Assembly (NCBI RefSeq): GCF_001693385.1 | Contig: NZ_CP016428.1 | Location: forward strand, 4,464,001 to 4,528,000 | Source of the DNA: Bradyrhizobium icense | GTDB taxonomy: Bacteria; Pseudomonadota; Alphaproteobacteria; Rhizobiales; Xanthobacteraceae | Reading direction: 5' to 3' | DNA: 64,000 bases | Shown: positions 1-64,000 of the stretch, one piece after another | Position numbering within the stretch: position 1 is the stretch's first letter | How the letters are laid out: every line of letters starts with the position of its first letter | The notes under the pieces: model-generated | The model's input: the letters and a program-made list of their open reading frames with translations, nothing else | What the model was told of the DNA's origin: nothing | The model's database searches: none | Translations under genes and position numbers: made by a program

Positions 1-1
1 T

Positions 2-901
2 GTGGTCAGCGCGGCGCTGACCGGTACCGCCTTTGCGCAGGCCAAGATCCAGGTCGGCTGTACGGCAACTTCGGACTGCGCCTCCGCGATGGTGGCAGTC
101 GACGAAGGCATTTTCAGAAGGCACGGCCTTGTGGTCGAGATGACGCCGATCGGCATCAATTCGAATATCCCGGCGGCGATCCTGTCGAACTCGATCCAGA
201 TCGGCGGCCCGACCTCGACCGTGTTCCTGCAGGCGGTCGATGGCGGGCTCGATCTTGTCGCGATTGCCGGTGCGACCGTGATGAGCCCGGTGTCGAACGG
301 CAACATCACCGCATTCGTCCGCAACGGCATCACCATCAAGGAGCCGAAGGATTTCGTCGGCAAGAAGGTAGGCGCGCCCGGCCTGAACGCCTTCCTCCAC
401 GTGCTGTTCGTGAAGTGGCTGGTGGAGAAAGGCGTCGACCCCAAGAGCGTCAACTTCGTCGAGGTCACCTTCCCGACCATGGCCGACATCATCAAGTCCG
501 GCGGCGTCGATGCCGTGCTGACCGCCGAACCGTTCGTGACCCGCATGACCAATGCCGGCCTCGGGTCGGTCGGCGCACGCTACGCGGTCGAACTGGCCCG
601 CACCGATCCCATCATTTTCTACGCGGCCTCGCGCGAATGGGCCGACAAGAACGCCGCGGCGATCAAGAAATTCCGTGACGCGATCGCCGAGTCCGCCGTC
701 ATCGTCAACAACGACCGCGAAAAGGCATCGAACTCGATCTCCAAATTCACCAAGCAGCCGATCGAACTCGTCAAGGCGACGCCGCCGAACCGCTCCGAAC
801 CGGTACTGAAGCCCGAGCAGCTCTCCTGGTGGATCGAGGTGATGTCGTCGCAGAAGATGCTGCAATCGAAGCTCGATACGTCGAAACTGGTTTTGAAGTA
901 A
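2..901 (+). CDS. ABC transporter substrate-binding protein, NMT1/SsuA type (5' partial)
   Basis: Periplasmic solute receptor of the nitrate/sulfonate/taurine/thiamine-precursor class. The window opens inside the signal peptide: the visible residues end in a typical cleavage region (TAFAQA) followed by KIQVGC, so the true start lies to the left. The mature part has the two-lobe NMT1 pattern: 'AMVAVDEGIFRRHGL' near the N-terminus, an 'SNSIQIGG' segment and a later 'ADIIKSGGVDAVLTAEPF' hinge segment. It heads an operon with a GntR regulator, an ATPase and two permeases. The ligand cannot be read from the sequence; small sulfonates, nitriles or aromatic acids are all plausible. Confidence 0.85.
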   Translation: MVSAALTGTAFAQAKIQVGCTATSDCASAMVAVDEGIFRRHGLVVEMTPIGINSNIPAAILSNSIQIGGPTSTVFLQAVDGGLDLVAIAGATVMSPVSNGNITAFVRNGITIKEPKDFVGKKVGAPGLNAFLHVLFVKWLVEKGVDPKSVNFVEVTFPTMADIIKSGGVDAVLTAEPFVTRMTNAGLGSVGARYAVELARTDPIIFYAASREWADKNAAAIKKFRDAIAESAVIVNNDREKASNSISKFTKQPIELVKATPPNRSEPVLKPEQLSWWIEVMSSQKMLQSKLDTSKLVLK

Positions 902-910
902 CGGATTGCG

Positions 911-1609
911 ATGCCAGCCTCCGAGCGCCAACCGAACCGACTGATGACCGAGGCCGCCACGCTGAGCGAGCGCGCGGCCCTGCTGGTCGAGCAGGATATC
1001 CTTGCCGGTCATCTGGCGCCGGGATCACGCCTCGGCATCATTGACCTCGTGCAACGCTACGAGATCGGCGCCACGCCGCTGCGCGAGGGCCTGTCACGGC
1101 TGATGTCGCGCGGGTTGATCGTGGGCATCGGACAGCGCGGGTTTCGCGTCGCCGACATCAGCCGCGAGGATCTGCTCGATATCACCACCATGCGTACCGC
1201 GGTCGAGATCGAGGCGATCAGGCTCGCGATCGTCAACGGCGACGATGCCTGGGAGGCCGGCATCCTCAGCGCATTGCACCAGATGCGCCGCCACATCGAG
1301 CGGACCGGCGATGAGTTCCGCGAAGGCGCGGAGGATTTCGACCGGCTACACAAGGGCTTTCACACCGCCCTGCTGGCGGCGTGCGGCTCGAAGCGCTTGC
1401 TGGCAGCCCATTCCGATCTCTACGATCAGGCCTACCGCTACCGCCGCGTGATGATGCGTTCCGTCGACAGCGGCAAGAAGTTCGTCCGCGCCCATCAATT
1501 GCTGGCTGATCGGATCATCGCGCGCGATATTCCCGGGTCTCAGGCCATGCTGACGTCCCATCTGCGTTCGACCATGGACTTCGTCTATCCCCCAGGCAAC
1601 GAGAGCTGA
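911..1609 (+). CDS. GntR family transcriptional regulator (FCD domain)
   Basis: DNA-binding regulator of the FadR subgroup. An N-terminal winged helix-turn-helix (about residues 15-75, with 'GATPLREGLSRL' as the recognition region) is followed by an all-helical FCD ligand-binding domain ('TMRTAVEIEAIRLAI' and later 'FHTALLAACGSKRLL'). It lies 9 nt after the substrate-binding gene and 4 nt before the ATPase gene, so it is co-transcribed with the transporter it probably controls, most likely as a ligand-relieved repressor. An internal ATG 33 nt downstream is an alternative start. The effector is unknown. Confidence 0.85.
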   Translation: MPASERQPNRLMTEAATLSERAALLVEQDILAGHLAPGSRLGIIDLVQRYEIGATPLREGLSRLMSRGLIVGIGQRGFRVADISREDLLDITTMRTAVEIEAIRLAIVNGDDAWEAGILSALHQMRRHIERTGDEFREGAEDFDRLHKGFHTALLAACGSKRLLAAHSDLYDQAYRYRRVMMRSVDSGKKFVRAHQLLADRIIARDIPGSQAMLTSHLRSTMDFVYPPGNES

Positions 1610-1613
1610 CATC

Positions 1614-2417
1614 ATGGCAAGCGCCGCCAAACGCCTCGAAGCCGTCTCCGGCACTGCCGCACCGCAGATCGCCTTTGACGCGGTCACGCTGCATCTCGGC
1701 GGCAAGACCATCATCGAGAATCTGAGTCTCGGTGTGCGACCCGGCGAATTCCTCTGCATCGTCGGCGCCTCCGGATGCGGCAAGACCACGGCGCTGCGGC
1801 TGGCGGCCGGTCTTTACCGGCCGACCAGCGGCAAGGTGAATTTCGACGGCCAGCCGATGCGCGAGCCGCGCCGCGAGATCGCGATCGTATTCCAGGACTA
1901 TGGCAAGGCGCTGCTGCCATGGCGCACTGCGGCGGGCAACGTCTCGCTGGCGCTGGAAGCGGGCGGCATGCCGTCGACCGAGCGCCCCGCCCGCATCGAG
2001 GAACTGTTGCGCACGGTCGGCCTGCCGGGCCATTCCGGCAAATACCCGTCGGAGATGTCTGGCGGCATGCAACAGCGTCTGCAGATCGCCCGTTGCCTGG
2101 CACAGGAGCCGAAGACGCTTCTGATGGACGAGCCGTTCGGTGCGCTGGATGCGATGACGCGGCAGGGATTGCAGGATGAAGTGCTGTCGCTGGTGGCAGC
2201 GAGCGGCGCCACTGTGATCTTCGTGACCCACGACCTCGATGAAGCGATCTATCTCGGCGACCGCGTCATCGGCCTGCTGCCGCATCCGGGGCGGATCGGC
2301 ATCGAACTGCCGGTCAACCTGCCGCGCCCGCGCGATCAATTGTCGACCCGCGAGCATCCGGAATTCCTCCGGTTGCGGCGGCAATTGTTCGATTTCATCA
2401 AGGCCACCGAGCAGTGA
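1614..2417 (+). CDS. ABC transporter ATP-binding protein (SsuB/TauB-like)
   Basis: Cytoplasmic ATPase that powers the importer. Walker A GASGCGKTT is at residues 51-59, the Q-loop glutamine near residue 94 (VFQDYG), the ABC signature SGGMQQR at 149-155, Walker B LLMDEP at 169-174, and the switch histidine in VTHDLDEA. The length of 267 aa is normal for the SsuB/TauB/ThiZ group. Its stop codon overlaps the start of the next gene (GTGA), which indicates translational coupling to the permease. Confidence 0.93.
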   Translation: MASAAKRLEAVSGTAAPQIAFDAVTLHLGGKTIIENLSLGVRPGEFLCIVGASGCGKTTALRLAAGLYRPTSGKVNFDGQPMREPRREIAIVFQDYGKALLPWRTAAGNVSLALEAGGMPSTERPARIEELLRTVGLPGHSGKYPSEMSGGMQQRLQIARCLAQEPKTLLMDEPFGALDAMTRQGLQDEVLSLVAASGATVIFVTHDLDEAIYLGDRVIGLLPHPGRIGIELPVNLPRPRDQLSTREHPEFLRLRRQLFDFIKATEQ

Positions 2418-3178
2418 GGGCGAATTCCGCCAAGGCCCTCGTGCTGCCGCTCGGCGTGCTCGCAGCGTTCGAGTTCTGGGCTCGCGCGACCCATCTGCAG
2501 AGCGACAGTCTCGCGCCGCCGAGCGAGATCGCGATGGCGCTGTTCGGGGCCTTTGCCGATCTCTCGATCCTCGCGGCCACGCGCGACACGCTGTTTTCAG
2601 CTTTCGCCGGGCTTGCGATCGGCACCATCATCGGCCTCGCTTTCGGCATCGCCTTCGGGATTTCGGATAAGCTTGATCGCCTAATGGAAGTGACGGTCGA
2701 GGCGATCCGGCCGATTCCCTCGATTGCGCTGCTGCCGATTGCGCTAATCGCGCTCGGTTTCGGCTACCGCATGGAAATCGTGATCGTGGCGTTCGCCTGC
2801 GTCTGGCCGGTCCTGATCCTCTCGCGCGCGGCGGTGCGCAGTATCGAGCCGCGATTGATGGAAGTGGCGCGAGCACTGCGGCTGCCACCGGCACAGCGGG
2901 TCTTGAAGATCATCATCCCGGCGGCGCTGCCGCGGATCTTCGTCGCCTTCCGCCTGTCGGCCGGCATCGCGCTGATCGTCGCCGTGACGGTCGAGATTGC
3001 GATCAACCCGCTCGGCCTCGGCGCCGGCATCATGCTGGCGCAGCAGGCGCTGCGCCCCGACCTGATGCTGGCCCATCTGGTCTGGATCGGCGCCATCGGC
3101 TACGCGCTGAATGTCCTGCTGGTCGTCGCCCAGAACCGGCTGTTCGGCCGCGCCGCGTTGAGCGGAGACGGCGCATGA
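2414..3178 (+). CDS. ABC transporter permease (SsuC-like), first of two
   Basis: Inner-membrane permease with about six hydrophobic segments. The EAA loop that contacts the ATPase is readable ('RLMEVARALRLPPAQRVLKIIIPAALP', with the conserved Gly replaced). The GTG start overlaps the ATPase stop by 4 nt, and its own stop overlaps the next ATG by 4 nt. Transporters of this class usually carry one permease acting as a homodimer; the two non-identical permease genes here imply a heterodimer. Confidence 0.88.
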   Translation: MRANSAKALVLPLGVLAAFEFWARATHLQSDSLAPPSEIAMALFGAFADLSILAATRDTLFSAFAGLAIGTIIGLAFGIAFGISDKLDRLMEVTVEAIRPIPSIALLPIALIALGFGYRMEIVIVAFACVWPVLILSRAAVRSIEPRLMEVARALRLPPAQRVLKIIIPAALPRIFVAFRLSAGIALIVAVTVEIAINPLGLGAGIMLAQQALRPDLMLAHLVWIGAIGYALNVLLVVAQNRLFGRAALSGDGA

Positions 3179-3942
3179 ACCGCGCGACCCTGCTCTGGCG
3201 CGTGGCGAGCTTTGCGGTTGCGGCCGGCTTCGTCGCGCTATGGCAACTGATTGCCAATTTGAGACTGGTCTCTCCGGTGTTCCTGCCGGGACCGGACCGC
3301 GCCTGGGCTGCGCTGGTGCGCGGATTTTCCTCCGGCGATCTCTGGAGCAAGCTCGCCGGCACGCTCGAACACATGGCCTATGGCTGGCTCGCCGCCTCCA
3401 TTGCCGGCATCGCGATCGGCGCGATCATCGGCTCGTCGCGCGCCATGCGGACCTATGTTGCGCCGTCGCTGGAATTTTTACGGCCGCTGCCGGTCTCGGC
3501 GATCATTCCGGTGGCGATCGCGATGCTCGGGCTGACGCAGGCGATGGCGCTGTTCGTGATCGCCTTCGGTGCGATCTGGCCGATCATGCTGGCGACCATC
3601 CACGGTTTTGCGGCGGTCGAGCCGCGGCTCTACGAGGTGGCGCGGTCGCTGCAAATGTCGCGGCTCGCGGTCATCTTCAAGATCGCGCTGCCCTCCGCCA
3701 GCCCCGACATTCTCGCCGGCATGCGCCTCAGCCTGACGGTGGCGCTGATCCTGTCGGTGGTCTGCGAAATTCTGGCCGGCCTCGACGGGCTCGGTCATTG
3801 GGTTCTGCTGTCCGCCCGCGCGTTCCGCTCGGCCGACCTGTTCGCCGGTGTCATCCTGCTTGGGTTGACCGGTTACATGACGTCGGTGGCGATGTCGCTT
3901 GCGGAGCATCGGCTATTGGCGTGGCAAGCGGCGCAACGCTAG
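3175..3942 (+). CDS. ABC transporter permease (SsuC-like), second of two
   Basis: Inner-membrane permease of 255 aa, homologous in layout to its upstream partner: N-terminal membrane helix, core of five helices and an EAA loop ('RLYEVARSLQMSRLAVIFKI'). The start is fixed by the ATGA overlap with the preceding gene. It is the last gene of the importer operon and converges on a broken DUF2249 gene, whose stop codon overlaps this one. Confidence 0.88.
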   Translation: MNRATLLWRVASFAVAAGFVALWQLIANLRLVSPVFLPGPDRAWAALVRGFSSGDLWSKLAGTLEHMAYGWLAASIAGIAIGAIIGSSRAMRTYVAPSLEFLRPLPVSAIIPVAIAMLGLTQAMALFVIAFGAIWPIMLATIHGFAAVEPRLYEVARSLQMSRLAVIFKIALPSASPDILAGMRLSLTVALILSVVCEILAGLDGLGHWVLLSARAFRSADLFAGVILLGLTGYMTSVAMSLAEHRLLAWQAAQR

Positions 3943-4203
3943 TCGATGCCTCCCTGACAAACGCGCTCCAGCCGAACCCGCCAGACTTCCGGCCCCTCCT
4001 CCAGATAGGTCCATCGAAATCCATCTCCGTAGCGTATTTCGAACTGGTGGCGCAGCGCGCCGTGGCGGATGATCCGCAATCAGTTGCAGCGATGCTTCGG
4101 GCATCAGGTTTTCGAACAGCCGGACGATGATCTCATGGCGGAATCTCGGCTCGATCTCCCGCACGTCGATAACGCGCTCGGATCGGCTGCTGGGTGGCGA
4201 CAT
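3939..4203 (-). pseudogene. DUF2249 domain protein, frameshifted
   Basis: A good start (ATG preceded by AGGAGC) opens a frame reading 'VIDVREIEPRFRHEIIVRLF...ASLQLIADH', the N-terminal half of the DUF2249/TusA-like fold. At about position 4053-4063, in a GCGCGC run, the homology jumps frame and continues as 'LRHQFEIRYGDGFRWTYLEEG...WRVRLERV' to a TAG stop. One extra base explains the break. Both halves keep good coding character, so this is either a sequencing error or a very recent mutation. DUF2249 genes are often found with anaerobic or denitrification functions in this group (family knowledge). It is divergent from ubiX with only about 12-19 nt between. Confidence 0.75.
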
Positions 4204-4222
4204 TGAAAGCTCCTGATGATGA

Positions 4223-4783
4223 CGGATCATCGTCGGCATCAGCGGCGCATCGGGCGCAGCCCTTGGCGTGCGCGTCGTCGAACTGCTGGCCGCGACCGGC
4301 CAATGCGAGTTGCATCTCGTGGTCACGCCCGCCGGCGAGCGGACGTTGGCCCATGAGGTCGGCGACAGTGCCCTGCCCCGTATCGCAGCGCTGGCGGCGC
4401 GCCATCATGCGAGTGCCGACATCGGTGCCAGCATCGCCAGCGGCTCATATCGAACCGCAGGCATGATCGTCGCGCCGTGTTCGATACGGACTTTGTCCGC
4501 CATCGCAGCCAGCGCCACCGACAATCTGCTGGTGCGGGCTGTCGACGTCCAGTTGAAGGAGCGACGCAGGCTGGTGCTGATGGTGCGCGAGAGCCCGCTT
4601 CATCTCGGTCACCTGCGGGCGATGGCGGCGGTGACGGAATTCGGCGCGATCGTGGCGCCGCCGGTGCCGGCGTTCTACGCCCGGCCGGCGACCCTGGCGG
4701 AAGCGATCGATCATATCGCGCGCCGCGCGATCGGCTTGCTCGATATCGATCTCGGCATTTCCATGCGCGAGTGGCAAGGCTGA
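4223..4783 (+). CDS. ubiX: UbiX-type flavin prenyltransferase, start codon out of frame
   Basis: UbiX makes prenylated FMN for UbiD decarboxylases. The frame reads 'RIIVGISGASGAALGVRVVELL' (the FMN-binding GxSGAS motif), 'APCSIRTLSAIAAS..DNLLVRAVDVQLKERRRLVLMVRESPLH' and 'FGAIVAPPVPAFY', all hallmarks of the family. However, the codons just before CGG are three consecutive TGA stops; the ATGATG upstream is in another frame. One missing base after ATG ATG would restore a normal start. Without it, the first usable start is the GTG at 4268, which loses the FMN motif. The gene is either mis-sequenced or recently inactivated. Confidence 0.7.
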   Translation, partial: RIIVGISGASGAALGVRVVELLAATGQCELHLVVTPAGERTLAHEVGDSALPRIAALAARHHASADIGASIASGSYRTAGMIVAPCSIRTLSAIAASATDNLLVRAVDVQLKERRRLVLMVRESPLHLGHLRAMAAVTEFGAIVAPPVPAFYARPATLAEAIDHIARRAIGLLDIDLGISMREWQG

Positions 4784-4804
4784 CGGCAGCGCCGCTGGCT
4801 GGAG

Positions 4805-5110
4805 CTAGGGTTGGGAGGCGCGCTCCGGCACGGCCGACGAAGAGACGCTCGCCCCGAAACGCTGCGGTTCCTGCTGAAGCCAGGATCGCCGCCTCTCTGC
4901 GCTCAGGAGATCTCTGCCGGCACGTCCAACCCAGCGCCACAACGCCCGGAGACTGAAAGTGACGAGCACCTCATGGTGCCGCATCCCCTTGCCGCCCTTG
5001 ACCAGCCCGAGATCGCGAATGATGCAGTACGTCCCGCTGCTCATGCGGGCGAACTTCGCACCTCGAAAATGATTGCGCACGCGCGACAACATGCTTGCAG
5101 CATGCACCAC
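4805..5110 (-). CDS. Hypothetical protein (doubtful)
   Basis: An open frame of up to 101 residues with no family I recognise. It is rich in Arg, Ser and Gly, and the possible starts (GTG at the far end, or internal ATG codons) lack a clear ribosome-binding site. Codon third positions are moderately GC-rich, which is why it is listed rather than dropped. It fills an otherwise geneless stretch after ubiX. It may be a degenerate gene remnant. Confidence 0.22.
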   Translation of the reverse strand: MVHAASMLSRVRNHFRGAKFARMSSGTYCIIRDLGLVKGGKGMRHHEVLVTFSLRALWRWVGRAGRDLLSAERRRSWLQQEPQRFGASVSSSAVPERASQP

Positions 5111-5169
5111 GCATCGATTCCGTCAATCTTGACGACCACCGAATCAACCTCGCCGGAATGCGAAAGCCG

Positions 5170-5394
5170 TCAGAGCGTTGCGTTGTCGCTGCGTTCGCCG
5201 ATGCGATACAGTTGCGCGGTCCGAACCGGCATACGGCCCAGCACCGCGCGCCGCTCATTCATGCGTGTGCTCGGCGAATCCGGTTGCGCAAAGCACTCGA
5301 GTATCTGAATGCGGATCTCCTCCGCTAGCGGGCCTTCGACCCGACGCATGCGATTCCAGAGCCGGATGATTTCCCGTTGCTTCTCGACATCCAT
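5170..5394 (-). CDS. Small hypothetical protein, 74 aa
   Basis: A short charged soluble protein beginning 'MDVEKQREIIRLWNRMRR', predicted helical, with no recognised domain. The start is supported by a strong ribosome-binding site (GGAGGTG, 5 nt spacing), and the DNA upstream is AT-richer, as expected of a promoter region. Function unknown. Confidence 0.5.
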   Translation of the reverse strand: MDVEKQREIIRLWNRMRRVEGPLAEEIRIQILECFAQPDSPSTRMNERRAVLGRMPVRTAQLYRIGERSDNATL

Positions 5395-5553
5395 TGGTCA
5401 CCTCCGAAGAACGACCAAAGAGAACATAACAGGAACGAGATTGCAAGCTGAGAGAAAACGAATTGCGGCATCAAATGGTCCCTCGCACGCGTGGCGTTAG
5501 GACGCCTGAGCGCGCCGCAAAGGCAGCTACTCCGATATCTTGGTGTTTCAACT

Positions 5554-6141
5554 CTAAAGGCAGAGGCTGAGAATTTTCAGCCGGCAAGCCTCGGCTGCGC
5601 GCGGTTTGGACTTCGCAGCGCTGGCCTGCTTTGAAGCCTTCGGCGAATCCTTTGGCGAACTCTTTGGAGCTTTGGGACGCTCATAGTCGCCTGCGATCAC
5701 CATGGCCCAGTACGTACGACCGGTCCGCGCGCTTTTCACGCTCGCAACACCTACGCGCGTCGCGCCGGGCAACAGGAGGTTCTTCCGGTGCCCCGACGAA
5801 TTGATCCACTGGTCAAGAGTTTTGGGAAAACCGTCATAGCCATACGCAATGTTCTCTGCGGCCCGGCCTGCGCCCGCCGGACCGACACGCGTATTGAACC
5901 GGCCAAGGACATCGTGATCCAGTTTGTCCTTTGCGGCCATCGCCTCGGCCTGATCGTGTGCAATCCGCGTGAGAATCGTATCCAGGGTTACGCGCTTCTG
6001 CCCGTGCTTTAGCCGAAAGTCGGAAATCATCTGCGCGGGATTGGCCGCCGCCGGCTGGCTGCCGATTGCGGCGGCAAAACAAATCACCAGCCCCAGCAGC
6101 AGGGAGTGCCGCGCCGGAATGACTGTCTTCCTACCAGCCAC
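5554..6141 (-). CDS. CAP (SCP/PR-1) domain secreted protein
   Basis: Secreted protein with an N-terminal signal peptide (hydrophobic 'LLLGLVICFAAAIG', cleavage near PAAA-NPAQ) and a CAP domain: 'HDQAEAMAAKDKLDHDVLGRF', 'AAENIAYGYDGFPKTLDQWINSSGHRKNLLLP' and 'RVGVASVKS...WAMVIAG'. These contain the family's paired histidines and the ENIAYG / SxGHRxNLL signatures. A Lys/Ala/Pro-rich tail follows. The GTG start is chosen because a GGGGGAA ribosome-binding site precedes it; an in-frame TTG 24 nt further upstream is the alternative. Likely periplasmic or extracellular; substrate unknown. Confidence 0.82.
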   Translation of the reverse strand: MAGRKTVIPARHSLLLGLVICFAAAIGSQPAAANPAQMISDFRLKHGQKRVTLDTILTRIAHDQAEAMAAKDKLDHDVLGRFNTRVGPAGAGRAAENIAYGYDGFPKTLDQWINSSGHRKNLLLPGATRVGVASVKSARTGRTYWAMVIAGDYERPKAPKSSPKDSPKASKQASAAKSKPRAAEACRLKILSLCL

Positions 6142-6217
6142 AATTGTTCCCCCCGCCCCTCCCAATTGTACTGGGAAGATTCAATCCGAAAAAGACGTAG
6201 CAAGTCATTGATTTTAT

Positions 6218-6294
6218 TGGTCGGGGCAGCTGGATTCGAACCAACGACCTGCAGTACCCAAAACTGCCGCGCTACCAGGCTGCGCTATACCCCG
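6218..6294 (-). tRNA. tRNA-Pro (UGG)
   Basis: Cloverleaf read on the minus strand: 7-bp acceptor CGGGGTA/TGCCCCG, D-arm GCGC...GCGC, anticodon stem GCAGT/ACTGC with loop TTTGGGT (anticodon UGG), T-arm GTTGG-TTCGAAT-CCAGC, discriminator A and an encoded CCA. Length 77 nt including CCA. Confidence 0.96.
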
Positions 6295-6357
6295 ATCTGA
6301 CGCTGGAAATGCTCGATACACGCTAAACCCGCGGCCATCAAGGCGATGGAAACCCCG

Positions 6358-6855
6358 TTAGCGCTTGTTGAACAGCGGGTGCGCCACCCGGTCACCGGGC
6401 TGAATCCCATACTTTTGCGCCGTGCCGGCGATCACTTCCAGCACCCCCCTGGCGAGCCCGCCCGAAGAGATGATCTTCGTGGACAGCGGCTCGGTGTTTT
6501 CAGCAATCCGCAGGATGCGGCCGTCGGCGCGAATGAAGATCATGTCGAGCGGAATGTAGGTGTTCTTCATCCACATCGAGATCTGCTGCTCGGGAGAGAA
6601 GTCGAACAGCATGCCTTTGCCGTCGGGCAATTCCTTCCGGTACATCAGCCCCTGGGTCTTCTCCTCCTCCGTGGTCGCCATCTCGACCAGGAACACGCGT
6701 ACGCCTGACTTGGTGGCGATCTCGAGCGGCTGAACGCTCGCGGCCCGTGCAGCAGGATTGGCGCAGAGGATGAAGAGCATGGCAGACGCAGCGGCCAGCG
6801 ACGTCACCAGGCGGCCGGAGATGCGAAGCCGCGCAACCATCAAAGCGAAATTCAT
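6358..6855 (-). CDS. DUF192 family exported protein
   Basis: Signal peptide or membrane anchor ('LVTSLAAASAMLFILCANPAARAAS') followed by a complete DUF192 domain: 'VFLVEMATTEEEKTQGLMYRKELPDGKGMLFDF', 'MWMKNTYIPLDMIFI' and 'VLEVIAGTAQKYGIQPGDRV'. These match the conserved R/GLM, WMKNT and pGD motifs. The family is widespread and its biochemical role is not established; the location here is periplasmic. An upstream GTG (12 nt) is an alternative start. Confidence 0.85.
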   Translation of the reverse strand: MNFALMVARLRISGRLVTSLAAASAMLFILCANPAARAASVQPLEIATKSGVRVFLVEMATTEEEKTQGLMYRKELPDGKGMLFDFSPEQQISMWMKNTYIPLDMIFIRADGRILRIAENTEPLSTKIISSGGLARGVLEVIAGTAQKYGIQPGDRVAHPLFNKR

Positions 6856-6986
6856 CAAAGCACTCACGCCGGATACTTCAGGAGAGACTGCCGGGAACCC
6901 TAACCTGAGGATTGCGGCAAATGCCAGTGGCCGCCGCGCGGAGGCGCGGCGACCGGCTCACGTTTGCGTCAGTGGTACGGCGGGAT

Positions 6987-7652
6987 TCAATGTGACGACA
7001 GCGCCGACGGGCCGGTCTCCGGATGAATTTCGGCCGCCATCATGCCCTTGGATCCCGGCCCGAAGCGCACCAACACGTACTGGCCCGGCCGCAGTTCGGT
7101 CATGCCGAAGCGACGCAGCGTTTCCATGTGGACGAAAATGTCCGGCGTGCCCTCGCCGCAGGTCAGGAAGCCGAAGCCACGCAGCCGGTTGAACCATTTG
7201 ACCTGGGCCCGTTCCAGACCGCTGGTCGGCGTAACGCTGACATGGGTCCGCGGCGGCAGCATCTGCGCCGGATGGATCGCGGTGGACTCGTCCATCGAAA
7301 CGATCCGGAACGCCTGATAGCCCTTGGCACGCTGCACGCATTCGACCACCAGCCGCGCGCCTTCATAGGCGGTCTGGTAACCGTCGCGCCTGAGCACGGT
7401 GACATGCAGCAGTACGTCGGGCCAGCCATTGTCCGGCACGATGAAACCGTAGCCCTTCGAAGCATCGAACCATTTGATGACGCCCGATATTTCGACAAGG
7501 TTGGCTGCGGCATCGCCGAGCCCCGACAAAGCATCCACCGCCGGATCGCGCTGCGCGCCGGCTGCGTATTCACCTGGTCCAAGCCTGTTCTGCCCTGTCC
7601 CGCCTGTCGGCGGCCCCCCAAGCTTCTTGGACCCAAATTCGTCCGACCCCAT
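6987..7652 (-). CDS. Double cold-shock domain protein
   Basis: Nucleic-acid-binding protein with two cold-shock domains: the first at about residues 55-120 ('GVIKWFDASKGYGFIVPD'), the second at about 145-210 ('AQVKWFNRLRGFGFLTCGE..DIFVHMETLRRFGM'). Both keep the aromatic RNP1 motif (KGYGFI, RGFGFL). The N-terminal 50 residues are low-complexity. The ATG chosen has a GAGGT ribosome-binding site; an in-frame GTG five codons upstream is possible. It likely acts as an RNA chaperone in stress or growth transitions. Confidence 0.9.
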   Translation of the reverse strand: MGSDEFGSKKLGGPPTGGTGQNRLGPGEYAAGAQRDPAVDALSGLGDAAANLVEISGVIKWFDASKGYGFIVPDNGWPDVLLHVTVLRRDGYQTAYEGARLVVECVQRAKGYQAFRIVSMDESTAIHPAQMLPPRTHVSVTPTSGLERAQVKWFNRLRGFGFLTCGEGTPDIFVHMETLRRFGMTELRPGQYVLVRFGPGSKGMMAAEIHPETGPSALSSH

Positions 7653-7863
7653 GACCCCGGACCTCACACTTCAAAAAAGCGGTCCACTGTCGCCCTAGTG
7701 GGACCGGAACACGCGCCCTACCATGACCATCATGATAACGCAGCGCGAATCTCTCGAATCAAAAGATAACACTCTCGATTGTGCCGCATAGCTAAAAAAA
7801 ACAAAATTGCGGAGGCTATGAACAGGCTTGCACAGCCGCGAATCAATGCGAATCAATTGGAGA

Positions 7864-8625
7864 TCAATTGCCTACAAATGGTCCGAGCGTCTCGCCGATG
7901 TCGTGACGGATCACCAGATCGGCAAGGTCGTCCTGCTCCGTCGGCTCGTTGTTGATGATGACGAGCTTCGCGCCGCAGTTCTTGGCCATCAGCGGAAAAC
8001 CTGCGGCGGGCCAAACAACTAGCGACGATCCGATGGCCAGGAACAGATCGCACTGCTGGGCCAGTTCGGTGGCGCGGCGCATCGCGTCTTCCGGCATCGC
8101 CTGTCCGAACGAGATCGTGGCCGTCTTAACCGGCTCGTCGCAGATGGTGCAGTCGGGAGCGTTGCCATCTTCGTCGAAACGCGCCTTTACCCAAGGAAGA
8201 TCATAGGCATGTCCGCAACCGATGCAGCGGGCATAAGTGGTGTTGCCGTGCAATTCGATCACGTCGTCGACCCTGAAGCCTGACGCCTGATGCAAATTGT
8301 CGATGTTCTGGGTGATGATTGCCGGCGTCTTGCCGGCCTTGTAGAGCGAGGCCAGCGCGCGATGCCCGCGGCCGGGCTTGGCCGCTGCAAAGGTCGCCTC
8401 CATCGCAAAACGCCGCCGCCAGGCCTCGGCCCGCGCGTCGGCGCTTGCAACGAATTCGTCGAATGCGATCGGGCGGTTGCGCGTCCACAGGCCGCCCGGG
8501 GACCGAAAATCCGGAATGCCGCATTCGGTGGAAATGCCGGCTCCAGTAAAGGGAACGATACATGCGGCTTCGGCGATCATGTTGCCGAGCTGCTCGACGC
8601 CGCTGCGCAAATCCTTGGCGATCAC
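7864..8625 (-). CDS. cobB: Sir2 family NAD-dependent protein deacylase
   Basis: Sirtuin of 253 aa. NAD-binding GAGIS ('FTGAGISTECGIPDFRSPGGLW'), ITQNIDNLH, the catalytic histidine in ELHGN, a zinc site of paired cysteines (CIGC and CTIC), and 'GSSLVVWPAAGFP' plus 'VIINNEPT' in the Rossmann fold are all present. It removes acyl groups from lysines (for example on acetyl-CoA synthetase) using NAD. The GTG start has GGAAA upstream. Confidence 0.93.
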   Translation of the reverse strand: MIAKDLRSGVEQLGNMIAEAACIVPFTGAGISTECGIPDFRSPGGLWTRNRPIAFDEFVASADARAEAWRRRFAMEATFAAAKPGRGHRALASLYKAGKTPAIITQNIDNLHQASGFRVDDVIELHGNTTYARCIGCGHAYDLPWVKARFDEDGNAPDCTICDEPVKTATISFGQAMPEDAMRRATELAQQCDLFLAIGSSLVVWPAAGFPLMAKNCGAKLVIINNEPTEQDDLADLVIRHDIGETLGPFVGN

Positions 8626-8724
8626 CGCTGATATTTTCCGAATTGTTGGGCCGCGCGGACTATAGCACGGCCGTTCGGATTGCCAGATCGATGCGCCCTG
8701 GCCGGCGGCGCACGCGCGTCCGTC

Positions 8725-8749
8725 AAGGGCGGCCTTATCAAGCCGCCTT
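8725..8749 (-). terminator. Hairpin after the H-NS-like gene
   Basis: A GC stem (AAGGCGGC paired with GGCCGCCTT around an 8-nt loop) sits about 20 nt beyond the stop of the minus-strand H-NS-like gene. There is no strong U-run, so termination is an inference. Confidence 0.45.
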
Positions 8750-8769
8750 ATACCCCCCGTACCGCCGCG

Positions 8770-9009
8770 TCATGCTGCCTTGGCCACCGATTCCTTCGGC
8801 TCCTTGGCCTCTTCTGATTTCTTCGCCTTGGGCGCGGGCGCGCTTTCCGTCTTCTTCATTGGTGGCTTGCCGTATTGAACAAGCTTTTCCAGTTCCGCTT
8901 CGAGTTCGGCGCGTCGCGCAGCGACTTTCTCGAACAGCTTGTCGGTGGCGTGCTCGCGCAGGCCTGCGAGTTCTTCGATGCTCAATGAATCCAGATCGAT
9001 CTTTGCCAT
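8770..9009 (-). CDS. H-NS-like N-terminal domain protein, 79 aa
   Basis: Begins 'MAKIDLDSLSIEELAGLREHA' followed by a coiled coil ('KVAARRAELEAELEKLVQYGK'), which resembles the H-NS/MvaT-type dimerisation segment of Bradyrhizobium proteins. The remaining 30 residues are Lys/Ala/Glu/Pro-rich; the aromatic-GRGRKP DNA-binding tail typical of full H-NS proteins is absent. The ATG has a strong GGGAGG site. It could bind DNA through the basic tail or modulate longer H-NS relatives. Function is inferred. Confidence 0.7.
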   Translation of the reverse strand: MAKIDLDSLSIEELAGLREHATDKLFEKVAARRAELEAELEKLVQYGKPPMKKTESAPAPKAKKSEEAKEPKESVAKAA

Positions 9010-9174
9010 TGGAACCTCCCGTTTGTCTTTCGCTAACGGGAACCCACATGAGCGACAAGAATGCGCCACACCTTATCCACCGCCTTCGCTTCAGACGGCA
9101 CGCGATCACAATGCGTCCCCATTCACGCCCCATTCGCGCGGGCCAATGACGGCGAGGCGAATCAAACAAGACGG

Positions 9175-9348
9175 ATGGCGATGACGGAGAAGGAAGAAAG
9201 ACTCGCGCGCGATCGTGCCGAAATCGCAGCACGCGTCGCGAGCTTCAGGAAAACCCAGCAGAAGTTCGAACGCGAGCGCGAGGAATATTACGAGACGACC
9301 CTGGCCAACGCGCTGAATGGATCCAGCCGGCCATCATTCTGGCGCTGA
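9175..9348 (+). CDS. Small hypothetical protein, 57 aa
   Basis: Highly charged, helical reading frame ('RLARDRAEIAARVASFRKTQ', 'FEREREEYYETTLANAL'). Either of two neighbouring ATG codons (separated by one codon) can be the start; the ribosome-binding site is weak. The composition suggests a small cytoplasmic coiled-coil protein. No family recognised. Confidence 0.55.
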   Translation: MAMTEKEERLARDRAEIAARVASFRKTQQKFEREREEYYETTLANALNGSSRPSFWR

Positions 9349-9657
9349 GGCAGAACCGGCAAGAGATTGTTCGACTCCGCGACGTCGCCCACGGAAATGT
9401 CGCGCGCGGAACCCGCAATAGAATTTGCTGCGGCCGGAACCAAGTCGATGCCTCGACGTTCGCTAAGCTAATAAGTGCAGCAACCTTGCGAGAGGTGAAG
9501 CACGAAAAGCCCCCGTCTAGATCTTCGGATGTAGGCGGGGTTTTCGTTGCCGGTTTGGAGGGCGGGCATTGCGAGGTATGCGATCCCGCGGACCTGACCA
9601 TCGAATTGCGCGGAACGAAAACGATCCGTTCGGTGTTTCACTACCGGAAGGTGCATC
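9349..9657. other. Intergenic stretch with a strong terminator
   Basis: No protein-coding gene is convincing here. The main structure is the UUCG-capped hairpin listed separately. The sequence just before it could carry a short untranslated RNA, but no promoter stands out. Confidence 0.4.
9507..9545 (+). terminator. Rho-independent terminator with UUCG tetraloop
   Basis: A 13-bp near-perfect stem (CCCCGTCTAGATC / GATGTAGGCGGGG) closed by TTCG and followed by TTTTCG. AAAAG on the other side makes it possibly bidirectional. It stands about 160 nt from the nearest upstream stop codon and about 110 nt before the next start. Confidence 0.75.
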
Positions 9658-9762
9658 ATGTCTGCGTGGATGGAAATTCTGATCAATTTGATCGGTTATG
9701 CCGGCTTCATCGCCATCGCGACCTATCACAAAGCGCCGGACGAAAAATTGCCGGACCGTTGA
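9658..9762 (+). CDS. Small membrane protein, 34 aa
   Basis: ATG with a GGAAGG ribosome-binding site opens a 34-residue frame that is mostly one transmembrane helix ('MEILINLIGYAGFIAIATYH') with a charged C-terminus (KAPDEKLPDR). It is too short for most gene finders. The clean ribosome-binding site and membrane character support it. Role unknown. Confidence 0.6.
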   Translation: MSAWMEILINLIGYAGFIAIATYHKAPDEKLPDR

Positions 9763-9779
9763 GTGCCGTCTGGCAGGTG

Positions 9780-9965
9780 CTAGTTCGCCTTGTGGGGTTC
9801 ACCCGCAGTGCGAACGAGCCGATCGGCCTTGACCAGCACATGGCCGTTTTCAGTTTGCGGCCGTAATGAAAAGCTCACGACAACGAAGGCGAGACAAAAC
9901 AGCAGGCCCACCACCATGACGCGCCTGTGGGCCGGTTTGTCTGCGTTGTGAAACGAAGGGACCAT
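9780..9965 (-). CDS. Small membrane protein, 61 aa
   Basis: Starts MVPSFHNADKPAHRR with AGGAAC upstream, then one transmembrane helix ('VMVVGLLFCLAFVVVSFSL'), then a polar C-terminal tail ('QTENGHVLVKADRLVRTAGE'). By the positive-inside rule the tail is likely periplasmic. The type is familiar from Bradyrhizobium genomes but uncharacterised. Confidence 0.68.
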   Translation of the reverse strand: MVPSFHNADKPAHRRVMVVGLLFCLAFVVVSFSLRPQTENGHVLVKADRLVRTAGEPHKAN

Positions 9966-10256
9966 GGCCTGTTCCTGAAGGCCATCCCTACTGCAATGCC
10001 GGATACCCACAACACGCATTGGGTTTTAACCTGACTGAATAGGATTATCTGCGCTTTCGAAACAGCCATGCTGGCCGGCGCAGGGGCGCAGTTCAGCCTT
10101 CATCCATCGCGCAGCAGCGGAGAGACTCCCTTTGTTCTCCTGGAACGAACAGGGGGTGCGTTTCCGGCACGATTGCGTTCTTAAGATACCGTTACTCGCC
10201 CTGTCGGCGGTCGAACCTTTTTGGCGCAGCCCGTACTTATCTGAAAAGGTGCTGCG

Positions 10257-10403
10257 ATGACCCAGGCCGACCATTATCGAGAACAATCCGACAGGGCCCG
10301 ACGGCTCGCCGAAGCCGTCAAGGATCCGGAAGCTTCGAAGAAACTGATCGAGATGGCCGAGGAATTCCGCCTCTACGCCGAGCGGCTGGAACAGACGCAT
10401 TAG
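10257..10403 (+). CDS. Small helical protein, 48 aa
   Basis: 'MTQADHYREQSDRARRLAEA' continues as an amphipathic charged helix ('KKLIEMAEEFRLYAERLEQ'). It resembles the short Bradyrhizobium proteins with repeated 'RARRLAEAxxDPEASxxLxxMAEEY' motifs, which are cytoplasmic and of unknown role. It lies in an interval with no competing gene. Confidence 0.6.
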   Translation: MTQADHYREQSDRARRLAEAVKDPEASKKLIEMAEEFRLYAERLEQTH

Positions 10404-10541
10404 CGCGATTGCGCGGGCGCACCGCATCAAAGCCTTAGGCGTCTGTTTACCCCTTTGCGCCGTAGCGCTCGGCCGTTAACCCAAACTCTTTACAAGACGT
10501 AAACACGAACCTGACAAGTTTTGATCAGGAGGGTTGCACCC

Positions 10542-10736
10542 ATGGTCATTTACCCCATACCGGTTGAAGTGACACAGGCCAGAATTCAGCTCGTCGTCGA
10601 TCAGGCCGCCAAGGCGCCGCCGCATACGATCAATCAGGATCTAAGGGCTGTCGACCATGCCAAGGCAGCCGCCATCGAAGCGGCCCTGGCCGATTTACAG
10701 ACGGACGAACCGTCGCTGCTGGACGTCAAGGTCTGA
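10542..10736 (+). CDS. Small hypothetical protein, 64 aa
   Basis: Start MVIYPIPVEV is set by a strong AGGAGGG site 8 nt upstream. The rest is polar and Ala/Asp/Val-rich ('IQLVVDQAAKAPPHTINQDL'). No domain recognised; probably cytoplasmic. Confidence 0.55.
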   Translation: MVIYPIPVEVTQARIQLVVDQAAKAPPHTINQDLRAVDHAKAAAIEAALADLQTDEPSLLDVKV

Positions 10737-10853
10737 CCTGACGGGAATTACCTATCTTGCGCGCGAGGGCCTGGCTGCGTCCGGCGTCCTCTCACGCTCG
10801 CTATGCGAGTGCGTGCACGCGGCGTAAAGGCTTGCGGGTACGGCGGCGGCGCC

Positions 10854-11150
10854 TTATCGCCGTATTGCCTCGGCGCGATAGATCTTCGTCCCCGACGTCT
10901 CGACGATCCGGCCCTTGAGCGATTTTATAAATGCTTTCGTACCTTCGACGGCAAAATGGGCGCGCAACGCCGCCTCATCGGCCCACTGCTCGAAGAAGAA
11001 CAGCCGCATCGGGTTCTGGCAGTCGACATGCACGTCATGCGAAATGCAGCCCGGCTCCTTGCGGGAGCGCTCGACATGCTCCAGGCACGAGCGCAGCACG
11101 TCGTCAAAAGCATCCTCGCACGCCAGAATACTGCCAGTTACGAGAATCAT
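10854..11150 (-). CDS. Antibiotic biosynthesis monooxygenase (ABM) domain protein, YgiN-like
   Basis: 98-aa ferredoxin-like fold of the ABM family: 'MILVTGSILACEDAFDDVLR', then 'EPGCISHDVHVDCQNPMRLFFFEQWADEAALRAHF'. These match the conserved EPGC and F..Ea..h..H motifs. Such proteins act as quinol monooxygenases or remove reactive quinones. A GGAGG ribosome-binding site precedes the ATG. Confidence 0.85.
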   Translation of the reverse strand: MILVTGSILACEDAFDDVLRSCLEHVERSRKEPGCISHDVHVDCQNPMRLFFFEQWADEAALRAHFAVEGTKAFIKSLKGRIVETSGTKIYRAEAIRR

Positions 11151-11232
11151 GCCGGCCTCCTGTTCGTGTCAGCCAACGGCCCGCCCTTCGGGAGACGCCG
11201 TTCGTTGTGCGTCGAGGCAAGCAGATCCTTCG

Positions 11233-11388
11233 TTAATGCATCAGCCGCGGCACGACAACCGATACCGCCAGCAATATGCCGAGGCTGCTCACCACGGATA
11301 GTTTCATCCTGGCCGTCCTGGCGTCGGTAATCGGGAGCACGAAAAAGAAGATCATCGCAACAATGAGCACGCCGTAGAGCACGTACAT
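11233..11388 (-). CDS. Small two-helix membrane protein, 51 aa
   Basis: ATG with GGAGGG upstream; two hydrophobic helices ('VLYGVLIVAMIFFFVLPI' and 'VVSSLGILLAVSVVVPRL') joined by a basic loop (TDARTARMK). Its signals are clean for such a short gene. Function unknown. Confidence 0.6.
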   Translation of the reverse strand: MYVLYGVLIVAMIFFFVLPITDARTARMKLSVVSSLGILLAVSVVVPRLMH

Positions 11389-11648
11389 AGTCGATCCCTC
11401 CGTTGACGCCACGATGGACGGAGAGGCTGGTTGCGTATGTGTAGGGGATCACTCTGATGACGCGGCGTTCCGGGTCGCCAAAAGAGCCGAGAAATAGCCG
11501 CGACACCACGAGCCGCGACTATCGCGATGAAGTAACTCCGTCCGCCCCGGAGCGGCCGCTTCAACAAGCTCGCAATTTTACGCTTTTGATGCCTTGATCG
11601 CAACTTTAGCGTGCCACATCGGATTTCATCAAAGTTCGAGAGAGAAAG

Positions 11649-11807
11649 ATGCTTGGAAAGTTTCTGCGCGACGAGGGCGGCGCCACCGCAATCGAATACA
11701 GCCTCATCGCCGGGTTCATCGCCCTGGCCATTATCGCCGCCGTGGGAATGACCGGAGAAAGGCTCGTTGCGCTATTTAAGAGTCTTATTCCCGCGTTGAC
11801 TCCTTAG
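11649..11807 (+). CDS. Flp/Fap type IVb pilin
   Basis: A 52-residue pilin precursor. A short leader is followed by the typical 'DEGGATAIEYSLIAGFIALA' segment with the Glu-Tyr pair of Flp pilins and a single hydrophobic helix. Flp pilins assemble into tight-adherence (Tad) pili after cleavage by a prepilin peptidase. No tad/cpa genes or prepilin peptidase lie in this window, so this is an orphan locus that would depend on machinery encoded elsewhere. Confidence 0.88.
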   Translation: MLGKFLRDEGGATAIEYSLIAGFIALAIIAAVGMTGERLVALFKSLIPALTP

Positions 11808-11818
11808 GTGCGATCGCA

Positions 11819-11974
11819 TCAGCGAGCGAAAGCCAGAACAAGCACCAATACGGCAGCGCCGATAAACCCTGCTAAAAATATCGCCCGGCGAGCGGGAGTG
11901 TTCAGGATAATCTTGCCTCCCCGCGCCTTTTCGGCTGGGTAGGGAGCCTGTTGAGCGGGACCTTCGCGCACCAT
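11819..11974 (-). CDS. Small membrane protein, 51 aa, second gene of a two-gene unit
   Basis: N-terminal polar part with 'PAEKARGGKIILNTPARR', then one strong transmembrane helix ('AIFLAGFIGAAVLVLVLAFA'). It begins 2 nt after the stop of another small membrane gene on the same strand, so the two are surely co-translated. The stop lies 12 nt from the end of the convergent flp gene. Uncharacterised. Confidence 0.65.
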   Translation of the reverse strand: MVREGPAQQAPYPAEKARGGKIILNTPARRAIFLAGFIGAAVLVLVLAFAR

Positions 11975-11976
11975 GG

Positions 11977-12114
11977 CTACGCGATCCAATATATTGCCGT
12001 TCCAACGACAACGAGAGCAATGGCACCAGCGGTCAAAGTCCCGAGTTTTCGCTCGGATCTTGTAGGCAAATCCTCCCGCGCCGCATTCTCTTCAGCCGGA
12101 TGATCTTGTTTCAT
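11977..12114 (-). CDS. Small membrane protein, 45 aa, first gene of a two-gene unit
   Basis: Starts MKQDHPAEENAARED with AGAGGTG upstream, has a basic segment (RSERK) and a C-terminal transmembrane helix ('LGTLTAGAIALVVVGTAIYW'). This suggests a tail-anchored protein with a cytoplasmic N-terminus. Separated by 2 nt from the following small membrane gene. Confidence 0.65.
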   Translation of the reverse strand: MKQDHPAEENAAREDLPTRSERKLGTLTAGAIALVVVGTAIYWIA

Positions 12115-12498
12115 ACAACACCTCTGCCGATTCAAAACCGCCGTAGCGGTTTCGTTCCTCGGAACCCAGATTTGAAATTCATCGACAAAAGGACGAGAAA
12201 CGACGGGTTCTCGAGCACGTTGGTTAGGCGAGCCGGAAGCTCTCAAGTGCATCGCCCTTGAGCCCAAGGGAGGCATCGTCCCATGGCCTGACCGCTGAGC
12301 AACGAGCGCTTCCAATCTTTCGCATTAGCCTGCACCGATGGCCTTCCGAGGCCAGAGCGCTCTGTGCGAACGGTTGCAGAAAGAGCCCGCACTTTATCCG
12401 CACGTTATCGGTGACCTCTGGTGCACTTTGCTGCTATTTTCCGCCCGAACCGCCCAACCCAAACAAGATCTCTGAACGCTCTCAGGAGGACAAGAAAC
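12115..12498. other. Intergenic stretch, no gene seen
   Basis: This holds the promoter regions of the divergent small-membrane-protein unit and the glyoxalase gene. Frames on either strand lack ribosome-binding sites and recognisable protein character. I see no repeat or terminator. Confidence 0.5.
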
Positions 12499-12951
12499 AT
12501 GCGCTATCTCCACACCATGCTGCGCGTGCGCAATCTCGATACCGCGATGAAGTTCTACCGGGACGCGCTGGGGCTGAAGGAAGTGCGCCGGATCGACAAC
12601 GACAAGGGCCGATTCACGCTGGTGTTCCTGTGCGCGCCCGAGGACGAAGGCCTGTTCAAGGCCGCGCCGCAAAACCGCGGTGCGCCGCTGGTCGAGCTCA
12701 CTTATAACTGGGACGAGGAGAAATACGGCGAGGACCGCTATTTCGGCCACCTCGCCTACGAGGTCGACGACATCTACGCAACCTGCGACCGCCTGATGAA
12801 GGCCGGCATCACCATCAATCGGCCGCCGCGCGACGGCAACATGGCCTTCGTCCGCTCGCCGGATCTGCATTCGATCGAGCTGTTACAGAAGGGCGAACCG
12901 AAACCGCCGGCCGAGCCGTGGGCCTCGATGCCGAATACCGGTCATTGGTAG
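12499..12951 (+). CDS. Lactoylglutathione lyase (glyoxalase I) family protein
   Basis: 150-aa VOC-fold metalloenzyme. 'MRYLHTMLRVRNLDTAMKFY' carries the first metal ligand His; 'LVELTYNWDEEKYG', 'FGHLAYEVDDIY' and 'AFVRSPDLHSIELLQKG' carry the remaining Glu/His/Glu ligands and match classical GloA. It detoxifies methylglyoxal-glutathione hemithioacetal. An AGGAGGA site precedes the ATG. Confidence 0.9.
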   Translation: MRYLHTMLRVRNLDTAMKFYRDALGLKEVRRIDNDKGRFTLVFLCAPEDEGLFKAAPQNRGAPLVELTYNWDEEKYGEDRYFGHLAYEVDDIYATCDRLMKAGITINRPPRDGNMAFVRSPDLHSIELLQKGEPKPPAEPWASMPNTGHW

Positions 12952-13112
12952 GCCTTGTACAATTTCTTCGTAACCTCTACTCGCGCTTCGGATTGGACTG
13001 TCGCTCTCGAAATTCCGAAACCTTAAAACGTTCCTGCGCTCGGGTTCTTTCTGTGCAGGAACCACCCCTCGCACGTCGCGTTTTCTCCTCGAATAGATTT
13101 GAGGAGGAGACG

Positions 13113-13193
13113 ATGGGACGAGGAATTCTACTTTGGTTGCTGGGCGTACCTATTCCGGTGATCATTCTATTGTGGCTGTTCTTCGGCCACTGA
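13113..13193 (+). CDS. Very small membrane peptide, 26 aa
   Basis: 'MGRGILLWLLGVPIPVIILL' plus WLFFGH, preceded by GAGGAGGA. Nearly identical short peptides recur across Rhizobiales genomes. The peptide is one transmembrane helix with a PIP kink. Role unknown. Confidence 0.7.
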   Translation: MGRGILLWLLGVPIPVIILLWLFFGH

Positions 13194-13340
13194 TTGGCTG
13201 ACGCAGCGCGCAATGCGAGAAGCGGGCTCTGTCGCACTGCGGCGGAGCTCATTTTTGTTGGCTCCGGACCCGCGCGAAGGCGCGCTTTTTCTCTGATCTT
13301 CGGCTATTAACGGCAAATCGAAAAAGCGAGAGCGACGCGC

Positions 13341-13988
13341 GTGGCCGACAACAACAAACAACAACTCACCATCTGGGGCCGGGCCAATTCGGTCAACGTG
13401 CAAAAAGTGCTGTGGTGCCTTACCGAACTCGATCTCGCCTATGAGCGCATCGACGCCGGCATGCAGTTCGGCAAGAACGACGAAGCGGCATATCTCGCGA
13501 TGAATCCGAATGGCCGCGTCCCGACGCTGGTCGATGGCGACTACGTGCTGTGGGAATCCAATTCCGTGATGCGCTATCTCTGCATGGCCTATGGTGACGG
13601 CTCGCCGATCTACCCTTCGCAGCCGAAGGCGCGCGCTGGCGTCGACCGCTGGCTCGACTGGACACTCTCGACGCTACAACCGGTCGACCGTCCGGTGTTC
13701 TGGGCGTTGGTGCGCACGCCGGTCGAAAAGCGCGACATGGTGGCAATCCAGAAGGATGTCGATGCTGAAGCCGCGGTGTGGCGGATCGCCGAGGCGCAAC
13801 TGGCGACACGGCGCTTCATCGAGGGCGATCAGTTCACCATCGCTGACATCGCGCTCGGCACCTTTGCGCGGCGCTGGTTCGGCGTCGAAGGTGTCACCAA
13901 GCCGACGCTGCCGAACCTCGAACGCTGGTTTTCGCAGTTCGCCGCCCGCCCCGGCTTCGTACGCTTCGTCGCGCCGCCTATGACGTGA
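13341..13988 (+). CDS. Glutathione S-transferase family protein
   Basis: 215 aa with an N-terminal thioredoxin-like domain ('IWGRANSVNVQKVLWCLTEL', the 'NPNGRVPTLVDGD' cis-Pro segment, the glutathione-binding 'WESNSVMRYL') and a C-terminal helical domain ('RFIEGDQFTIADIALG'). The first motif contains Ser and Cys rather than an N-terminal Tyr, as in bacterial beta/theta-like GSTs. GTG start. Likely detoxification; substrate unknown. Confidence 0.9.
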   Translation: MADNNKQQLTIWGRANSVNVQKVLWCLTELDLAYERIDAGMQFGKNDEAAYLAMNPNGRVPTLVDGDYVLWESNSVMRYLCMAYGDGSPIYPSQPKARAGVDRWLDWTLSTLQPVDRPVFWALVRTPVEKRDMVAIQKDVDAEAAVWRIAEAQLATRRFIEGDQFTIADIALGTFARRWFGVEGVTKPTLPNLERWFSQFAARPGFVRFVAPPMT

Positions 13989-14014
13989 GCGCGCTTGGAG
14001 AGTTGCGATTCTGC

Positions 14015-14266
14015 TCAACGCGAGCCGGTGGAAACGCCGGCGCCGACGCTTACCGCGCCGCCGATTTTCATGCAGGTGTTGGTGCCTTCGATCTTGACGA
14101 AGCCCGCGCCATACTCCGCGCAGGCATTGGCGGAAGCTGGGCGCTTCAGCGGAAGCGCCTTACCCGAGGTGGCGGGCTTGTCGGATTTGTGAAGACGGGG
14201 CTGCTCGGCAAGCGCAGCAGCCGACGGCAGCACCACAGCCATCACTACAAAGAGAGATTTTCGCAT
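14015..14266 (-). CDS. Secreted miniprotein resembling a porin N-terminus, 83 aa
   Basis: Signal peptide (MRKSLFVVMAVVLPSAAALA) followed by a polar linker and 'CAEYGAGFVKIEGTNTCMKI' then GGAVSVGAG. This closely resembles the first strand and the disulfide-like CxxxGxGF..pGTxTC motif at the N-terminus of alphaproteobacterial porins (Porin_2), but the barrel is missing and the frame ends in a stop. It may be a porin remnant or an independent small periplasmic protein; the intact signal peptide and frame favour a real gene. Confidence 0.65.
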   Translation of the reverse strand: MRKSLFVVMAVVLPSAAALAEQPRLHKSDKPATSGKALPLKRPASANACAEYGAGFVKIEGTNTCMKIGGAVSVGAGVSTGSR

Positions 14267-14422
14267 CCCGCCTTTTATCGCCGCTTGCGGATCGATGCCA
14301 GACTGGAACCCCTGCCTATTGACTCGGAACGGGCTCCAGATGTCTTGATTTGACGCGTTTTCTTGACGCGGACCGGCCCCAACTTCGGATCAAGTCCGGG
14401 TAGGTTTTCGCTGGACAACGCG

Positions 14423-14683
14423 TTAGCGGACGAACTTGACGCCGACCGATTTGCCGCGGCGCCAGACGACTTCGCAGCGGCGCCCGGTCCTGGCGTCGCG
14501 CGAAAACGCCAGCCGCAATTTCGCCGGCAGCGTATTGGGATCGTCGATCGTAACCTTCGCCCCCGTTGTGGACATATCCTGCACCACGCATTGGCGTGCG
14601 GCAAAACCGCCCTCGAGCGTGATCCACCCGGGCTGACTCAATGATTTGCGCCTGTCGCGCTTCTTGCCTGACAGCAAAGCCAT
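14423..14683 (-). CDS. PilZ domain protein, 86 aa
   Basis: A stand-alone PilZ domain: N-terminal basic 'KKRDRRKSLSQPGWITLEGG', the 'VQDMSTTGAKVTI' core (matching D/NxSxxG) and 'RRCEVVWRRGKSVGVKFV' strands. The RRxS-like motif stands where RxxxR binds cyclic di-GMP but is not canonical, so ligand binding is uncertain. Small PilZ proteins of this form are numerous in Bradyrhizobium. Confidence 0.8.
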   Translation of the reverse strand: MALLSGKKRDRRKSLSQPGWITLEGGFAARQCVVQDMSTTGAKVTIDDPNTLPAKLRLAFSRDARTGRRCEVVWRRGKSVGVKFVR

Positions 14684-14932
14684 GTCGGAAGTTCCCCCGA
14701 GACAGCCCTACACCATGCGGCTTTAGAATCCGTTGCTCGGCGCGGCGTGTCTCGTCGTGCGCCCGGGACGCTGATCGAAGCGCGAAACGTCCGCAGAACG
14801 CCTTTCCGAGCGGCTTGCCCACCCGCCCAAACGCCACTATACGTTCGCCCGTCGCCGCCCCCATCAAACATGGACGGGCAGCGGCCAACACGGCCCATCA
14901 AGAACTAACATCTTGATTTTCCTGTTGTTCTT

Positions 14933-15007
14933 GCTCCCTTCGTCTATCGGTTAGGACGCCACCCTTTCACGGTGGAGAGAGCGGTTCGATTCCGCTAGGG
15001 AGCGCCA
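14933..15007 (+). tRNA. tRNA-Glu (UUC)
   Basis: Acceptor GCTCCCT/AGGGAGC, anticodon stem CCACC/GGTGG enclosing CTTTCAC (anticodon UUC), T-arm AGCGG-TTCGATT-CCGCT, discriminator G and encoded CCA. Length 75 nt. Confidence 0.97.
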
Positions 15008-15142
15008 TCACCTTGCCACCACTTTCAAAGCCCAAGCCGACCACTTTCAAGGCTTAAGGCAACCATTTTCACAGCTCAGGTTCCCCTCGTCCACAGGTTC
15101 CGGCAAACGGACCGTGGCGGGTAAATAATAAGGGACAGGGAA

Positions 15143-15235
15143 ATGAATACGGCCGTTATTGCAATCACAACGTGCGTCGCGCTTTACGTTGCACTCCGCT
15201 TTACGTTGCGGTGCTACTTTCCGCCGGATACCTGA
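15143..15235 (+). CDS. Small membrane peptide, 30 aa
   Basis: ATG preceded by AGGGACAGGGA opens 'MNTAVIAITTCVALYVALRF' followed by TLRCYFPPDT: a single transmembrane helix with a short basic/aromatic tail. Similar peptides are familiar from Bradyrhizobium. Role unknown. Confidence 0.5.
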   Translation: MNTAVIAITTCVALYVALRFTLRCYFPPDT

Positions 15236-15856
15236 CGGAGTTCGTCACGAGGCTTGCAATCATGGTGAGCCAGACAACGCGTATATTCGACCGAGCGATT
15301 AGGTTTGCCAAGTCGGGAGCAGAGGGTGCATCAATGCACGAACATGTCTTAGAGAAACGGCAAACCGCTTCATTTTGTTTGCGATGGCCCGGGAGCGCCA
15401 CGCCCAATCAGGGTTGCGCTCCCCAGCAGGTTCTTTCGCACCATGCGCATTTGGATTTGCCTTGCCCTCCTGAGTAGGCTGCACGCCCAAGTCGATATCA
15501 ATATCAACGGCCCGCATAGCACCGGCTGCACGAATGGAGGCTCGGCCACACCTAGATTAGGAAGATTGTGCACTCATTCTGGGTGGCCGCACTTAATTAC
15601 ACGACGCAACCTGAAAATTAAATAGATGCAACGTCCATACGGCGACCAGCCGCACGGATCATCAAAACGGATATTAAACCGCCTCAGCACAATTCTCGTG
15701 ATTGATTAAATTGTTTTCCGCAGTGGTATGATGGTAACATTAATGTACTTTACTATTTTTTAATAGATGTTACTCTCGGGAAAATCTGGCATATCGGAGC
15801 CAGCGAATAATCAGGGTTTATTGCGAAACTTCTAGTTACTCGTAGGAGTACATTAC
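15236..15856. other. AT-rich intergenic region upstream of the PEP-CTERM gene
   Basis: No convincing gene. From about 15,600 onward the sequence becomes markedly AT-rich ('TACTTTACTATTTTTTAATA' near 15,746) compared with the rest of the window. This is consistent with a promoter region and possibly with foreign origin. Frames here lack ribosome-binding sites. Confidence 0.55.
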
Positions 15857-16522
15857 ATGCTTAATCTGCGCGGAACATTGGCGGCCGTATTGGTCGTCGG
15901 AATTACAGCCCTTTCAAGCGCGGCAAATGCCAGTCTCGTGCTTACACCTGGTAACCTCGGAGGTATCACCGATCAGAACGTGTTGTTTCAGAACGTCACA
16001 GGAAACAATACGACCTCGCTGACCACCGATACTAATTCAAGTCCGGCAAATCGGGTAACGTTCACGAGCAACGAGAATTTGACTGGTACGAGCTCAGCCG
16101 GCCAGGCCAGGATTTTCGACAGCGCGATTAACGGGTTCAATCTGCTCACTTGGTTCATGGCGGATCCTACCCTGGGATTTACGGCAAACGTCTTCAACAT
16201 CAACGACCTGACCGCCACTCTGGCCGATATCACTGTGGTCACTAATCTGCAGACAGTTACGTTTAATAACGTCGCCATCAACGTGAACGGCAATAACTTC
16301 TTCTCGCTGCAATCGGGCGGCGGCGAAATCATTACAAGCGTTTCTATCCTGGCGCTCAATGGTCTCTTCGAGGACGTGAGACAGGAACGCCTCGGCGGCA
16401 TTCAGACGATCTCGGGCGCAGTTCCCGAACCCGCAACCTGGGCTATGATGATCCTCGGCTTCGCCGGCGTCGGCTTCCTGGCCTATCGCCGCAAGAAGCA
16501 AGGCCACGTTCGCCTCGCCTAG
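15857..16522 (+). CDS. PEPxxWA-CTERM sorting domain protein
   Basis: 221-aa exported protein: signal peptide ('[20 protein letters not shown]'), a Thr/Asn/Ser-rich passenger of extracellular type ('[20 protein letters not shown]') and a C-terminal sorting signal made of [16 protein letters not shown], a hydrophobic helix and YRRKKQ. This is the PEP-CTERM variant recognised by exosortase in alphaproteobacteria. The passenger has no known fold. AT-richer codon use than its neighbours suggests later acquisition. No exosortase gene is in the window. Confidence 0.9.
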
Positions 16523-16664
16523 TCCAACAAGACGTCGCGTTATTTGCTGTGGGAAGGCCGCCGAAAGGAGGCCTCTCCACGGTCGCCGAACCTCTGAGGC
16601 GTTACGTTCGCTACCTGAAGTACGTGCCCTGCGGCCTTCTGGGTATTGTCTTGGGAGCATCGGT

Positions 16665-16904
16665 ATGGATCGAGATCCCCGCGCGAAAGAGTTGGCCAAT
16701 CTCAAAGAGGCGCTTGCGAATTTCGAACATCAGCTCGACGCTTTCGAAGCCCGCGTCGGATACTCATCAACCGCCGCCCAAGTTGATTGTCTGGCCCTGA
16801 CCGATACTCAAATTGCGTTTGCCAATGAGGTCGTCGCCGCAATGAAAAACCGCATGACCGAAAGTTATTCCGTGATGGGCATGCGGCGAGGCCACCTCTC
16901 CTAA
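16665..16904 (+). CDS. Small hypothetical protein, 79 aa
   Basis: ATG with GGGAGCAT upstream; an acidic/helical N-terminus ('KELANLKEALANFEHQLDAF') followed by 'LALTDTQIAFANEVVAAMKN'. No domain recognised; probably cytoplasmic and helical. Confidence 0.45.
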   Translation: MDRDPRAKELANLKEALANFEHQLDAFEARVGYSSTAAQVDCLALTDTQIAFANEVVAAMKNRMTESYSVMGMRRGHLS

Positions 16905-17116
16905 CGTCGCCGACGAGACCTTCCATCACCCTCTGACGCAAGGCGCCTTGCAGTTCGCTCAGCCGCACGGTCGAGTTTCTCTCGCGCGCCGCCCAGCTGG
17001 GATTGCCCGCGCAACACATTCCGCTCGCGCCAAGAGACAGCCTTCCCTTCGATCAGATTGAACGATTAAGGTGTCTCACAAGCGCCTGAATCGCCGGCAC
17101 ACGTTTTGCGGAAAGA

Positions 17117-17174
17117 ATGCACGATTACACGTGAAAGGAAATGCACGATTAAAGGAAATGCACGATTACACGTG
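17117..17174 (+). repeat. Tandem copies of a ribosome-binding-site/start unit
   Basis: ATGCACGATTA occurs three times (starts at 17117, 17141 and 17158), each just after an A-rich purine stretch (AAAG or AAAGGAA). The first two copies encode only Met-His-Asp-Tyr-Thr-stop and Met-His-Asp-stop; the third continues into the small membrane gene. The flanks of copies 1 and 3 (ACACGTG) also match, as expected of slipped-strand duplication. Confidence 0.85.
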
Positions 17175-17268
17175 GAAGGAGAAGGCGAAGATAGCCGCTG
17201 GCGCGATGACGGCACTCGTGATCGTGGCGTGGCTTGCCGTTGTGGCATTGGCGCTGCTGTCAGCGTGA
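17158..17268 (+). CDS. Small membrane protein, 36 aa
   Basis: MHDYTWKEKAKIAAGAMTAL plus 'VIVAWLAVVALALLSA': a short charged N-terminus and one transmembrane helix. AAAGGAA gives a ribosome-binding site. The start region is triplicated upstream, so translation could be influenced by the two preceding mini-ORFs. Function unknown. Confidence 0.6.
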   Translation: MHDYTWKEKAKIAAGAMTALVIVAWLAVVALALLSA

Positions 17269-17295
17269 TGGATAAACGCGGCTGGCGACGTTCAC

Positions 17296-17352
17296 GGAAC
17301 TTTGTTCTACTCCGAGAACGGTAACCAGGAACTTTGTTCTACTCCGGAGAAC
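17296..17352 (+). repeat. Direct repeat, two copies of about 24 bp
   Basis: GGAACTTTGTTCTACTCC followed by (G)GAGAAC occurs twice with a 32-bp period, directly before the amidohydrolase start. The second copy contains a CTCCGGAG palindrome inside GTTCT...GAAC; the first has lost one G. It could be a duplicated regulator site or a simple duplication. Confidence 0.8.
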
Positions 17353-17362
17353 TACGGAAAGC

Positions 17363-18595
17363 ATGGCTGACATTTCCTCGCGCGTCGATGGCGACCGCGT
17401 CCTCGGCGACCTCAACGCGCTGCGCGCCATCGGCGCCTACAAGACCGGCGTTCACAAGCCGACTCTCTCGGAACCGCATCTTCGCTCGCTGCACTGGTTT
17501 GTGCAGCGGCTTCCCGATGCCGGTCTCGCGGGCGAGATCGACGGCATCGGCAACGTCATCGGCACCAGCGCGAAACACGGGCCCAGGCTGCTGGCGGGAT
17601 CGCATCTGGAAAGCCAGAACCACGCGGGCTGGCTCGATGGACCGCTCGGCGTGGTCTATGCCCTCGAAGCCGCCCGCGTCATCAATCTCGACCCGAACAT
17701 AAACGGCGCCGTCGAAGTCGCTTCATGGTGCGACGAGGAAGGCCATTTCGGACACTTCCTTGGCAGCCGGTCCTATGTCGGCGGCGTCACCGAAGCCGAT
17801 ATCGACGCGGCGCGCGACCGCAACAATGATAGGAGCATGCGCGAGGCGTTGCGCGATGCCGGCCTGGCCGGCCGCGTCCGCGCGCGGTACGAACAAGGGC
17901 GGCACATCGGCTATCTCGAAGCCCATATCGAACAGGGCGAGACACTGGAAAGCAGCGGCCTCAAGATCGGCATTGTGACGTCCATCGTCGGGATATGGCA
18001 ATATCGCATCACCTTCACGGGTGAACAAAACCACGCCGGCACCACGCGGATGGCCATTCGCAAAGATGCAGGCCTCGCACTCGCCAGATTTTGCGTCGAT
18101 ATCGACAATCGTTTCCCCGCCGCCTGCGGCCCGCGCACCGTCTGGACGACCGGCCGCATCACCCTCGATCCTGGTGCACCCAGCATCATCCCGGGAGCGG
18201 CGGAAATGCTGTTCCAGATTCGCGACGACGATCCTGCCGTGATTGCGCGGCTGGAGGAGTTGCTCCACAGCATGGCCGCGGAGGTCAACGCCCAGGGCCG
18301 CTGCGCCATCGCGGTGGAGCGCATCCGCACCGGGACCCCCGCGCGGATGGATACCGCGTTCCAGGGGGCTATCGAGGCTGCCGGCGTAGATTTTGCCGAC
18401 GGCAAATCACTCCGCATGCCGAGCGGCGCCGGCCACGACGCCCAGATTCTCTCGACCGTCATGCCGGCCGGAATGCTGTTCGTACCCTCGATCGGCGGCA
18501 TTTCGCATCACTGGACCGAGAACACCGCCGACGCCGACATCGTCACTGGTGCAGAGGTCTTTGTTGACGCCTGCCGGCGGCTGTTGGCGCAATGA
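17363..18595 (+). CDS. M20 family Zn-dependent amidohydrolase (N-carbamoyl amino acid / allantoate type)
   Basis: 410-aa hydrolase of the HyuC/AmaB/AllC group. Metal-binding signatures: 'GSHLESQNHAGWLDGPLGV' (His and Asp ligands), 'WCDEEGHFGHFLGSR' (Glu ligands), 'AHIEQGETLES', and a C-terminal 'GAGHDAQ...SIGGISH'. The dimerisation-domain 'GEQNHAGTTRMAIRKDAGLA' is characteristic. It hydrolyses an N-carbamoyl or ureido group with release of ammonia; the exact substrate cannot be read. An MFS transporter gene follows 18 nt later and may supply or export the substrate. Confidence 0.9.
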   Translation: MADISSRVDGDRVLGDLNALRAIGAYKTGVHKPTLSEPHLRSLHWFVQRLPDAGLAGEIDGIGNVIGTSAKHGPRLLAGSHLESQNHAGWLDGPLGVVYALEAARVINLDPNINGAVEVASWCDEEGHFGHFLGSRSYVGGVTEADIDAARDRNNDRSMREALRDAGLAGRVRARYEQGRHIGYLEAHIEQGETLESSGLKIGIVTSIVGIWQYRITFTGEQNHAGTTRMAIRKDAGLALARFCVDIDNRFPAACGPRTVWTTGRITLDPGAPSIIPGAAEMLFQIRDDDPAVIARLEELLHSMAAEVNAQGRCAIAVERIRTGTPARMDTAFQGAIEAAGVDFADGKSLRMPSGAGHDAQILSTVMPAGMLFVPSIGGISHHWTENTADADIVTGAEVFVDACRRLLAQ

Positions 18596-18613
18596 GGCGG
18601 CGCGAGATGCGAC

Positions 18614-19828
18614 ATGGTTGCTGAAACCAGGCCGGCCTATTCGATCAGGGACATTCCGGCCAGCGTCTGGGTGCTGGGCTTCGTCTCGATGCTGATGGAC
18701 ATCTCGTCGGAGATGATCCACGCCCTGCTGCCGATCTACCTGGTGTCGGTCCTCGGCGCATCGATGGTGACGGTCGGCGTCATCGAGGGCATCGCCGAGG
18801 CGACCGCGTCCATCACAAAAATATTCTCCGGCGCGCTCTCGGACTGGCTCGGCAAGCGCAAATGGTTAGCCGCCATCGGCTACGGCCTCGCAGCCTTCAC
18901 CAAGCCGGTGTTTCCGCTGGCGCCAACCGTCGGCTGGCTGGTGGCGGCGCGTTTCGTCGACCGGATCGGCAAGGGCATTCGCGGCGCCCCGCGTGACGCA
19001 CTGGTGGCGGATCTCTCGCCGCCCGATCTGCGCGGCGCTAGTTTTGGGCTGCGCCAATCGCTCGACACGATCGGCGCCTTCGTTGGCCCCCTGCTCGCCA
19101 TCGCGCTGATGTGGTGGACGTCAGACAACTTCACGACCGTGTTCTGGTTTGCGGTAATTCCCGCTTTCCTGGCGCTGGCGCTGATCGTTTTCGCCGTGCG
19201 CGAGCCGGAGCGGCCGCAGGCGCTGCGCGCCGTGCGCAATCCGATCAGCCTGGCCGAGATCAAAAACCTGGGAGCCGCCTATTGGTGGGTGGTGGCGGTC
19301 GCGAGCGTATTCACGCTGGCGCGCTTCAGCGAGGCATTCCTCGTTCTCCGCGCCCAGAATGTCGGGCTGCCGATCATGCTCGTGCCTGCCGTCCTGGTGG
19401 CGATGAATGTCGTCTATGCGCTCGCGGCCTATCCCGCCGGCGTCATCTCGGATCGCATGGGCCGCACGGCCGTGCTGGCGGGCGGCATTCTGGTGCTGGT
19501 TGCGGCCGATATCGTGTTGGCGTTGCTGCCGTCCGTGGGCGGCGTTGCGCTGGGCGTCGTTCTCTGGGGCCTGCACATGGGGCTGACGCAGGGACTGCTG
19601 GCCGCGCTCGTTGCAGATACCGCTCCGGCCGAGTTGCGCGGCACGGCTTACGGATTCTTCAACCTGCTCGGCGGCGTGGCGATGCTAGCGGCCAGCATCA
19701 TTGCCGGCGCGCTCTGGGATATCACAGGCCCGCAGGGCACGTTCCTGGCGGGCGCCGGCTTTGCGTTGGTCGCGCTGGCGGGATTGCTGATGGTACAGCG
19801 CAGGATTGGCCAACGGTCCCCGGCCTGA
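18614..19828 (+). CDS. MFS transporter
   Basis: 404 aa with about twelve hydrophobic segments. The loop 2-3 motif of the major facilitator family appears as 'GALSDWLGKRKWLAAIGYGL', and a second copy in the C-half as 'GVISDRMGRTAVLAGG'. 'DRIGKGIRGAPRDALVADLS' is typical of the subgroup annotated as putative drug or metabolite exporters. Probably in one operon with the preceding amidohydrolase. Confidence 0.88.
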   Translation: MVAETRPAYSIRDIPASVWVLGFVSMLMDISSEMIHALLPIYLVSVLGASMVTVGVIEGIAEATASITKIFSGALSDWLGKRKWLAAIGYGLAAFTKPVFPLAPTVGWLVAARFVDRIGKGIRGAPRDALVADLSPPDLRGASFGLRQSLDTIGAFVGPLLAIALMWWTSDNFTTVFWFAVIPAFLALALIVFAVREPERPQALRAVRNPISLAEIKNLGAAYWWVVAVASVFTLARFSEAFLVLRAQNVGLPIMLVPAVLVAMNVVYALAAYPAGVISDRMGRTAVLAGGILVLVAADIVLALLPSVGGVALGVVLWGLHMGLTQGLLAALVADTAPAELRGTAYGFFNLLGGVAMLAASIIAGALWDITGPQGTFLAGAGFALVALAGLLMVQRRIGQRSPA

Positions 19829-19937
19829 GTACGACGCCGATTTGGCCGGTTCCCTTGGTGACAAGGAGTCGCGTCTGACTTTCTTGCAAACGGCTGAATT
19901 TGCGGCCATTTACGCTCACTGAGGTAAAATTCCGCAG

Positions 19938-20981
19938 ATGTTGTTGCTTCAGGCCCTCCCTACATCGATCGGCGTTGCCGCGATCGCGCCGGCGCTGCTG
20001 GTGCTCTGGCTCGTCATCGCCGCGGACGAGCGCCCCGGCCCACCCGTGCGGGTATGGCTCGCCTTCGTACTCGGGGCTGCCAGCATTTCGCTGCTGGGAA
20101 TTGCGCGCGCTCCGTTTGCCGCGATTCTTGCGGTGCCTGGAAACCCCTGGATGACGCAAGGCCTGCGTTCGATCTTCGGGGTCGCCGCGCCGGAAGAGAT
20201 CGTAAAGGTCCTCGTGATCATTCTGGTGTCATTGCCGGTGCGCCGCCGTGCGTTTGCGGACCCGATGGACACGGTGGTCTACGGCGCGGCCGCAGGCCTC
20301 GGCTTCGCGGCTTACGAAAACCTCGCTTATCTCGTGCAGCACGCCGACATGTGGCGGTCGCTGGCCGCCTTGCGCAGCGTGTTGACGGTGCCCTTTCACG
20401 GTGCGCTCGGCATCATCGCGGGTGCCTATATCGCGATCGCCCGCGCCGGCACGGCGCTGGGTGCACATCGCCATCATCGCGACTGGGCGCGGATCTCGAG
20501 CTGGGCGCTGGCGCTGTTCGCGCCAGTGGCGCTGCATGCAGCGTTCGATTTTCCGCTGCTGACATTGCAGAAACATCCCGATCTCGGCCCCAACGTGCGA
20601 ATGCTGCTGGGGGCGACGAGCCTGCTCATCGGCTTCAGTTCGATCGGATTTGCCATACGGCTGGTGCGGCGCGTCGGCCGCCATCATGCGCCGCGCACCG
20701 AGATCGCGCGTGAGCGGCTGAGCCAGTTGCGGCGGATGTGGGCGCTGCTGCTCGTGGGCAGCGGCGCGGGCTTCGCCGGCGCGGCTTTCGTCCTGACTTC
20801 GCTTCATCACTGGTTCGTCAATCCGGAGCGCAACGCCTCGCTGCTTCTCATTCCGCTCGGCATGACCTCCATTCTGATTGGCTTGGTGCTCTTGCTGGCC
20901 ACGTCGGCTGTCTATGTTTTTGGCCGCAATCGCATCAGAACGTCCTCGGACGGATTTTCGTCGGCGCCCGAGCCGGGCTGA
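19938..20981 (+). CDS. PrsW-family intramembrane metalloprotease
   Basis: 347 aa with about eight membrane segments. PrsW motifs are present in order: APEEIVK (Glu86-Glu87), GFAAYEN (Glu127) and PFHGALG (His154), plus a later His in 'VALHAAFDFPLL'. Family members cleave membrane substrates such as anti-sigma factors. Full length and catalytically complete. The substrate here is unknown. Confidence 0.85.
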   Translation: MLLLQALPTSIGVAAIAPALLVLWLVIAADERPGPPVRVWLAFVLGAASISLLGIARAPFAAILAVPGNPWMTQGLRSIFGVAAPEEIVKVLVIILVSLPVRRRAFADPMDTVVYGAAAGLGFAAYENLAYLVQHADMWRSLAALRSVLTVPFHGALGIIAGAYIAIARAGTALGAHRHHRDWARISSWALALFAPVALHAAFDFPLLTLQKHPDLGPNVRMLLGATSLLIGFSSIGFAIRLVRRVGRHHAPRTEIARERLSQLRRMWALLLVGSGAGFAGAAFVLTSLHHWFVNPERNASLLLIPLGMTSILIGLVLLLATSAVYVFGRNRIRTSSDGFSSAPEPG

Positions 20982-21098
20982 ACGTCATCCTCCCGTCGTT
21001 GATCTCGCTCAAAAAGGCCGCAGAACAAATTCTACCCGCCCGCGGCGTGCGGGCTATATTGGGCTCTGCTTCGGCGCGGCGGGCATCGGGAGCTTCCA

Positions 21099-21677
21099 AT
21101 GACGCAAGATTTTCCCCCGGACATCGGCAAACTGCAGTCCGAAATGAACGCCGCGGTGAAGGCGCACTGGAAGGCGTTTCTGTTCGAAGGCATCGTGCTC
21201 GCCCTGCTCGGCCTGGCCGCGATGATCGTGCCGCCGCTGGCAAGCCTCGCCGTCACCATCTTCCTCGGCTGGATGTTTCTGATCAGCGGCATTGCCGGGC
21301 TGTTCGTCACCTACTGGGCGCGGCAGATGCCGGGTTTCTGGTGGTCGCTGTTTTCGGCGGCGCTGGCCATTCTCGCCGGCGGGATTTTGCTGGCACGGCC
21401 GGTGCAAGGCGCCCTCACGCTCACCATCGTGGTCGGCGCGTATTTTCTGGCCGAGGGCGTCGTCACCATCATGTACGCGCTGGAGCACCGCCGCGAATTG
21501 TCGGAGCGCTGGTCCTGGCTGCTGATTTCGGGCGTGATGGACCTCCTGATCGCCTTCATCATCGTCGCCGGTCTGCCGGGTTCGGCGGAATGGGCGATCG
21601 GCCTCCTGGTCGGGATCAACCTCGTGCTCGGCGGCGCCTCGCTGGTCGGCATGGCGCTCGCCGCGCGCAAATCTTGA
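21099..21677 (+). CDS. HdeD family membrane protein (DUF308)
   Basis: 192 aa, six predicted transmembrane helices with the DUF308 repeat pattern ('LLGLAAMIVPPLASLAVTIF', 'WWSLFSAALAILAGGILLAR', 'LISGVMDLLIAFIIVAGLPG'). Related to E. coli HdeD, an acid-resistance membrane protein of unclear mechanism. The aroG promoter begins right after the stop codon. Confidence 0.88.
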   Translation: MTQDFPPDIGKLQSEMNAAVKAHWKAFLFEGIVLALLGLAAMIVPPLASLAVTIFLGWMFLISGIAGLFVTYWARQMPGFWWSLFSAALAILAGGILLARPVQGALTLTIVVGAYFLAEGVVTIMYALEHRRELSERWSWLLISGVMDLLIAFIIVAGLPGSAEWAIGLLVGINLVLGGASLVGMALAARKS

Positions 21678-21690
21678 CACGGATTATGGG

Positions 21691-21719
21691 GTGACAAGCC
21701 CGAATGGCTGGGCTATAGA
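21691..21719 (+). promoter_or_regulatory. Sigma70-like promoter for the aroG leader
   Basis: -35 GTGACA and -10 TATAGA separated by 17 nt. Transcription would be expected to start about 7 nt after the -10, at or next to the leader-peptide ATG at 21727, giving a leaderless or nearly leaderless message. A second TTGACA at 21674 is badly spaced. Confidence 0.7.
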
Positions 21720-21726
21720 GCCAGCC

Positions 21727-21807
21727 ATGATCATGATCGCCGCCAGCAACTTTTGGTATTTTAGCTACGACAGCTCGCTGGCGGTGGGAGGATCGCGCTC
21801 AATCTGA
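21727..21807 (+). CDS. Aromatic-rich leader peptide of the aroG attenuator, 26 aa
   Basis: A short frame, ATG to TGA, whose centre reads Phe-Trp-Tyr-Phe-Ser-Tyr (codons 9-14): five aromatic residues in six, covering all three aromatic amino acids. It lies immediately downstream of a promoter and upstream of a terminator and the DAHP synthase gene. Regulatory leader peptides work by ribosome stalling at scarce charged tRNAs; the product itself is probably dispensable. A second in-frame ATG is two codons downstream. Confidence 0.82.
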   Translation: MIMIAASNFWYFSYDSSLAVGGSRSI

Positions 21808-21855
21808 CGAATTGAAGCATAAGTCCGAACAGCCGCCAGACCTGGCGGCTTTTTT
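21740..21855 (+). promoter_or_regulatory. Transcription attenuator with four pairing segments before aroG
   Basis: Segment 1 CCGCCAGC (21740-21747) is an exact complement of segment 2 GCTGGCGG (21777-21784). Segment 2 can instead pair with segment 3 CCGCCAG (21833-21839), and segment 3 with segment 4 (21842-21850). Pairing 3:4 makes a terminator with a T-run; pairing 2:3 would be the antiterminator. The aromatic codons (21751-21768) lie between segments 1 and 2, so a ribosome stalled there covers segment 1 and frees segment 2. This is the standard amino-acid attenuation geometry. Confidence 0.8.
21831..21855 (+). terminator. Attenuator terminator
   Basis: Stem AGCCGCCA / TGGCGGCT with a GACC loop, followed directly by TTTTTT. 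It sits about 39 nt upstream of the aroG start, where termination would keep RNA polymerase out of the gene when charged aromatic tRNAs are plentiful. Confidence 0.88.
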
Positions 21856-21893
21856 GTTGGCCGGCAGGTTTCCTTCAAACAGGAGCCATAGCC

Positions 21894-22979
<1,086 letters not shown>

Positions 22980-23001
22980 CTGCGCGGGCCAATGATAGCA
23001 A

Positions 23002-23026
23002 GCAGGGCGCGGTCTGCGCGCCCTGC
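23002..23026 (+). terminator. Probable terminator of aroG
   Basis: A perfect 10-bp stem GCAGGGCGCG / CGCGCCCTGC with a 5-nt loop begins about 20 nt after the aroG stop. The U-run is weak (a CTTT follows), so efficiency is uncertain. Confidence 0.6.
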
Positions 23027-23117
23027 CCTCAATCTTTAAACGAAGCTGCACTCCAAGCTTTGCATGGCACTGCACAAGCGCCCGTTCAATTTTGTTGGGC
23101 GCGCATGCCGCAGTGGC

Positions 23118-23369
23118 CTAGCAGCCGCGGCAGATGCTCTTGATCTTGCGGTCGAGCGCTGCGTTCTCCTTGCTCAGCGGATCGTTCGGATCGTTCGTGT
23201 TCTTTTCGGGCACGTCGCTGCGGCGGGGCTGACGGTGCCCGATCGGCGCCTCCGGAATCCCTCCGACACTCGGGTTACTCTTTGGCATTGTCGACGTGCC
23301 GCCCTGCGCGAACGCAGCAGGCATGCCGATCAGGACCATCAGCGCGACCGACAAGATTGTTCTTTGCAT
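23118..23369 (-). CDS. Small secreted protein, 83 aa
   Basis: Signal peptide 'MQRTILSVALMVLIGMPAAF' with cleavage at AFA-QGG, then a hydrophilic, Pro/Asn-rich mature part ending in 'ENAALDRKIKSICRGC' with a Cys pair. A GGGAGAA site precedes the ATG. Periplasmic and uncharacterised; the pattern is typical of Bradyrhizobium exported miniproteins. Confidence 0.75.
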   Translation of the reverse strand: MQRTILSVALMVLIGMPAAFAQGGTSTMPKSNPSVGGIPEAPIGHRQPRRSDVPEKNTNDPNDPLSKENAALDRKIKSICRGC

Positions 23370-23397
23370 CCTGATTCTCCCGCCTTTTAGAATTCAT

Positions 23398-23610
23398 TTA
23401 TCGTGTCCGCTCCGGCACGTCGATCGTTGCACAGTTACGGCGTCCCTGAGCGGCGCAGTCCTGCGCCTTTCGTATATCGGCCATGGTGCCAAGCAACCAG
23501 ATTCCGGCCGCCACCAGCACCACGAAGAAGCCGAGCAGCACGGCGTTTTCGATTCCGCGATGCCCCTCATCTTCCGGCGGCTCCCGCTTCTCCTCGCCGT
23601 CCTCCGCCAT
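23398..23610 (-). CDS. Small membrane protein downstream of epmB, 70 aa
   Basis: An acidic N-terminus (MAEDGEEKREPPEDEG), one transmembrane helix ('NAVLLGFFVVLVAAGIWLLG') and a C-terminal part with two Cys ('AQDCAAQGRRNCATID') that would be periplasmic. It starts 6 nt after the epmB stop, so it is in the epmA-epmB operon. A link to EF-P modification is only positional. Confidence 0.72.
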   Translation of the reverse strand: MAEDGEEKREPPEDEGHRGIENAVLLGFFVVLVAAGIWLLGTMADIRKAQDCAAQGRRNCATIDVPERTR

Positions 23611-23616
23611 CGCAGA

Positions 23617-24708
23617 TCACGGCTTGGGCGGATAGAGGTGAACGTCGCCGCAATAGTCGACGATACGATACTGCGCTTCGGAAGATAGTTCACATTCCCC
23701 GGAACTTGCATACGACAAATAATTCGGCCCAATCGGCGCCTTTCCATGGCCGCCGGGAACATCGAGCACATATTCCGGCTGGCACAGGCCCGAAACGCGG
23801 CCCCGCAGGCTGCGCATCAGTTCCTGCCCCTCTGCGATCGTGGTGCGCAGATGCGCAGTCCCCGGCGCAAGATCGCCGTGATGCAGGTAATAGGGCTTGA
23901 TCCGATTTTCAACAAAGGCCCGCATCAGTGCTTCCAGCGTCGCGGCATCGTCGTTGACGCCGCGGAGCAGCACCGTCTGGCTCACCAGGGGAATGCCGGT
24001 GTCGGCCAGCCGCGCGCAGGCGGCGCGGGCCTCGCCCGAGAATTCGCGCGGATGATTGGCGTGAACGGCGATCCAGGTCGTTGCGCCCTCAACTTTCAAT
24101 GCCCTGATCATGACGCGATCGATGCGCGCCGGTGCCGCCACCGGCACGCGGGTATGAATACGAACGATTCGGACGTGATCGATGGCAGCGATATCAGTCA
24201 TGATCTCGGCCAGCCGGCGCGGCGACAGCATCAGCGGATCGCCGCCGGTCAGGATGACTTCCCAGATTTCGTTATTCTTGCGGATATAGTCCAACGCATC
24301 GCGATAGGCGGCGTCCGATAGCGCCGTTGCCTTACCCGGCCCGACCATCTCGCGGCGGAAGCAGAAGCGGCAATATACGGCGCAGACATGTACCAGCTTG
24401 AACAGCACGCGATCGGGATAGCGATGTACGATGCCGCCAATGGGCGAATGCGCATCGTCGCCGATCGGATCGCCATTCTCGCCGGGTCCGTTCACCAGTT
24501 CGAGCGCGCTCGGGATGAACTGCCGCGCGATCGGGTCGTCCGGATTGTCCGCGTCGATCAGGTTGGCGATCTCAGGCGTGACAGCAATGGCGTAGCGCGC
24601 GGCGACCCGTTCGAGGTCGGCGAGGTCGGTTGGCTTCGCGAACCCGCGCTCGATGAGATCGGCGGGTTGCCGCAGCGTTGCCAAAAGTTTCGGATCGATC
24701 CTGTTCAT
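23617..24708 (-). CDS. epmB: EF-P beta-lysylation protein EpmB (lysine 2,3-aminomutase family)
   Basis: Radical-SAM, PLP-dependent aminomutase that converts L-alpha-lysine to beta-lysine for EF-P modification. The iron-sulfur motif CAVYCRFC has Cys at 109, 113 and 116; 'EVILTGGDPLMLSPRRLAEI' and 'WIAVHANHPREFSGEA' follow. The short C-terminus lacks the extension of catabolic KamA, as in EpmB. The start chosen overlaps the epmA stop (ATGA), giving tight coupling to the ligase. Confidence 0.9.
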   Translation of the reverse strand: MNRIDPKLLATLRQPADLIERGFAKPTDLADLERVAARYAIAVTPEIANLIDADNPDDPIARQFIPSALELVNGPGENGDPIGDDAHSPIGGIVHRYPDRVLFKLVHVCAVYCRFCFRREMVGPGKATALSDAAYRDALDYIRKNNEIWEVILTGGDPLMLSPRRLAEIMTDIAAIDHVRIVRIHTRVPVAAPARIDRVMIRALKVEGATTWIAVHANHPREFSGEARAACARLADTGIPLVSQTVLLRGVNDDAATLEALMRAFVENRIKPYYLHHGDLAPGTAHLRTTIAEGQELMRSLRGRVSGLCQPEYVLDVPGGHGKAPIGPNYLSYASSGECELSSEAQYRIVDYCGDVHLYPPKP

Positions 24709-25778
24709 GTCTCTCCTGCCGGTGGCGTCCACACCACCTGGTCCACCCGCCGCGCGCCGCTTGCCAACATCACCAGCCGGTCGAAACCAAGCGCGACGCC
24801 GCTCGACGGCGGCATCGCGGCAACCGCTGCGAGGAAATCCTCATCCAGCGGATAGCGCTCGCCGTAGCGCCGCTCCTTCTCATCCATATCAGCGGCGAAA
24901 CGGCGGCGCTGTTCGATGGCATCGGTCAATTCACCAAAGCCGTTGGCGAGTTCTACGCCGCCGGCATAGACTTCAAAACGTTCGGCGACGCGCGGATCGG
25001 ACGCCTTTGTCCGCGCAAGAGCTGCCTCCGGCGCCGGATATTCGAACAAGACGGTCAAACGCCCCTGCCCCAGATTCGGTTCGACATGTTCGACCAGCAC
25101 TTTGCTGAAAATGTCCGACCAGGTGTCGTCATCGGCGATCCGTAGCCGCGGTGTTGCTGCCGCCGCAAGCGCCGCACGATCGCCCTCGCCATTGCTGATT
25201 GTGGCCAACAGATCGATTCCAGCAAAGCGCTCGAATGCGGCTGCCACCGTCAGCCGTTCCGGCTCGGCAAAAGGATCGGCCGTTCTGCCCCGGAACGAGA
25301 ACTGCTCGATCCCGGTCGCCTGCGCCGCGCGTGCGATCACGACGATGGTGTCGGCCATGACAGCATTATAGCCTGCGTCCGCGCGGTACCATTCCAGCAT
25401 CGTGAATTCGGGCAGATGCAGATCGCCGCGCTCGCGGTCGCGGAACACGCGCGCGAGCTCGAAAATTTTGGCTTCGCCGGCGGCGAGCAGTTTCTTCGCG
25501 GCGAACTCCGGAGAGGTCCGCAAATAGCGCGTCGCACGTGCGCCATCGCGGCTGACGATTTCAGTGCGCGGCGCATGCAGATGCGTCTCATTGCCCGGCG
25601 AGACCTGCAAGATGCCGGTTTCCACCTCGGTAAACCCCTGCTCGTCGAACCAGCCTCGCACCGCCCTGGTGATCGCGGCTCGCGCGATCAGGAACGGTCT
25701 TCGATCGGCGTGCCGCGCGGCCGACCACCAAGGCGAGGGTTGGTCGGTGTCAACCATCACAGGCGGTTCCGAATCCAT
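24705..25778 (-). CDS. epmA: EF-P lysine ligase EpmA (PoxA/GenX)
   Basis: Class II lysyl-tRNA synthetase paralogue without the tRNA anticodon-binding domain; it attaches (beta-)lysine to EF-P. Catalytic-core motifs: 'VETGILQVSPGNETHLHAP', 'YLRTSPEFAAKKLLAAG', 'FELARVFRDRERGDLHLPEF', and C-terminal 'GVALGFDRLVMLASG' (motif 3). The ATG used has GGAAG upstream; the open frame extends 92 codons further without protein-like character. A later ATG (MVDTDQ) is also possible. Confidence 0.92.
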   Translation of the reverse strand: MDSEPPVMVDTDQPSPWWSAARHADRRPFLIARAAITRAVRGWFDEQGFTEVETGILQVSPGNETHLHAPRTEIVSRDGARATRYLRTSPEFAAKKLLAAGEAKIFELARVFRDRERGDLHLPEFTMLEWYRADAGYNAVMADTIVVIARAAQATGIEQFSFRGRTADPFAEPERLTVAAAFERFAGIDLLATISNGEGDRAALAAAATPRLRIADDDTWSDIFSKVLVEHVEPNLGQGRLTVLFEYPAPEAALARTKASDPRVAERFEVYAGGVELANGFGELTDAIEQRRRFAADMDEKERRYGERYPLDEDFLAAVAAMPPSSGVALGFDRLVMLASGARRVDQVVWTPPAGET

Positions 25779-26224
25779 CACGCATCTTCCGCGGCGCCAA
25801 TCAATGTGTTCAGGGAATCGGCAAATACCATTGATATTGTTCGACTTTCTTTGCATCCGACACGATGAGCCGCAGGAGGCGGCAAGGTCCAGCTCCAGCT
25901 CGGTCATTTCATGTCGAAAGACGCTCTCCTTGTCCATTCGCCCGATCGATGTCGACACATCCGCTACGGGTCTTCGCGAACCGCTTAACACATTGCTTTC
26001 AAGCCCATCAGCAACGGCTGGCCGCATCGTAAAATTGCTTGCCCGACTCGTCATATTTCACGGCGAAATCCGGCCATTTACGGCTTCAAGCAGCTCGCCG
26101 GAACGGCCGTAAAACGCTGGCATCGACGGGCAAAATCAGTATGTTGCAGCCCGAAACCGCCTGATTGGCCCTGCGGACACAAATGTCCGGTTCGGCCGAA
26201 GGCCAGAAATTCGGGAAAACAGCT
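25779..26224. other. Divergent control region between epmA and efp
   Basis: No gene seen. An inverted repeat TTTACGGC (26087-26094) / GCCGTAAA (26106-26113) with an 11-nt loop lies about 110 nt before efp and could be an operator or a 5' leader hairpin. Promoters for both directions must lie here. Confidence 0.5.
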
Positions 26225-26791
26225 TTGAAAGTTATCGCCAGTTCTATTCGCAAGGGCAACGTCATCGAGCAAGACGGCAAGCTCTATGTCGTCCTGTCAG
26301 CCGAAAACATCCATCCCGGCAAGGGAACTCCGGTCAGCCAGATCGAAATGCGCCGCATTGGCGACGGCGTGAAGGTATCGGAGCGCTACAAGACCACCGA
26401 TCAGGTCGAAAAGGCGACCGTCGAGGACCGCAATTTCAACTACCTCTACGAGGATGGCGACGGCTTCCACTTCATGAACGCCGAGACCTATGACCAGGTC
26501 CAGGTCTCGAAGGAGATCGTGGGTTCCTCCGCGCCCTACTTGCAGGAAAACATGACCGTGAAGCTGTCGATGCACGACCTGAACCCGGTCGCCATTCAGT
26601 TGCCGCAGCGCGCAACCCTGGAAGTTGTGGAGACCGAGCCGGTCACCAAGGGTCAGACCGCGTCTTCCTCCTACAAGCCTGCTATCCTCTCCAACGGCGT
26701 GCGCACCTCGGTGCCGCCGCACATCGGAACCGGAACGCGGATCGTGGTGATGACCGAGGACGGCTCCTACGTCGAGCGCGCAAAGGATTAA
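26225..26791 (+). CDS. efp: Translation elongation factor P
   Basis: 188-aa three-domain factor that relieves ribosome stalling at polyproline. It begins '[20 protein letters not shown]'; the modified lysine is in HPGKGTP (Lys33), and it ends in the usual '[18 protein letters not shown]'. Start: homology begins at a TTG codon (GGGAAA upstream); the open frame extends 20 codons further to an ATG but that part is not EF-P-like. Divergent from epmA-epmB, whose products would lysylate it. Confidence 0.95.
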
Positions 26792-26834
26792 GACCGCGCC
26801 ATAGGCTACGGAGCATACGCCGGGGGGCGATGCA

Positions 26835-28439
26835 TTGGATACGAAGGCTGTCCGCTTGCTCTCACGTTGGCTGGCAGCCTTTTGTTTGCTCCCCGCCGGG
26901 GTAGCCAACGTTTCCGCCAGCGAGTTCAGAACGCCGTCGATCACGGCCGTTCGCGTCGAATGGCGGGCAGTTCTCGATCAGCTCCGCACCGAGATCAATT
27001 CTCGGCCGGCGATCGCGCAGCGCTTCACCTTTGCAGGCCGGCAGCGGATGCCGGCATGGGATTCACGCTCTGCGCCCGCGTTGGTGCAGTTGAACGCGAT
27101 CAATTCGGCGCTGTTCGCCGGAATCGGCCGCAGTCCGGTGCCGGTGCTGCTGCCGTTCGATACGGCGGCCTATCTCGAGGCCGAGGCCGGTGGCACGCAG
27201 ACCCCGGCGGTATCGCGCTATCAGGCCGACTTCCGCCCCGTCGATCTCTTTCACGCCGGCCCCTCCGGCTACGACGCGGTGTTTTCACTCGATCCCGGCG
27301 CGGGCGCCGGCCTGCCGTCCCGAACCTTTGCCCGGCCGGTCGAGGTGCAGATATCAGGCTCGATGCTTGTCTACGATCTAGCCGATCCGCTCAGCGGCAA
27401 AGGCAAGCCGGTCAAGTCGCTGGCGGCGCAATACCCCGACATGCGCCGCTTTATCCGCGAAGGCCATGTGCGCTACGCCTTCACCCGTTTCGGCGTGCCC
27501 TATGTGGTGTCGATCCAGTGCCTGGATTCGGCACCGCGGACGCGGCGGCTGGCCTGCCGCGAGGCTTACCCGATCGCCGAGCGTTTCCTGAGGGCGCTGC
27601 GCATCGCCGGCGGCAAGCCGGCGCGGCCGAGGTTCGACATTTCCTCCGGTATCGCCGAGCGGCCGACGGCGGCTTCTCCAGACTTCACCTATCACCCGAG
27701 CGGCGACATCATTGCGCGCAGCGGCGCGCGCAAGCGCGGCGGTCACGCCGACCTGGCGGTCTATTCGCAGATCCGCTTTCCGCTGGAGAAAGCCCCGGCC
27801 CTCGTCAGCTCGCAGCAGTACGGCACGCGCAAATCCGGCGAACGCCAAGGCCCCCATCGAGGCGTCTATCCGTGGCGGGACAATTTTTGCGAAGCCCGCA
27901 GTTTCCAGGTCGGGCAATGTGCGGCCGGCTTCGGTCACCAGGGCCAGGACATCCGCCCCGCACCCTGCCCGCCGAACAGCAGCGCCGACAACACCTGCCA
28001 TCCGCGGAAACAGGCCGTCGTCGCCGTGCGCGACGGCGTCGTGATCCGTTCGCTGAAACAACAGGCGGCAACGCTGCAGATCAACACCAGCAACGAGCAC
28101 ATCCGCTTTCGCTACATGCACATGAACCCGTCAGCCATGGACGCAGACGGCATCCTCAACGGCCGCCGGGTCGCCGAGGGCGAGAAGATCGGTGTCGTCT
28201 CCAACTATCTCGATTTCCCCAACGGCACCTCGTACCACCTGCACTTCGACGTGCAGGTGTTCACGCGCGACGGCTGGATCTGGGTCAACCCATACACCAC
28301 CCTGATCGCATCCTACGAACGGCTGATCCGCGGCCGCGGCCGCGAGATCGGGACCGAGCCGCCGGCGGCGGCTGCCGTGGCGCATGCGTTGCCGAAGGAT
28401 GTGCTGCGTCACAGCGCACGGAACGGCAGCGAAAATTAG
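26835..28439 (+). CDS. M23-type metallopeptidase domain protein (secreted)
   Basis: 534 aa with a signal peptide ('LAAFCLLPAGVANVSASEF'), a long N-terminal region without recognised fold, and a C-terminal LytM/M23 domain. Readable parts are 'FGHQGQDIRPAPCPP' (HxxxD metal ligands), 'AVRDGVVIRSLK', 'RFRYMHMNPSAM' and 'YHLHFDVQVF' (HxH). Peptidases of this fold cut peptidoglycan cross-links. An insert of Cys-containing residues between the first ligands and the core is unusual. It begins 43 nt after efp. Confidence 0.8.
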   Translation: MDTKAVRLLSRWLAAFCLLPAGVANVSASEFRTPSITAVRVEWRAVLDQLRTEINSRPAIAQRFTFAGRQRMPAWDSRSAPALVQLNAINSALFAGIGRSPVPVLLPFDTAAYLEAEAGGTQTPAVSRYQADFRPVDLFHAGPSGYDAVFSLDPGAGAGLPSRTFARPVEVQISGSMLVYDLADPLSGKGKPVKSLAAQYPDMRRFIREGHVRYAFTRFGVPYVVSIQCLDSAPRTRRLACREAYPIAERFLRALRIAGGKPARPRFDISSGIAERPTAASPDFTYHPSGDIIARSGARKRGGHADLAVYSQIRFPLEKAPALVSSQQYGTRKSGERQGPHRGVYPWRDNFCEARSFQVGQCAAGFGHQGQDIRPAPCPPNSSADNTCHPRKQAVVAVRDGVVIRSLKQQAATLQINTSNEHIRFRYMHMNPSAMDADGILNGRRVAEGEKIGVVSNYLDFPNGTSYHLHFDVQVFTRDGWIWVNPYTTLIASYERLIRGRGREIGTEPPAAAAVAHALPKDVLRHSARNGSEN

Positions 28440-28581
28440 GGCGTGCACCCATAATGACGCAGATGTTGGCCTGTGGGACGAAGCGGAAGCGCGTGTGCAG
28501 AGCATTTCCCGAAACTGGGCAGCGCTGCAAATCAGCTTTGGACTGCGTCGGCCGCACCGCAACCGCGTTGCTGCAACCGTC

Positions 28582-29619
28582 TCAGGCTGCCGCGCGGCCT
28601 GCCTGCCAGAGCGCGAGCACCTCTTGGCGCCCGAGGCCGCGTGTAATGAACACGATACGCGAGCGCCGGTCGGCGTCGGGCCATTGGGCAAGCGCCACCG
28701 GCGGATGGAAGACATGGTGCACGCCGTGGACCACGACCGGCGTCGGCTCACCGCGGAGGTTGAGAATCCCTTTGACCCGCAGCAGGTCTTCTCCGCGCGT
28801 GCTGCGCAGACGCGCCAGCCATTGCGAAACCGCCATCCAGTCGAGGGGTTGGTCGAACGCGAGCATGAAGCTATCGATCGAAGCATCGTGGCCGTGATGG
28901 CCGTGCTCGTGCGCCGCCTCGCAGGAACCGGCGAAGGCCTGCTCGTTGAGCCAGCGCCTAACGTCGACCGTTTTCTTCTCAGGATCGATCAGGCCGGCAC
29001 CGAACAGCTGGGCCGGATCGATCTCGCCGTGCATCACGCTTTCGATCCTGGCACCGGGATTAAGCCGGTTCAGACGCAATTCCAGTGCGTCAATGTTATT
29101 GACCAAATCACGCTTGGTGATCAGCAGCCGGTCGGCAAGCGCCACCTGTTTCACCGCCTCGTACTGACGGTCGAGTTGATGAGATGCGTTGACGGCGTCA
29201 ACCGTCGTCACGACGGTATCGAGCCGCAGGAAATGCGAGACCAATGGATTGTTCAAGAGCAGCTGCACGATCGGCGCGGGATCTGCCAGGCCCGTGGTCT
29301 CGACGAGAATACGGCGAAATGGCGGCACCTCGCTGCGGTCGCGCCGCACCAGGAGTGTGCGCAGCGTCTCCTCGAGGTCGCTGCGGATAGTGCAGCAAAT
29401 ACAACCGCTCGCGAGCACGGCCACCTCGCCATCGACACGCTCGACCAGGAGATGGTCGAGACCGACTTCGCCGTATTCGTTGATGATAACCGCGCTGTCT
29501 TTCATGGCGTCGTCGCGTAGTACGCGATTGAGCAGCGTGGTCTTGCCGCTGCCGAGAAACCCGGTGATCAATGATACCGGAAACCGTTCGGCGGACTTGT
29601 CGCTCTCGAATAAGCTCAT
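28582..29619 (-). CDS. CobW/COG0523 family GTP-binding protein
   Basis: Metal-insertion-type GTPase of about 345 aa. P-loop 'SLITGFLGSGKTTLLNRVL', 'INEYGEVGLDHLLVE', the metal-binding GCICC motif ('ASGCICCTIRSDLEE'), 'LVETTGLADPAPI' and the guanine-specificity 'LLITKRDL'. A His-rich stretch (HEHGHHGHDAS) near the C-terminal domain suggests zinc or other metal handling. The start chosen has GAGGA upstream and places the P-loop near residue 20; ATG codons 12 and 42 nt upstream are alternatives. Confidence 0.9.
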   Translation of the reverse strand: MSLFESDKSAERFPVSLITGFLGSGKTTLLNRVLRDDAMKDSAVIINEYGEVGLDHLLVERVDGEVAVLASGCICCTIRSDLEETLRTLLVRRDRSEVPPFRRILVETTGLADPAPIVQLLLNNPLVSHFLRLDTVVTTVDAVNASHQLDRQYEAVKQVALADRLLITKRDLVNNIDALELRLNRLNPGARIESVMHGEIDPAQLFGAGLIDPEKKTVDVRRWLNEQAFAGSCEAAHEHGHHGHDASIDSFMLAFDQPLDWMAVSQWLARLRSTRGEDLLRVKGILNLRGEPTPVVVHGVHHVFHPPVALAQWPDADRRSRIVFITRGLGRQEVLALWQAGRAAA

Positions 29620-29737
29620 CGGCGTCCTCATCTCAACCGTCTTATTTTTGTCGCTGGACATCAGCCTAGCGGAGGAGGAGCATCAGAAAAACATTTTTTA
29701 AGCCCGGTTTCTCTGGGCACAAACCTGGGAGGGAACG

Positions 29738-30835
29738 ATGGACAACGAAATCAAGGGCGAAGAGCAGAAAGGCGGGATGGCAGAAACCGATCGCCGAACT
29801 TTGCTCCGCACAGCAGGCCTCGCTGGCGCGGCGGGGGCGGCATTCGCGGGCACGGTTCACGGCAAGTTCTCGCTTGCGCCGATCACCGCGGCCCAGGCGC
29901 AGACAACCACCTCCATGCCTAAGGGTGTCGACAAGCCATGGTGGCCCTCAAAATGGGGCAAGGATGACGAGGCCGGCGCATCCAACCACATCACGCCAGC
30001 GAAGGTCCTCGACGCGGTCAAATGGATCAGGGATGGCAAAATCTACAAGATCGGTCGCGTCTACGAACAGGGTATGCCGCTTTTCGGCGCGCGTGCGTTC
30101 TCGCTGCGCATTCCCGGTGGCCCGACCGGCGGCCCGTTCGGCGACAACAAGCTTGTGTATCATGACGAATTTCTCGCCACGGAGATCGGCCAGACCGGCA
30201 CGCAGTTCGACGGCCTCGGTCATATCGGCATCCAGATGGGCAAGGACGGCGACAAGAGCGAGATGCGGTTCTACAACGGCTTCACCGCCGCAGAGATCAG
30301 CGACGCATACGGTCTCAAGAAGCTCGGCACTGAGAAACTGAAGCCGCTCTTCACCCGCGCTCATCTGATCGACATGGTCGCGCTCAAGGGCGGGATGATG
30401 GACGCCGGCCAGGAGATCACCTCGGCTGATATCAAGGCGGCGCTGCAGAAGCAGAACATCCCCGAGAGCGACATCAAGCCGGGCGACGCGATCATGTTCC
30501 ATACCGGCTGGGGCTCGCTGTGGATGAAGAACAATGATCGCTTCAACAGCGGAGAGCCGGGCATCGGCCTCGACGCCGCCAAATGGGTGATCGAAAAGGA
30601 CCTCGCGCTGACCGCGGCTGACACCTGGGCAGTCGAAGTGGTGCCCAATCCCGACAAGTCGCTCGCATTTGCGGTCCATTCCGAGCTGCAGACCAAGCAC
30701 GGCATCCTCAACCACGAGAACCTGATCTTCGACGAACTCGTCGCCGACAAGAAGTATCAGTTCGTCTATTGCTTCACGCCAGCTCCGATCAAGGGCGCCA
30801 CAGGAAGCAACGGCTGCCCGATCGCGATTACATGA
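29738..30835 (+). CDS. Cyclase family protein (kynurenine formamidase-like), Tat-exported
   Basis: 365 aa. Twin-arginine signal 'TDRRTLLRTAGLAGAAGAAF', then the cyclase (PF04199) fold: 'VYEQGMPLFGARAFSLRIPG', 'GTQFDGLGHIGIQ' (the metal-binding HxGT..D.P/GH-like site), 'FTRAHLIDMVAL', 'PGDAIMFHTGWGSLW' and 'AVEVVPNPDKSLAFAVHSEL'. Related enzymes hydrolyse amide or ester bonds; the substrate here is unknown. Confidence 0.85.
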   Translation: MDNEIKGEEQKGGMAETDRRTLLRTAGLAGAAGAAFAGTVHGKFSLAPITAAQAQTTTSMPKGVDKPWWPSKWGKDDEAGASNHITPAKVLDAVKWIRDGKIYKIGRVYEQGMPLFGARAFSLRIPGGPTGGPFGDNKLVYHDEFLATEIGQTGTQFDGLGHIGIQMGKDGDKSEMRFYNGFTAAEISDAYGLKKLGTEKLKPLFTRAHLIDMVALKGGMMDAGQEITSADIKAALQKQNIPESDIKPGDAIMFHTGWGSLWMKNNDRFNSGEPGIGLDAAKWVIEKDLALTAADTWAVEVVPNPDKSLAFAVHSELQTKHGILNHENLIFDELVADKKYQFVYCFTPAPIKGATGSNGCPIAIT

Positions 30836-30850
30836 CGAGGTCGTATTGGC

Positions 30851-30875
30851 GCGTGGGCGGGCGGACCGCCCACGC
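30851..30875. terminator. Hairpin between convergent genes
   Basis: A perfect 10-bp stem GCGTGGGCGG / CCGCCCACGC with a GCGGA loop lies exactly in the 51-nt gap between the cyclase gene and the AhpD-like gene. It lacks a U-run; probably a bidirectional terminator. Confidence 0.6.
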
Positions 30876-30886
30876 CGCCTTCGGTC

Positions 30887-31366
30887 TTACGAAGCCGCCG
30901 CCCCCACCGCCGGCTTCCGCGCCGGCGGCGTCCAGCGAAACGCGGCACCGAACCTGTTCCAGACATTGATCGACGCCACAGCCGACGTGAGATAGGCGAG
31001 CTCCTTCTCCGAGAATTCCGCGCTCGCCTGCGCATAGACTTCGTCGCTGACGCCCTCTGCGAGCAACGTCAGCGCCTCCGTCCACGCCAGCGCAGCGCGC
31101 TCTCGCGGCGTAAACTGCGGCGCTTCGCGCCATACCACCACCAGATTGAGCTTGTCGGTGGGCACGCCGAGTTTCTCGCTCTCCAGGATGTGATACTGCA
31201 CGCAGAAGGCGCAGCCGTTGATCTGCGAGGCGCGCAGCTTGATCAGCTCGAGCAACTGCTTGTCCATGCCCGTCTTGCCCGCAACCTGGCTGAGCGCCAG
31301 CACGGCCTCGTAGGCGTCCGGCGTCAGCGACATGAAATCTTTGTATTCCTTGCGGGCGTGTGACAT
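30887..31366 (-). CDS. Carboxymuconolactone decarboxylase / AhpD-like protein
   Basis: 159-aa all-helical protein with the AhpD core 'LLELIKLRASQINGCAFCVQ' then YHILESEK: a redox-active CxxC with the downstream His three residues later. Such proteins act as alkylhydroperoxidases. It is divergent from a MarR regulator across a perfect palindrome, which suggests peroxide- or phenolic-responsive control. Confidence 0.88.
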   Translation of the reverse strand: MSHARKEYKDFMSLTPDAYEAVLALSQVAGKTGMDKQLLELIKLRASQINGCAFCVQYHILESEKLGVPTDKLNLVVVWREAPQFTPRERAALAWTEALTLLAEGVSDEVYAQASAEFSEKELAYLTSAVASINVWNRFGAAFRWTPPARKPAVGAAAS

Positions 31367-31383
31367 CTTTTTTGCCTCATGTT

Positions 31384-31416
31384 ATCAGTGCTCTGATTAA
31401 TTATAAGAGCACTGAT
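31384..31416. promoter_or_regulatory. MarR-type palindromic operator
   Basis: A perfect inverted repeat ATCAGTGCTCT / AGAGCACTGAT, 11-bp arms with an AT-rich 11-nt centre, in the 50-bp gap between the divergent ahpD-like and marR genes. MarR proteins typically bind such sites and repress both genes. That this MarR binds here is an inference from position. Confidence 0.7.
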
Positions 31417-32016
31417 ATGTCGCGCAAGATCGGAACTTCGGCGAGGGCACGATCGCGCGGATCGCAAAATGCGCGCGCTCGAAAAACGAGAAATCGTGAA
31501 AGACCAGCCGCGCGGAAAACCGCCATCCGCAGCCGCATGAAATCCGCCGAAGGTCCTCCATTCGCGGCGATCCGCCCGCCGGCGCCCGGCGAGGGCAAGC
31601 GCGGCGAGCAAGGCTACCTCGCCTATCTGCTTCGGCAGGCCCAGGCCGCGACACGGCTGGCGATGGAGCGGTCGCTGGCCGAGCTCGGCGTCACCTCGCC
31701 GCAATTCGTGGTGCTGACGATGCTCGGGGCCTATCCCGGCCTGTCCGGCGCGGAGCTCGCGCGGGTGGCAATGCTGACGCCGCAGACCGCAGGCGTCATC
31801 ATCCGCAACCTCGAGCGCGATGGCGCCATCAGGAGGACCCCGCACCCGATCCATGGCCGGGTGCTGCAATGGACGGTGACGCGGCGGGGCGCTGCGCTAC
31901 TCGACAAATGCCGGCGGCACGCGCAAGCGATCGAGCGGCGGCTGGCGGCGGGGCTTTCCGCCAACGCCCAGCGCCTGATCCGCCGCTGGCTGGCCAGAAT
32001 CGCCGCGGATTTGTGA
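31417..32016 (+). CDS. MarR family transcriptional regulator
   Basis: C-terminal winged helix domain of the MarR family ('GVTSPQFVVLTMLGAYPGLS', 'RVAMLTPQTAGVIIRNLERD', 'GRVLQWTVTRRGAAL'). The N-terminal 40-50 residues are very basic (RARSRGS..., RPAARKTA) and atypical; the ATG at the operator edge has no ribosome-binding site, and an ATG 120 nt downstream (MKSAEGPPF) may be the real start. Divergent from the AhpD-like gene. Confidence 0.8.
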   Translation: MSRKIGTSARARSRGSQNARARKTRNRERPAARKTAIRSRMKSAEGPPFAAIRPPAPGEGKRGEQGYLAYLLRQAQAATRLAMERSLAELGVTSPQFVVLTMLGAYPGLSGAELARVAMLTPQTAGVIIRNLERDGAIRRTPHPIHGRVLQWTVTRRGAALLDKCRRHAQAIERRLAAGLSANAQRLIRRWLARIAADL

Positions 32017-32083
32017 TGGAAGTGCCGGTTCCCGCGGCGTCATGGCTTTTGGCGCCGGCCCGCTACGCCGCTAGACTGCGGGT

Positions 32084-33316
32084 ATGAAACAGCCTGATTC
32101 CCGGAAAGCCCCAACCCGCCGCGCGGTGCTGCAGGGCGGCATCGGTGCCGGCGCCCTGCTCGCAACGAGCCTTCCCGCGTTGGCCGCGCCGCCCGGCTTC
32201 GACCAATGGCGCAACAATTTCCGCGCGCGCGCCCTGGCAAAGGGCATTTCGGACGCGACCTGGACGCGGGTGATGGGGCGCATCGAGCCCGACATGAGCG
32301 TGTTCCGGCAGATGCAGAAGCAGCCGGAATTCCACGAGCAGATCTGGCAATACATCAACCGCCGCGTCTCCGACTGGCGCATCATCAACGGCCGCGAAGC
32401 GCTCCGGAAACACGAGGCGCTGTTCGCTCGCATCGAACGGGATTTTGGTGTCGAGCGCGGCACGCTGCTGGCGCTATGGGGCGTTGAATCGGCCTATGGC
32501 GATCCGCTGGTGCAGCAGAACCATATGCGCCCGATCTTTCCGGCGCTCGCAGCGCTGGCCTGGAACGAGTCGCGCCGCCGCGCCTATTGGGAAACCGAGC
32601 TGATCAACGCATTGAAGATCGTCGACCGCGGCTGGGGCACGCCGGAGGAAATGCGGGGATCCTGGGCCGGCGCGATGGGCCACACACAGTGGATGCCGGA
32701 AGTCTGGCTCAATGTCGGCACGGACTACGACAAGGACGGCCGCGTCTCGCCGTTCGGCAAGCCGGACGACGCGCTCGGCTCCAGCGCGCGCTATCTGCTC
32801 AACCGCGGCAAGTATCACCGCGGCGAGCATTGGGGCTACGAAGTCCGCACGTCCGGCGGCTCGTCAAGCGGCAGCCGGACCTACGCGGCATGGGCCAGCG
32901 CCGGCGTCACGCGCGCCGACGGCAAGCCGTTTCCGCAGCCGAACGCATCGGCGCAGATGTGGGTGCCGGTCGCCGGCGGCCCCGCGTTCCTGCTCGGCCC
33001 CAACTTCTATTCGGTGAGGAGCTACAACCCGTCGATGAACTACGCGCTCGCGATCTGCCATCTCGGCGATCGCATTTTGGGCGCGCCGCCCTTTATCCAG
33101 CCCTTCCCCGGCTCCGAACGCGCGCTGACGCTCGCCGAAGTGCAGGAGCTGCAGACCCGGCTGACCAAAGCCGGCTTCGACACCGGCGGCACCGACGGCC
33201 GCGTCGGCAACGACACGATGAAGGCGGTGAAGGATTACCAGACCAAGATGGGCCTGCTGCCGGCGGATGGTTACGGCGGGCTCAAGGTGCTGGCGCGGTT
33301 GAGGCAGGGCGGGTAG
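32084..33316 (+). CDS. Lytic murein transglycosylase (SltB/MltB family) with peptidoglycan-binding domain
   Basis: 410 aa. Twin-arginine-like signal ('TRRAVLQGGIGAGALLATSL'), SLT_2 domain with the catalytic Glu in 'LLALWGVESAYGDPLV', 'SWAGAMGHTQWMPEVWL' and 'DALGSSARYLLNRGKY', and a C-terminal PG_binding_1 domain ('VQELQTRLTKAGFDTGGTDG'). It cleaves peptidoglycan glycan strands with formation of 1,6-anhydromuramic ends; periplasmic. Confidence 0.92.
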   Translation: MKQPDSRKAPTRRAVLQGGIGAGALLATSLPALAAPPGFDQWRNNFRARALAKGISDATWTRVMGRIEPDMSVFRQMQKQPEFHEQIWQYINRRVSDWRIINGREALRKHEALFARIERDFGVERGTLLALWGVESAYGDPLVQQNHMRPIFPALAALAWNESRRRAYWETELINALKIVDRGWGTPEEMRGSWAGAMGHTQWMPEVWLNVGTDYDKDGRVSPFGKPDDALGSSARYLLNRGKYHRGEHWGYEVRTSGGSSSGSRTYAAWASAGVTRADGKPFPQPNASAQMWVPVAGGPAFLLGPNFYSVRSYNPSMNYALAICHLGDRILGAPPFIQPFPGSERALTLAEVQELQTRLTKAGFDTGGTDGRVGNDTMKAVKDYQTKMGLLPADGYGGLKVLARLRQGG

Positions 33317-33370
33317 CGACCAGCTTCAACCTCGCGCGGTTCGGCCGCGCCCTCTCCGTCGATTCTGCAG

Positions 33371-34057
33371 TCAAGCTGCCTCCAGCGGTTCGGCTTCCTT
33401 CGCCAGCCGGTCCACAAGATCATCCACTGCGCGTTCGGCCGCGGCGATCGACGCCTTCAAGCGTTCACCTCCGAACTCGTCATACTCGATGGCGATGCTG
33501 TAGAAGTCGGTGACGCCGAGGAAGCCGAACACGTCGCGCACCGACCCTTCGACATGGTTGATGTGCGCGATCCGTCCGCCCGGATCGTAGCCGTAATCGC
33601 CCCGCGAACTGAGCATGATGAGACGTTTACCCTTAGCCAGTAGCTGCGAATAAGGATCGTCTGGCCGGGCACGGTCAAAGCCGAAAGTGCGACCGACCCG
33701 CACGATATTGTCGACATACGCCTTGAACTGCGCCGGCATTCCAAAATTGTACATCGGCACGCCAGCCACGATCAAATCTGCGGCGATGAGTTCATCGACC
33801 AATGCGTCGCTTTCCGCCAGCACATCATTCATCCACGGCTCGCGCAGCTCAGGCTTGGTGAAGGCCGCACCGATCCATTTTTCGGTGACGGGATGCGGTG
33901 GTGATTGGCCGACATCCCGATCGGTCACGAGGTCATTCGGCCGGCACTGCAGCCAACGCTGCACGAAGCGTTCGGTGAGGCGGCGCGTGTGCGACCCGCG
34001 AGGGAACCGGTCCGATCGGTCAGGTCGCGCACTGGCGTCAATCCGTAGCAGGTTCAT
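33371..34057 (-). CDS. azoR: FMN-dependent NADH-azoreductase
   Basis: 228-aa flavodoxin-fold quinone/azo reductase. 'MNLLRIDASARPDRS' phosphate-binding start, 'DLIVAGVPMYNFGMPAQFKA' then YVDNIVR (hallmark of AzoR), 'LIMLSSRGDYGYDPGG' and 'VFGFLGVTDFYSIAIEY'. It reduces quinones and azo compounds by two electrons. Divergent from a LysR regulator, the usual arrangement for azoR control. Confidence 0.92.
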   Translation of the reverse strand: MNLLRIDASARPDRSDRFPRGSHTRRLTERFVQRWLQCRPNDLVTDRDVGQSPPHPVTEKWIGAAFTKPELREPWMNDVLAESDALVDELIAADLIVAGVPMYNFGMPAQFKAYVDNIVRVGRTFGFDRARPDDPYSQLLAKGKRLIMLSSRGDYGYDPGGRIAHINHVEGSVRDVFGFLGVTDFYSIAIEYDEFGGERLKASIAAAERAVDDLVDRLAKEAEPLEAA

Positions 34058-34135
34058 GGCATATCTCCTTTCATCCTTGTTCGGTTAGATGGATCGGGCC
34101 GAATGCATTGACAAACACAAATTGCTCATCACATG

Positions 34136-34152
34136 GATGAGCTACATTCATC
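34136..34152. promoter_or_regulatory. Candidate LysR operator
   Basis: GATGA-N7-TCATC, a dyad of 17 bp, lies in the 110-bp gap between divergent azoR and lysR, just before the lysR start. LysR boxes are interrupted palindromes; this match is by position and symmetry only. Confidence 0.45.
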
Positions 34153-34167
34153 TATTAGGTCCCGCCG

Positions 34168-35064
34168 ATGAGACGTCTTCCACCGCTGTCCGGACTGCGG
34201 GCGTTCGAAGCCGCCGCGCGGCATCTGAGTTTCAAGCGTGCGGCTCAGGAGCTGCACGTGACGCCGACCGCCATCAGCCATCAGGTTCGGCAGTTGGAAG
34301 AGGTGATTGGCGTGACGCTGTTCGAGCGGCGGACGCGTCAGGTCCTATTGACCGCGGAAGGGCAAGTCCTGCTGCCGGTTCTGCGCGACGGCTTCGACTC
34401 CTTCGCACGTGTCGTCGAAGGATTGAGCCGCAGGCAGCGCCGCGCGACGGTGACACTTTCGGCCACTCCCGCGTTCACCGCCAAGTGGCTGGTGCCGCGC
34501 ATCGCGGGCTTTCACAACGCAAGACCTGACATTGACCTCACGCTGCTGGCGACCCTGGAAGTCGTGGACCTTAATTCGGGTGCCGCGGACCTTGCGTTGC
34601 GCTATGGCCCTGGTCCTTATCCCGATCTGAGCGCCGAACCGTTGGCGATCGATCGTTTTGCGCCAGTGGCAAGTCCGCGTCTTGGTCTGAAGAAGCCGGC
34701 CGATCTGCACTCAGCGACCTTGCTGCATTTCGACTGGCGCCGCAGCGATAGCGGCAATCCGACCTGGCGGCGCTGGCTGAAGATCGCGGGTATCGACGGT
34801 ATCGATGCACGGGCCGGGCTCCGCTTCAGCGATGAGACCCACGCGATCCAGGCCGCCGTCGCCGGCACCGGGGTTGCGTTGCACAGTCTGCTGCTGGTGT
34901 CGGAGGAACTGGCGACCAAAACGCTGGTCGTGCCATTCGGCCCGGAAATCGAAGGCTTCACCCTGCATCTTGTGCGCGGCTCCCGGAGACCCCTGACCGA
35001 AGCGATCGAAGCAACGCAGGCCTGGTTGCGCGCGCAATTCGCCAAAAGCTCACCTCCACGCTGA
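34168..35064 (+). CDS. LysR family transcriptional regulator (GcvA-like)
   Basis: 298 aa. N-terminal HTH 'RHLSFKRAAQELHVTPTAIS' with 'HQVRQLEEVIGVTLFERRTR', then a LysR substrate-binding domain ('ATPAFTAKWLVPRIAGFHNA', 'ADLALRYGPGPYPDL', 'AVAGTGVALHSLLLV'). Divergent from azoR, which it probably regulates in response to an oxidant or quinone. Confidence 0.92.
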   Translation: MRRLPPLSGLRAFEAAARHLSFKRAAQELHVTPTAISHQVRQLEEVIGVTLFERRTRQVLLTAEGQVLLPVLRDGFDSFARVVEGLSRRQRRATVTLSATPAFTAKWLVPRIAGFHNARPDIDLTLLATLEVVDLNSGAADLALRYGPGPYPDLSAEPLAIDRFAPVASPRLGLKKPADLHSATLLHFDWRRSDSGNPTWRRWLKIAGIDGIDARAGLRFSDETHAIQAAVAGTGVALHSLLLVSEELATKTLVVPFGPEIEGFTLHLVRGSRRPLTEAIEATQAWLRAQFAKSSPPR

Positions 35065-35110
35065 TGCACGCGCGCGTGGCGCAGTCGATCACTGCTGCCC
35101 GCGTTTTCGT

Positions 35111-35920
35111 CTATTCCCTGCGCGCAACCCCACCCGCGTTCATGCCGCCGTCGATGACGAGCTCCGTGCCCGTCACGTAGCGCGAAGCATCGGATGCCAG
35201 ATACAGCACACCCTGCGCAATCTCCTCGGCCTGCCCGGCGCGGCCGAGCGGCGTTGCCATTTTCGCGCGCTCCTCCGGATCGATCGGGGCGTTCTGCCCG
35301 CTGCCTGTGGCACCCACCGGAATCTTGCCCCAGATCGGCGTGTCGATGATGCCGGGATGCACCGAGTTGACGCGGATACCGTCGCCGAACGTCGCGCATT
35401 CCATCGCGATCGCCTTGGCGAACAGCCGCACACCGCCCTTGGTCGCGCAATAGCCGGAAAGCCCGGCCGCACCGCGCAGGCCGGCCAGCGACGACATCAT
35501 GATGACGGAGCCGCCGCCCGTCTTGCGCATCACAGGCAGGCAGTGCTTCACCGACAGGAACACGCCGTCGAGATTGATCGCGGTCTGCCGCCGCCAATCT
35601 GCCAGTGACATCTCGGTGATCGACGGCACCGAAATGCCGATGCCGGCGTTCGAGACCAGCACGTCGAGCCGGTCATAGCGTTTCATGATTTCGGCCACGA
35701 CTTCGATCCAGCGTTCCTCGCTGGTGACGTCGTGATGCCAAAAACTCGCCTCGCCACCCGCCTTCTTGATTCGCGCGACGACCTCGGGGCCTCTCAAATC
35801 GTCGACATCGGTCACCGCGACAGAGGCGCCCTCGCGCGCCAGCAATTCGCAAACCGCTTCGCCAATGCCGGATGCGCCACCGGTCACCAATGCGACCTTG
35901 CCCTGAACCTGCCCTGTCAT
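35111..35920 (-). CDS. SDR family oxidoreductase
   Basis: 269-aa classical short-chain dehydrogenase: NAD(P)-binding 'ALVTGGASGIGEAV', 'DVLVSNAGIG', catalytic Ser ('IMMSSLAGLRGAAG') and YxxxK (YCATKGG), ending with 'GTELVIDGGMNAGG'. Acidic residues after the second strand ('VTDVDD') favour NAD over NADP. Substrate unknown. Confidence 0.92.
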   Translation of the reverse strand: MTGQVQGKVALVTGGASGIGEAVCELLAREGASVAVTDVDDLRGPEVVARIKKAGGEASFWHHDVTSEERWIEVVAEIMKRYDRLDVLVSNAGIGISVPSITEMSLADWRRQTAINLDGVFLSVKHCLPVMRKTGGGSVIMMSSLAGLRGAAGLSGYCATKGGVRLFAKAIAMECATFGDGIRVNSVHPGIIDTPIWGKIPVGATGSGQNAPIDPEERAKMATPLGRAGQAEEIAQGVLYLASDASRYVTGTELVIDGGMNAGGVARRE

Positions 35921-35952
35921 TTCTTCTCCCGTTTCTTTGTTGACTGTATGGA

Positions 35953-37794
35953 TTACCTGATCACGGTCGGTCCCGGATCCGGCACCGCGACATCGAGCAC
36001 CCGAAACTGCACGCGCTCCGAACCCTGGTAGCGATCGACCGCGAGTGATCCTGCCACGTGCAAAAGCTGGCCGCGGTTCTGCGTCAGCGCGTGTCCGAGC
36101 TTCTGTCCGACCGAGCGGAACGCGATGCCGTTGACGATGGCACCGTCGCCCGACTTGAAGCGCACGCGCAGATGCGCCTGGCCGACTTCGTCGGCATAGA
36201 CGAGCTGATGCGCCGGCAGCGCGATCACCGGCTCCGGATTGCCCGCCCCGAACGGCCCGGCGCGGTTCAGCGTATTGGCGAATTCCACGGTCACGGCGCG
36301 GGCGCTGACGGCACCGTCGATGAACAGCTCGTTCTCGTGGCGGGAATTGGCGACGTCCTCGGCCAGCGCGCTTTCCATGAAGGCACGAAACTCCGCGAGC
36401 TTCTCTTTGCGCAGCGTCACGCCGGCCGCCATGGCATGGCCGCCGCCCTTCATCAGGATGCGGTCCTTCAGCGCCTGCCGCACGGCCTTGCCGAGATCGA
36501 CACCCGAGATCGAGCGGCCGGAGCCGGTGCCGATGCCGCCCGGCTCCAGCGCAATGGCAAAAGCGGGCCGCGCAAATTTCTCCTTCAGCCGCGAGGCGAC
36601 GAGGCCGACGATGCCGGGGTGCCAGCCTTCGGCGGCGGTCACGATCACCGCGCCCTTGTCTTCGAGCCCGAGCGAGGCCAGCGCCTCGGCCTCGGCCTGC
36701 GCTTCGGCCGCCTGCTCGATGACGCGGCGCTCGCTGTTCAGCCGGTCGAGTTCGGCCGCGATCCGCGCGGCCTCCGAGACGTCGCCCTCCAGCAAGAGCC
36801 GCACGCCCAGATCGGCGCGCCCGATCCGGCCGCCCGCATTGATGCGCGGCCCCAGCATGAAGCCGAGATGCCAGGCTTCCGGCGGGCCGTTCAGCCGCGC
36901 CACGTCCATCAGCGCGGTATGGCCGACATGGTCGCGGCGGCGCATCGCGATCAACCCCTTGGCGACGAAGGCGCGGTTCAGCCCGATCAGCGGCGCGACG
37001 TCTGCCACGGTGCCGAGCGCCACATGGTGCAGCATGCCCAAAAGGTCCGGCTCCGGCAGCTCCGCGCTCCAGAAGCCGCGACGGCGCAATTCCCGGTTCA
37101 CCGCCACCAGCGTGATCAGCACCAGGCCGACCGCCGCCAGATGACCAAGCCCGGAAAGATCGTCCGGCCGGTTCGGATTCACCAGCGCGTCGACCTCGGG
37201 CAATTCATCGCCGGTCTGGTGATGATCGATGACGACGACGGATAGGCCGAGCTTTCGCGCTTCCGCCAACGGCTCGATGCTGGTGGTGCCGCAATCGACG
37301 GTCACCAGCAGCGTCGCGCCTTTGGCGGCCAGCGCCCGCACCGCATCGACATTGGGGCCATAGCCTTCAAAAATGCGGTCGGGGATGTGGATCAAGGGAT
37401 CGAGCCCGCAATGGCGCAGATGCCAGGCGAGCAGCGCCGCCGAGGTCGCGCCATCGACGTCGTAATCGCCGAAGATCGCGACCTTTTCCCCGCGCATGGC
37501 CGCGTCTGCGATACGTTTGGCCGCCGTCTCCATCGCCGTCACGGTGTGTGGATCGGGCATCAGCTTGCGGATGGTTGGGTCGAGAAAATCCAGGACCTCA
37601 TCGATCCCGACATCGCGGCCCGCCAGCACGCGGGCCAGCATCTCCGGCACCTGGTAGCGCTGGGTGATCGCCAACGCCAGCGCCGCCCCCCTGGCGTCGA
37701 GCCGGTCGCGCCACAATTTACCGGTCGCCGAACGCGCCACGCCGAGAAACGCCGGCGGCAGTTCAACGGGAAGCGCGGATGCGGGGAGGATCAT
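35953..37794 (-). CDS. recJ: Single-stranded-DNA-specific exonuclease RecJ
   Basis: 613 aa, 5'-3' ssDNA exonuclease of recombination and mismatch repair. DHH-domain motifs: 'VAIFGDYDVDGATSAALL', 'LLVTVDCGTTS', 'VVVIDHHQTGDELP' and 'HHVALGTVADVAPL'; DHHA1 motif 'GGGHAMAAGVTL' and a C-terminal OB-like segment. The start MILPASALP has GAAGG upstream; the open frame continues 272 codons further but would run across the start of the divergent chemoreceptor-like gene, so that part is not used. Confidence 0.95.
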   Translation of the reverse strand: MILPASALPVELPPAFLGVARSATGKLWRDRLDARGAALALAITQRYQVPEMLARVLAGRDVGIDEVLDFLDPTIRKLMPDPHTVTAMETAAKRIADAAMRGEKVAIFGDYDVDGATSAALLAWHLRHCGLDPLIHIPDRIFEGYGPNVDAVRALAAKGATLLVTVDCGTTSIEPLAEARKLGLSVVVIDHHQTGDELPEVDALVNPNRPDDLSGLGHLAAVGLVLITLVAVNRELRRRGFWSAELPEPDLLGMLHHVALGTVADVAPLIGLNRAFVAKGLIAMRRRDHVGHTALMDVARLNGPPEAWHLGFMLGPRINAGGRIGRADLGVRLLLEGDVSEAARIAAELDRLNSERRVIEQAAEAQAEAEALASLGLEDKGAVIVTAAEGWHPGIVGLVASRLKEKFARPAFAIALEPGGIGTGSGRSISGVDLGKAVRQALKDRILMKGGGHAMAAGVTLRKEKLAEFRAFMESALAEDVANSRHENELFIDGAVSARAVTVEFANTLNRAGPFGAGNPEPVIALPAHQLVYADEVGQAHLRVRFKSGDGAIVNGIAFRSVGQKLGHALTQNRGQLLHVAGSLAVDRYQGSERVQFRVLDVAVPDPGPTVIR

Positions 37795-38097
37795 GATGCC
37801 TTCGAGAGATAGGGGCAAAGCGGCCCGTCGGCAAACGCAAACCGGGAGGCAATGGCGGCGTCGTAGCGAACGAATCAGCGTGCACAGTCCCGGGGCAACG
37901 TACGCCCCGGCCGCTGCTGACAAAACCGACTTGCACAAAGAAGATGCAACTTGTCCCGGCAAAACTACCGGGAACGCAGCGGAACTTAAACCAATCGTTA
38001 GCCATGATCCCCGACAAAGGAGGCAAATGCTTCTCGCTTGAGTCCCGCCGATCCGCAGAAGATCGACATCCGCACAAAGACTGAGGAATTCCTGCCA
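37795..38097. other. Divergent control region between recJ and the chemoreceptor-like gene
   Basis: No gene seen. It contains a GC hairpin (CCCGGGGC...GCCCCGG near 37,892) and an AGGAGG followed by a four-codon ATG frame (38027) that ends before the chemoreceptor start. Promoters for both directions are expected. Confidence 0.4.
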
Positions 38098-39192
38098 ATG
38101 TCCGTCGCGCTTCGCTCCCAAACCGCAACGATCGCAAAACAGCCGTCCAATGCGGCTGATACCCAGGACGAATCCGACGTTTCCGCGCTGATCGCGAGAT
38201 TGACCGCCGAGGTCAACCAGGTCGCCTGCGAGAAGACCAAGTCGATCCAGAAGATCACCAACCAGATGAAGATGCTGGCGCTGAACGCGCTGATCGAGAG
38301 CTCGCGCGCCGGCGCCCAAGGCGCGGGCTTTGCCGTGGTGGCGCAGGAGGTCCGCAACGTCGGCCAGCAGGTCGAGACCATTGCCCGCGAGCTCGAAAGC
38401 CAGCTTACCAACCGGACCGGCAATCTGATGAACTCGATCGCGCAGATGGCCGACCGCTCGCGCGGCGAGCGCATGGTCGATTTGTCGCTGAACGCCATCG
38501 AGCTGATCGACCGCAACCTCTATGAGCGCACCTGCGACGTGCGCTGGTGGGCGACCGACTCCGCCGTGGTCGATTGCGCGGCCGCGCCGCAGGCTGCCGC
38601 CGTCAGCCATGTGTCCGAGCGGATGGCCGTGATCCTCGGCGCCTACACCGTCTATCTCGATCTCTGGCTGTGCGATCTCGACGGCAATGTGCTGGCCAAT
38701 GGCCGTGCCGATCGCTTTGGCGTCGTGGGCCAGAACGTGGCGCAGACAAAATGGTTTCGCGCGGCGCGCGCCTTACGCTCCGGCGACGACTACGCCGTCG
38801 GCGACGTCGAATGCCAACCCCTACTCGGCAACGCCCAGGTCGTGACCTATTGCGCCAGCGTCCGCGAAGGCGGCAAGGCGCACGGCAAACCCACCGGCGT
38901 GCTGGCGATCCATTTCGACTGGGAGCCGCAGGCCCGCGCCATCGTCCAGGGCGTGCGCGTCGGCGCGGCCGATAAGGCGCGCGTGCTGCTGGTCGATTCG
39001 AATTTCCGGGTGATCGCGGCGTCCGACGGCCAGGGCATGCTTACAGAACGCATTTCGCTCGCACTGGAGGGCCGGCGCTCCGGCTTCTACCAGGACCGTT
39101 CTGGCACCATGGTCGCGTTCCACGCCACGCCCGGCTACGAGACCTACAGGGGCCTTGGCTGGTTCGGCGTGATCCAGGCCGGCGCGACCTAA
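38098..39192 (+). CDS. Soluble chemoreceptor-like protein (short MCP tip plus C-terminal sensor)
   Basis: 364 aa with no membrane segment. Residues about 45-105 hold the methyl-accepting-protein hairpin tip ('MKMLALNALIESSRAGAQGA' then GFAVVAQEVRNVGQQVE), the part that contacts CheA/CheW. The C-terminal about 200 residues ('YTVYLDLWLCDLDGNVLANG', 'GVLAIHFDWEPQA', 'VLLVDSNFRVIAAS') look like a Cache/PAS-type sensor. No HAMP and only one coiled-coil arm. The inverted order (signalling first, sensor last) suggests a cytoplasmic receptor. ATG has GAGGAA upstream. Confidence 0.75.
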   Translation: MSVALRSQTATIAKQPSNAADTQDESDVSALIARLTAEVNQVACEKTKSIQKITNQMKMLALNALIESSRAGAQGAGFAVVAQEVRNVGQQVETIARELESQLTNRTGNLMNSIAQMADRSRGERMVDLSLNAIELIDRNLYERTCDVRWWATDSAVVDCAAAPQAAAVSHVSERMAVILGAYTVYLDLWLCDLDGNVLANGRADRFGVVGQNVAQTKWFRAARALRSGDDYAVGDVECQPLLGNAQVVTYCASVREGGKAHGKPTGVLAIHFDWEPQARAIVQGVRVGAADKARVLLVDSNFRVIAASDGQGMLTERISLALEGRRSGFYQDRSGTMVAFHATPGYETYRGLGWFGVIQAGAT

Positions 39193-39196
39193 GCCG

Positions 39197-39916
39197 CTAG
39201 CACCCCAGCCGGTCGGCGATGCCGCCAAAATCCTTGGAGACGATGTCCCAATTGCCCGTGGCTTCGAAGTCATACTTCTGGTGCGGGCCATATTCGGTCG
39301 GCCGTGCGACGAACGCGGTCTTGAGGCCGTTCTGCTGCGCCGCCTTCAGATCGTTGTTATGCGCGGCAACCATCATCACCTGCTCCGGCGGTAGGCAGAG
39401 CAATTTGGCGGCGCCGAGATAGGTTTCCGGATCGGGCTTGTAGTGCTCGAACAACTCCGCCGACATGATCAGATCCCACGGCAGGCCGGCGAATTTTGCC
39501 ATGTTGGTGAGCAGCGCGACGTTGCCGTTGGAGAGCGGCGAGATGACGTATTTCTTCTTCAGCCGCGTCAGCCCCGGCACGCTGTCGGGCCACGGATGCA
39601 GACGGTGCCAGCCCATCGTCAGGTAGTGCAGATCGGCGTCGCTCAGTCCTTGTATCGAAAACGCCGCGACCAGTTTTTCCAGCGACCGCCGGTGCAGCGT
39701 ATCCAGTATCTGATAGCCGCGCTCGGGATGTTTGCGCACCTCGTCCATCGAGGCCATGTAGACCGCGCGCCAGCCGTCGACCAGCGCGGTCCAGTCGGCC
39801 TCGATGCCGGAGGTTTTCGACCACTCCGTGAAGTCGTTGATGAGGCTGGTGCGCCAGTCGACGACGGTGCCGAACACGTCGAACACCAACGCTTTCACGG
39901 CTGATATGTCGGACAT
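39197..39916 (-). CDS. Haloacid dehalogenase, type II
   Basis: 239-aa HAD-superfamily enzyme with L-2-haloacid dehalogenase features: nucleophile Asp in 'ALVFDVFGTVVDWR', 'VISPLSNGN' (motif II), and 'HYKPDPETYLGAAKLL' with the catalytic Lys, 'MMVAAHNNDLKAAQ' (motif IV). It converts 2-haloacids to hydroxyacids in the family. Convergent with the chemoreceptor-like gene (4-nt gap). Confidence 0.88.
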   Translation of the reverse strand: MSDISAVKALVFDVFGTVVDWRTSLINDFTEWSKTSGIEADWTALVDGWRAVYMASMDEVRKHPERGYQILDTLHRRSLEKLVAAFSIQGLSDADLHYLTMGWHRLHPWPDSVPGLTRLKKKYVISPLSNGNVALLTNMAKFAGLPWDLIMSAELFEHYKPDPETYLGAAKLLCLPPEQVMMVAAHNNDLKAAQQNGLKTAFVARPTEYGPHQKYDFEATGNWDIVSKDFGGIADRLGC

Positions 39917-39949
39917 GCGAGCGCACTCCCCCTTGTTTTTCTCTTGGCC

Positions 39950-40033
39950 ATTCCGGGGCGCGCAAAGCGCGAACCCGGAATCTCAAGGTTCTCAGATGCG
40001 CAATTGCGCATCATAGTTCGATGCTTCGCATCG
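39950..40033. repeat. Palindromic intergenic element (REP-like), three hairpins
   Basis: ATTCCGGGG...ACCCGGAAT (39950-39981), a perfect 18-bp palindrome GATGCGCAATTGCGCATC (39995-40012) and CGATGC-TTC-GCATCG (40019-40033). The first hairpin is closely similar to one at 49449. This class of element is dispersed between Bradyrhizobium genes. Confidence 0.8.
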
Positions 40034-40057
40034 CCCCGGAACGACGTCGTCCGAACC

Positions 40058-41059
40058 TCAATCGAGATGAAACTTATCCAGTTGCCGGTGCTCGGCCTTG
40101 ATATAACGAACTGTGCCGGTGACCGAGCGCATCACCACCGTTTCGGTCTCGATCACGTCATCCTTGCGGAATTTGACGCCCGTCAGCAGCGAGCCGGTCG
40201 TGACGCCGGTTGCCGCGAACAGGCAGTCGCCCCGCACCATGTCCTCGATGCCGTAGATCATTTTCGGATCGGTCACGCCCATCTTGTGCGCGCGCTCACG
40301 CTTCTCCTCGCTGTCGAGAATCAGCCGGCACTGCATCTGGCCGCCGATGCAGCGCAGCGCCGCCGCCGCCAGCACGCCCTCGGGCGCGCCGCCGGTGCCG
40401 ATATACATGTCGACGCCGGTGTTGTCGGGGTCAGCACAATGGATCACGCCGGCCACGTCGCCATCGGTGATCAGCCGCACCGCTGCGCCGGTCGAGCGGA
40501 TGCTGGCGATGATGTCGGCGTGGCGCGGCCGATCGAGCACAAGCACCGTGATCGCGCCAGGCTCGACGCCTTTGGCTTTGGCGAGCCGGCGTACATTGTC
40601 GGCAGGCGACGCGTCGAGTTCTACGACACCCTTGTCGTAGCCCGGTCCGATCGCAAGCTTCTCCATATAGACGTCGGGCGCATGCAGCAGCGTGCCTCCA
40701 TCGGCCATCGCCATGGTCGCGATCGCGCCCGGCATGTTCTTGGCGCAGAGCGTGGTACCTTCCAGCGGGTCGACGGCGATATCGACCTGCGGACCGGCGT
40801 TGAGCCCGACCTTCTCGCCGATGAACAGCATCGGCGCCTCGTCGCGCTCGCCCTCGCCGATCACGATGGTGCCTTCGATCGGCAGCTTGTTGAGTTCGCG
40901 ACGCATCGCGTCCACGGCGGCCTGATCCGCCGCCTTCTCCTGGCCGTGGCCGCGCAGCCGCGCCGCCGAAACGGCTGCACGTTCCGTCACCCGCACGATT
41001 TCAAGCGTCAGTATGCGCTCGAGCAACAATTGCGGCGGAACGGAAATATGGGTCGACAT
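40058..41059 (-). CDS. glpX: Fructose-1,6-bisphosphatase class II (GlpX)
   Basis: 333 aa, dephosphorylates fructose (and often sedoheptulose) bisphosphate in gluconeogenesis and the Calvin cycle. Motifs 'RGHGQEKAADQAAVDAMR', 'GTIVIGEGERDEAPMLFIGE', 'DIAVDPLEGTTLCAKNMPGA' and 'LVLDRPRHADIIASIRSTGA' with the inositol-phosphatase-like metal site DPLEGT. AAGGAG precedes the ATG. The hom gene lies 78 nt upstream on the same strand. Confidence 0.95.
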   Translation of the reverse strand: MSTHISVPPQLLLERILTLEIVRVTERAAVSAARLRGHGQEKAADQAAVDAMRRELNKLPIEGTIVIGEGERDEAPMLFIGEKVGLNAGPQVDIAVDPLEGTTLCAKNMPGAIATMAMADGGTLLHAPDVYMEKLAIGPGYDKGVVELDASPADNVRRLAKAKGVEPGAITVLVLDRPRHADIIASIRSTGAAVRLITDGDVAGVIHCADPDNTGVDMYIGTGGAPEGVLAAAALRCIGGQMQCRLILDSEEKRERAHKMGVTDPKMIYGIEDMVRGDCLFAATGVTTGSLLTGVKFRKDDVIETETVVMRSVTGTVRYIKAEHRQLDKFHLD

Positions 41060-41137
41060 CGGCTTACTCCTTTTAAACCTGCACGGGCCTCTCGGCCCGC
41101 ATTCAATCCTTTGGCACGCAATCCGTTCGGATTTGCG

Positions 41138-42457
41138 TCAGTTCTTTTCGATTCGTATCACCTGCGGCCGGCCACTGATCACCTTGTCGCGCTGCACCGC
41201 CTCCAATGCACGATAGACCGCATCCTCGGACGTTGCGTAGGTGATCAGGATGACCGGAACCGGTGCGGCTTTCTTCGGCGCGCCGTTCGCATCGACGCCC
41301 TCGGGGTGGCGCTGCACGATCGATTCCAGCGAAATCTTCTGTTCGGCGAGGCGGGTGGCGATGGTGGCGGCAGTGCCGGCGAGGTCGCGCGCCATCAGGC
41401 GGATGTAGTAGCCGCCCTCGTGCCGCTCCATCGGCGCCTTGGTGGTGTCGCGCAGCCGCTCCACCGGGCGCCCGAACGGCTTTGCGCGAATGCCGCGCGC
41501 CACGTCGGCGATGTCGGCAACCACGGCAGACGCAGTCGCGGCCCCACCGGCGCCGGGCCCCACCAGCGTGATCGGGGGAATGCCTTCACCATCGATGGTC
41601 ACGGCGTTGGTGACGCCCATCACCTGCGCGATCGAGGACGATTTCGGCACCATGGTCGGATGCACGCGCTGCTCGATGCCCTTGGCGGTACGCACCGCCA
41701 CGCCAAGCAGTTTGACGCGGTATCCGAGTTCCTCAGCCGCGCGAAGATCCTCCGGCGCGATCGAGGAGATGCCTTCGACATACACCGCACTCTGCGCCAC
41801 CCTGGTGCCGAAGGCGAGGCTCGCGAGAATCGCCAGCTTCTGCGCGGTGTCGTGGCCGTCGACGTCGAAGGACGGATTGGCTTCGGCATAGCCGAGCCGC
41901 TGCGCATCCTTCAGGCATTCGGCAAACGACAATCCCTCCTGCTCCATCCGGGTCAGGATGTAATTGCAGGTGCCGTTGAGGATGCCATAGACGCGGCTGA
42001 CGCCGGTGCCGGCAAGCCCTTCGCGCAAGGTCTTGATGACGGGAATGGCGGCGCCGACCGCCGCCTCATAGTTGAATGCGCCGCCGTGCTTCTCGGCGGC
42101 CTTTGCCAGCCGCACACCGTGCTTGGCGATCAGCGCCTTGTTGGCGGTTACCACCGACTTGCCGGCCTTCAGCGCGGCCTCGATCGCCGACAGCGCCGGC
42201 TCGCCGGAGCCGCCCATCAGTTCGACGAAGCAATCGACGTTGGGATCGCTGGCCAGATCAAGCGGGCTTTTGGCCCAGTGGATGCCGCGCAGGTCGAGCG
42301 AGCGCTTCTTTGCTTTCGAACGCGCGGTAACGGCAACGACGCGCACGCCCCGACCGCTGCGCTCGGCAAGCGCCCGCGACTGCTCTTCGATGAGGCGGAC
42401 GACTTCGGCACCAACAGTGCCGAGCCCCGCGATACCCACTCTAAGGGGTGCGACCAT
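41138..42457 (-). CDS. hom: Homoserine dehydrogenase
   Basis: 439 aa; reduces aspartate semialdehyde to homoserine for Met/Thr synthesis. N-terminal NAD(P) fold 'VGIAGLGTVGAEVVRLIEEQ', catalytic-core 'ILNGTCNYILTRMEQEGLSF' and 'DVDGHDTAQKLAILASLAFG', and a C-terminal ACT domain ('YYIRLMARDLAGTAATIATR') for feedback regulation. A TTG 18 nt upstream is an alternative start. It follows the aminotransferase gene on the same strand (27-nt gap). Confidence 0.95.
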   Translation of the reverse strand: MVAPLRVGIAGLGTVGAEVVRLIEEQSRALAERSGRGVRVVAVTARSKAKKRSLDLRGIHWAKSPLDLASDPNVDCFVELMGGSGEPALSAIEAALKAGKSVVTANKALIAKHGVRLAKAAEKHGGAFNYEAAVGAAIPVIKTLREGLAGTGVSRVYGILNGTCNYILTRMEQEGLSFAECLKDAQRLGYAEANPSFDVDGHDTAQKLAILASLAFGTRVAQSAVYVEGISSIAPEDLRAAEELGYRVKLLGVAVRTAKGIEQRVHPTMVPKSSSIAQVMGVTNAVTIDGEGIPPITLVGPGAGGAATASAVVADIADVARGIRAKPFGRPVERLRDTTKAPMERHEGGYYIRLMARDLAGTAATIATRLAEQKISLESIVQRHPEGVDANGAPKKAAPVPVILITYATSEDAVYRALEAVQRDKVISGRPQVIRIEKN

Positions 42458-42484
42458 GAATGAGAGAACCTGCAATAAAAGGAA

Positions 42485-43705
42485 TTAGCGCCGGTTGGCG
42501 AGAGGAACCACGTTGTGCAACGTTTCAATGCCGCTTTCAAGGAACCGGCGCACCCCGCGCGCGGCCTGGCGGATACGCTGCTCGTTTTCCACCATGGCAA
42601 TGCGGACATAGCCCTCGCCGTGCTCGCCGAAGGCGACGCCGGGCGAAACCACCACGCCGGACTTCTCCACCATCAGGGTCGCGAACTGCATGCTGCCGAC
42701 GCCTTCGAACGCCTTGGGCAGCGGCGCCCAGGCGAACATCGAGGCCTGCGGCGGCGGGATCTCCCAGCCGGCCCGGCCGAACGATTCGACCAGCGCGTCG
42801 CGGCGCCTGCGGTAGGTGTCGCGCATCTCCTTGATGCAATCGTCCGGCCCGTTCAGCGCGGCGGTGGCCGCAACCTGAATGGGCGTGAATGCGCCGTAGT
42901 CGAGGTAGGATTTCACCCGCGCCAGCCCGGCAATGATCCGCTCATTGCCGACCGCAAAGCCCATGCGCCAGCCCGCCATCGAGAACGTCTTCGACATCGA
43001 GGTGAACTCGACGGTGACGTCGATCGCGCCCGGAACCTGCAGCACCGAGGGCGGCGGATTGTTGTCGTCGAAATAGACCTCGGCATAGGCCAGATCCGAC
43101 AGGATGAAGATCTCGTGCTTCTTCGCGAACGCCACCAGATCCTTGTAGAAATCGAGCTCGGCGACATAGGCGGTCGGATTGGAGGGATAGCAGACGATCA
43201 GCGCGATCGGCTTCGGGATCGAATGAATGATTGCACGCTCCACCGCCTCGAAAAACTGCGGCGTCGGTTCCGAAGGCACCGAGCGGATCACGCCGCCCGC
43301 CATCAGGAAGCCGAAGGCATGAATCGGATAGCTCGGATTGGGACACAGCACGACGTCGCCGGGCGCGGTAATCGCCTGCGCCACATTGGCAAAGCCTTCC
43401 TTCGAACCCAGCGTCGCAACGATCTGGGTATCCGGATTGAGCTTTACGCCGAACCGCCGTCCATAATAGGCAGCTTGCGCTTTGCGCAGGCCGTTGATGC
43501 CGCGCGAGGCCGAGTAGCGATCGGTCCGCGGCTTGCCGAGCGTCTCCTTCAGCTTCTCGAGCACGTGGGACGGCGTCGGCAGGTCCGGATTGCCCATGCC
43601 CATGTCGATGATGTCGGCCCCGGCATTGCGCGCGGCCGCCTTGGCCTGGTTGACCTTCTCGAACACGTAAGGCGGCAGACGGCGAATGCGATAAAAATCT
43701 TCCAT
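42485..43705 (-). CDS. Class I/II aminotransferase (AlaC / LL-DAP aminotransferase-like)
   Basis: 406-aa PLP enzyme. 'IIDMGMGNPDLPTPSHVLEK', 'LGSKEGFANVAQAITAPGDV', 'NPSYPIHAFGF', 'IALIVCYPSNPTA', the PLP-lysine in 'FTSMSKTFSMAGWRMGFAVG' and 'ALVESFGRAGWEIPPPQASM' match the AlaC/YfdZ group. Substrates are probably Ala/Glu/aspartate-type; placement before hom suggests amino-acid biosynthesis. AAGGGT precedes the ATG. Confidence 0.9.
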   Translation of the reverse strand: MEDFYRIRRLPPYVFEKVNQAKAAARNAGADIIDMGMGNPDLPTPSHVLEKLKETLGKPRTDRYSASRGINGLRKAQAAYYGRRFGVKLNPDTQIVATLGSKEGFANVAQAITAPGDVVLCPNPSYPIHAFGFLMAGGVIRSVPSEPTPQFFEAVERAIIHSIPKPIALIVCYPSNPTAYVAELDFYKDLVAFAKKHEIFILSDLAYAEVYFDDNNPPPSVLQVPGAIDVTVEFTSMSKTFSMAGWRMGFAVGNERIIAGLARVKSYLDYGAFTPIQVAATAALNGPDDCIKEMRDTYRRRRDALVESFGRAGWEIPPPQASMFAWAPLPKAFEGVGSMQFATLMVEKSGVVVSPGVAFGEHGEGYVRIAMVENEQRIRQAARGVRRFLESGIETLHNVVPLANRR

Positions 43706-43906
43706 GGGACCCTTGCTCCGACAACCGGCAGGACAGAATCGGACGGAACCTGCGCGCGCTACGAAACCCGATCGGCTTCGTCCAAAAATCGCGCCCAATC
43801 AAGGACTTGGAGCGAATTCAGGTACGAGGTCTTAAGGCTCTGGACCCGCAATGCGGTTGAATTGGGTTCTTTTACCATGGGAGCCCGGCAGCGCCAGCAA
43901 TTAGGG

Positions 43907-44200
43907 TCACTTCTTGCCCGGTTTTGGAGGGGTAGCGGCGGTTGCCTGCCGGTCTCGCGCAGCCGTCAATTCTGCCTGGATTTTAGCCAGCTCGGCCGGC
44001 TTCATCGCCTCCTCGTTGCGGTCCGGCGGCAGGTCATGAACCGGCAGATACCCACCAGCTTCCTTCGGACGCTCGGGTGCATCAGCCGGCAGGCCAAAGC
44101 CCGGCATGTCCGCGATCTGGGTCGAGCAGCCGCCGAGCGCAAACGCCGTCGCAAACAGCGTGGCAATCGACCACAGCCTTATCGTCCGAGTGGCCGGCAT
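43907..44200 (-). CDS. Small lipoprotein, 97 aa
   Basis: Lipoprotein signal peptide ('LWSIATLFATAFALGGCSTQ', lipobox ALGGC) and a short polar mature part ending in 'QATAATPPKPGKK' with a helical 'PAELAKIQAELTAARDR'. Likely an outer- or inner-membrane-anchored periplasmic protein. The ATG has GGACGG upstream; an in-frame TTG lies 18 nt before it. Function unknown. Confidence 0.75.
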   Translation of the reverse strand: MPATRTIRLWSIATLFATAFALGGCSTQIADMPGFGLPADAPERPKEAGGYLPVHDLPPDRNEEAMKPAELAKIQAELTAARDRQATAATPPKPGKK

Positions 44201-44490
44201 CCGTCCGGAAATCCCCAACTACCTCTGCACCGCATCGCGATCGCATCTATGCGGTGGTACGAGCTTTGCAACGCCAAACCGTCCCGCGGCGCTGATTTCG
44301 CTGTAACCGTTCAAACCATTGTCGCCCGAAACGATTAAAGCCCAAAGAGCAAATGCGACAGGTGCGGCTGCAATGTGTGCAATGCGTCTGAACACGCAAA
44401 CTTTATCGCAGTGCAACAGGGTTAACCCCAACCCCGTTGCCATCAATCCACGCGGTGACGAACGCAAAATGAAGCTATAATGTCCTTGAT

Positions 44491-46296
44491 ATGAGCGACG
44501 TCAACACCGAAACCCAGGCTCCGAAAGCATTCAACGCCGAAGCCTTTGCCATGAACATCGCCAGGGCGATGGAGACGAGCGGCCAGGCGCTCGCGGCCTA
44601 TCTCAAGCCGCGCGACGACGGTGAACCAAAGGACAAGCCACCCAGCGAAATCGGTGAGGTCGTCAAGACTTTTACCAAGGTGGCGGAATACTGGCTGACG
44701 GACAAGGAGCGCGCCGAAGCCCTGCAGACCCGGATGGGCAAAGCCTATCTCGATCTCTGGGGGTCGGCGATGCGCCGCATGGCGGGCGAACAGGCCAAAC
44801 CTGCGATCGAGCCGTCGCCGCGCGACAAGCGCTTCAAGGATCCGGAATGGAAATCGAACCAATTCTTCGATTTCGTGCTGCAGCTTTATCTGCTCACCGC
44901 GCAATGGGCACAGGAACTGGTGAAGAACGCCGAGGGCGTCGATCCGCACACGCGCAAGAAGGCCGAGTTCTACGTCCAGCAGATCACCAACGCGATCTCG
45001 CCGTCGAATTTCGTTCTCACCAACCCGGAGGTGCTGCGCGAGACCCTGGCGTCGAACGGCGACAACCTCGTCCGCGGCATGAGGATGCTGGCTGAAGACA
45101 TCGAGGCCGGGCGCGGCATGCTGCGCATCCGTCAGTCCGACCCGTCGAACCTCGTCGTCGGCGTCAACATGGCGACGACGCCGGGCAAGGTGATCTTCCA
45201 GAACGAGCTGATGCAGTTGATCCAGTACACGCCGACCACGGAGACGGCGCTGCGCACGCCGCTCCTGATCGTGCCGCCATGGATCAACAAGTTCTACATT
45301 CTCGATCTCAAGCCGGAAAAATCCTACATCAAATGGTGCGTCGATCAGGGCATCACGGTGTTCGTCATCTCCTGGGTCAATCCGGACAAGGAACTCGGCA
45401 AGAAGACCTTCGACGACTACATGAAGGAAGGCCCGCTCACCGCGATGGACGTCATCGAAAAGGTGACGGGCGAGATGAAAGTGCATACCGCCGGTTACTG
45501 CGTCGGCGGAACGCTGCTGGCATCGACGCTGGCCTGGCTCGCCGAGAAGCGGCGCCAGCGCGTCACCTCCGCGACGTTCTTTGCGGCGCAGGTCGACTTC
45601 ACCCATGCCGGCGATCTCCTGGTGTTCGTCGACGAAGACCAGATCTCGACGCTGGAGCGCGAGATGGAAGCACGGGGCGTTCTCGAAGGCAGCAAGATGG
45701 CGATGGCCTTCAACATGCTGCGCTCCAACGATTTGATCTGGTCCTATGTCGTCAGCAACTACCTGAAGGGACAGCAGCCCTCCTCCTTCGACTTGCTGCA
45801 CTGGAACTCCGACGCGACGCGGATGCCGGCGGCCAACCATTCCTATTACCTGCGCAACTGCTATCTGGAGAACCGGCTGTCCTCCGGCAGCATGGTGCTC
45901 GACAACACGCTGCTCGACCTGTCGAAGGTCAAGGTGCCCGTCTACAATCTGGCGACGCGCGAGGACCACATCGCGCCGGCGGACTCGGTGCTCTACGGTT
46001 CGCAGTTCTTCGGCGGCCCGGTCAGATATGTGCTGTCCGGCTCGGGCCATATCGCCGGCGTGGTCAACCCGCCGGCGGCGGGCAAGTATCAGTACTGGAC
46101 CAACGACAACATCAAGGACGTCACGCTCGCCGACTGGATGAAGAACGCCACCGAGCACAAGGGATCATGGTGGCCCGACTGGCTGCAATGGCTGGAGGGC
46201 ATCGACGCCGAGCGCGTACCCGCACGCGCCGTCGGTTCCGAGGCGATGCCGCCGATTGAGGACGCTCCCGGCAGTTACGTCAAGGTGCGCGCATAG
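44491..46296 (+). CDS. phaC: Class I poly(3-hydroxyalkanoate) synthase
   Basis: 601 aa, polymerises 3-hydroxyacyl-CoA into storage granules. Lipase-like box GYCVGGT with Cys337, Asp492 in 'ATREDHIAPADS' and His520 in GSGHIAG form the catalytic triad; 'TPLLIVPPWINKFYILDL' and 'WVNPDKELGKKTFDDYMKEG' are typical. Length and single subunit indicate class I (no PhaE/PhaR needed). No other pha gene is adjacent. Confidence 0.96.
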   Translation: MSDVNTETQAPKAFNAEAFAMNIARAMETSGQALAAYLKPRDDGEPKDKPPSEIGEVVKTFTKVAEYWLTDKERAEALQTRMGKAYLDLWGSAMRRMAGEQAKPAIEPSPRDKRFKDPEWKSNQFFDFVLQLYLLTAQWAQELVKNAEGVDPHTRKKAEFYVQQITNAISPSNFVLTNPEVLRETLASNGDNLVRGMRMLAEDIEAGRGMLRIRQSDPSNLVVGVNMATTPGKVIFQNELMQLIQYTPTTETALRTPLLIVPPWINKFYILDLKPEKSYIKWCVDQGITVFVISWVNPDKELGKKTFDDYMKEGPLTAMDVIEKVTGEMKVHTAGYCVGGTLLASTLAWLAEKRRQRVTSATFFAAQVDFTHAGDLLVFVDEDQISTLEREMEARGVLEGSKMAMAFNMLRSNDLIWSYVVSNYLKGQQPSSFDLLHWNSDATRMPAANHSYYLRNCYLENRLSSGSMVLDNTLLDLSKVKVPVYNLATREDHIAPADSVLYGSQFFGGPVRYVLSGSGHIAGVVNPPAAGKYQYWTNDNIKDVTLADWMKNATEHKGSWWPDWLQWLEGIDAERVPARAVGSEAMPPIEDAPGSYVKVRA

Positions 46297-46365
46297 CGCT
46301 GCCGTGCGCGGTCAGCTATATTCCTGATATCCCGTGCCGGGATTTGGATCAGTTGAGGGAAGACG

Positions 46366-46764
46366 ATGACGCGTGAACTGTTCTGGCTGACGCTGACTGT
46401 GGTTTTGACCGGACTGTTGTGGATCCCCTACATCGTCAATCGCTGTCAGGTACGCGGCCTCTCCGGCGCCATGGCCAATCCCTCGCGCCACGACAAGCCG
46501 CAGGCGGATTGGGCCAACCGGCTGATGTTTGCGCATGACAATGCGGTCGAGAACCTCGTCATCTTCGCGCCGCTGGTCTTGATACTGCACGCGATCGACT
46601 ATTCCGACAGATGGACCGTCATGGCCTGCGCGGTGTATTTCTGGTCCCGCGTTGCGCATTTGATCGTCTACACGCTCGGCCTGCCGGTTTTCCGCACGCT
46701 CGCCTTCACCGTCGGCTTCCTGGCGCAAGCCGTACTGGCGCTGGCGATCTTCAAGGTGGTGTGA
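46366..46764 (+). CDS. MAPEG family membrane protein
   Basis: 132 aa with four membrane helices and the MAPEG signature 'RLMFAHDNAVENLVIFAPLV' (ERxxxAHxNxxE-like) plus 'VYFWSRVAHLIVYTLGLPVF' then RTLAF. Family members include glutathione-dependent membrane enzymes. Function in bacteria is mostly unknown. A strong terminator follows. Confidence 0.88.
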   Translation: MTRELFWLTLTVVLTGLLWIPYIVNRCQVRGLSGAMANPSRHDKPQADWANRLMFAHDNAVENLVIFAPLVLILHAIDYSDRWTVMACAVYFWSRVAHLIVYTLGLPVFRTLAFTVGFLAQAVLALAIFKVV

Positions 46765-46792
46765 GCGCCTACCTGCACACAAGACCAAAAGC

Positions 46793-46823
46793 AAAAACCC
46801 GGAGCTCGGCTCCGGGGTTTTTT
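46793..46823 (+). terminator. Rho-independent terminator after the MAPEG gene
   Basis: AAAACCCGGAGC / GCTCCGGGGTTTT with a TCG loop and a six-T run; A-runs on the other side make it bidirectional, serving also the convergent methyltransferase gene. Confidence 0.9.
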
Positions 46824-46891
46824 CATTGGCGACCTCTGAAACAGCGCTCAGTATTTCGCAACAACCGGCGAATTGAAGTGGTTGCCGATCT

Positions 46892-47500
46892 TCAACGGCC
46901 TTTTTGGGCGACGACGAACAGCATCGACGCCATCTTGTCGTCGAAGCCTTTTACCTCACCGCGCTCGATCGACAGCGAGCCCCACTTCCCTGCCTCGGCA
47001 TAGATGGCACGCAGCCACTCCTGCGAGGGATAGTTGTAGTAGCGTTCGAGCGTGTCGCGTCCGGCGGCATCGCCTTCCTTGTAGCTGGCGTAGAACATGC
47101 CGCCCGGTTTCAACGCGCGCCGGATCAGCGAGAGAATGGCCGCAAGCTGGTCGCGCGGCACATGCAGCAGGCAGGCATTGGCCCAGACGGCATCGAACGT
47201 CTCGACGTCGTCGAGCTGGTGGAACAGCAGCGTCTCGACGGGACGGCCGAGACGCTTTGAGGCGACCTCCGCCATTTCCGGCGACCCGTCGGTCGGACGA
47301 ACATCGAACCCGCGCGCCAGCATCTCCGCCGTGTCGCCGCCGGCGCCACAACCGAGTTCGAGAATCGTTGCGCCCGGCGGAAGCAGCGCCAGAAAAGCCG
47401 TCAGCCGCGCCTGTCGCGAGGTGATCTCGCGCCTCGCATAGGCTTCCGCGTTGCTGCGGTAGAATTGCAGGGTTTGCTCGTCCACCGCAGCACCTCGCAT
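46892..47500 (-). CDS. Class I SAM-dependent methyltransferase
   Basis: 202-aa methyltransferase fold with the SAM-binding glycine motif 'ATILELGCGAGGDTAEML', 'DVRPTDGSPEMAEVASK', 'DAVWANACLLHVPRDQL' and 'ALKPGGMFYASYKEG'. The ATG overlaps the argC stop (TGATG), showing translational coupling. Substrate unknown; resembles small-molecule methyltransferases of the tellurite/ubiquinone type. Confidence 0.88.
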   Translation of the reverse strand: MRGAAVDEQTLQFYRSNAEAYARREITSRQARLTAFLALLPPGATILELGCGAGGDTAEMLARGFDVRPTDGSPEMAEVASKRLGRPVETLLFHQLDDVETFDAVWANACLLHVPRDQLAAILSLIRRALKPGGMFYASYKEGDAAGRDTLERYYNYPSQEWLRAIYAEAGKWGSLSIERGEVKGFDDKMASMLFVVAQKGR

Positions 47501-48549
47501 CACGGAAACAGCGCAATCTGCTCCAGCCCCGCCGTCTCGGGCAGTCCGAACATCAGGTTCATGTTCTGGATCGCCTGCCCGGCCGAGCCCTTCACCAGGT
47601 TGTCGAGCGTGGAAATCACGATCGCCCGGTTCTTGATACGGTCGGCGACGACGCCGATCTGGACATAGTTCGAGCCGCGCACGTTCTGGGTCTGCGGCAA
47701 CACGCCCTTCTTCACCACATGCACGAATGGTTCGTTGGCGTAGGCCTTCTCCAGCGCCGCCCGCAGATCGTCCGGCGTCGCGCCGTTGAGCTTGACGTAG
47801 GACGTGCAGAGTTCGCCGCGCGCCATCGGGATCAGATGCGGCGTGAAGTTCACCGTCACTGCAGCGCCCGCGGCGACGCCGATCTCCTGCTCGATCTCGG
47901 GCGCGTGCCGATGGGTGCCGACCGAATAGGGCGACAGCCCCTCGCCCGCCTCGCTGAACAGCGTGTTCTGCTTCAAGCCGCGCCCGGCGCCGGTAACGCC
48001 CGACTTCGCGTCGATGACGATGTCATCGACGTCGATCAGTTTTGCCTTGGCGAGCGGCACCAGCGCGAGCAGCGCCGCGGTCGGATAGCAGCCGGGACAG
48101 GCGACGAGCCGCGCGGCCGCGATCTTCTCGCGGTAGAATTCGGTGAGGCCGTAGACGGCTTCGCCCTGCAGTTCGAGCGCCCGGTGCTCATGGCCGTACC
48201 ATTGCGCATAGGTGGCCTTGTCGCGCAGCCGGAAATCGGCGGACATGTCGAGCACCTTGATGTTGGGGTTGGCCCTGAGGACCGCGGCGACGATCTCCTG
48301 CGTGGTGCCGTGCGGCAGCCCGCAGAACACCGCGTCGAGCCCGGTCCAGTCGACCTTCTCCCATTCGACGAGCTTCGGCAGCTCCAGCATGAAGAAATGC
48401 GGGAAGACGTCGCCCATCGACTTGCCGGCATGGGTATTGGCCGTGAGCGCCGTGATCTCGGCGTTCGGGTGCCGTGCGAGCAGGCGCACCGCGTCGGCCC
48501 CGGTGTAACCGGAGGCGCCGAGAATGCCGATCTTCTTCTTCGAGCCCAT
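47500..48549 (-). CDS. argC: N-acetyl-gamma-glutamyl-phosphate reductase
   Basis: 349 aa; third step of arginine synthesis, NADPH reduction of N-acetylglutamyl phosphate. 'KIGILGASGYTGADAVRLLA' nucleotide fold, catalytic Cys in 'LVACPGCYPTAALLAL', 'DAKSGVTGAGRGLKQNTLFS' and 'HRHAPEIEQEIG', 'FTPHLIPMARGEL'. The ATG is in a TGATG overlap with paiB upstream. The operon context is paiB-argC-methyltransferase. Confidence 0.95.
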   Translation of the reverse strand: MGSKKKIGILGASGYTGADAVRLLARHPNAEITALTANTHAGKSMGDVFPHFFMLELPKLVEWEKVDWTGLDAVFCGLPHGTTQEIVAAVLRANPNIKVLDMSADFRLRDKATYAQWYGHEHRALELQGEAVYGLTEFYREKIAAARLVACPGCYPTAALLALVPLAKAKLIDVDDIVIDAKSGVTGAGRGLKQNTLFSEAGEGLSPYSVGTHRHAPEIEQEIGVAAGAAVTVNFTPHLIPMARGELCTSYVKLNGATPDDLRAALEKAYANEPFVHVVKKGVLPQTQNVRGSNYVQIGVVADRIKNRAIVISTLDNLVKGSAGQAIQNMNLMFGLPETAGLEQIALFP

Positions 48550-49223
48550 CACGCGTTCCTTTCAAGCGTCATTTGATTGTCTTCCGTTTCCGCGGCGAAC
48601 GCCAGCGGCCGCGCCGCGCGCATCAGGCTTGCGATTTCGCGCGCGTCTGCGTCGCCTTGCGCCAGCACTTGGGCAACCGCTGCATAGTCGGCCTCCGACT
48701 TGTGCTGGTTCAGCTTGAAGCTGCCCTCCACCTCTTCGACCGTCATTTCGAGTCCCACGATCGCCTTCTTCATCGCCGCCAGCCGCCCTGCCGTCATCTT
48801 CGACAACAGCCACGGCTTCTTCGGCAGCAGCCGCTCTTCGAACTTCGCGCTCAGCGTCTCGATCTGCGCGGCGAGTTCGTCGTCCGACATCGTCCGCACC
48901 GGGCCGGTTAGATGCACCGCCCGATAGAGCCAGGTCGGCACCTGGTCCGGCGAGACGTACCAGTCCGGCGACACATAGGCATCCGCTCCCGTCACGGCCA
49001 GCAGCCAGGACGCCGTTCCGTCCGCGAGCTTCACCAGCGGATTTTGCCGCGCGACGTGAAACGCCGCGCGCGGCGTACCGTCATTGGCCGAGGTCAGATA
49101 GAACGGCAGCGGCGAGGCGACCGGCCTCTTGCCATCCCACGCGCAAGCCAGGCCGAAGCCGCGCGCTTCCGCGAACGCGAGGCTCGCGGCGCGGTCGGAC
49201 TTGAACATTGGTGGCGTATACAT
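48549..49223 (-). CDS. PaiB/HugZ-like FMN-binding protein
   Basis: 224 aa of the PaiB family (FMN-binding split barrel): 'MYTPPMFKSDRAASLAFAEA' at the start, 'SPLPFYLTSANDGTPRAAFH', 'DWYVSPDQVPTWLYRAVHL' and 'RLLPKKPWLLSKM...GLEMTV', with 'GSFKLNQHKSEADYAAVAQ' near the C-terminus. It is called a transcriptional regulator in Bacillus but no DNA-binding part is visible; an FMN-dependent enzyme is equally possible. AGGAG precedes ATG. Confidence 0.85.
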   Translation of the reverse strand: MYTPPMFKSDRAASLAFAEARGFGLACAWDGKRPVASPLPFYLTSANDGTPRAAFHVARQNPLVKLADGTASWLLAVTGADAYVSPDWYVSPDQVPTWLYRAVHLTGPVRTMSDDELAAQIETLSAKFEERLLPKKPWLLSKMTAGRLAAMKKAIVGLEMTVEEVEGSFKLNQHKSEADYAAVAQVLAQGDADAREIASLMRAARPLAFAAETEDNQMTLERNA

Positions 49224-49448
49224 TTCAAACTCCTGCTTGACGTAGGAGCCGCCAGTTCAGACCGCGTTTTCTGGAAAAGGAAGAAGCCGCGGGACCCGAT
49301 CCGGCGGCAGAGGCGACAATCCTAGACGCAGACGTCCGCCCATACCGCGATGATGGCGCGGCGGCGGCGAGCGATGGAGATGGTCGCGGCGATAGTCATG
49401 GGCGCGGCTATAAGGCCGCGCCCGGCTGGCGTCAAGATGCGAACTCGT

Positions 49449-49495
49449 CATTCCGGGTTCGCGCTATGCGCGCCCCGGAATGACACTTCGTGTCA
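49449..49495. repeat. Palindromic intergenic element (REP-like)
   Basis: CATTCCGGG...CCCGGAATG (49449-49482) with GC-rich inner arms, adjoining a TGACACTTCGTGTCA hairpin that runs into the end of the MBL gene. Similar to the first hairpin of the element at 39950. Confidence 0.8.
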
Positions 49496-50482
49496 AATCA
49501 CCGGACTCCACGGCGCCGGGATCAGCCGGTAGCCGTTACCGTCCTTCGCGACAAAACCGTTGGCCGGGAACGGATAGTGGAAGCCCTGGACCCGCATCTT
49601 GTCGGCGACCAGCATGTCGTAGACCCGGCGGCGGGTCTTTTCCGCCAGCGCCGGATCCTGGTCGAACATCAGGTGCCAGCCGGGATTGGTGACGAACAGC
49701 GCCGGCAGGTTGGTGACGTCAGACTGGATGAACACCTTGTCGGAGCCTGACGCGAGAACGTAGGAGGTGTGGCCCGGCGTGTGGCCGATGGTTTCCACCG
49801 CCGTCAGTCCGGGAGCTACTTCCTTGCCCCATTCATAGGGCGTCACCTTCTTCTTGAGCCCTGCCTCCAGCACGCGGCGGGCGTTCTTGAACACGGTCTG
49901 CATCCGCCCTTCCGGCGCCCGGCTCATCTCGCCGTCATCCATGAAGTACTTCCATTCCGCCGCCGGCACGAGAACCTCGGCATTGGGAAAGGTCGGCGCG
50001 TTGTCCGCAGTCAACAGACCGTTGATGTGATCGCCGTGGAAGTGCGAGATGACGACGATGTCGACCGCCTTGGGGTCGAAGCCGGCGGCGACCATGTTGG
50101 CGCCGAACTGCCCGACATTGCCCTTGCTCGATGCAAAGGCCGCAGCGCCGTTACCGGTATCGACCACCACGAGCTTGCCGCCGGTATTGATGACCAGCGG
50201 CGCGAACTGGATCGACATCTTGTCCTTCGGCATGAAGGCCTTTTCGAGCGCCGCGTTGACTTCGTCCTTCTTGACGTTGAGCACGAACGTGTCAGGCAGC
50301 GCGAAATTGTTGACGCCATCCGAAACCGCCGTCACCTGGGCATCGCCCACCTTGTAGCGATAGAAGCTCGGCGCCTGCTTGTCCGCCACAGGGGCTGCCG
50401 CCTTGGCGGGTGCCTGCGGCAAAAGCGGCGTTGCGGCGAGCGCCGCGGCTCCGGCAAGTGCGTGACGACGTGTCAATTCCAT
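49493..50482 (-). CDS. MBL-fold metallo-hydrolase, Tat-exported
   Basis: 329 aa. Tat signal 'MELTRRHALAGAAALAATPL'; metallo-beta-lactamase fold with 'VDIVVISHFHGDHINGLLT' (HxHxDH), 'VETIGHTPGHTSYVLASG' and 'VFIQSDVTNLPALFVTNPGW'. Two zinc sites are complete. It is of the quorum-quenching/hydrolase-like group; substrate unknown. Further upstream GTG-type starts exist but lack export-signal sense. Confidence 0.9.
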   Translation of the reverse strand: MELTRRHALAGAAALAATPLLPQAPAKAAAPVADKQAPSFYRYKVGDAQVTAVSDGVNNFALPDTFVLNVKKDEVNAALEKAFMPKDKMSIQFAPLVINTGGKLVVVDTGNGAAAFASSKGNVGQFGANMVAAGFDPKAVDIVVISHFHGDHINGLLTADNAPTFPNAEVLVPAAEWKYFMDDGEMSRAPEGRMQTVFKNARRVLEAGLKKKVTPYEWGKEVAPGLTAVETIGHTPGHTSYVLASGSDKVFIQSDVTNLPALFVTNPGWHLMFDQDPALAEKTRRRVYDMLVADKMRVQGFHYPFPANGFVAKDGNGYRLIPAPWSPVI

Positions 50483-50669
50483 GTGATGTCCTCCCAGTGA
50501 GACGATGGATGCGGTTCGCAAGATTTCCGTTCTTGCCGGGCCTCGGTTCGGTTGCTGCCGAATTTATCAATTTCTACGTTAGCGCGACGACGGCCAGGCG
50601 ACGGCGATGCGAAGATGGCTTCGGCATCTTGGGGCTAACACCCTCATCATCACCTTATTCCAATCCGCC

Positions 50670-51200
50670 CTACGCCACCCGCCACAGCCATTCGGCGAGT
50701 TTTCCCATGACGTCGCCGATCAGTAGCAGAGCGGCCGACCAGACCAGCGCGGAGACGAAATTGGCGATCTGGAATGGCCAGTAGGCCATCTCGAAAATGC
50801 CGGCGGCCAGCGGCACCGAGGCGCGCAGTGGCCCGAAGAAGCGGCCGATGAAGATCGAAGGCACGCCCCATTTCTTAACGAATTCTTCGCCGCGCAGCAG
50901 GATTCCAGGATAGCGCGACAGCGGCCACATCTCGGCGACGTGCTCCTTGTATTTGAAGCCGATCCAGTAAGAGACCCAGTCGCCGAGCGCCGCGCCGATG
51001 CCGCCGGCGAGCCAGACCGGCCAGAAGCTGATGCCGCTGACGCCGACCAGCGCGCCGATCGCGACCAGCGCCCCCCAGGCCGGCACCAGCAGCGAGACGA
51101 AGGCAAGCGATTCGCAGAATGCCAGCACCAGGACGACCGGTGCGGCCCAAGCCTGATTGTCGCGCACGAAATCAGCCAGGGCGCGCACATAGTCTTCCAT
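50670..51200 (-). CDS. DedA family membrane protein
   Basis: 176 aa with four to five membrane segments and DedA motifs ('GGIGAALGDWVSYWIGFKYK', 'GRFFGPLRASVPLAAGIFEM'). DedA proteins act in lipid flipping and membrane homeostasis. A palindrome lies 73 nt upstream. Confidence 0.9.
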   Translation of the reverse strand: MEDYVRALADFVRDNQAWAAPVVLVLAFCESLAFVSLLVPAWGALVAIGALVGVSGISFWPVWLAGGIGAALGDWVSYWIGFKYKEHVAEMWPLSRYPGILLRGEEFVKKWGVPSIFIGRFFGPLRASVPLAAGIFEMAYWPFQIANFVSALVWSAALLLIGDVMGKLAEWLWRVA

Positions 51201-51272
51201 CTGTTGAATGCCTTCCCGCCCCGTTTCCGCCTTGAACTTTCGTCTGATTCAAGGCTCTAGCCAGCCGCTTGC

Positions 51273-51287
51273 GTGACTTCAAGTCAC
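51273..51287. promoter_or_regulatory. Palindrome upstream of dedA
   Basis: GTGACTT-C-AAGTCAC, a perfect 7-bp dyad with a 1-nt centre, about 75 bp before the DedA start on the minus strand. A compact operator is possible; the regulator is unknown. Confidence 0.35.
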
Positions 51288-51373
51288 AATGGCCGGCACC
51301 GCATGTGATAAAGGCAGTTCTGTCCTCCCTGGGTCGTATCCAAATAGGGTGCCGTCTCGCTTCCGAGTGCCGG

Positions 51374-51820
51374 TCAACTCTGCGGCGGCGCCGGCCGTTT
51401 CGCGGGCCGCGGCCTGGCCGCGCGGGGCGGCGCGACGGGTTGCAGGGTCACAATGACCGGATTTGGCTTGTGATCCATCGCCGCGCCGGTAGCGGCATCG
51501 ACGCCCATTCCGACCAGGCCACCGAGAAGCACGTTGCCGGCGAAGCCTGCCGCGCCCGCTCCGGGGATCTCTTTGGTCAACGGAATGATCTGCGACTCAT
51601 AGCCTTCCTTGCTGACGGTTACCGTGATGTCGGCGTTGCGCTTGGCCTGGACCACGCACGGCGTCACGCATGCCGTTGGAATATCCAGACCGGTAATCTC
51701 GGCGGTCGCGCCCGCCGGCGTGCTCGAGATGGAAATGTTCTCTGTCGTTCCCCGCGTCACGGAGGCACAGCCAAGACACGGCGCCGCGATTGCGACGGCC
51801 AACAATAGTCTGATAGTCAT
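51374..51820 (-). CDS. PEGA-like lipoprotein
   Basis: 148 aa. Lipobox 'LLLAVAIAAPCLGCASVTRG', then a PEGA-type beta domain ('ISISSTPAGATAEITGLDIP', 'TPCVVQAKRNADITVTVSKE', 'GYESQIIPLTKEIPGAGAAG'), and a Pro/Arg-rich tail. It resembles stress-related outer-membrane lipoproteins of the translocation-scaffold type; role unknown. The ATG used gives a proper signal peptide; the open frame extends 34 codons further. Confidence 0.8.
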   Translation of the reverse strand: MTIRLLLAVAIAAPCLGCASVTRGTTENISISSTPAGATAEITGLDIPTACVTPCVVQAKRNADITVTVSKEGYESQIIPLTKEIPGAGAAGFAGNVLLGGLVGMGVDAATGAAMDHKPNPVIVTLQPVAPPRAARPRPAKRPAPPQS

Positions 51821-52039
51821 TTGATCGGATCCCCCCAGCCCGAGGGAACCTTCGGACGACCGTAAGGCGAATGCAAGGGCACGCCCGCGCCGGCGTTGGG
51901 ATATCGTTGATAGCAGGCCCAAAAGTCACAGCTTTAAAGCCGCGAACCCTCCTGGCGCACCGTCACCTTTTGAGCCCATCCGTGGCATAGTCAGAGTGAC
52001 CGATTCGCTCGCGAGATCGCGCGCAACACCTAAAGAGCC

Positions 52040-54091
52040 ATGTCCAAACCATTGAAATCAGTTGCAAAACCAAAACCGAATGACCTCTTTGGAGCAGAAT
52101 CGAAGGGCCGGGCTGCGTCCAAGGCCGCCTCGCGCGGAACCAGCGCCGAGGCCGGCTATACCGCTGCTGACATCGAGGTGCTGGAAGGCTTGGAACCGGT
52201 GCGCCGGCGCCCCGGCATGTACATCGGCGGCACCGACGAGAAAGCGCTGCACCACCTGTTCGCCGAAGTCATCGACAATGCCATGGACGAGGCACTGGCA
52301 GGGCATGCCTCCTTCATCGAGGTGGAATTGAGCGCCGACGGCTTCTTGACCGTCACCGACAACGGCCGCGGCATCCCGGTCGATCCGCATCCGAAGTTTC
52401 CGAAGAAATCTGCGCTCGAAGTCATCATGTGCACGCTGCATTCCGGCGGCAAGTTCGACTCCAAGGTCTACGAGACCTCGGGCGGCCTGCACGGCGTCGG
52501 CGTCTCCGTCGTCAACGCCCTCTCCTCGCGGCTCGAGGTCGAAGTCGCGCGCAGCCAGAAACTCTACCGGATGAGTTTCGAGCGCGGTCACCCCAAGGGC
52601 AAGCTCGAAGACCTCGGCAAGATCAACAACCGCCGCGGCACCCGCATCCGCTTCAAGCCGGATACCGACATCTTCGGCGCCAAGGCCGCGTTCAAGCCGC
52701 AGCGCCTGTTCAAGATGACTCGCTCGAAAGCGTACCTGTTCGGCGGCGTCGAGATCCGCTGGCGCTGCGATCCCACGCTGTTGAAGGGAATCGAGGACGT
52801 GCCGGCCGAGGACAGTTTCCACTTCCCGGGCGGCCTGAAGGACTATCTCGGCGCGGCCATTCACGCCGACACGCTGGTGCACCCGGATATCTTCTCCGGC
52901 AAGTCGGGGCGCAACGGCGCCCATGGCGCCTGCGAATGGGCGGTCGCGTGGACCGCGGATGCCGACGGCTTCCTCTCCTCCTACTGCAACACCGTGCCGA
53001 CGCCTGACGGCGGCACCCATGAATCGGGCCTGCGCAGCGCGATGCTGCGCGGCCTGAAAGACCACGCCGAGCGCATCGGCCAGGGCAAGCGCGCCGCGCC
53101 TGTCACGTCGGAAGACGTCATGGTGGGCGCTGCCGTGATGCTCAGCGTGTTCGTGCGCGAGCCGGAATTCCAGGGCCAGACCAAGGATCGTCTCGCCACG
53201 GCCGAAGCGCAGAAGATCGTCGAGCAGGCGATCAAGGATCCGTTCGACCATTGGCTGTCGGGCAATCCGCTGCAGGCCAACAAGCTCCTCGATTTCGTCA
53301 TCGAGCGCGCCGACGAACGGCTGCGCCGCCGCGCCGAGAAGGAGATCTCGCGCAAGACCGCGGTGAAGAAGCTGCGCCTGCCCGGCAAGCTTTCCGATTG
53401 CACCAACAGCGCTCAGGAAGGCTCGGAACTCTTCATCGTCGAGGGCGACTCGGCTGGCGGCAGCGCCAAACAGGCGCGCGACCGCAAAACCCAGGCCGTG
53501 CTTCCCTTGCGCGGCAAGATCCTCAACGTCGCCTCTGCGGGCAAGGACAAGCTCACCGCTAACGCGCAGCTTTCCGATCTCATGCAGGCGATCGGCTGCG
53601 GCACCGGCGCGCATTACCGCGAAGAGGATCTGCGCTATTCGCGCATCATCATCATGACCGACGCCGACGTCGACGGCGCACACATCGCGTCACTGCTGAT
53701 CACCTTCTTTTATCGTCAGACACCGCGGCTGATCGACGAAGGCCACCTCTATCTGGCGGTTCCGCCGCTCTACAAGCTGACGCACGGCAGCAAGTCGGTT
53801 TATGCACGCGACGATACACACAAGGACGCGCTGTTGAAGAGCGAGTTCAACGCCAACGCCAAGGTTGAGGTGAATCGGTTCAAAGGCCTCGGCGAGATGA
53901 TGCCGGCCCAGCTCAAGGAAACCACCATGGATCCGGCCAAGCGCACGTTGCTCCGCGTGGTGCTGCTGGCCGACGACCGCGAAGGCACGGCCGATTCTGT
54001 CGAGCGGCTGATGGGAACCAAGGCCGAGGCCCGGTTTGCCTTCATCTCCGACAAGGCGGAATTCGCAAGCGACGAGCTGCTGGACGTCTAA
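52040..54091 (+). CDS. parE: DNA topoisomerase IV subunit B
   Basis: 683 aa. GHKL ATPase domain ('VRRRPGMYIGGTDEKALHHL', 'VTDNGRGIPVD', 'GGLHGVGVSVVNALSSRLEV'), TOPRIM domain ('FIVEGDSAGGSAKQARDRKT', 'IIMTDADVDGAHI') and the C-terminal 'YLAVPPLYKLTHGSKSVYAR'. Assigned to ParE rather than GyrB from the N-terminal and linker character; it decatenates daughter chromosomes with ParC, which is not in this window. Confidence 0.93.
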   Translation: MSKPLKSVAKPKPNDLFGAESKGRAASKAASRGTSAEAGYTAADIEVLEGLEPVRRRPGMYIGGTDEKALHHLFAEVIDNAMDEALAGHASFIEVELSADGFLTVTDNGRGIPVDPHPKFPKKSALEVIMCTLHSGGKFDSKVYETSGGLHGVGVSVVNALSSRLEVEVARSQKLYRMSFERGHPKGKLEDLGKINNRRGTRIRFKPDTDIFGAKAAFKPQRLFKMTRSKAYLFGGVEIRWRCDPTLLKGIEDVPAEDSFHFPGGLKDYLGAAIHADTLVHPDIFSGKSGRNGAHGACEWAVAWTADADGFLSSYCNTVPTPDGGTHESGLRSAMLRGLKDHAERIGQGKRAAPVTSEDVMVGAAVMLSVFVREPEFQGQTKDRLATAEAQKIVEQAIKDPFDHWLSGNPLQANKLLDFVIERADERLRRRAEKEISRKTAVKKLRLPGKLSDCTNSAQEGSELFIVEGDSAGGSAKQARDRKTQAVLPLRGKILNVASAGKDKLTANAQLSDLMQAIGCGTGAHYREEDLRYSRIIIMTDADVDGAHIASLLITFFYRQTPRLIDEGHLYLAVPPLYKLTHGSKSVYARDDTHKDALLKSEFNANAKVEVNRFKGLGEMMPAQLKETTMDPAKRTLLRVVLLADDREGTADSVERLMGTKAEARFAFISDKAEFASDELLDV

Positions 54092-54312
54092 TTCCGTCAG
54101 AACAGGCGATTTTTGGCCGATTTCCGGTCTTTCTGGCCGGTCATTGGCGGAATCTGCTCGTCTTTCGGGCTTTTGCCAGTCATTCCTTTTCGGCCCAGTG
54201 TGCTTCCCCCGCAACAGCAATTTGGCCGGAACTGCGTATAGTCACGGTACTGGATTTTGGGAATCGGCGCTCGCGCACCTCGTCAAGCGAACAAGAAGTT
54301 GAGGAACTAGAC

Positions 54313-55116
54313 ATGAAAAAAGTACTGCTCGCTTTGACCGCGGTTGCAGCATTCACCGGATCGGCAGTTGCGGCCGACCTCGGGGCCCGGCCCTACGCCA
54401 AGGCGCCGGCTCCTGTCGCCGCAGCGTATAACTGGACCGGCTTCTACATCTTCGGTGGTGGCGGCGGCGGGCTCTGGAGCGCTGATAGCAACGTCGTGAC
54501 CTTCCCTGGGGCTCCAGTGGCCCTCACCCGCGACCAGCGGAATGGCGGCAGCGGCTGGTTCGGAACGGTCGGCGCCGGCTACGATATGCAGTTCGCCGGC
54601 CGATGGGTGGCCGGTATTTTCGGTGACGCTCAGTTCGGGGATATCCGCGGCTCCCTCAGCGATCCTTTCTTTTTCACCGAAGGCCGCATGAAGCTCGAGA
54701 CGAGCTATGCCGCTGGTGTGCGACTGGGTTATCTGGTTGCTCCCAATGTGTTGTCTTACGTTAATGCTGGCTACACTGGTTCAGAGTGGTCGGGCACTAC
54801 TCAATCCACTATCTTCGCGCCCGGCGGCCCGGGAATCTACACCACGCCCTCCTTCGATCGGAATGGATGGTTCATTGGCGGCGGCGTTGAGAACAACCTG
54901 GACCTTTTCGGCATCTCGGCTCCCGGCTGGTTCATGAAGACAGAGTATCGCTCTGCTTTCTATGATCGCGTCACCTTGCCGGGGACGGTCACGCCCGCCT
55001 TCGGCGGCGGTCCGACCGGTACCGCTGTGACCTTCAAGCCCTGGACGCAGACCATCAGCACCTCGCTGGTGTACCGCTTCAACTGGAGTGGCGCTCCGGT
55101 CGCCGCCAGGTACTGA
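54313..55116 (+). CDS. Outer-membrane beta-barrel protein (Omp25/RopB type), first
   Basis: 267 aa. Signal peptide 'MKKVLLALTAVAAFTGSAVA' then ADLGARPYAKAPAPVAAAYN, the N-terminal motif of RopB/Omp25-like barrels ('WTGFYIFGGGGGG'), and many alternating strands ('VAPNVLSYVNAGYTGSEWSG', 'TISTSLVYRFNW'). A rho-independent terminator follows. It has a relative 1.4 kb downstream. Confidence 0.9.
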   Translation: MKKVLLALTAVAAFTGSAVAADLGARPYAKAPAPVAAAYNWTGFYIFGGGGGGLWSADSNVVTFPGAPVALTRDQRNGGSGWFGTVGAGYDMQFAGRWVAGIFGDAQFGDIRGSLSDPFFFTEGRMKLETSYAAGVRLGYLVAPNVLSYVNAGYTGSEWSGTTQSTIFAPGGPGIYTTPSFDRNGWFIGGGVENNLDLFGISAPGWFMKTEYRSAFYDRVTLPGTVTPAFGGGPTGTAVTFKPWTQTISTSLVYRFNWSGAPVAARY

Positions 55117-55136
55117 TCCCTTCGAATAAACTGCTC

Positions 55137-55166
55137 AAAAGCCCCGGCATTGTCCGGGGCTTTTTT
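55137..55166 (+). terminator. Terminator after the first outer-membrane barrel
   Basis: AAAAGCCCCGG-CATTGT-CCGGGGCTTTTTT. The core is the same as the terminator after the second barrel gene, consistent with a gene-plus-terminator duplication. Confidence 0.92.
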
Positions 55167-55440
55167 GTTGCTCGAACACCGGACCAGTCCGGATCCGGCC
55201 GCGCGCACGAGCTCGTCAAAGCCGCAGGGCATGGCAGACGTTAGCAGGCGACAGCGTCTCTTGACGCTGCACCGCAGAGCCGGGACCCACCCCACCGCCC
55301 CCGCAGACCCCGGATCAGCAGCGCACCACGCCGCCAGCGCAGCGCACTGCGCAGCATCCGGGGAACGCAGTCCAATATTCGCTTCACGGCTCAGATCAAA
55401 CTAGGGTCATCACGTTCCAACAACAAAGCGGACAAAAGCG
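55167..55440. other. Intergenic region, no gene seen
   Basis: GC-rich sequence with no persuasive start; it contains the promoter region of the downstream SDR gene. Frames lack ribosome-binding sites. Confidence 0.45.
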
Positions 55441-56211
55441 ATGAAGCCAAAACTCTTCGACCTCACCGGCAAGGTAGCCATCGTCACCGGTGGCAATGGC
55501 GGTATCGGGCTCGGCATGGCACGGGGTCTCGCCGAGGCCGGCGCGGTGATCGCCGTGGTGGGCCGCAACGAAGCGAAGTCGGCCGGTGCGGTCGCGGAAC
55601 TTGAGCAAGGCGGCGCCAAGGCGATTTCGGTTGCGGCCGATGTCACCGACAAGTCGGCAGTCACCGCCATGACCGAACGCGTCGTCCGCGAACTCGGCCG
55701 AATCGATATCCTCGTCAACAATGCCGGCATCAACATCCGCAAGCCGCCGCATGCGCTCGATATCGCCGAGTGGAACAGCGTGATCCAAACCAACCTCACC
55801 AGCGCCTTCCTGTGCTCGCAGGCGGTTTATCCGGCGATGAAGGCGGTCGGCGGCGGCAAGATCATCAATATCGGCTCGATGATGTCGATCTTCGGCGCCA
55901 GCTTCACGCCAGCCTATGCCGCGAGCAAGGGCGGCATCGTGCAGTTCACCCGCTCCTGCGCCTGCGCCTGGGCGGCCGACAATATCCAGGCCAATGCCGT
56001 GCTGCCGGGCTGGATCGATACCGATCTCACCAAGCGCGCCCGCAAGGAGATCGACGGCCTGCACGACCGCGTGCTGGCGCGCACGCCGGCGGCGCGCTGG
56101 GGCGCGATCGATGATTTTGCAGGGATCGCAGTTTTTCTCGCCTCGCCCGCGTCCGACTTCGTCACCGGCACGGCGATTCCTGTCGATGGCGGGTATTCTG
56201 TTATGGGATAG
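55441..56211 (+). CDS. SDR family oxidoreductase (gluconate 5-dehydrogenase-like)
   Basis: 256 aa. 'VAIVTGGNGGIGLGMARGLA' cofactor loop, 'DILVNNAGINIRKPPHALDI', catalytic Ser ('NIGSMMSIFGASF') and YAASKGG, and C-terminal 'GTAIPVDGGYSVMG'. 'VVGRN' after strand 2 favours NADP. Located between the two outer-membrane barrel genes. Confidence 0.92.
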   Translation: MKPKLFDLTGKVAIVTGGNGGIGLGMARGLAEAGAVIAVVGRNEAKSAGAVAELEQGGAKAISVAADVTDKSAVTAMTERVVRELGRIDILVNNAGINIRKPPHALDIAEWNSVIQTNLTSAFLCSQAVYPAMKAVGGGKIINIGSMMSIFGASFTPAYAASKGGIVQFTRSCACAWAADNIQANAVLPGWIDTDLTKRARKEIDGLHDRVLARTPAARWGAIDDFAGIAVFLASPASDFVTGTAIPVDGGYSVMG

Positions 56212-56485
56212 GCGGGCCGTTTGTCAGGTTCACCTTAACAGTGAAATAAGAGCGATTCGCCGGGAAGACAGCCTCGCAGCGCCAACGGGCAGCCAAATAG
56301 CTCATATCTCGCCGCTTTCTCATTGTTGGAGCCGAATAGCGGCCGTCCTTCGGCAATCTATTGGTGCAACGGTGCTGGAAGTTGCACGACTGTGGCGTGC
56401 AGGTGACAGCTTTAATGCGACTCTTGGGCTATGTTGCACCAGCATCAATTGCTCGCGTTACTTGTCCTAGAAATTGGGGAAAATA

Positions 56486-57217
56486 ATGAAAAAGCTCGCT
56501 ATCGCCGCCGCCGCGCTGGCCATCGGCACGGTCAGCGCCTCGGCCGCCGATCTGGCCGCCCGGCCTTACACCAAAGCTCCCGCGCCGATCGCCGCCGTCT
56601 ATAACTGGACCGGCTTCTACATCGGTGCACAGGTCGGTTACGCCTGGGGTGACAACAGCACCCGTGAGTTTGTCACCGCTACGGGCGTGCCTACCGCCTT
56701 CAATCAGGGCTTCAACACTGATGGCTTCGTTGGCGGTGGTCACGTCGGCTACAACTGGCAGGTCGGTCAGTTCGTCTTCGGTCTCGAAGGCGACGTTGAA
56801 GGCGCCGACATCAACGGCGGTTATCGCCTCATCCCCAGCCTCGATGGCACGGACTTCCGGCTGGATGCTCAGGCATCTATCCGTGGCCGCCTCGGTGTGG
56901 CCTTCAACAACTCGCTGCTTTACGTGACCGGCGGTGCGGCCTGGGCGGATATGGAGCACACCTACGTCAACGCGAATATCCTCTTTGAAACCCACTCCAC
57001 CACACGCACCGGCTGGACCGTGGGCGCAGGCTGGGAATACGGCTTCACGCCGAACTGGTCGGCCCGTCTTGAGTACCGCTACACCGATTTTGGCACTTTC
57101 CGGAACGCCTCTGTCTTCTCGTTCCCCGGATTCTCGTATGAACATGATCCGGTGTTTCACACGGTGCGCGGTGGCATCAGCTATCGCTTCGGTGGCCCTG
57201 TCGTCGCCAGGTACTGA
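56486..57217 (+). CDS. Outer-membrane beta-barrel protein (Omp25/RopB type), second
   Basis: 243 aa. Signal peptide 'MKKLAIAAAALAIGTVSASA' then 'ADLAARPYTKAPAPIAAVYN', nearly the same N-terminus as the upstream barrel, followed by 'WTGFYIGAQVGYAWGDNSTR' and 'WTVGAGWEYGFTPNWSARLE'; it ends with a strand motif YRFGGPVVARY. The ATG four codons downstream of the frame's first ATG is used because it starts the signal peptide. A matching terminator follows. Confidence 0.92.
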   Translation: MKKLAIAAAALAIGTVSASAADLAARPYTKAPAPIAAVYNWTGFYIGAQVGYAWGDNSTREFVTATGVPTAFNQGFNTDGFVGGGHVGYNWQVGQFVFGLEGDVEGADINGGYRLIPSLDGTDFRLDAQASIRGRLGVAFNNSLLYVTGGAAWADMEHTYVNANILFETHSTTRTGWTVGAGWEYGFTPNWSARLEYRYTDFGTFRNASVFSFPGFSYEHDPVFHTVRGGISYRFGGPVVARY

Positions 57218-57246
57218 TCCGGCTACTTGATAGCCCTCAACAGCTC

Positions 57247-57274
57247 AAAGCCCCGGCATCGTCCGGGGCTTTTT
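57247..57274 (+). terminator. Terminator after the second outer-membrane barrel
   Basis: AAAGCCCCGG-CATCGT-CCGGGGCTTTTT, 8-9 bp GC stem and T-run. Shared core with the terminator after the first barrel gene. Confidence 0.92.
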
Positions 57275-57319
57275 GTTGCGTTCTGCTCGCTGGAATGCCT
57301 GCTGCACCCGCATCGTACG

Positions 57320-58531
57320 CTAAGCTGGGGCCGGCGACTGCACATGCTCGGGCCGCACGCCTACCCCCACAAACCGCGCCGTGATGCCCTGCAGCCAGGG
57401 CACCGCGGTGACCAGCCGCATCACGAACGGGACCTTCAGGGGCCGGTTGCCCGGCTTCAGCGCAGCGTTCACGATGTTGTTCTGCACGACGACCTGCATT
57501 CGCTGCGTCATCCGCACCGGAAACGCGCGCCGCCGGCGCACCGCGTCGAGTTCATCTTCCGACGGGCAGCCGCTCACCAGCGCTGGCGCCAGCAGGTTCG
57601 CCGCCGCCACGGCATCCTGGACCGCGAGGTTGACGCCCACGCCGCCGATCGGCGACATCGCGTGCGCGGCGTCGCCGATGCACAGTAGCCCCGGCCGCGT
57701 CCAGCGCTTCAGCCGGTTGACCGCAACGGTCAACAGCTTGACGTCGTCCCAGCTCTTCACCTCGGCAAGTCCCGGTTTCAGGATCGGCGCCATGCGCGCG
57801 ATGTCGTCGAGCAGCGCGGGCAAGCCCCTCGCCTTCACGGCCTCATACTGCCCCTTCGGAATGACGAACGCGCATTGCCAATAGTCACCGCGATCGAAGG
57901 TCACCATCATCTTGCCGGGATCGACCCGCGCAAACAGGCTCTCGTTTTCGTTCTCCCGCTTGCCGGCGCGAAACCACAACACGTCCATCGGCGCGCCGAT
58001 TTCCTCGACCTCAAGGCCGGCGCGTTCGCGCACCAGCGAATGGCGTCCGTCGCAGGCAATGGTCAGGTCGGCATCGACGTCGATGATGCCATCCGGCGTC
58101 TTCGCCTTCACGCCCGTGACGCGCTCGCCGTCTCGAATGAGATCGGTCGCTTCCGTCGACATCATCACCTTGAGGGAAGCGAACCGCTTGCCGCTCTCGC
58201 GCAGGAAATTGAGAAAGTCCCACTGCGGCATGAAGGCGATGAAAGGATATTTGACGTGAAGCCTGCTCAGATCGGCGATCCGCACCGTTTCTCCGCCGAA
58301 CATGCCTTGCATCTTCTGCAAGCGCTGGTGCGGCAGTTTCAGGAAGCCGTCGATCAGCCCGAGTTCGTCCATCACCTGAAGCGTCGAGGGATGCACGGTG
58401 TCGCCGCGAAAATCGCGAAAGAAGTCGGCATGCTTTTCCAGCACCACGACGTCGATGCCGGCGCGGCCCAGCAGATATCCGAGCATCATTCCGGCCGGCC
58501 CGGCGCCGACGATGCAGCAACGTACTTTCAT
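57320..58531 (-). CDS. FAD-dependent monooxygenase (UbiH/PHBH-like)
   Basis: 403 aa. FAD-binding 'CCIVGAGPAGMMLGYLLGRA', 'GIDVVVLEKHADFFRDFRGD', the 'DLTIACDGRHSLVRERAGLE' second motif, and 'GLLCIGDAAHAMSPIGGVGV' then NLAVQDAVAAANLL. These are the three conserved flavin motifs of the group A monooxygenases. The hydroxylated substrate is unknown; no regulator or partner reductase is adjacent. Confidence 0.9.
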   Translation of the reverse strand: MKVRCCIVGAGPAGMMLGYLLGRAGIDVVVLEKHADFFRDFRGDTVHPSTLQVMDELGLIDGFLKLPHQRLQKMQGMFGGETVRIADLSRLHVKYPFIAFMPQWDFLNFLRESGKRFASLKVMMSTEATDLIRDGERVTGVKAKTPDGIIDVDADLTIACDGRHSLVRERAGLEVEEIGAPMDVLWFRAGKRENENESLFARVDPGKMMVTFDRGDYWQCAFVIPKGQYEAVKARGLPALLDDIARMAPILKPGLAEVKSWDDVKLLTVAVNRLKRWTRPGLLCIGDAAHAMSPIGGVGVNLAVQDAVAAANLLAPALVSGCPSEDELDAVRRRRAFPVRMTQRMQVVVQNNIVNAALKPGNRPLKVPFVMRLVTAVPWLQGITARFVGVGVRPEHVQSPAPA

Positions 58532-58630
58532 CGCGCTACCTCACCAATCGTGTCACGCGAACTGTAGGGTATCTTTCAGCCCGAAGGAATTGGGCCGCCG
58601 CAGCCGAGGTGCGCTTTGCCGGTCGATATC

Positions 58631-59941
58631 CTAAAGCCCGGCCATGCCTGCCTGTTCTGATCCGCGCGCCAGAGCAGGTTGAGGCTGCGCGCGCGCGACC
58701 ATGCCGCCCGCTACACCCACGCCGAGAACATAGATCCAACCTTCGTGGAAGTCGAACAGGTGCGAATTGAACAACGAGCTGACGAAGTTCTGAACGACGA
58801 TCACCATCCCGACCCACGCAACGAGCGTGGATTCCCGAAAGAGCTGCAGATGAAAGTACCACATCGCATACAGGATGAGGGCGCCGAGCATCCCCCACTG
58901 GATGGCGACGTAGAGCGTTTGGTTATGCGGGTTGCGAATGGAGCGGCCCCACTCGCCGCTCCTGCCCGCGGCTTCGCGGTCGAACAACTGTTTGGTCGAT
59001 CCGGTACCGTGCCCGAACATCGGCGCCTCTGAAATCGATCTGACGGAAGCGCGCCAATATGCCAGCCGCAGGCCGTTCGAGGTCGCGGTCGCGGCATTGG
59101 TATCGACAGCCACCTGGGAGTCCTGCACGGTGCGCTCGACGCGATCACGCAGATAGGGTGACGCGAGTAGAACAGCGCCCTCGACGATCGCCGCCAATGC
59201 GAGAAGACAGATTGCGTGTCTGCGGTTCAGGTATCTGACGGCAAAAAGAACGAGCAAGGCGGGGAAGCAGACCAACGCGGTGCGTGAAGTCGCAACAAAC
59301 CGCATATCGCAGTAGAAGCCCAACATGATGGCCGCGAGTACGAGGGCCCAGGCTCGATGACCGTTTGCAGTGAATGACAGGAGCAGCGGCGCGATGGCAA
59401 ACAGGCACAGGGCGAATTCGTGGCTTTGATCGATGTAGTTTCTGACGGGGACTCCAGCCAACCCGTCCGGATGGGCCTTCCAGTCCGCGAAATATGTCAC
59501 CCATGACACGCCCATGAGCAGGACGCAGGAAACCAGGAACGCAATCAACACCCAATGCCCGCGCTCGGAGCGTTGGTAATGGTAAATGAGAAGCGGGATG
59601 GCCAGTAGCTTTACGACGGGACTGAGCCCCAGCAATTTCACGGCCGCGGTATCGTCGGCCCAGAGGACGCCCGCGAGCGCCAGTGCAAAGAAGACCAAAG
59701 GCAAAGATCGCGCTGACGCACGTAAGGATTCGAAGAACGCCTGCCAATCGATCGTGGGAAGGACGGTGACCATCCACAACGCCGTGAAAACCGAGACTGC
59801 GGTCGTCGACCATGGCAGCGCGGCTCCGGCAAGTGCCGGGTAAATGTCGAGGCAAAGAAGCCAGAGCCGGGACTGCGGCCAGGCGGCGATGAAGCCTGGG
59901 AGCCCTGGTCGCAACACCGGCGCGGCGGCAAACTCTGACAT
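58631..59941 (-). CDS. O-antigen ligase / Wzy_C family membrane protein
   Basis: 436 aa with about ten to twelve membrane helices and the Wzy_C region ('EAPMFGHGTGSTKQLFDREA', 'IRNPHNQTLYVAIQWGMLGA', 'FNSHLFDFHEGWIYVLGVG'). It joins O-antigen or polysaccharide units in the family. No glycosyltransferase cluster is adjacent. The ATG four codons inside the frame is used. Confidence 0.85.
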   Translation of the reverse strand: MSEFAAAPVLRPGLPGFIAAWPQSRLWLLCLDIYPALAGAALPWSTTAVSVFTALWMVTVLPTIDWQAFFESLRASARSLPLVFFALALAGVLWADDTAAVKLLGLSPVVKLLAIPLLIYHYQRSERGHWVLIAFLVSCVLLMGVSWVTYFADWKAHPDGLAGVPVRNYIDQSHEFALCLFAIAPLLLSFTANGHRAWALVLAAIMLGFYCDMRFVATSRTALVCFPALLVLFAVRYLNRRHAICLLALAAIVEGAVLLASPYLRDRVERTVQDSQVAVDTNAATATSNGLRLAYWRASVRSISEAPMFGHGTGSTKQLFDREAAGRSGEWGRSIRNPHNQTLYVAIQWGMLGALILYAMWYFHLQLFRESTLVAWVGMVIVVQNFVSSLFNSHLFDFHEGWIYVLGVGVAGGMVARAQPQPALARGSEQAGMAGL

Positions 59942-60456
59942 TACGCAACACAACTCAAAATAGATTTACAAAACGAGAGGCAGCCGCTGCAGCTAAACAG
60001 CAGATGCCCGAAGCGACCGGCTCTCATTTCGAGACGCCCGCTAATCCACTTGCATGCAAGCACATGATGGCCAAAAAAGGAGCCATTTCAGCCGGCGGCA
60101 TGGTGAACGTTCGGCCTTTTATCGCGCCGCTGTCCCGCCGGCCTGCAGTCGTCCGATCCGCCGTCCGCACACGAGACCGCGGGTGCAGCAAGCGCCCGGC
60201 ATTCCCTGCTCCCTCCGATTTGAGGGACAACGTCATGCAATGCTCGGGCGTATCACGCCGCGAGAACGTGGATGTTTGGCTTGTCGAAAACTGAACCGCA
60301 TCCACTCCGTCGTCCTTGCGAACGCAGGGACCCATACGCCGCGGCGGTTGTTGGCGTGCTGGATGGACGACGGCTTTCTTCAACGACGCGCATTTGTGGT
60401 TATGGGTCCCTGCGTTCGCAGGTACGACGAAGGAGATGCAACCGAAGGCGCACCTA
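59942..60456. other. Intergenic region with a large inverted repeat
   Basis: No credible gene. The main structure is the inverted-repeat element at 60308-60430, listed separately. Frames across it are composed of the repeat's own low-information sequence. Confidence 0.5.
60308..60430. repeat. Long inverted repeat element (MITE/REP-like), 123 bp
   Basis: The left arm contains GCGAACGCAGGGACCCATA (60318-60336) and the right arm TATGGGTCCCTGCGTTCGC (60401-60419), extended on both outer ends by near-matching CCGTCGTCC...GTACGACGA. The 64-nt centre has no gene. Elements with these arms are familiar as dispersed intergenic repeats in Bradyrhizobium. Confidence 0.85.
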
Positions 60457-61953
60457 TTACCGCCTAAAACTCTTGATCTCGGAGACGCTGCCGTCGCGAT
60501 AGGTCAATTCCACCGAAACCGATCTGGTCGCGGGCGCGAGCTTCAAATAAGGCTGCGCATCGTGTGGAATGACGCTGGGATCGCGAGTGTTGCAAGGCGG
60601 CATTTTCAGTACCTTGTCGGGCACCGCACTGTCGATGCCGACGCGCACTTCGCGGATCGCGCAACGGTACGACATCAGGTGCGTATAATAGACCAGGACC
60701 CCGTTGTACTCGCGGAACGACAACCAACTCGTCGCGGTCATGTCGAGAATCTTCCGCTGATCGCGGATCAGCGCGGCTTCGGGGTCGAACCGGATCGGGA
60801 ACGGCCCCTGCAACTCGCCATTGGTGTCGACATAGCGCACCTGGATGACGGCCGCTGGTGCATCGGCCGGCAGCTCGACCGACGGGTTGGGCATCCGCTT
60901 GCGGGTACGCGGATCGAGCGTATCCATGAAGCCGGTCTCGCGGAAATCGCCGCTGTCGCCGATCCGCCAGGAAATGCCGAGCGTCGGGTCGGCGATCGAG
61001 AACACCACGGTCCAGCCGCCATTGTGGCGCGAGAACATCGCGATCGGTGCGTTGACGGAATCGTTCTGCGGCTGCAGCCGCTGCACCGGCGGCAAGGCTG
61101 CAAGTTTTTGCAGCGGCTCGGCGGGCTTTGTCGCCTCGGGCTCGGCCTTCGCCAAACCATTCAGAAAAACGTCGTCGACCATCTGGTCGAAGTAAACCGG
61201 GATCTGCTTGTGGCGGACGGTCTCCGCCAGTTCGCTGACCGCCCGCCGCGTGCGCTGCGCGACCTGGACGAGGTTTGCCCCGGGCTGCGTGATCTCCTTG
61301 GCGAAGGTTCGCGTGAACACCGAATTGGGATTGGCGTCGTCGTTGGAAAGCCGGTCGAGCGCGGTCTGCCGCGGCCCGGCCGAGAAGATCGAGAACACGC
61401 CTTCCGGCAGTTGCGTCATCGGCGCAAGCCCGCCGCCGCCGGCGACCGCACGCGTGCCGGCGCGTTCGAACGGATTGTTGCGGCAGGCATCGAACACCAG
61501 AATGGCGGTACGGACCTTCCGGTTCTGCAGCCGTTCGATGACGCGATCGGCGAGGATCGAGGCGTCGCGCACCAGCTCTTCCTGGCCTTCGGTCGCCGCC
61601 GGCACGTCGGTCGGCAGCAGGAAGTTCTGGCCCGCGATTTCAAAGCCGTGGCCGGCATAGAAGAAGAACGCGGTGTCTCCAGCGTCGACCGCCTTGTCGA
61701 ATGCCAGCAGCGTCTGGCTGAACGCCTGCCGGTTCTGGTTCTCCGCCACCATCACCGTGAAGCCGAGCTGCTTGAGCGTATCGCCCATGGTGCGGGCGTC
61801 GTTGACCGCCTTCTGCAGCTTGGGAACATGCCTGTAGTCGTTATTGCCGACCACCAGCGCGACTCGCTTCGCGGCGTAGGCGGGCGCGGCGAAGGCCGCG
61901 ATGCACGCTGCAAGGCTCGTCACCGCGAGCAATCTGGAAAACCAATCCTTCAT
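60457..61953 (-). CDS. Caspase-family (peptidase C14) protein, secreted
   Basis: 498 aa. Signal peptide ('LLAVTSLAACIAAFAAPAYA') then a caspase-like domain: 'RVALVVGNNDYRHVPKLQKA', catalytic His102 in 'AFFFYAGHGFEIAGQNFLLP' and Cys157 in 'AILVFDACRNNPFERAG', followed by 'GVFSIFSAGPRQTALD'. The C-terminal half ('GGWTVVFSIADPTLGISWRI', 'VELPADAPAAVIQVRYVDTN') is a separate beta-rich domain. Bacterial metacaspase relatives of this layout are exported; substrate unknown. Confidence 0.87.
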   Translation of the reverse strand: MKDWFSRLLAVTSLAACIAAFAAPAYAAKRVALVVGNNDYRHVPKLQKAVNDARTMGDTLKQLGFTVMVAENQNRQAFSQTLLAFDKAVDAGDTAFFFYAGHGFEIAGQNFLLPTDVPAATEGQEELVRDASILADRVIERLQNRKVRTAILVFDACRNNPFERAGTRAVAGGGGLAPMTQLPEGVFSIFSAGPRQTALDRLSNDDANPNSVFTRTFAKEITQPGANLVQVAQRTRRAVSELAETVRHKQIPVYFDQMVDDVFLNGLAKAEPEATKPAEPLQKLAALPPVQRLQPQNDSVNAPIAMFSRHNGGWTVVFSIADPTLGISWRIGDSGDFRETGFMDTLDPRTRKRMPNPSVELPADAPAAVIQVRYVDTNGELQGPFPIRFDPEAALIRDQRKILDMTATSWLSFREYNGVLVYYTHLMSYRCAIREVRVGIDSAVPDKVLKMPPCNTRDPSVIPHDAQPYLKLAPATRSVSVELTYRDGSVSEIKSFRR

Positions 61954-62338
61954 CGAATCCCCCAGTGCACGAATGGTCCTGGTCCGGGCCGTGCATAGCC
62001 GCTTCATGCCATAGTCGGCATCCCGATGCCTACGGTTCAACGGCCCCGCTCGATGGCAAGGCAGCGGCTCGGTTTGACGGCCAAATGACGGTTTTTGCCG
62101 TTATTTGTGCGAAAACATTAAGCTTTTTGGGCTTCAATGCAGGTTCCTAGATTGACTTTGGCCGTTTCGACCCTATGTTCGCGCTCAACGCGGCCTTGGA
62201 TCGAAACGCGATTCCTTAGGTTAGCCGCTCGTCTGCGTAAGTCAGAGCCCTCAGCTTTTCAAAAGCGCGCCGTTTCGGGGCAAAACGCGACAGCCTTTTT
62301 ACCCTCGATTCCGAACGGCGGTGTCGACTAGAGGCTCA
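61954..62338. other. Leader region before the RNA helicase gene
   Basis: No gene seen. A plausible promoter, TTGACT (62152-62157) and TATGTT (62174-62179) with a 16-nt spacer, would leave an untranslated leader of about 150 nt before the helicase start. A small inverted repeat AATGACGG..CCGTTATT lies nearby. Confidence 0.4.
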
Positions 62339-63823
<1,485 letters not shown>

Positions 63824-63948
63824 CAAGCGTCGATTCCTGCGGCCGGAACTGTTTACCGGCCGTTCATCCTCCTCGGATAACTTGCGGCGATAATTTAATC
63901 ATTGCTGCACGGCAACGACCGGCGCTGCTCGCTATTGGGGACGGATCA

Positions 63949-64000
63949 GTGGTCAAGCTGCTGGACGAGCACGAACGCACAATGGCGTTTGCCGAAGTCG
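63949..64000 (+). CDS. Start of a gene cut by the window end
   Basis: GTG after GGGGAC opens 'MVKLLDEHERTMAFAEV', interrupted by the end of the window. The sequence is reminiscent of the N-terminus of Bradyrhizobium GGDEF-type diguanylate cyclases, but 17 residues are too few to be sure. Confidence 0.35.
   Translation, partial: MVKLLDEHERTMAFAEV

Follow-up and report, generated by a model that had tools for sequence, protein, structure and literature searches.

The attenuators of Escherichia coli pheA (pheL) and trp (trpL) combine leader codons for the product amino acid with alternative helices. Type I DAHP synthase (3-deoxy-7-phosphoheptulonate synthase) catalyzes the first step of aromatic amino acid synthesis, and we take the aroA of the Vibrio aroA-tyrA operon to be a DAHP synthase gene in the naming of the paper that describes it. 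According to the accessible parts of the respective reports, attenuators have been predicted for Vibrio aroA-tyrA (PMC1173090) and for Shewanella aroF and aroH (PMC2659441), and in Corynebacterium glutamicum a leader peptide with a Phe-Tyr-Phe motif precedes the DAHP synthase gene in the stalling-regulated aroR-aroF system (PMC11802643, PMC4046766). The same partly available reports describe aroR-aroF as responsive to Phe limitation and not to Tyr availability (PMC11802643, PMC4046766). A further prediction, uORFC-13-1, places a terminator and a leader ORF containing one or more Phe codons upstream of the DAHP synthase gene aroF, and in the available part of its description the 24 representatives come from Acholeplasma and environmental sequences only (PMC8632094). 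The TyrR and TrpR regulators of E. coli are reported, in the accessible part of the source, to be absent in bacteria of the classes treated here (PMC5343134).

We found no Rfam family and no paper describing a leader with Phe, Trp and Tyr codons before aroG, in a literature search of partial coverage, and such a description may be in print elsewhere. At the gathering threshold, Rfam recognizes only two tRNAs in the window, which is the whole stretch of 64,000 nucleotides of Bradyrhizobium icense DNA analysed here, and nothing in eight relatives; the Phe_leader family (RF01859) scores 21.0 bits against a gathering threshold of 55.

Anatomy of the aroG leader

The window comes from a single-contig genome of 8.32 Mb, and the nearest named relatives of its AroG protein are those of Bradyrhizobium species (83-93% identity). 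The gene matches TIGR00034 with an E-value of 1.3e-159 and 530.5 bits (cut-off 173.2), and NF006723 with an E-value of 1.2e-165 and 550.6 bits, just below the cut-off of 568. A sequence-only reading had proposed a promoter GTGACA-17-TATAGA before the leader ATG, a 26-residue peptide with Phe-Trp-Tyr-Phe-Ser-Tyr, the alternating pairings 1:2, 2:3 and 3:4 upstream of aroG, and a 3:4 terminator whose T-run lies about 39 nt before the gene. All of these features are present in the sequence, and the proposed coordinates were right within a base; the ORF spans 21727-21807, the helices are mutually exclusive by computation, and 38 nt are counted between the end of the T-run and the aroG GTG at 21894. 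The features are as follows.

21691..21696, + strand: -35 box GTGACA (read from the sequence)
21714..21719, + strand: -10 box TATAGA, separated from the leader ATG by 7 nt
21727..21807, + strand: leader peptide ORF, ATG at 21727, 26 codons, TGA (read from the sequence)
21739..21747, + strand: segment 1 (GCCGCCAGC), partner of segment 2, lineage-specific (pairing computed)
21751..21768, + strand: sensor codons Phe-Trp-Tyr-Phe-Ser-Tyr (read from the sequence)
21777..21785, + strand: segment 2 (GCTGGCGGT), 5' arm of the antiterminator within the leader ORF (pairing and conservation)
21831..21839, + strand: segment 3 (AGCCGCCAG), common to antiterminator and terminator (pairing and scan)
21843..21850, + strand: segment 4 (TGGCGGCT), 3' arm of the terminator (pairing and scan)
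21850..21855, + strand: T-run TTTTTT of the intrinsic terminator (read from the sequence)
21881..21885, + strand: Shine-Dalgarno sequence AGGAG of aroG (read from the sequence)
21894..22979, + strand: aroG, type I DAHP synthase, GTG start, the regulated gene (profile match)

The promoter boxes are separated by a spacer of 17 nt, and the GACA of the -35 box is invariant in all 29 aligned alphaproteobacterial rows; a generic scan reported no promoter at 21691-21719, because it accepts only a second hexamer that ends in T. The leader peptide is MIMIAASNFWYFSYDSSLAVGGSRSI, with F9, W10, Y11, F12, S13 and Y14 as its aromatic run. Helix 1:2 joins 21739-21747 with 21777-21785 (9 pairs including one G-U), helix 2:3 joins 21778-21785 with 21832-21839 (8 pairs including one G-U), and hairpin 3:4, the top-ranked site of the terminator scan, joins 21831-21838 with 21843-21850 (8 pairs, loop of 4). 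Region 21728-21893 folds slightly better than its shuffles (z -1.78; 11 of 200 shuffles equally good), so folding energy alone is weak proof. The exact segment pattern has no second copy in this genome.

Range of the leader

Upstream regions were drawn from relatives, from 80 named loci of public genomes and from further Proteobacteria. Removal of regions shorter than 200 nt and of identical copies (L028 and L035 are identical, and L035 is counted under L028) left 186 distinct upstreams of type I DAHP synthase genes out of 192 extracted. The strict test asked for at least four F/W/Y within eight residues of a short ORF and a terminator 30-170 nt on, the relaxed test for an ATG leader with at least four F/W/Y in eight residues and a terminator by a rule allowing longer loops. 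The thresholds were chosen after the first leaders had been inspected. The relaxed test found leader and terminator in 116 of the 186 upstreams, 39 of them from Bradyrhizobium, in Alpha-, Beta- and some Gammaproteobacteria. Matches to the strict test occurred in 103 of the 186 upstreams, in 4 of 2060 dinucleotide shuffles of those 103, and, when the remaining ORFs of the loci were taken, in 18 of their 965 upstreams. Of these 18, 16 are the same aroG leaders viewed from an overlapping ORF, and two remain (L072 and window position 13117). A small hydrophobic ORF MGRGILLWLLGVPIPVIILLWLFFGH with a good Shine-Dalgarno sequence lies at 13113-13193 of the window, and the match at 13117 is its out-of-frame reading. 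The peptide codons and the 2:3 and 3:4 complementarity are conserved in relatives, one of the two points on which the sequence-only reading had staked its proposal.

The leader is present in all 30 same-genus loci and in 57 of the 78 named loci having enough upstream DNA. It was found in 2 of the 30 best-scoring loci of a phylum search, where most genomes have several DAHP synthases, and in 27 of 49 counted short regions, which is not a rate, the 53 regions taken being mostly hand-picked to spread over family codes. Five other alphaproteobacterial genomes have the gene above the family cut-off; four carry the leader (L155-L158), and the fifth (L154) has too little upstream DNA. Named holders include Mesorhizobium, Devosia, Leisingera, Burkholderia, Paraburkholderia, Caballeronia, Cupriavidus, Massilia, Rugamonas, Janthinobacterium, Bordetella, Xanthomonas, Stenotrophomonas, Dyella and Rhodanobacter. 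By the same test no leader was seen at the Pantoea, Erwinia, Photobacterium, Thauera, Azoarcus and Methylotenera loci. One Undibacterium locus (L094) is without the leader in a branch where the other 10 rows carry it. Outside the Proteobacteria, a type I DAHP synthase gene of an Anaerolineae MAG (L052) is preceded by a long hairpin and an aromatic-rich ORF that includes MSRYFSFFSWYGYFAAGQ; the locus failed the terminator test, was left out of the count and may result from faulty binning.

In a tree built from 112 of the 140 full-length AroG proteins, with Bradyrhizobium thinned to 10, the leader trait requires 8 changes (5 forced by starred branches), compared with a mean of 36.6 for shuffled labels, none of 500 being as low as 8. 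Because the tree was made by a quick method and has long branches and a midpoint root, we do not infer from it that the trait arose once or in which direction it was transferred. Of 36 genomes of the genus, 32 contain a single copy of the exact DNA pattern of sensor codons and segments 2 and 3. Two of the others (G015, G032) have neither the pattern nor a type I gene, and two (G006 = L015, G025 = L025) have the leader with changed letters in segment 3. The pattern was found in none of 24 other relatives; in three of these (G040, G050, G058) the gene is present and its leader differs in sequence (L159-L161).

The predicted start of the leader transcript

In 72 of the 116 loci, 6-8 nt lie between the leader ATG and the end of the best -10-like box, whereas the spacing in shuffles is spread flat. 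A leaderless leader had been proposed, and the close spacing predicts one in 38 of 39 Bradyrhizobium loci, but only in 34 of the 77 other members; in the Burkholderiaceae and Oxalobacteraceae rows a TATA-like box is instead seen by eye about 25-40 nt upstream. A Shine-Dalgarno pairing stronger than -5 kcal was found for 9 of the 116 leaders, compared with 106 of the 116 gene starts, and the leader ATG of this genome, at -2.4 kcal, has none, as a leaderless start should. Judging from the promoter boxes, the aroG leader transcript probably begins at or beside the leader ATG.

A start-site study of B. japonicum lists, in its accessible part, 192 starts exactly at annotated start codons, and aroG does not appear in the main text that was available (PMC4842269). 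Upstream of trpEG of the genome studied here (L208), a trpL-like ORF MSTVVTPSRLWWRTS of the leaderless type is seen by eye about 7 nt after a -10-like box; the terminator rule found no terminator there despite the clear trpL, and therefore misses some attenuators.

The aroG leader RNA, by prediction a small mRNA that is leaderless and stops at an intrinsic terminator, resembles rnTrpL of Sinorhizobium meliloti as described in the accessible parts of two reports (PMC10117765, PMC7298713), and the peptide past the aromatic run (SLAxGGSRSI) is kept in Bradyrhizobium. Both would fit attenuation combined with an action of the terminated leader RNA or peptide in trans, as for rnTrpL and peTrpL. This addition appears unlikely to us, as the SLAxGGSRSI part overlaps segment 2, whose conservation could explain that of the peptide.

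Pairing and conservation of the segments

In the 39-nt window at the end of the aromatic run, an exact GGCGG occurs in 110 of the 116 loci, compared with 13% of shuffled windows, and outside Bradyrhizobium it follows the run in 71 of 77 loci; an exact CCGCC stands in the 5' arm of the terminator in 113 of 116. The 2:3 complementarity beats 95% of shuffles in 83 of the 116 loci and is no better than shuffles in the Devosia-type rows and some others. As the segments were located by a GGCGG/CCGCC search with one mismatch allowed, the counts of core pairing are partly built in, including the at least 111 of 116 loci that pair at every core position in both 2:3 and 3:4. Beside the core, observed and shuffled counts, inflated by related sequences, are 100/116 and 89.3 at position -1 and 67 and 53.8 at position +5 for 2:3, and 108/116 and 92.0 at -1 and 114 and 87.9 at +5 for 3:4; further out, the 2:3 flanks are no better than shuffled (42 and 43.8 at -3; 19 and 19.6 at +6). 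When independent changes were counted on a tree, the partners at position -1 had changed in the same way in 3 of 4 cases for 3:4 and 2 of 5 for 2:3, and at +5 in 2-3 of 5 for 3:4, with no trend for 2:3. Linked stem changes in this wider set thus mostly run in the expected direction, but they stem from few independent events, and no sign test on them was significant.

The 29 alphaproteobacterial rows are paired in 100% of the cells for 3:4, 95.3% for 2:3 and 88.1% for 1:2. No pair in them changed on both sides, and there is no covariation because the stems hardly vary. A synonymous-change test of the alphaproteobacterial leader ORFs did not favour synonymous change (11 synonymous and 49 nonsynonymous codon variants). 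Indels within the leader ORF of that alignment are of 3 or 6 nt except for three of 1 nt, which we attribute to three Devosia-type rows whose reading frame has shifted.

That selection acts on segment 2 as RNA is shown most firmly by its occurrence in three different reading frames (103, 7 and 6 of the 116 loci), coding for different residues in Devosia, Massilia and others. Its persistence despite a frame change, together with the 1:2 hairpin of this genome, would also fit another kind of switch for which the ORF is secondary, such as an RNA that senses an aromatic metabolite as a riboswitch or with the help of a bound protein. We consider this very improbable, as the aromatic codon run lies at a near-constant distance from segment 2, no conserved unpaired core was seen outside the coding run, and no Rfam family is above its cut-off.

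The 1:2 pairing had been put forward as part of the attenuator. It is strong in this genome, where the free RNA is computed to fold into 1:2, but it is not general, beating 95% of shuffles in only 21 of the 116 loci. One central 1:2 pair is broken in 16 of the 29 alphaproteobacterial rows, and no pair shows a compensatory change. The common core of the attenuator is therefore made up of helices 2:3 and 3:4 and the ribosome, with 1:2 as a local addition.

An HdeD-like upstream neighbour was matched in 34 of 87 leader loci, all of them Bradyrhizobium, so that elsewhere the leader sits with aroG beside other DNA. A rival reading, in which the hairpin merely ends an upstream gene such as the HdeD-like one and the aromatic reading frame is unrelated or due to chance, is hardly credible: terminators between genes are common, with 9 terminator-like sites in 3 kb where 2.3 are expected, but leader and terminator stay with aroG in the absence of an HdeD-like gene from the flank examined (53 of 87 loci), shuffles match at the rate of 4 in 2060, and segments 2 and 3 are complementary.

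Proposed model of the switch

We think that the aroG leader is very probably a ribosome-mediated transcription attenuator that would be set by the supply of charged tRNA-Phe, tRNA-Trp and tRNA-Tyr. Its anatomy and conservation, the mutually exclusive pairing (by computation only) and the geometry of the stall site are observed here. The sequence itself provides an intrinsic terminator before the structural gene and a conserved short ORF with codons for products of the pathway; an antiterminator that is exclusive with the terminator and freed by a stalled ribosome was obtained by computation only.

For the start site, the ribosome stalling, the kinetic order and the starvation response we infer the following course. 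Transcription would begin at or beside the AUG of the leaderless 26-codon ORF. A shortage of charged tRNA for any one of the three amino acids would stall the ribosome at F9-Y14, and segment 2 just ahead of it could pair with segment 3 before segment 4 is made, allowing the polymerase to enter aroG. If all three are plentiful, the ribosome would cross segment 2 while segments 3 and 4 are made, and 3:4 would terminate transcription. In this lineage, 1:2 may pair in ribosome-free RNA or after the passage of the ribosome, which would give termination by default.

The stalled state was mimicked by masking the RNA to the last aromatic codon and folding it as made up to segment 3, which gave a 2:3 probability above 0.5 in 111 of the 116 loci; in a shuffled-middle control, segment 3 found some partner with a mean probability of 0.65 (above 0.5 in 75%), compared with 0.98 observed. 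Masking of segment 2 gave a 3:4 probability above 0.5 in 113 of 116 loci. RNA without a ribosome favours 2:3 in 68 of the 116 loci, not in this genome (0.01), and default termination is thus not general. When the full-length RNA was folded to equilibrium and segment 2 left unmasked, 3:4 prevailed in 90 of 116 loci and reached 0.39 in this genome, so that the switch must be at least partly kinetic.

GGCGG begins 11 nt past the last aromatic codon in 72 of the 116 loci (35 of the 77 outside Bradyrhizobium) and 8-21 nt past it in all, which is roughly the place of the front edge of a stalled ribosome. In 65 of the 116 loci, the start of GGCGG and the stop codon are 25 nt apart. A weak point of the model is that the stop codon lies about 20 nt past segment 2, so that a ribosome waiting there does not obviously cover segment 2, which is covered only while the ribosome passes.

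Amino acids probably sensed by the leader

Phe, Trp and Tyr are all present in the run of 91 of the 116 leaders, and 25 have Phe and Tyr only, including Janthinobacterium and Rugamonas rows; sensing of all three aromatic amino acids therefore fits this genome and not every member. The leaders use Phe codons in the numbers TTT 274 and TTC 78 (116 leaders), in contrast to TTT 69 and TTC 459 in 89 aroG genes, and the TTT excess could possibly reflect selection for slow codons or for unstructured RNA.

A second DAHP synthase and the possible role of aroG

The sequence-only reading further suggested that the leader links the whole pathway to aminoacyl-tRNA supply. This was too strong, as the genome also has a class II DAHP synthase without an aromatic leader. 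Among the Alphaproteobacteria sampled, a type I DAHP synthase is rare, being above the cut-off in 6 of 190 genomes, this one included, and two genomes from other genera of the same family (G324, G516) gave no type I match. The class II enzyme is above the cut-off in 38 of 41 genomes searched, again including this one, and the same test found an aromatic leader in none of 13 class II upstreams. Because the class II enzyme is widespread and without such a leader, aroG may be read as a second enzyme for entry into the pathway, one that can be adjusted and that supplements an enzyme free of this kind of attenuation. In ten of the 13 class II upstreams (L112-L118, L120-L122), a hairpin resembling a terminator lies 37-40 nt ahead of the point where the family match begins, and in the rows read a conserved stretch TGTGTATAAG stands before the hairpin without an aromatic leader, with the row of this genome (L162) being different. 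No leader was seen in 450 nt before pheA of this genome, and a search of a plasmid collection gave no match.

The attenuator would be a control point for entry into the shikimate pathway in classes from which TyrR and TrpR are reported to be absent, and it is directly testable. If the reading is true, one short peptide would serve as a sensor of three amino acids, and the differences between lineages (Phe, Trp and Tyr or Phe and Tyr; leaderless or not) would form a natural experiment on attenuator tuning. The leader is broad in range, easily tested and missing from the RNA-family library; it could become an RNA family entry, which would improve the annotation of DAHP synthase upstreams. A wider picture, to which we give rather little credence, is that of one old RNA family that in Alpha-, Beta- and some Gammaproteobacteria has remained associated with type I DAHP synthase, which would sense the aromatic amino acids in one leader where TyrR and TrpR are not used, and whose leaderless RNA or peptide would have a second job in trans.

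Comparison with known attenuators

The aroG leader is a well-supported attenuator of a known kind with a classical mechanism, whose association with this gene was not found described for these Proteobacteria. Like pheL and trpL of E. coli, it combines leader codons of product amino acids with alternative helices, but segment 2 lies inside the leader ORF, unlike in these two and in Rfam Phe_leader, and three amino acids are involved. With the trpL-trpE(G) leaders of Sinorhizobium meliloti and Bradyrhizobium, as far as the available parts of the sources describe them, it shares a leaderless ORF (predicted here), stalling codons and a terminator before a biosynthetic gene. The trpL of this genome, MSTVVTPSRLWWRTS, is close to the B. 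japonicum sequence MSTAVAPARLWWRTS given in the accessible part of its report (PMC7298713). These leaders sense Trp only, whereas the gene, the peptide and the stems are different here.

The Vibrio and Shewanella predictions likewise concern attenuation before a DAHP synthase gene in Proteobacteria. Their descriptions, in the parts available, set them apart by lineage and operon and name no leader peptide with Phe, Trp and Tyr; the one locus named as Vibrionaceae in our set (Photobacterium, L110) has no leader by the test. Common to uORFC-13-1, in the accessible description, is an ORF with Phe codons and a terminator before DAHP synthase; the structure described there, by which the two were compared, differs. 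Similar in having an aromatic leader peptide before the DAHP synthase gene is aroR-aroF of C. glutamicum, again according to the available parts of the reports. Compared by these descriptions, that system belongs to an Actinobacterium and has a motif without Trp, whereas the aroG leader joins Phe, Trp and Tyr codons with the GGCGG/CCGCC/GGCGG segments in Proteobacteria.
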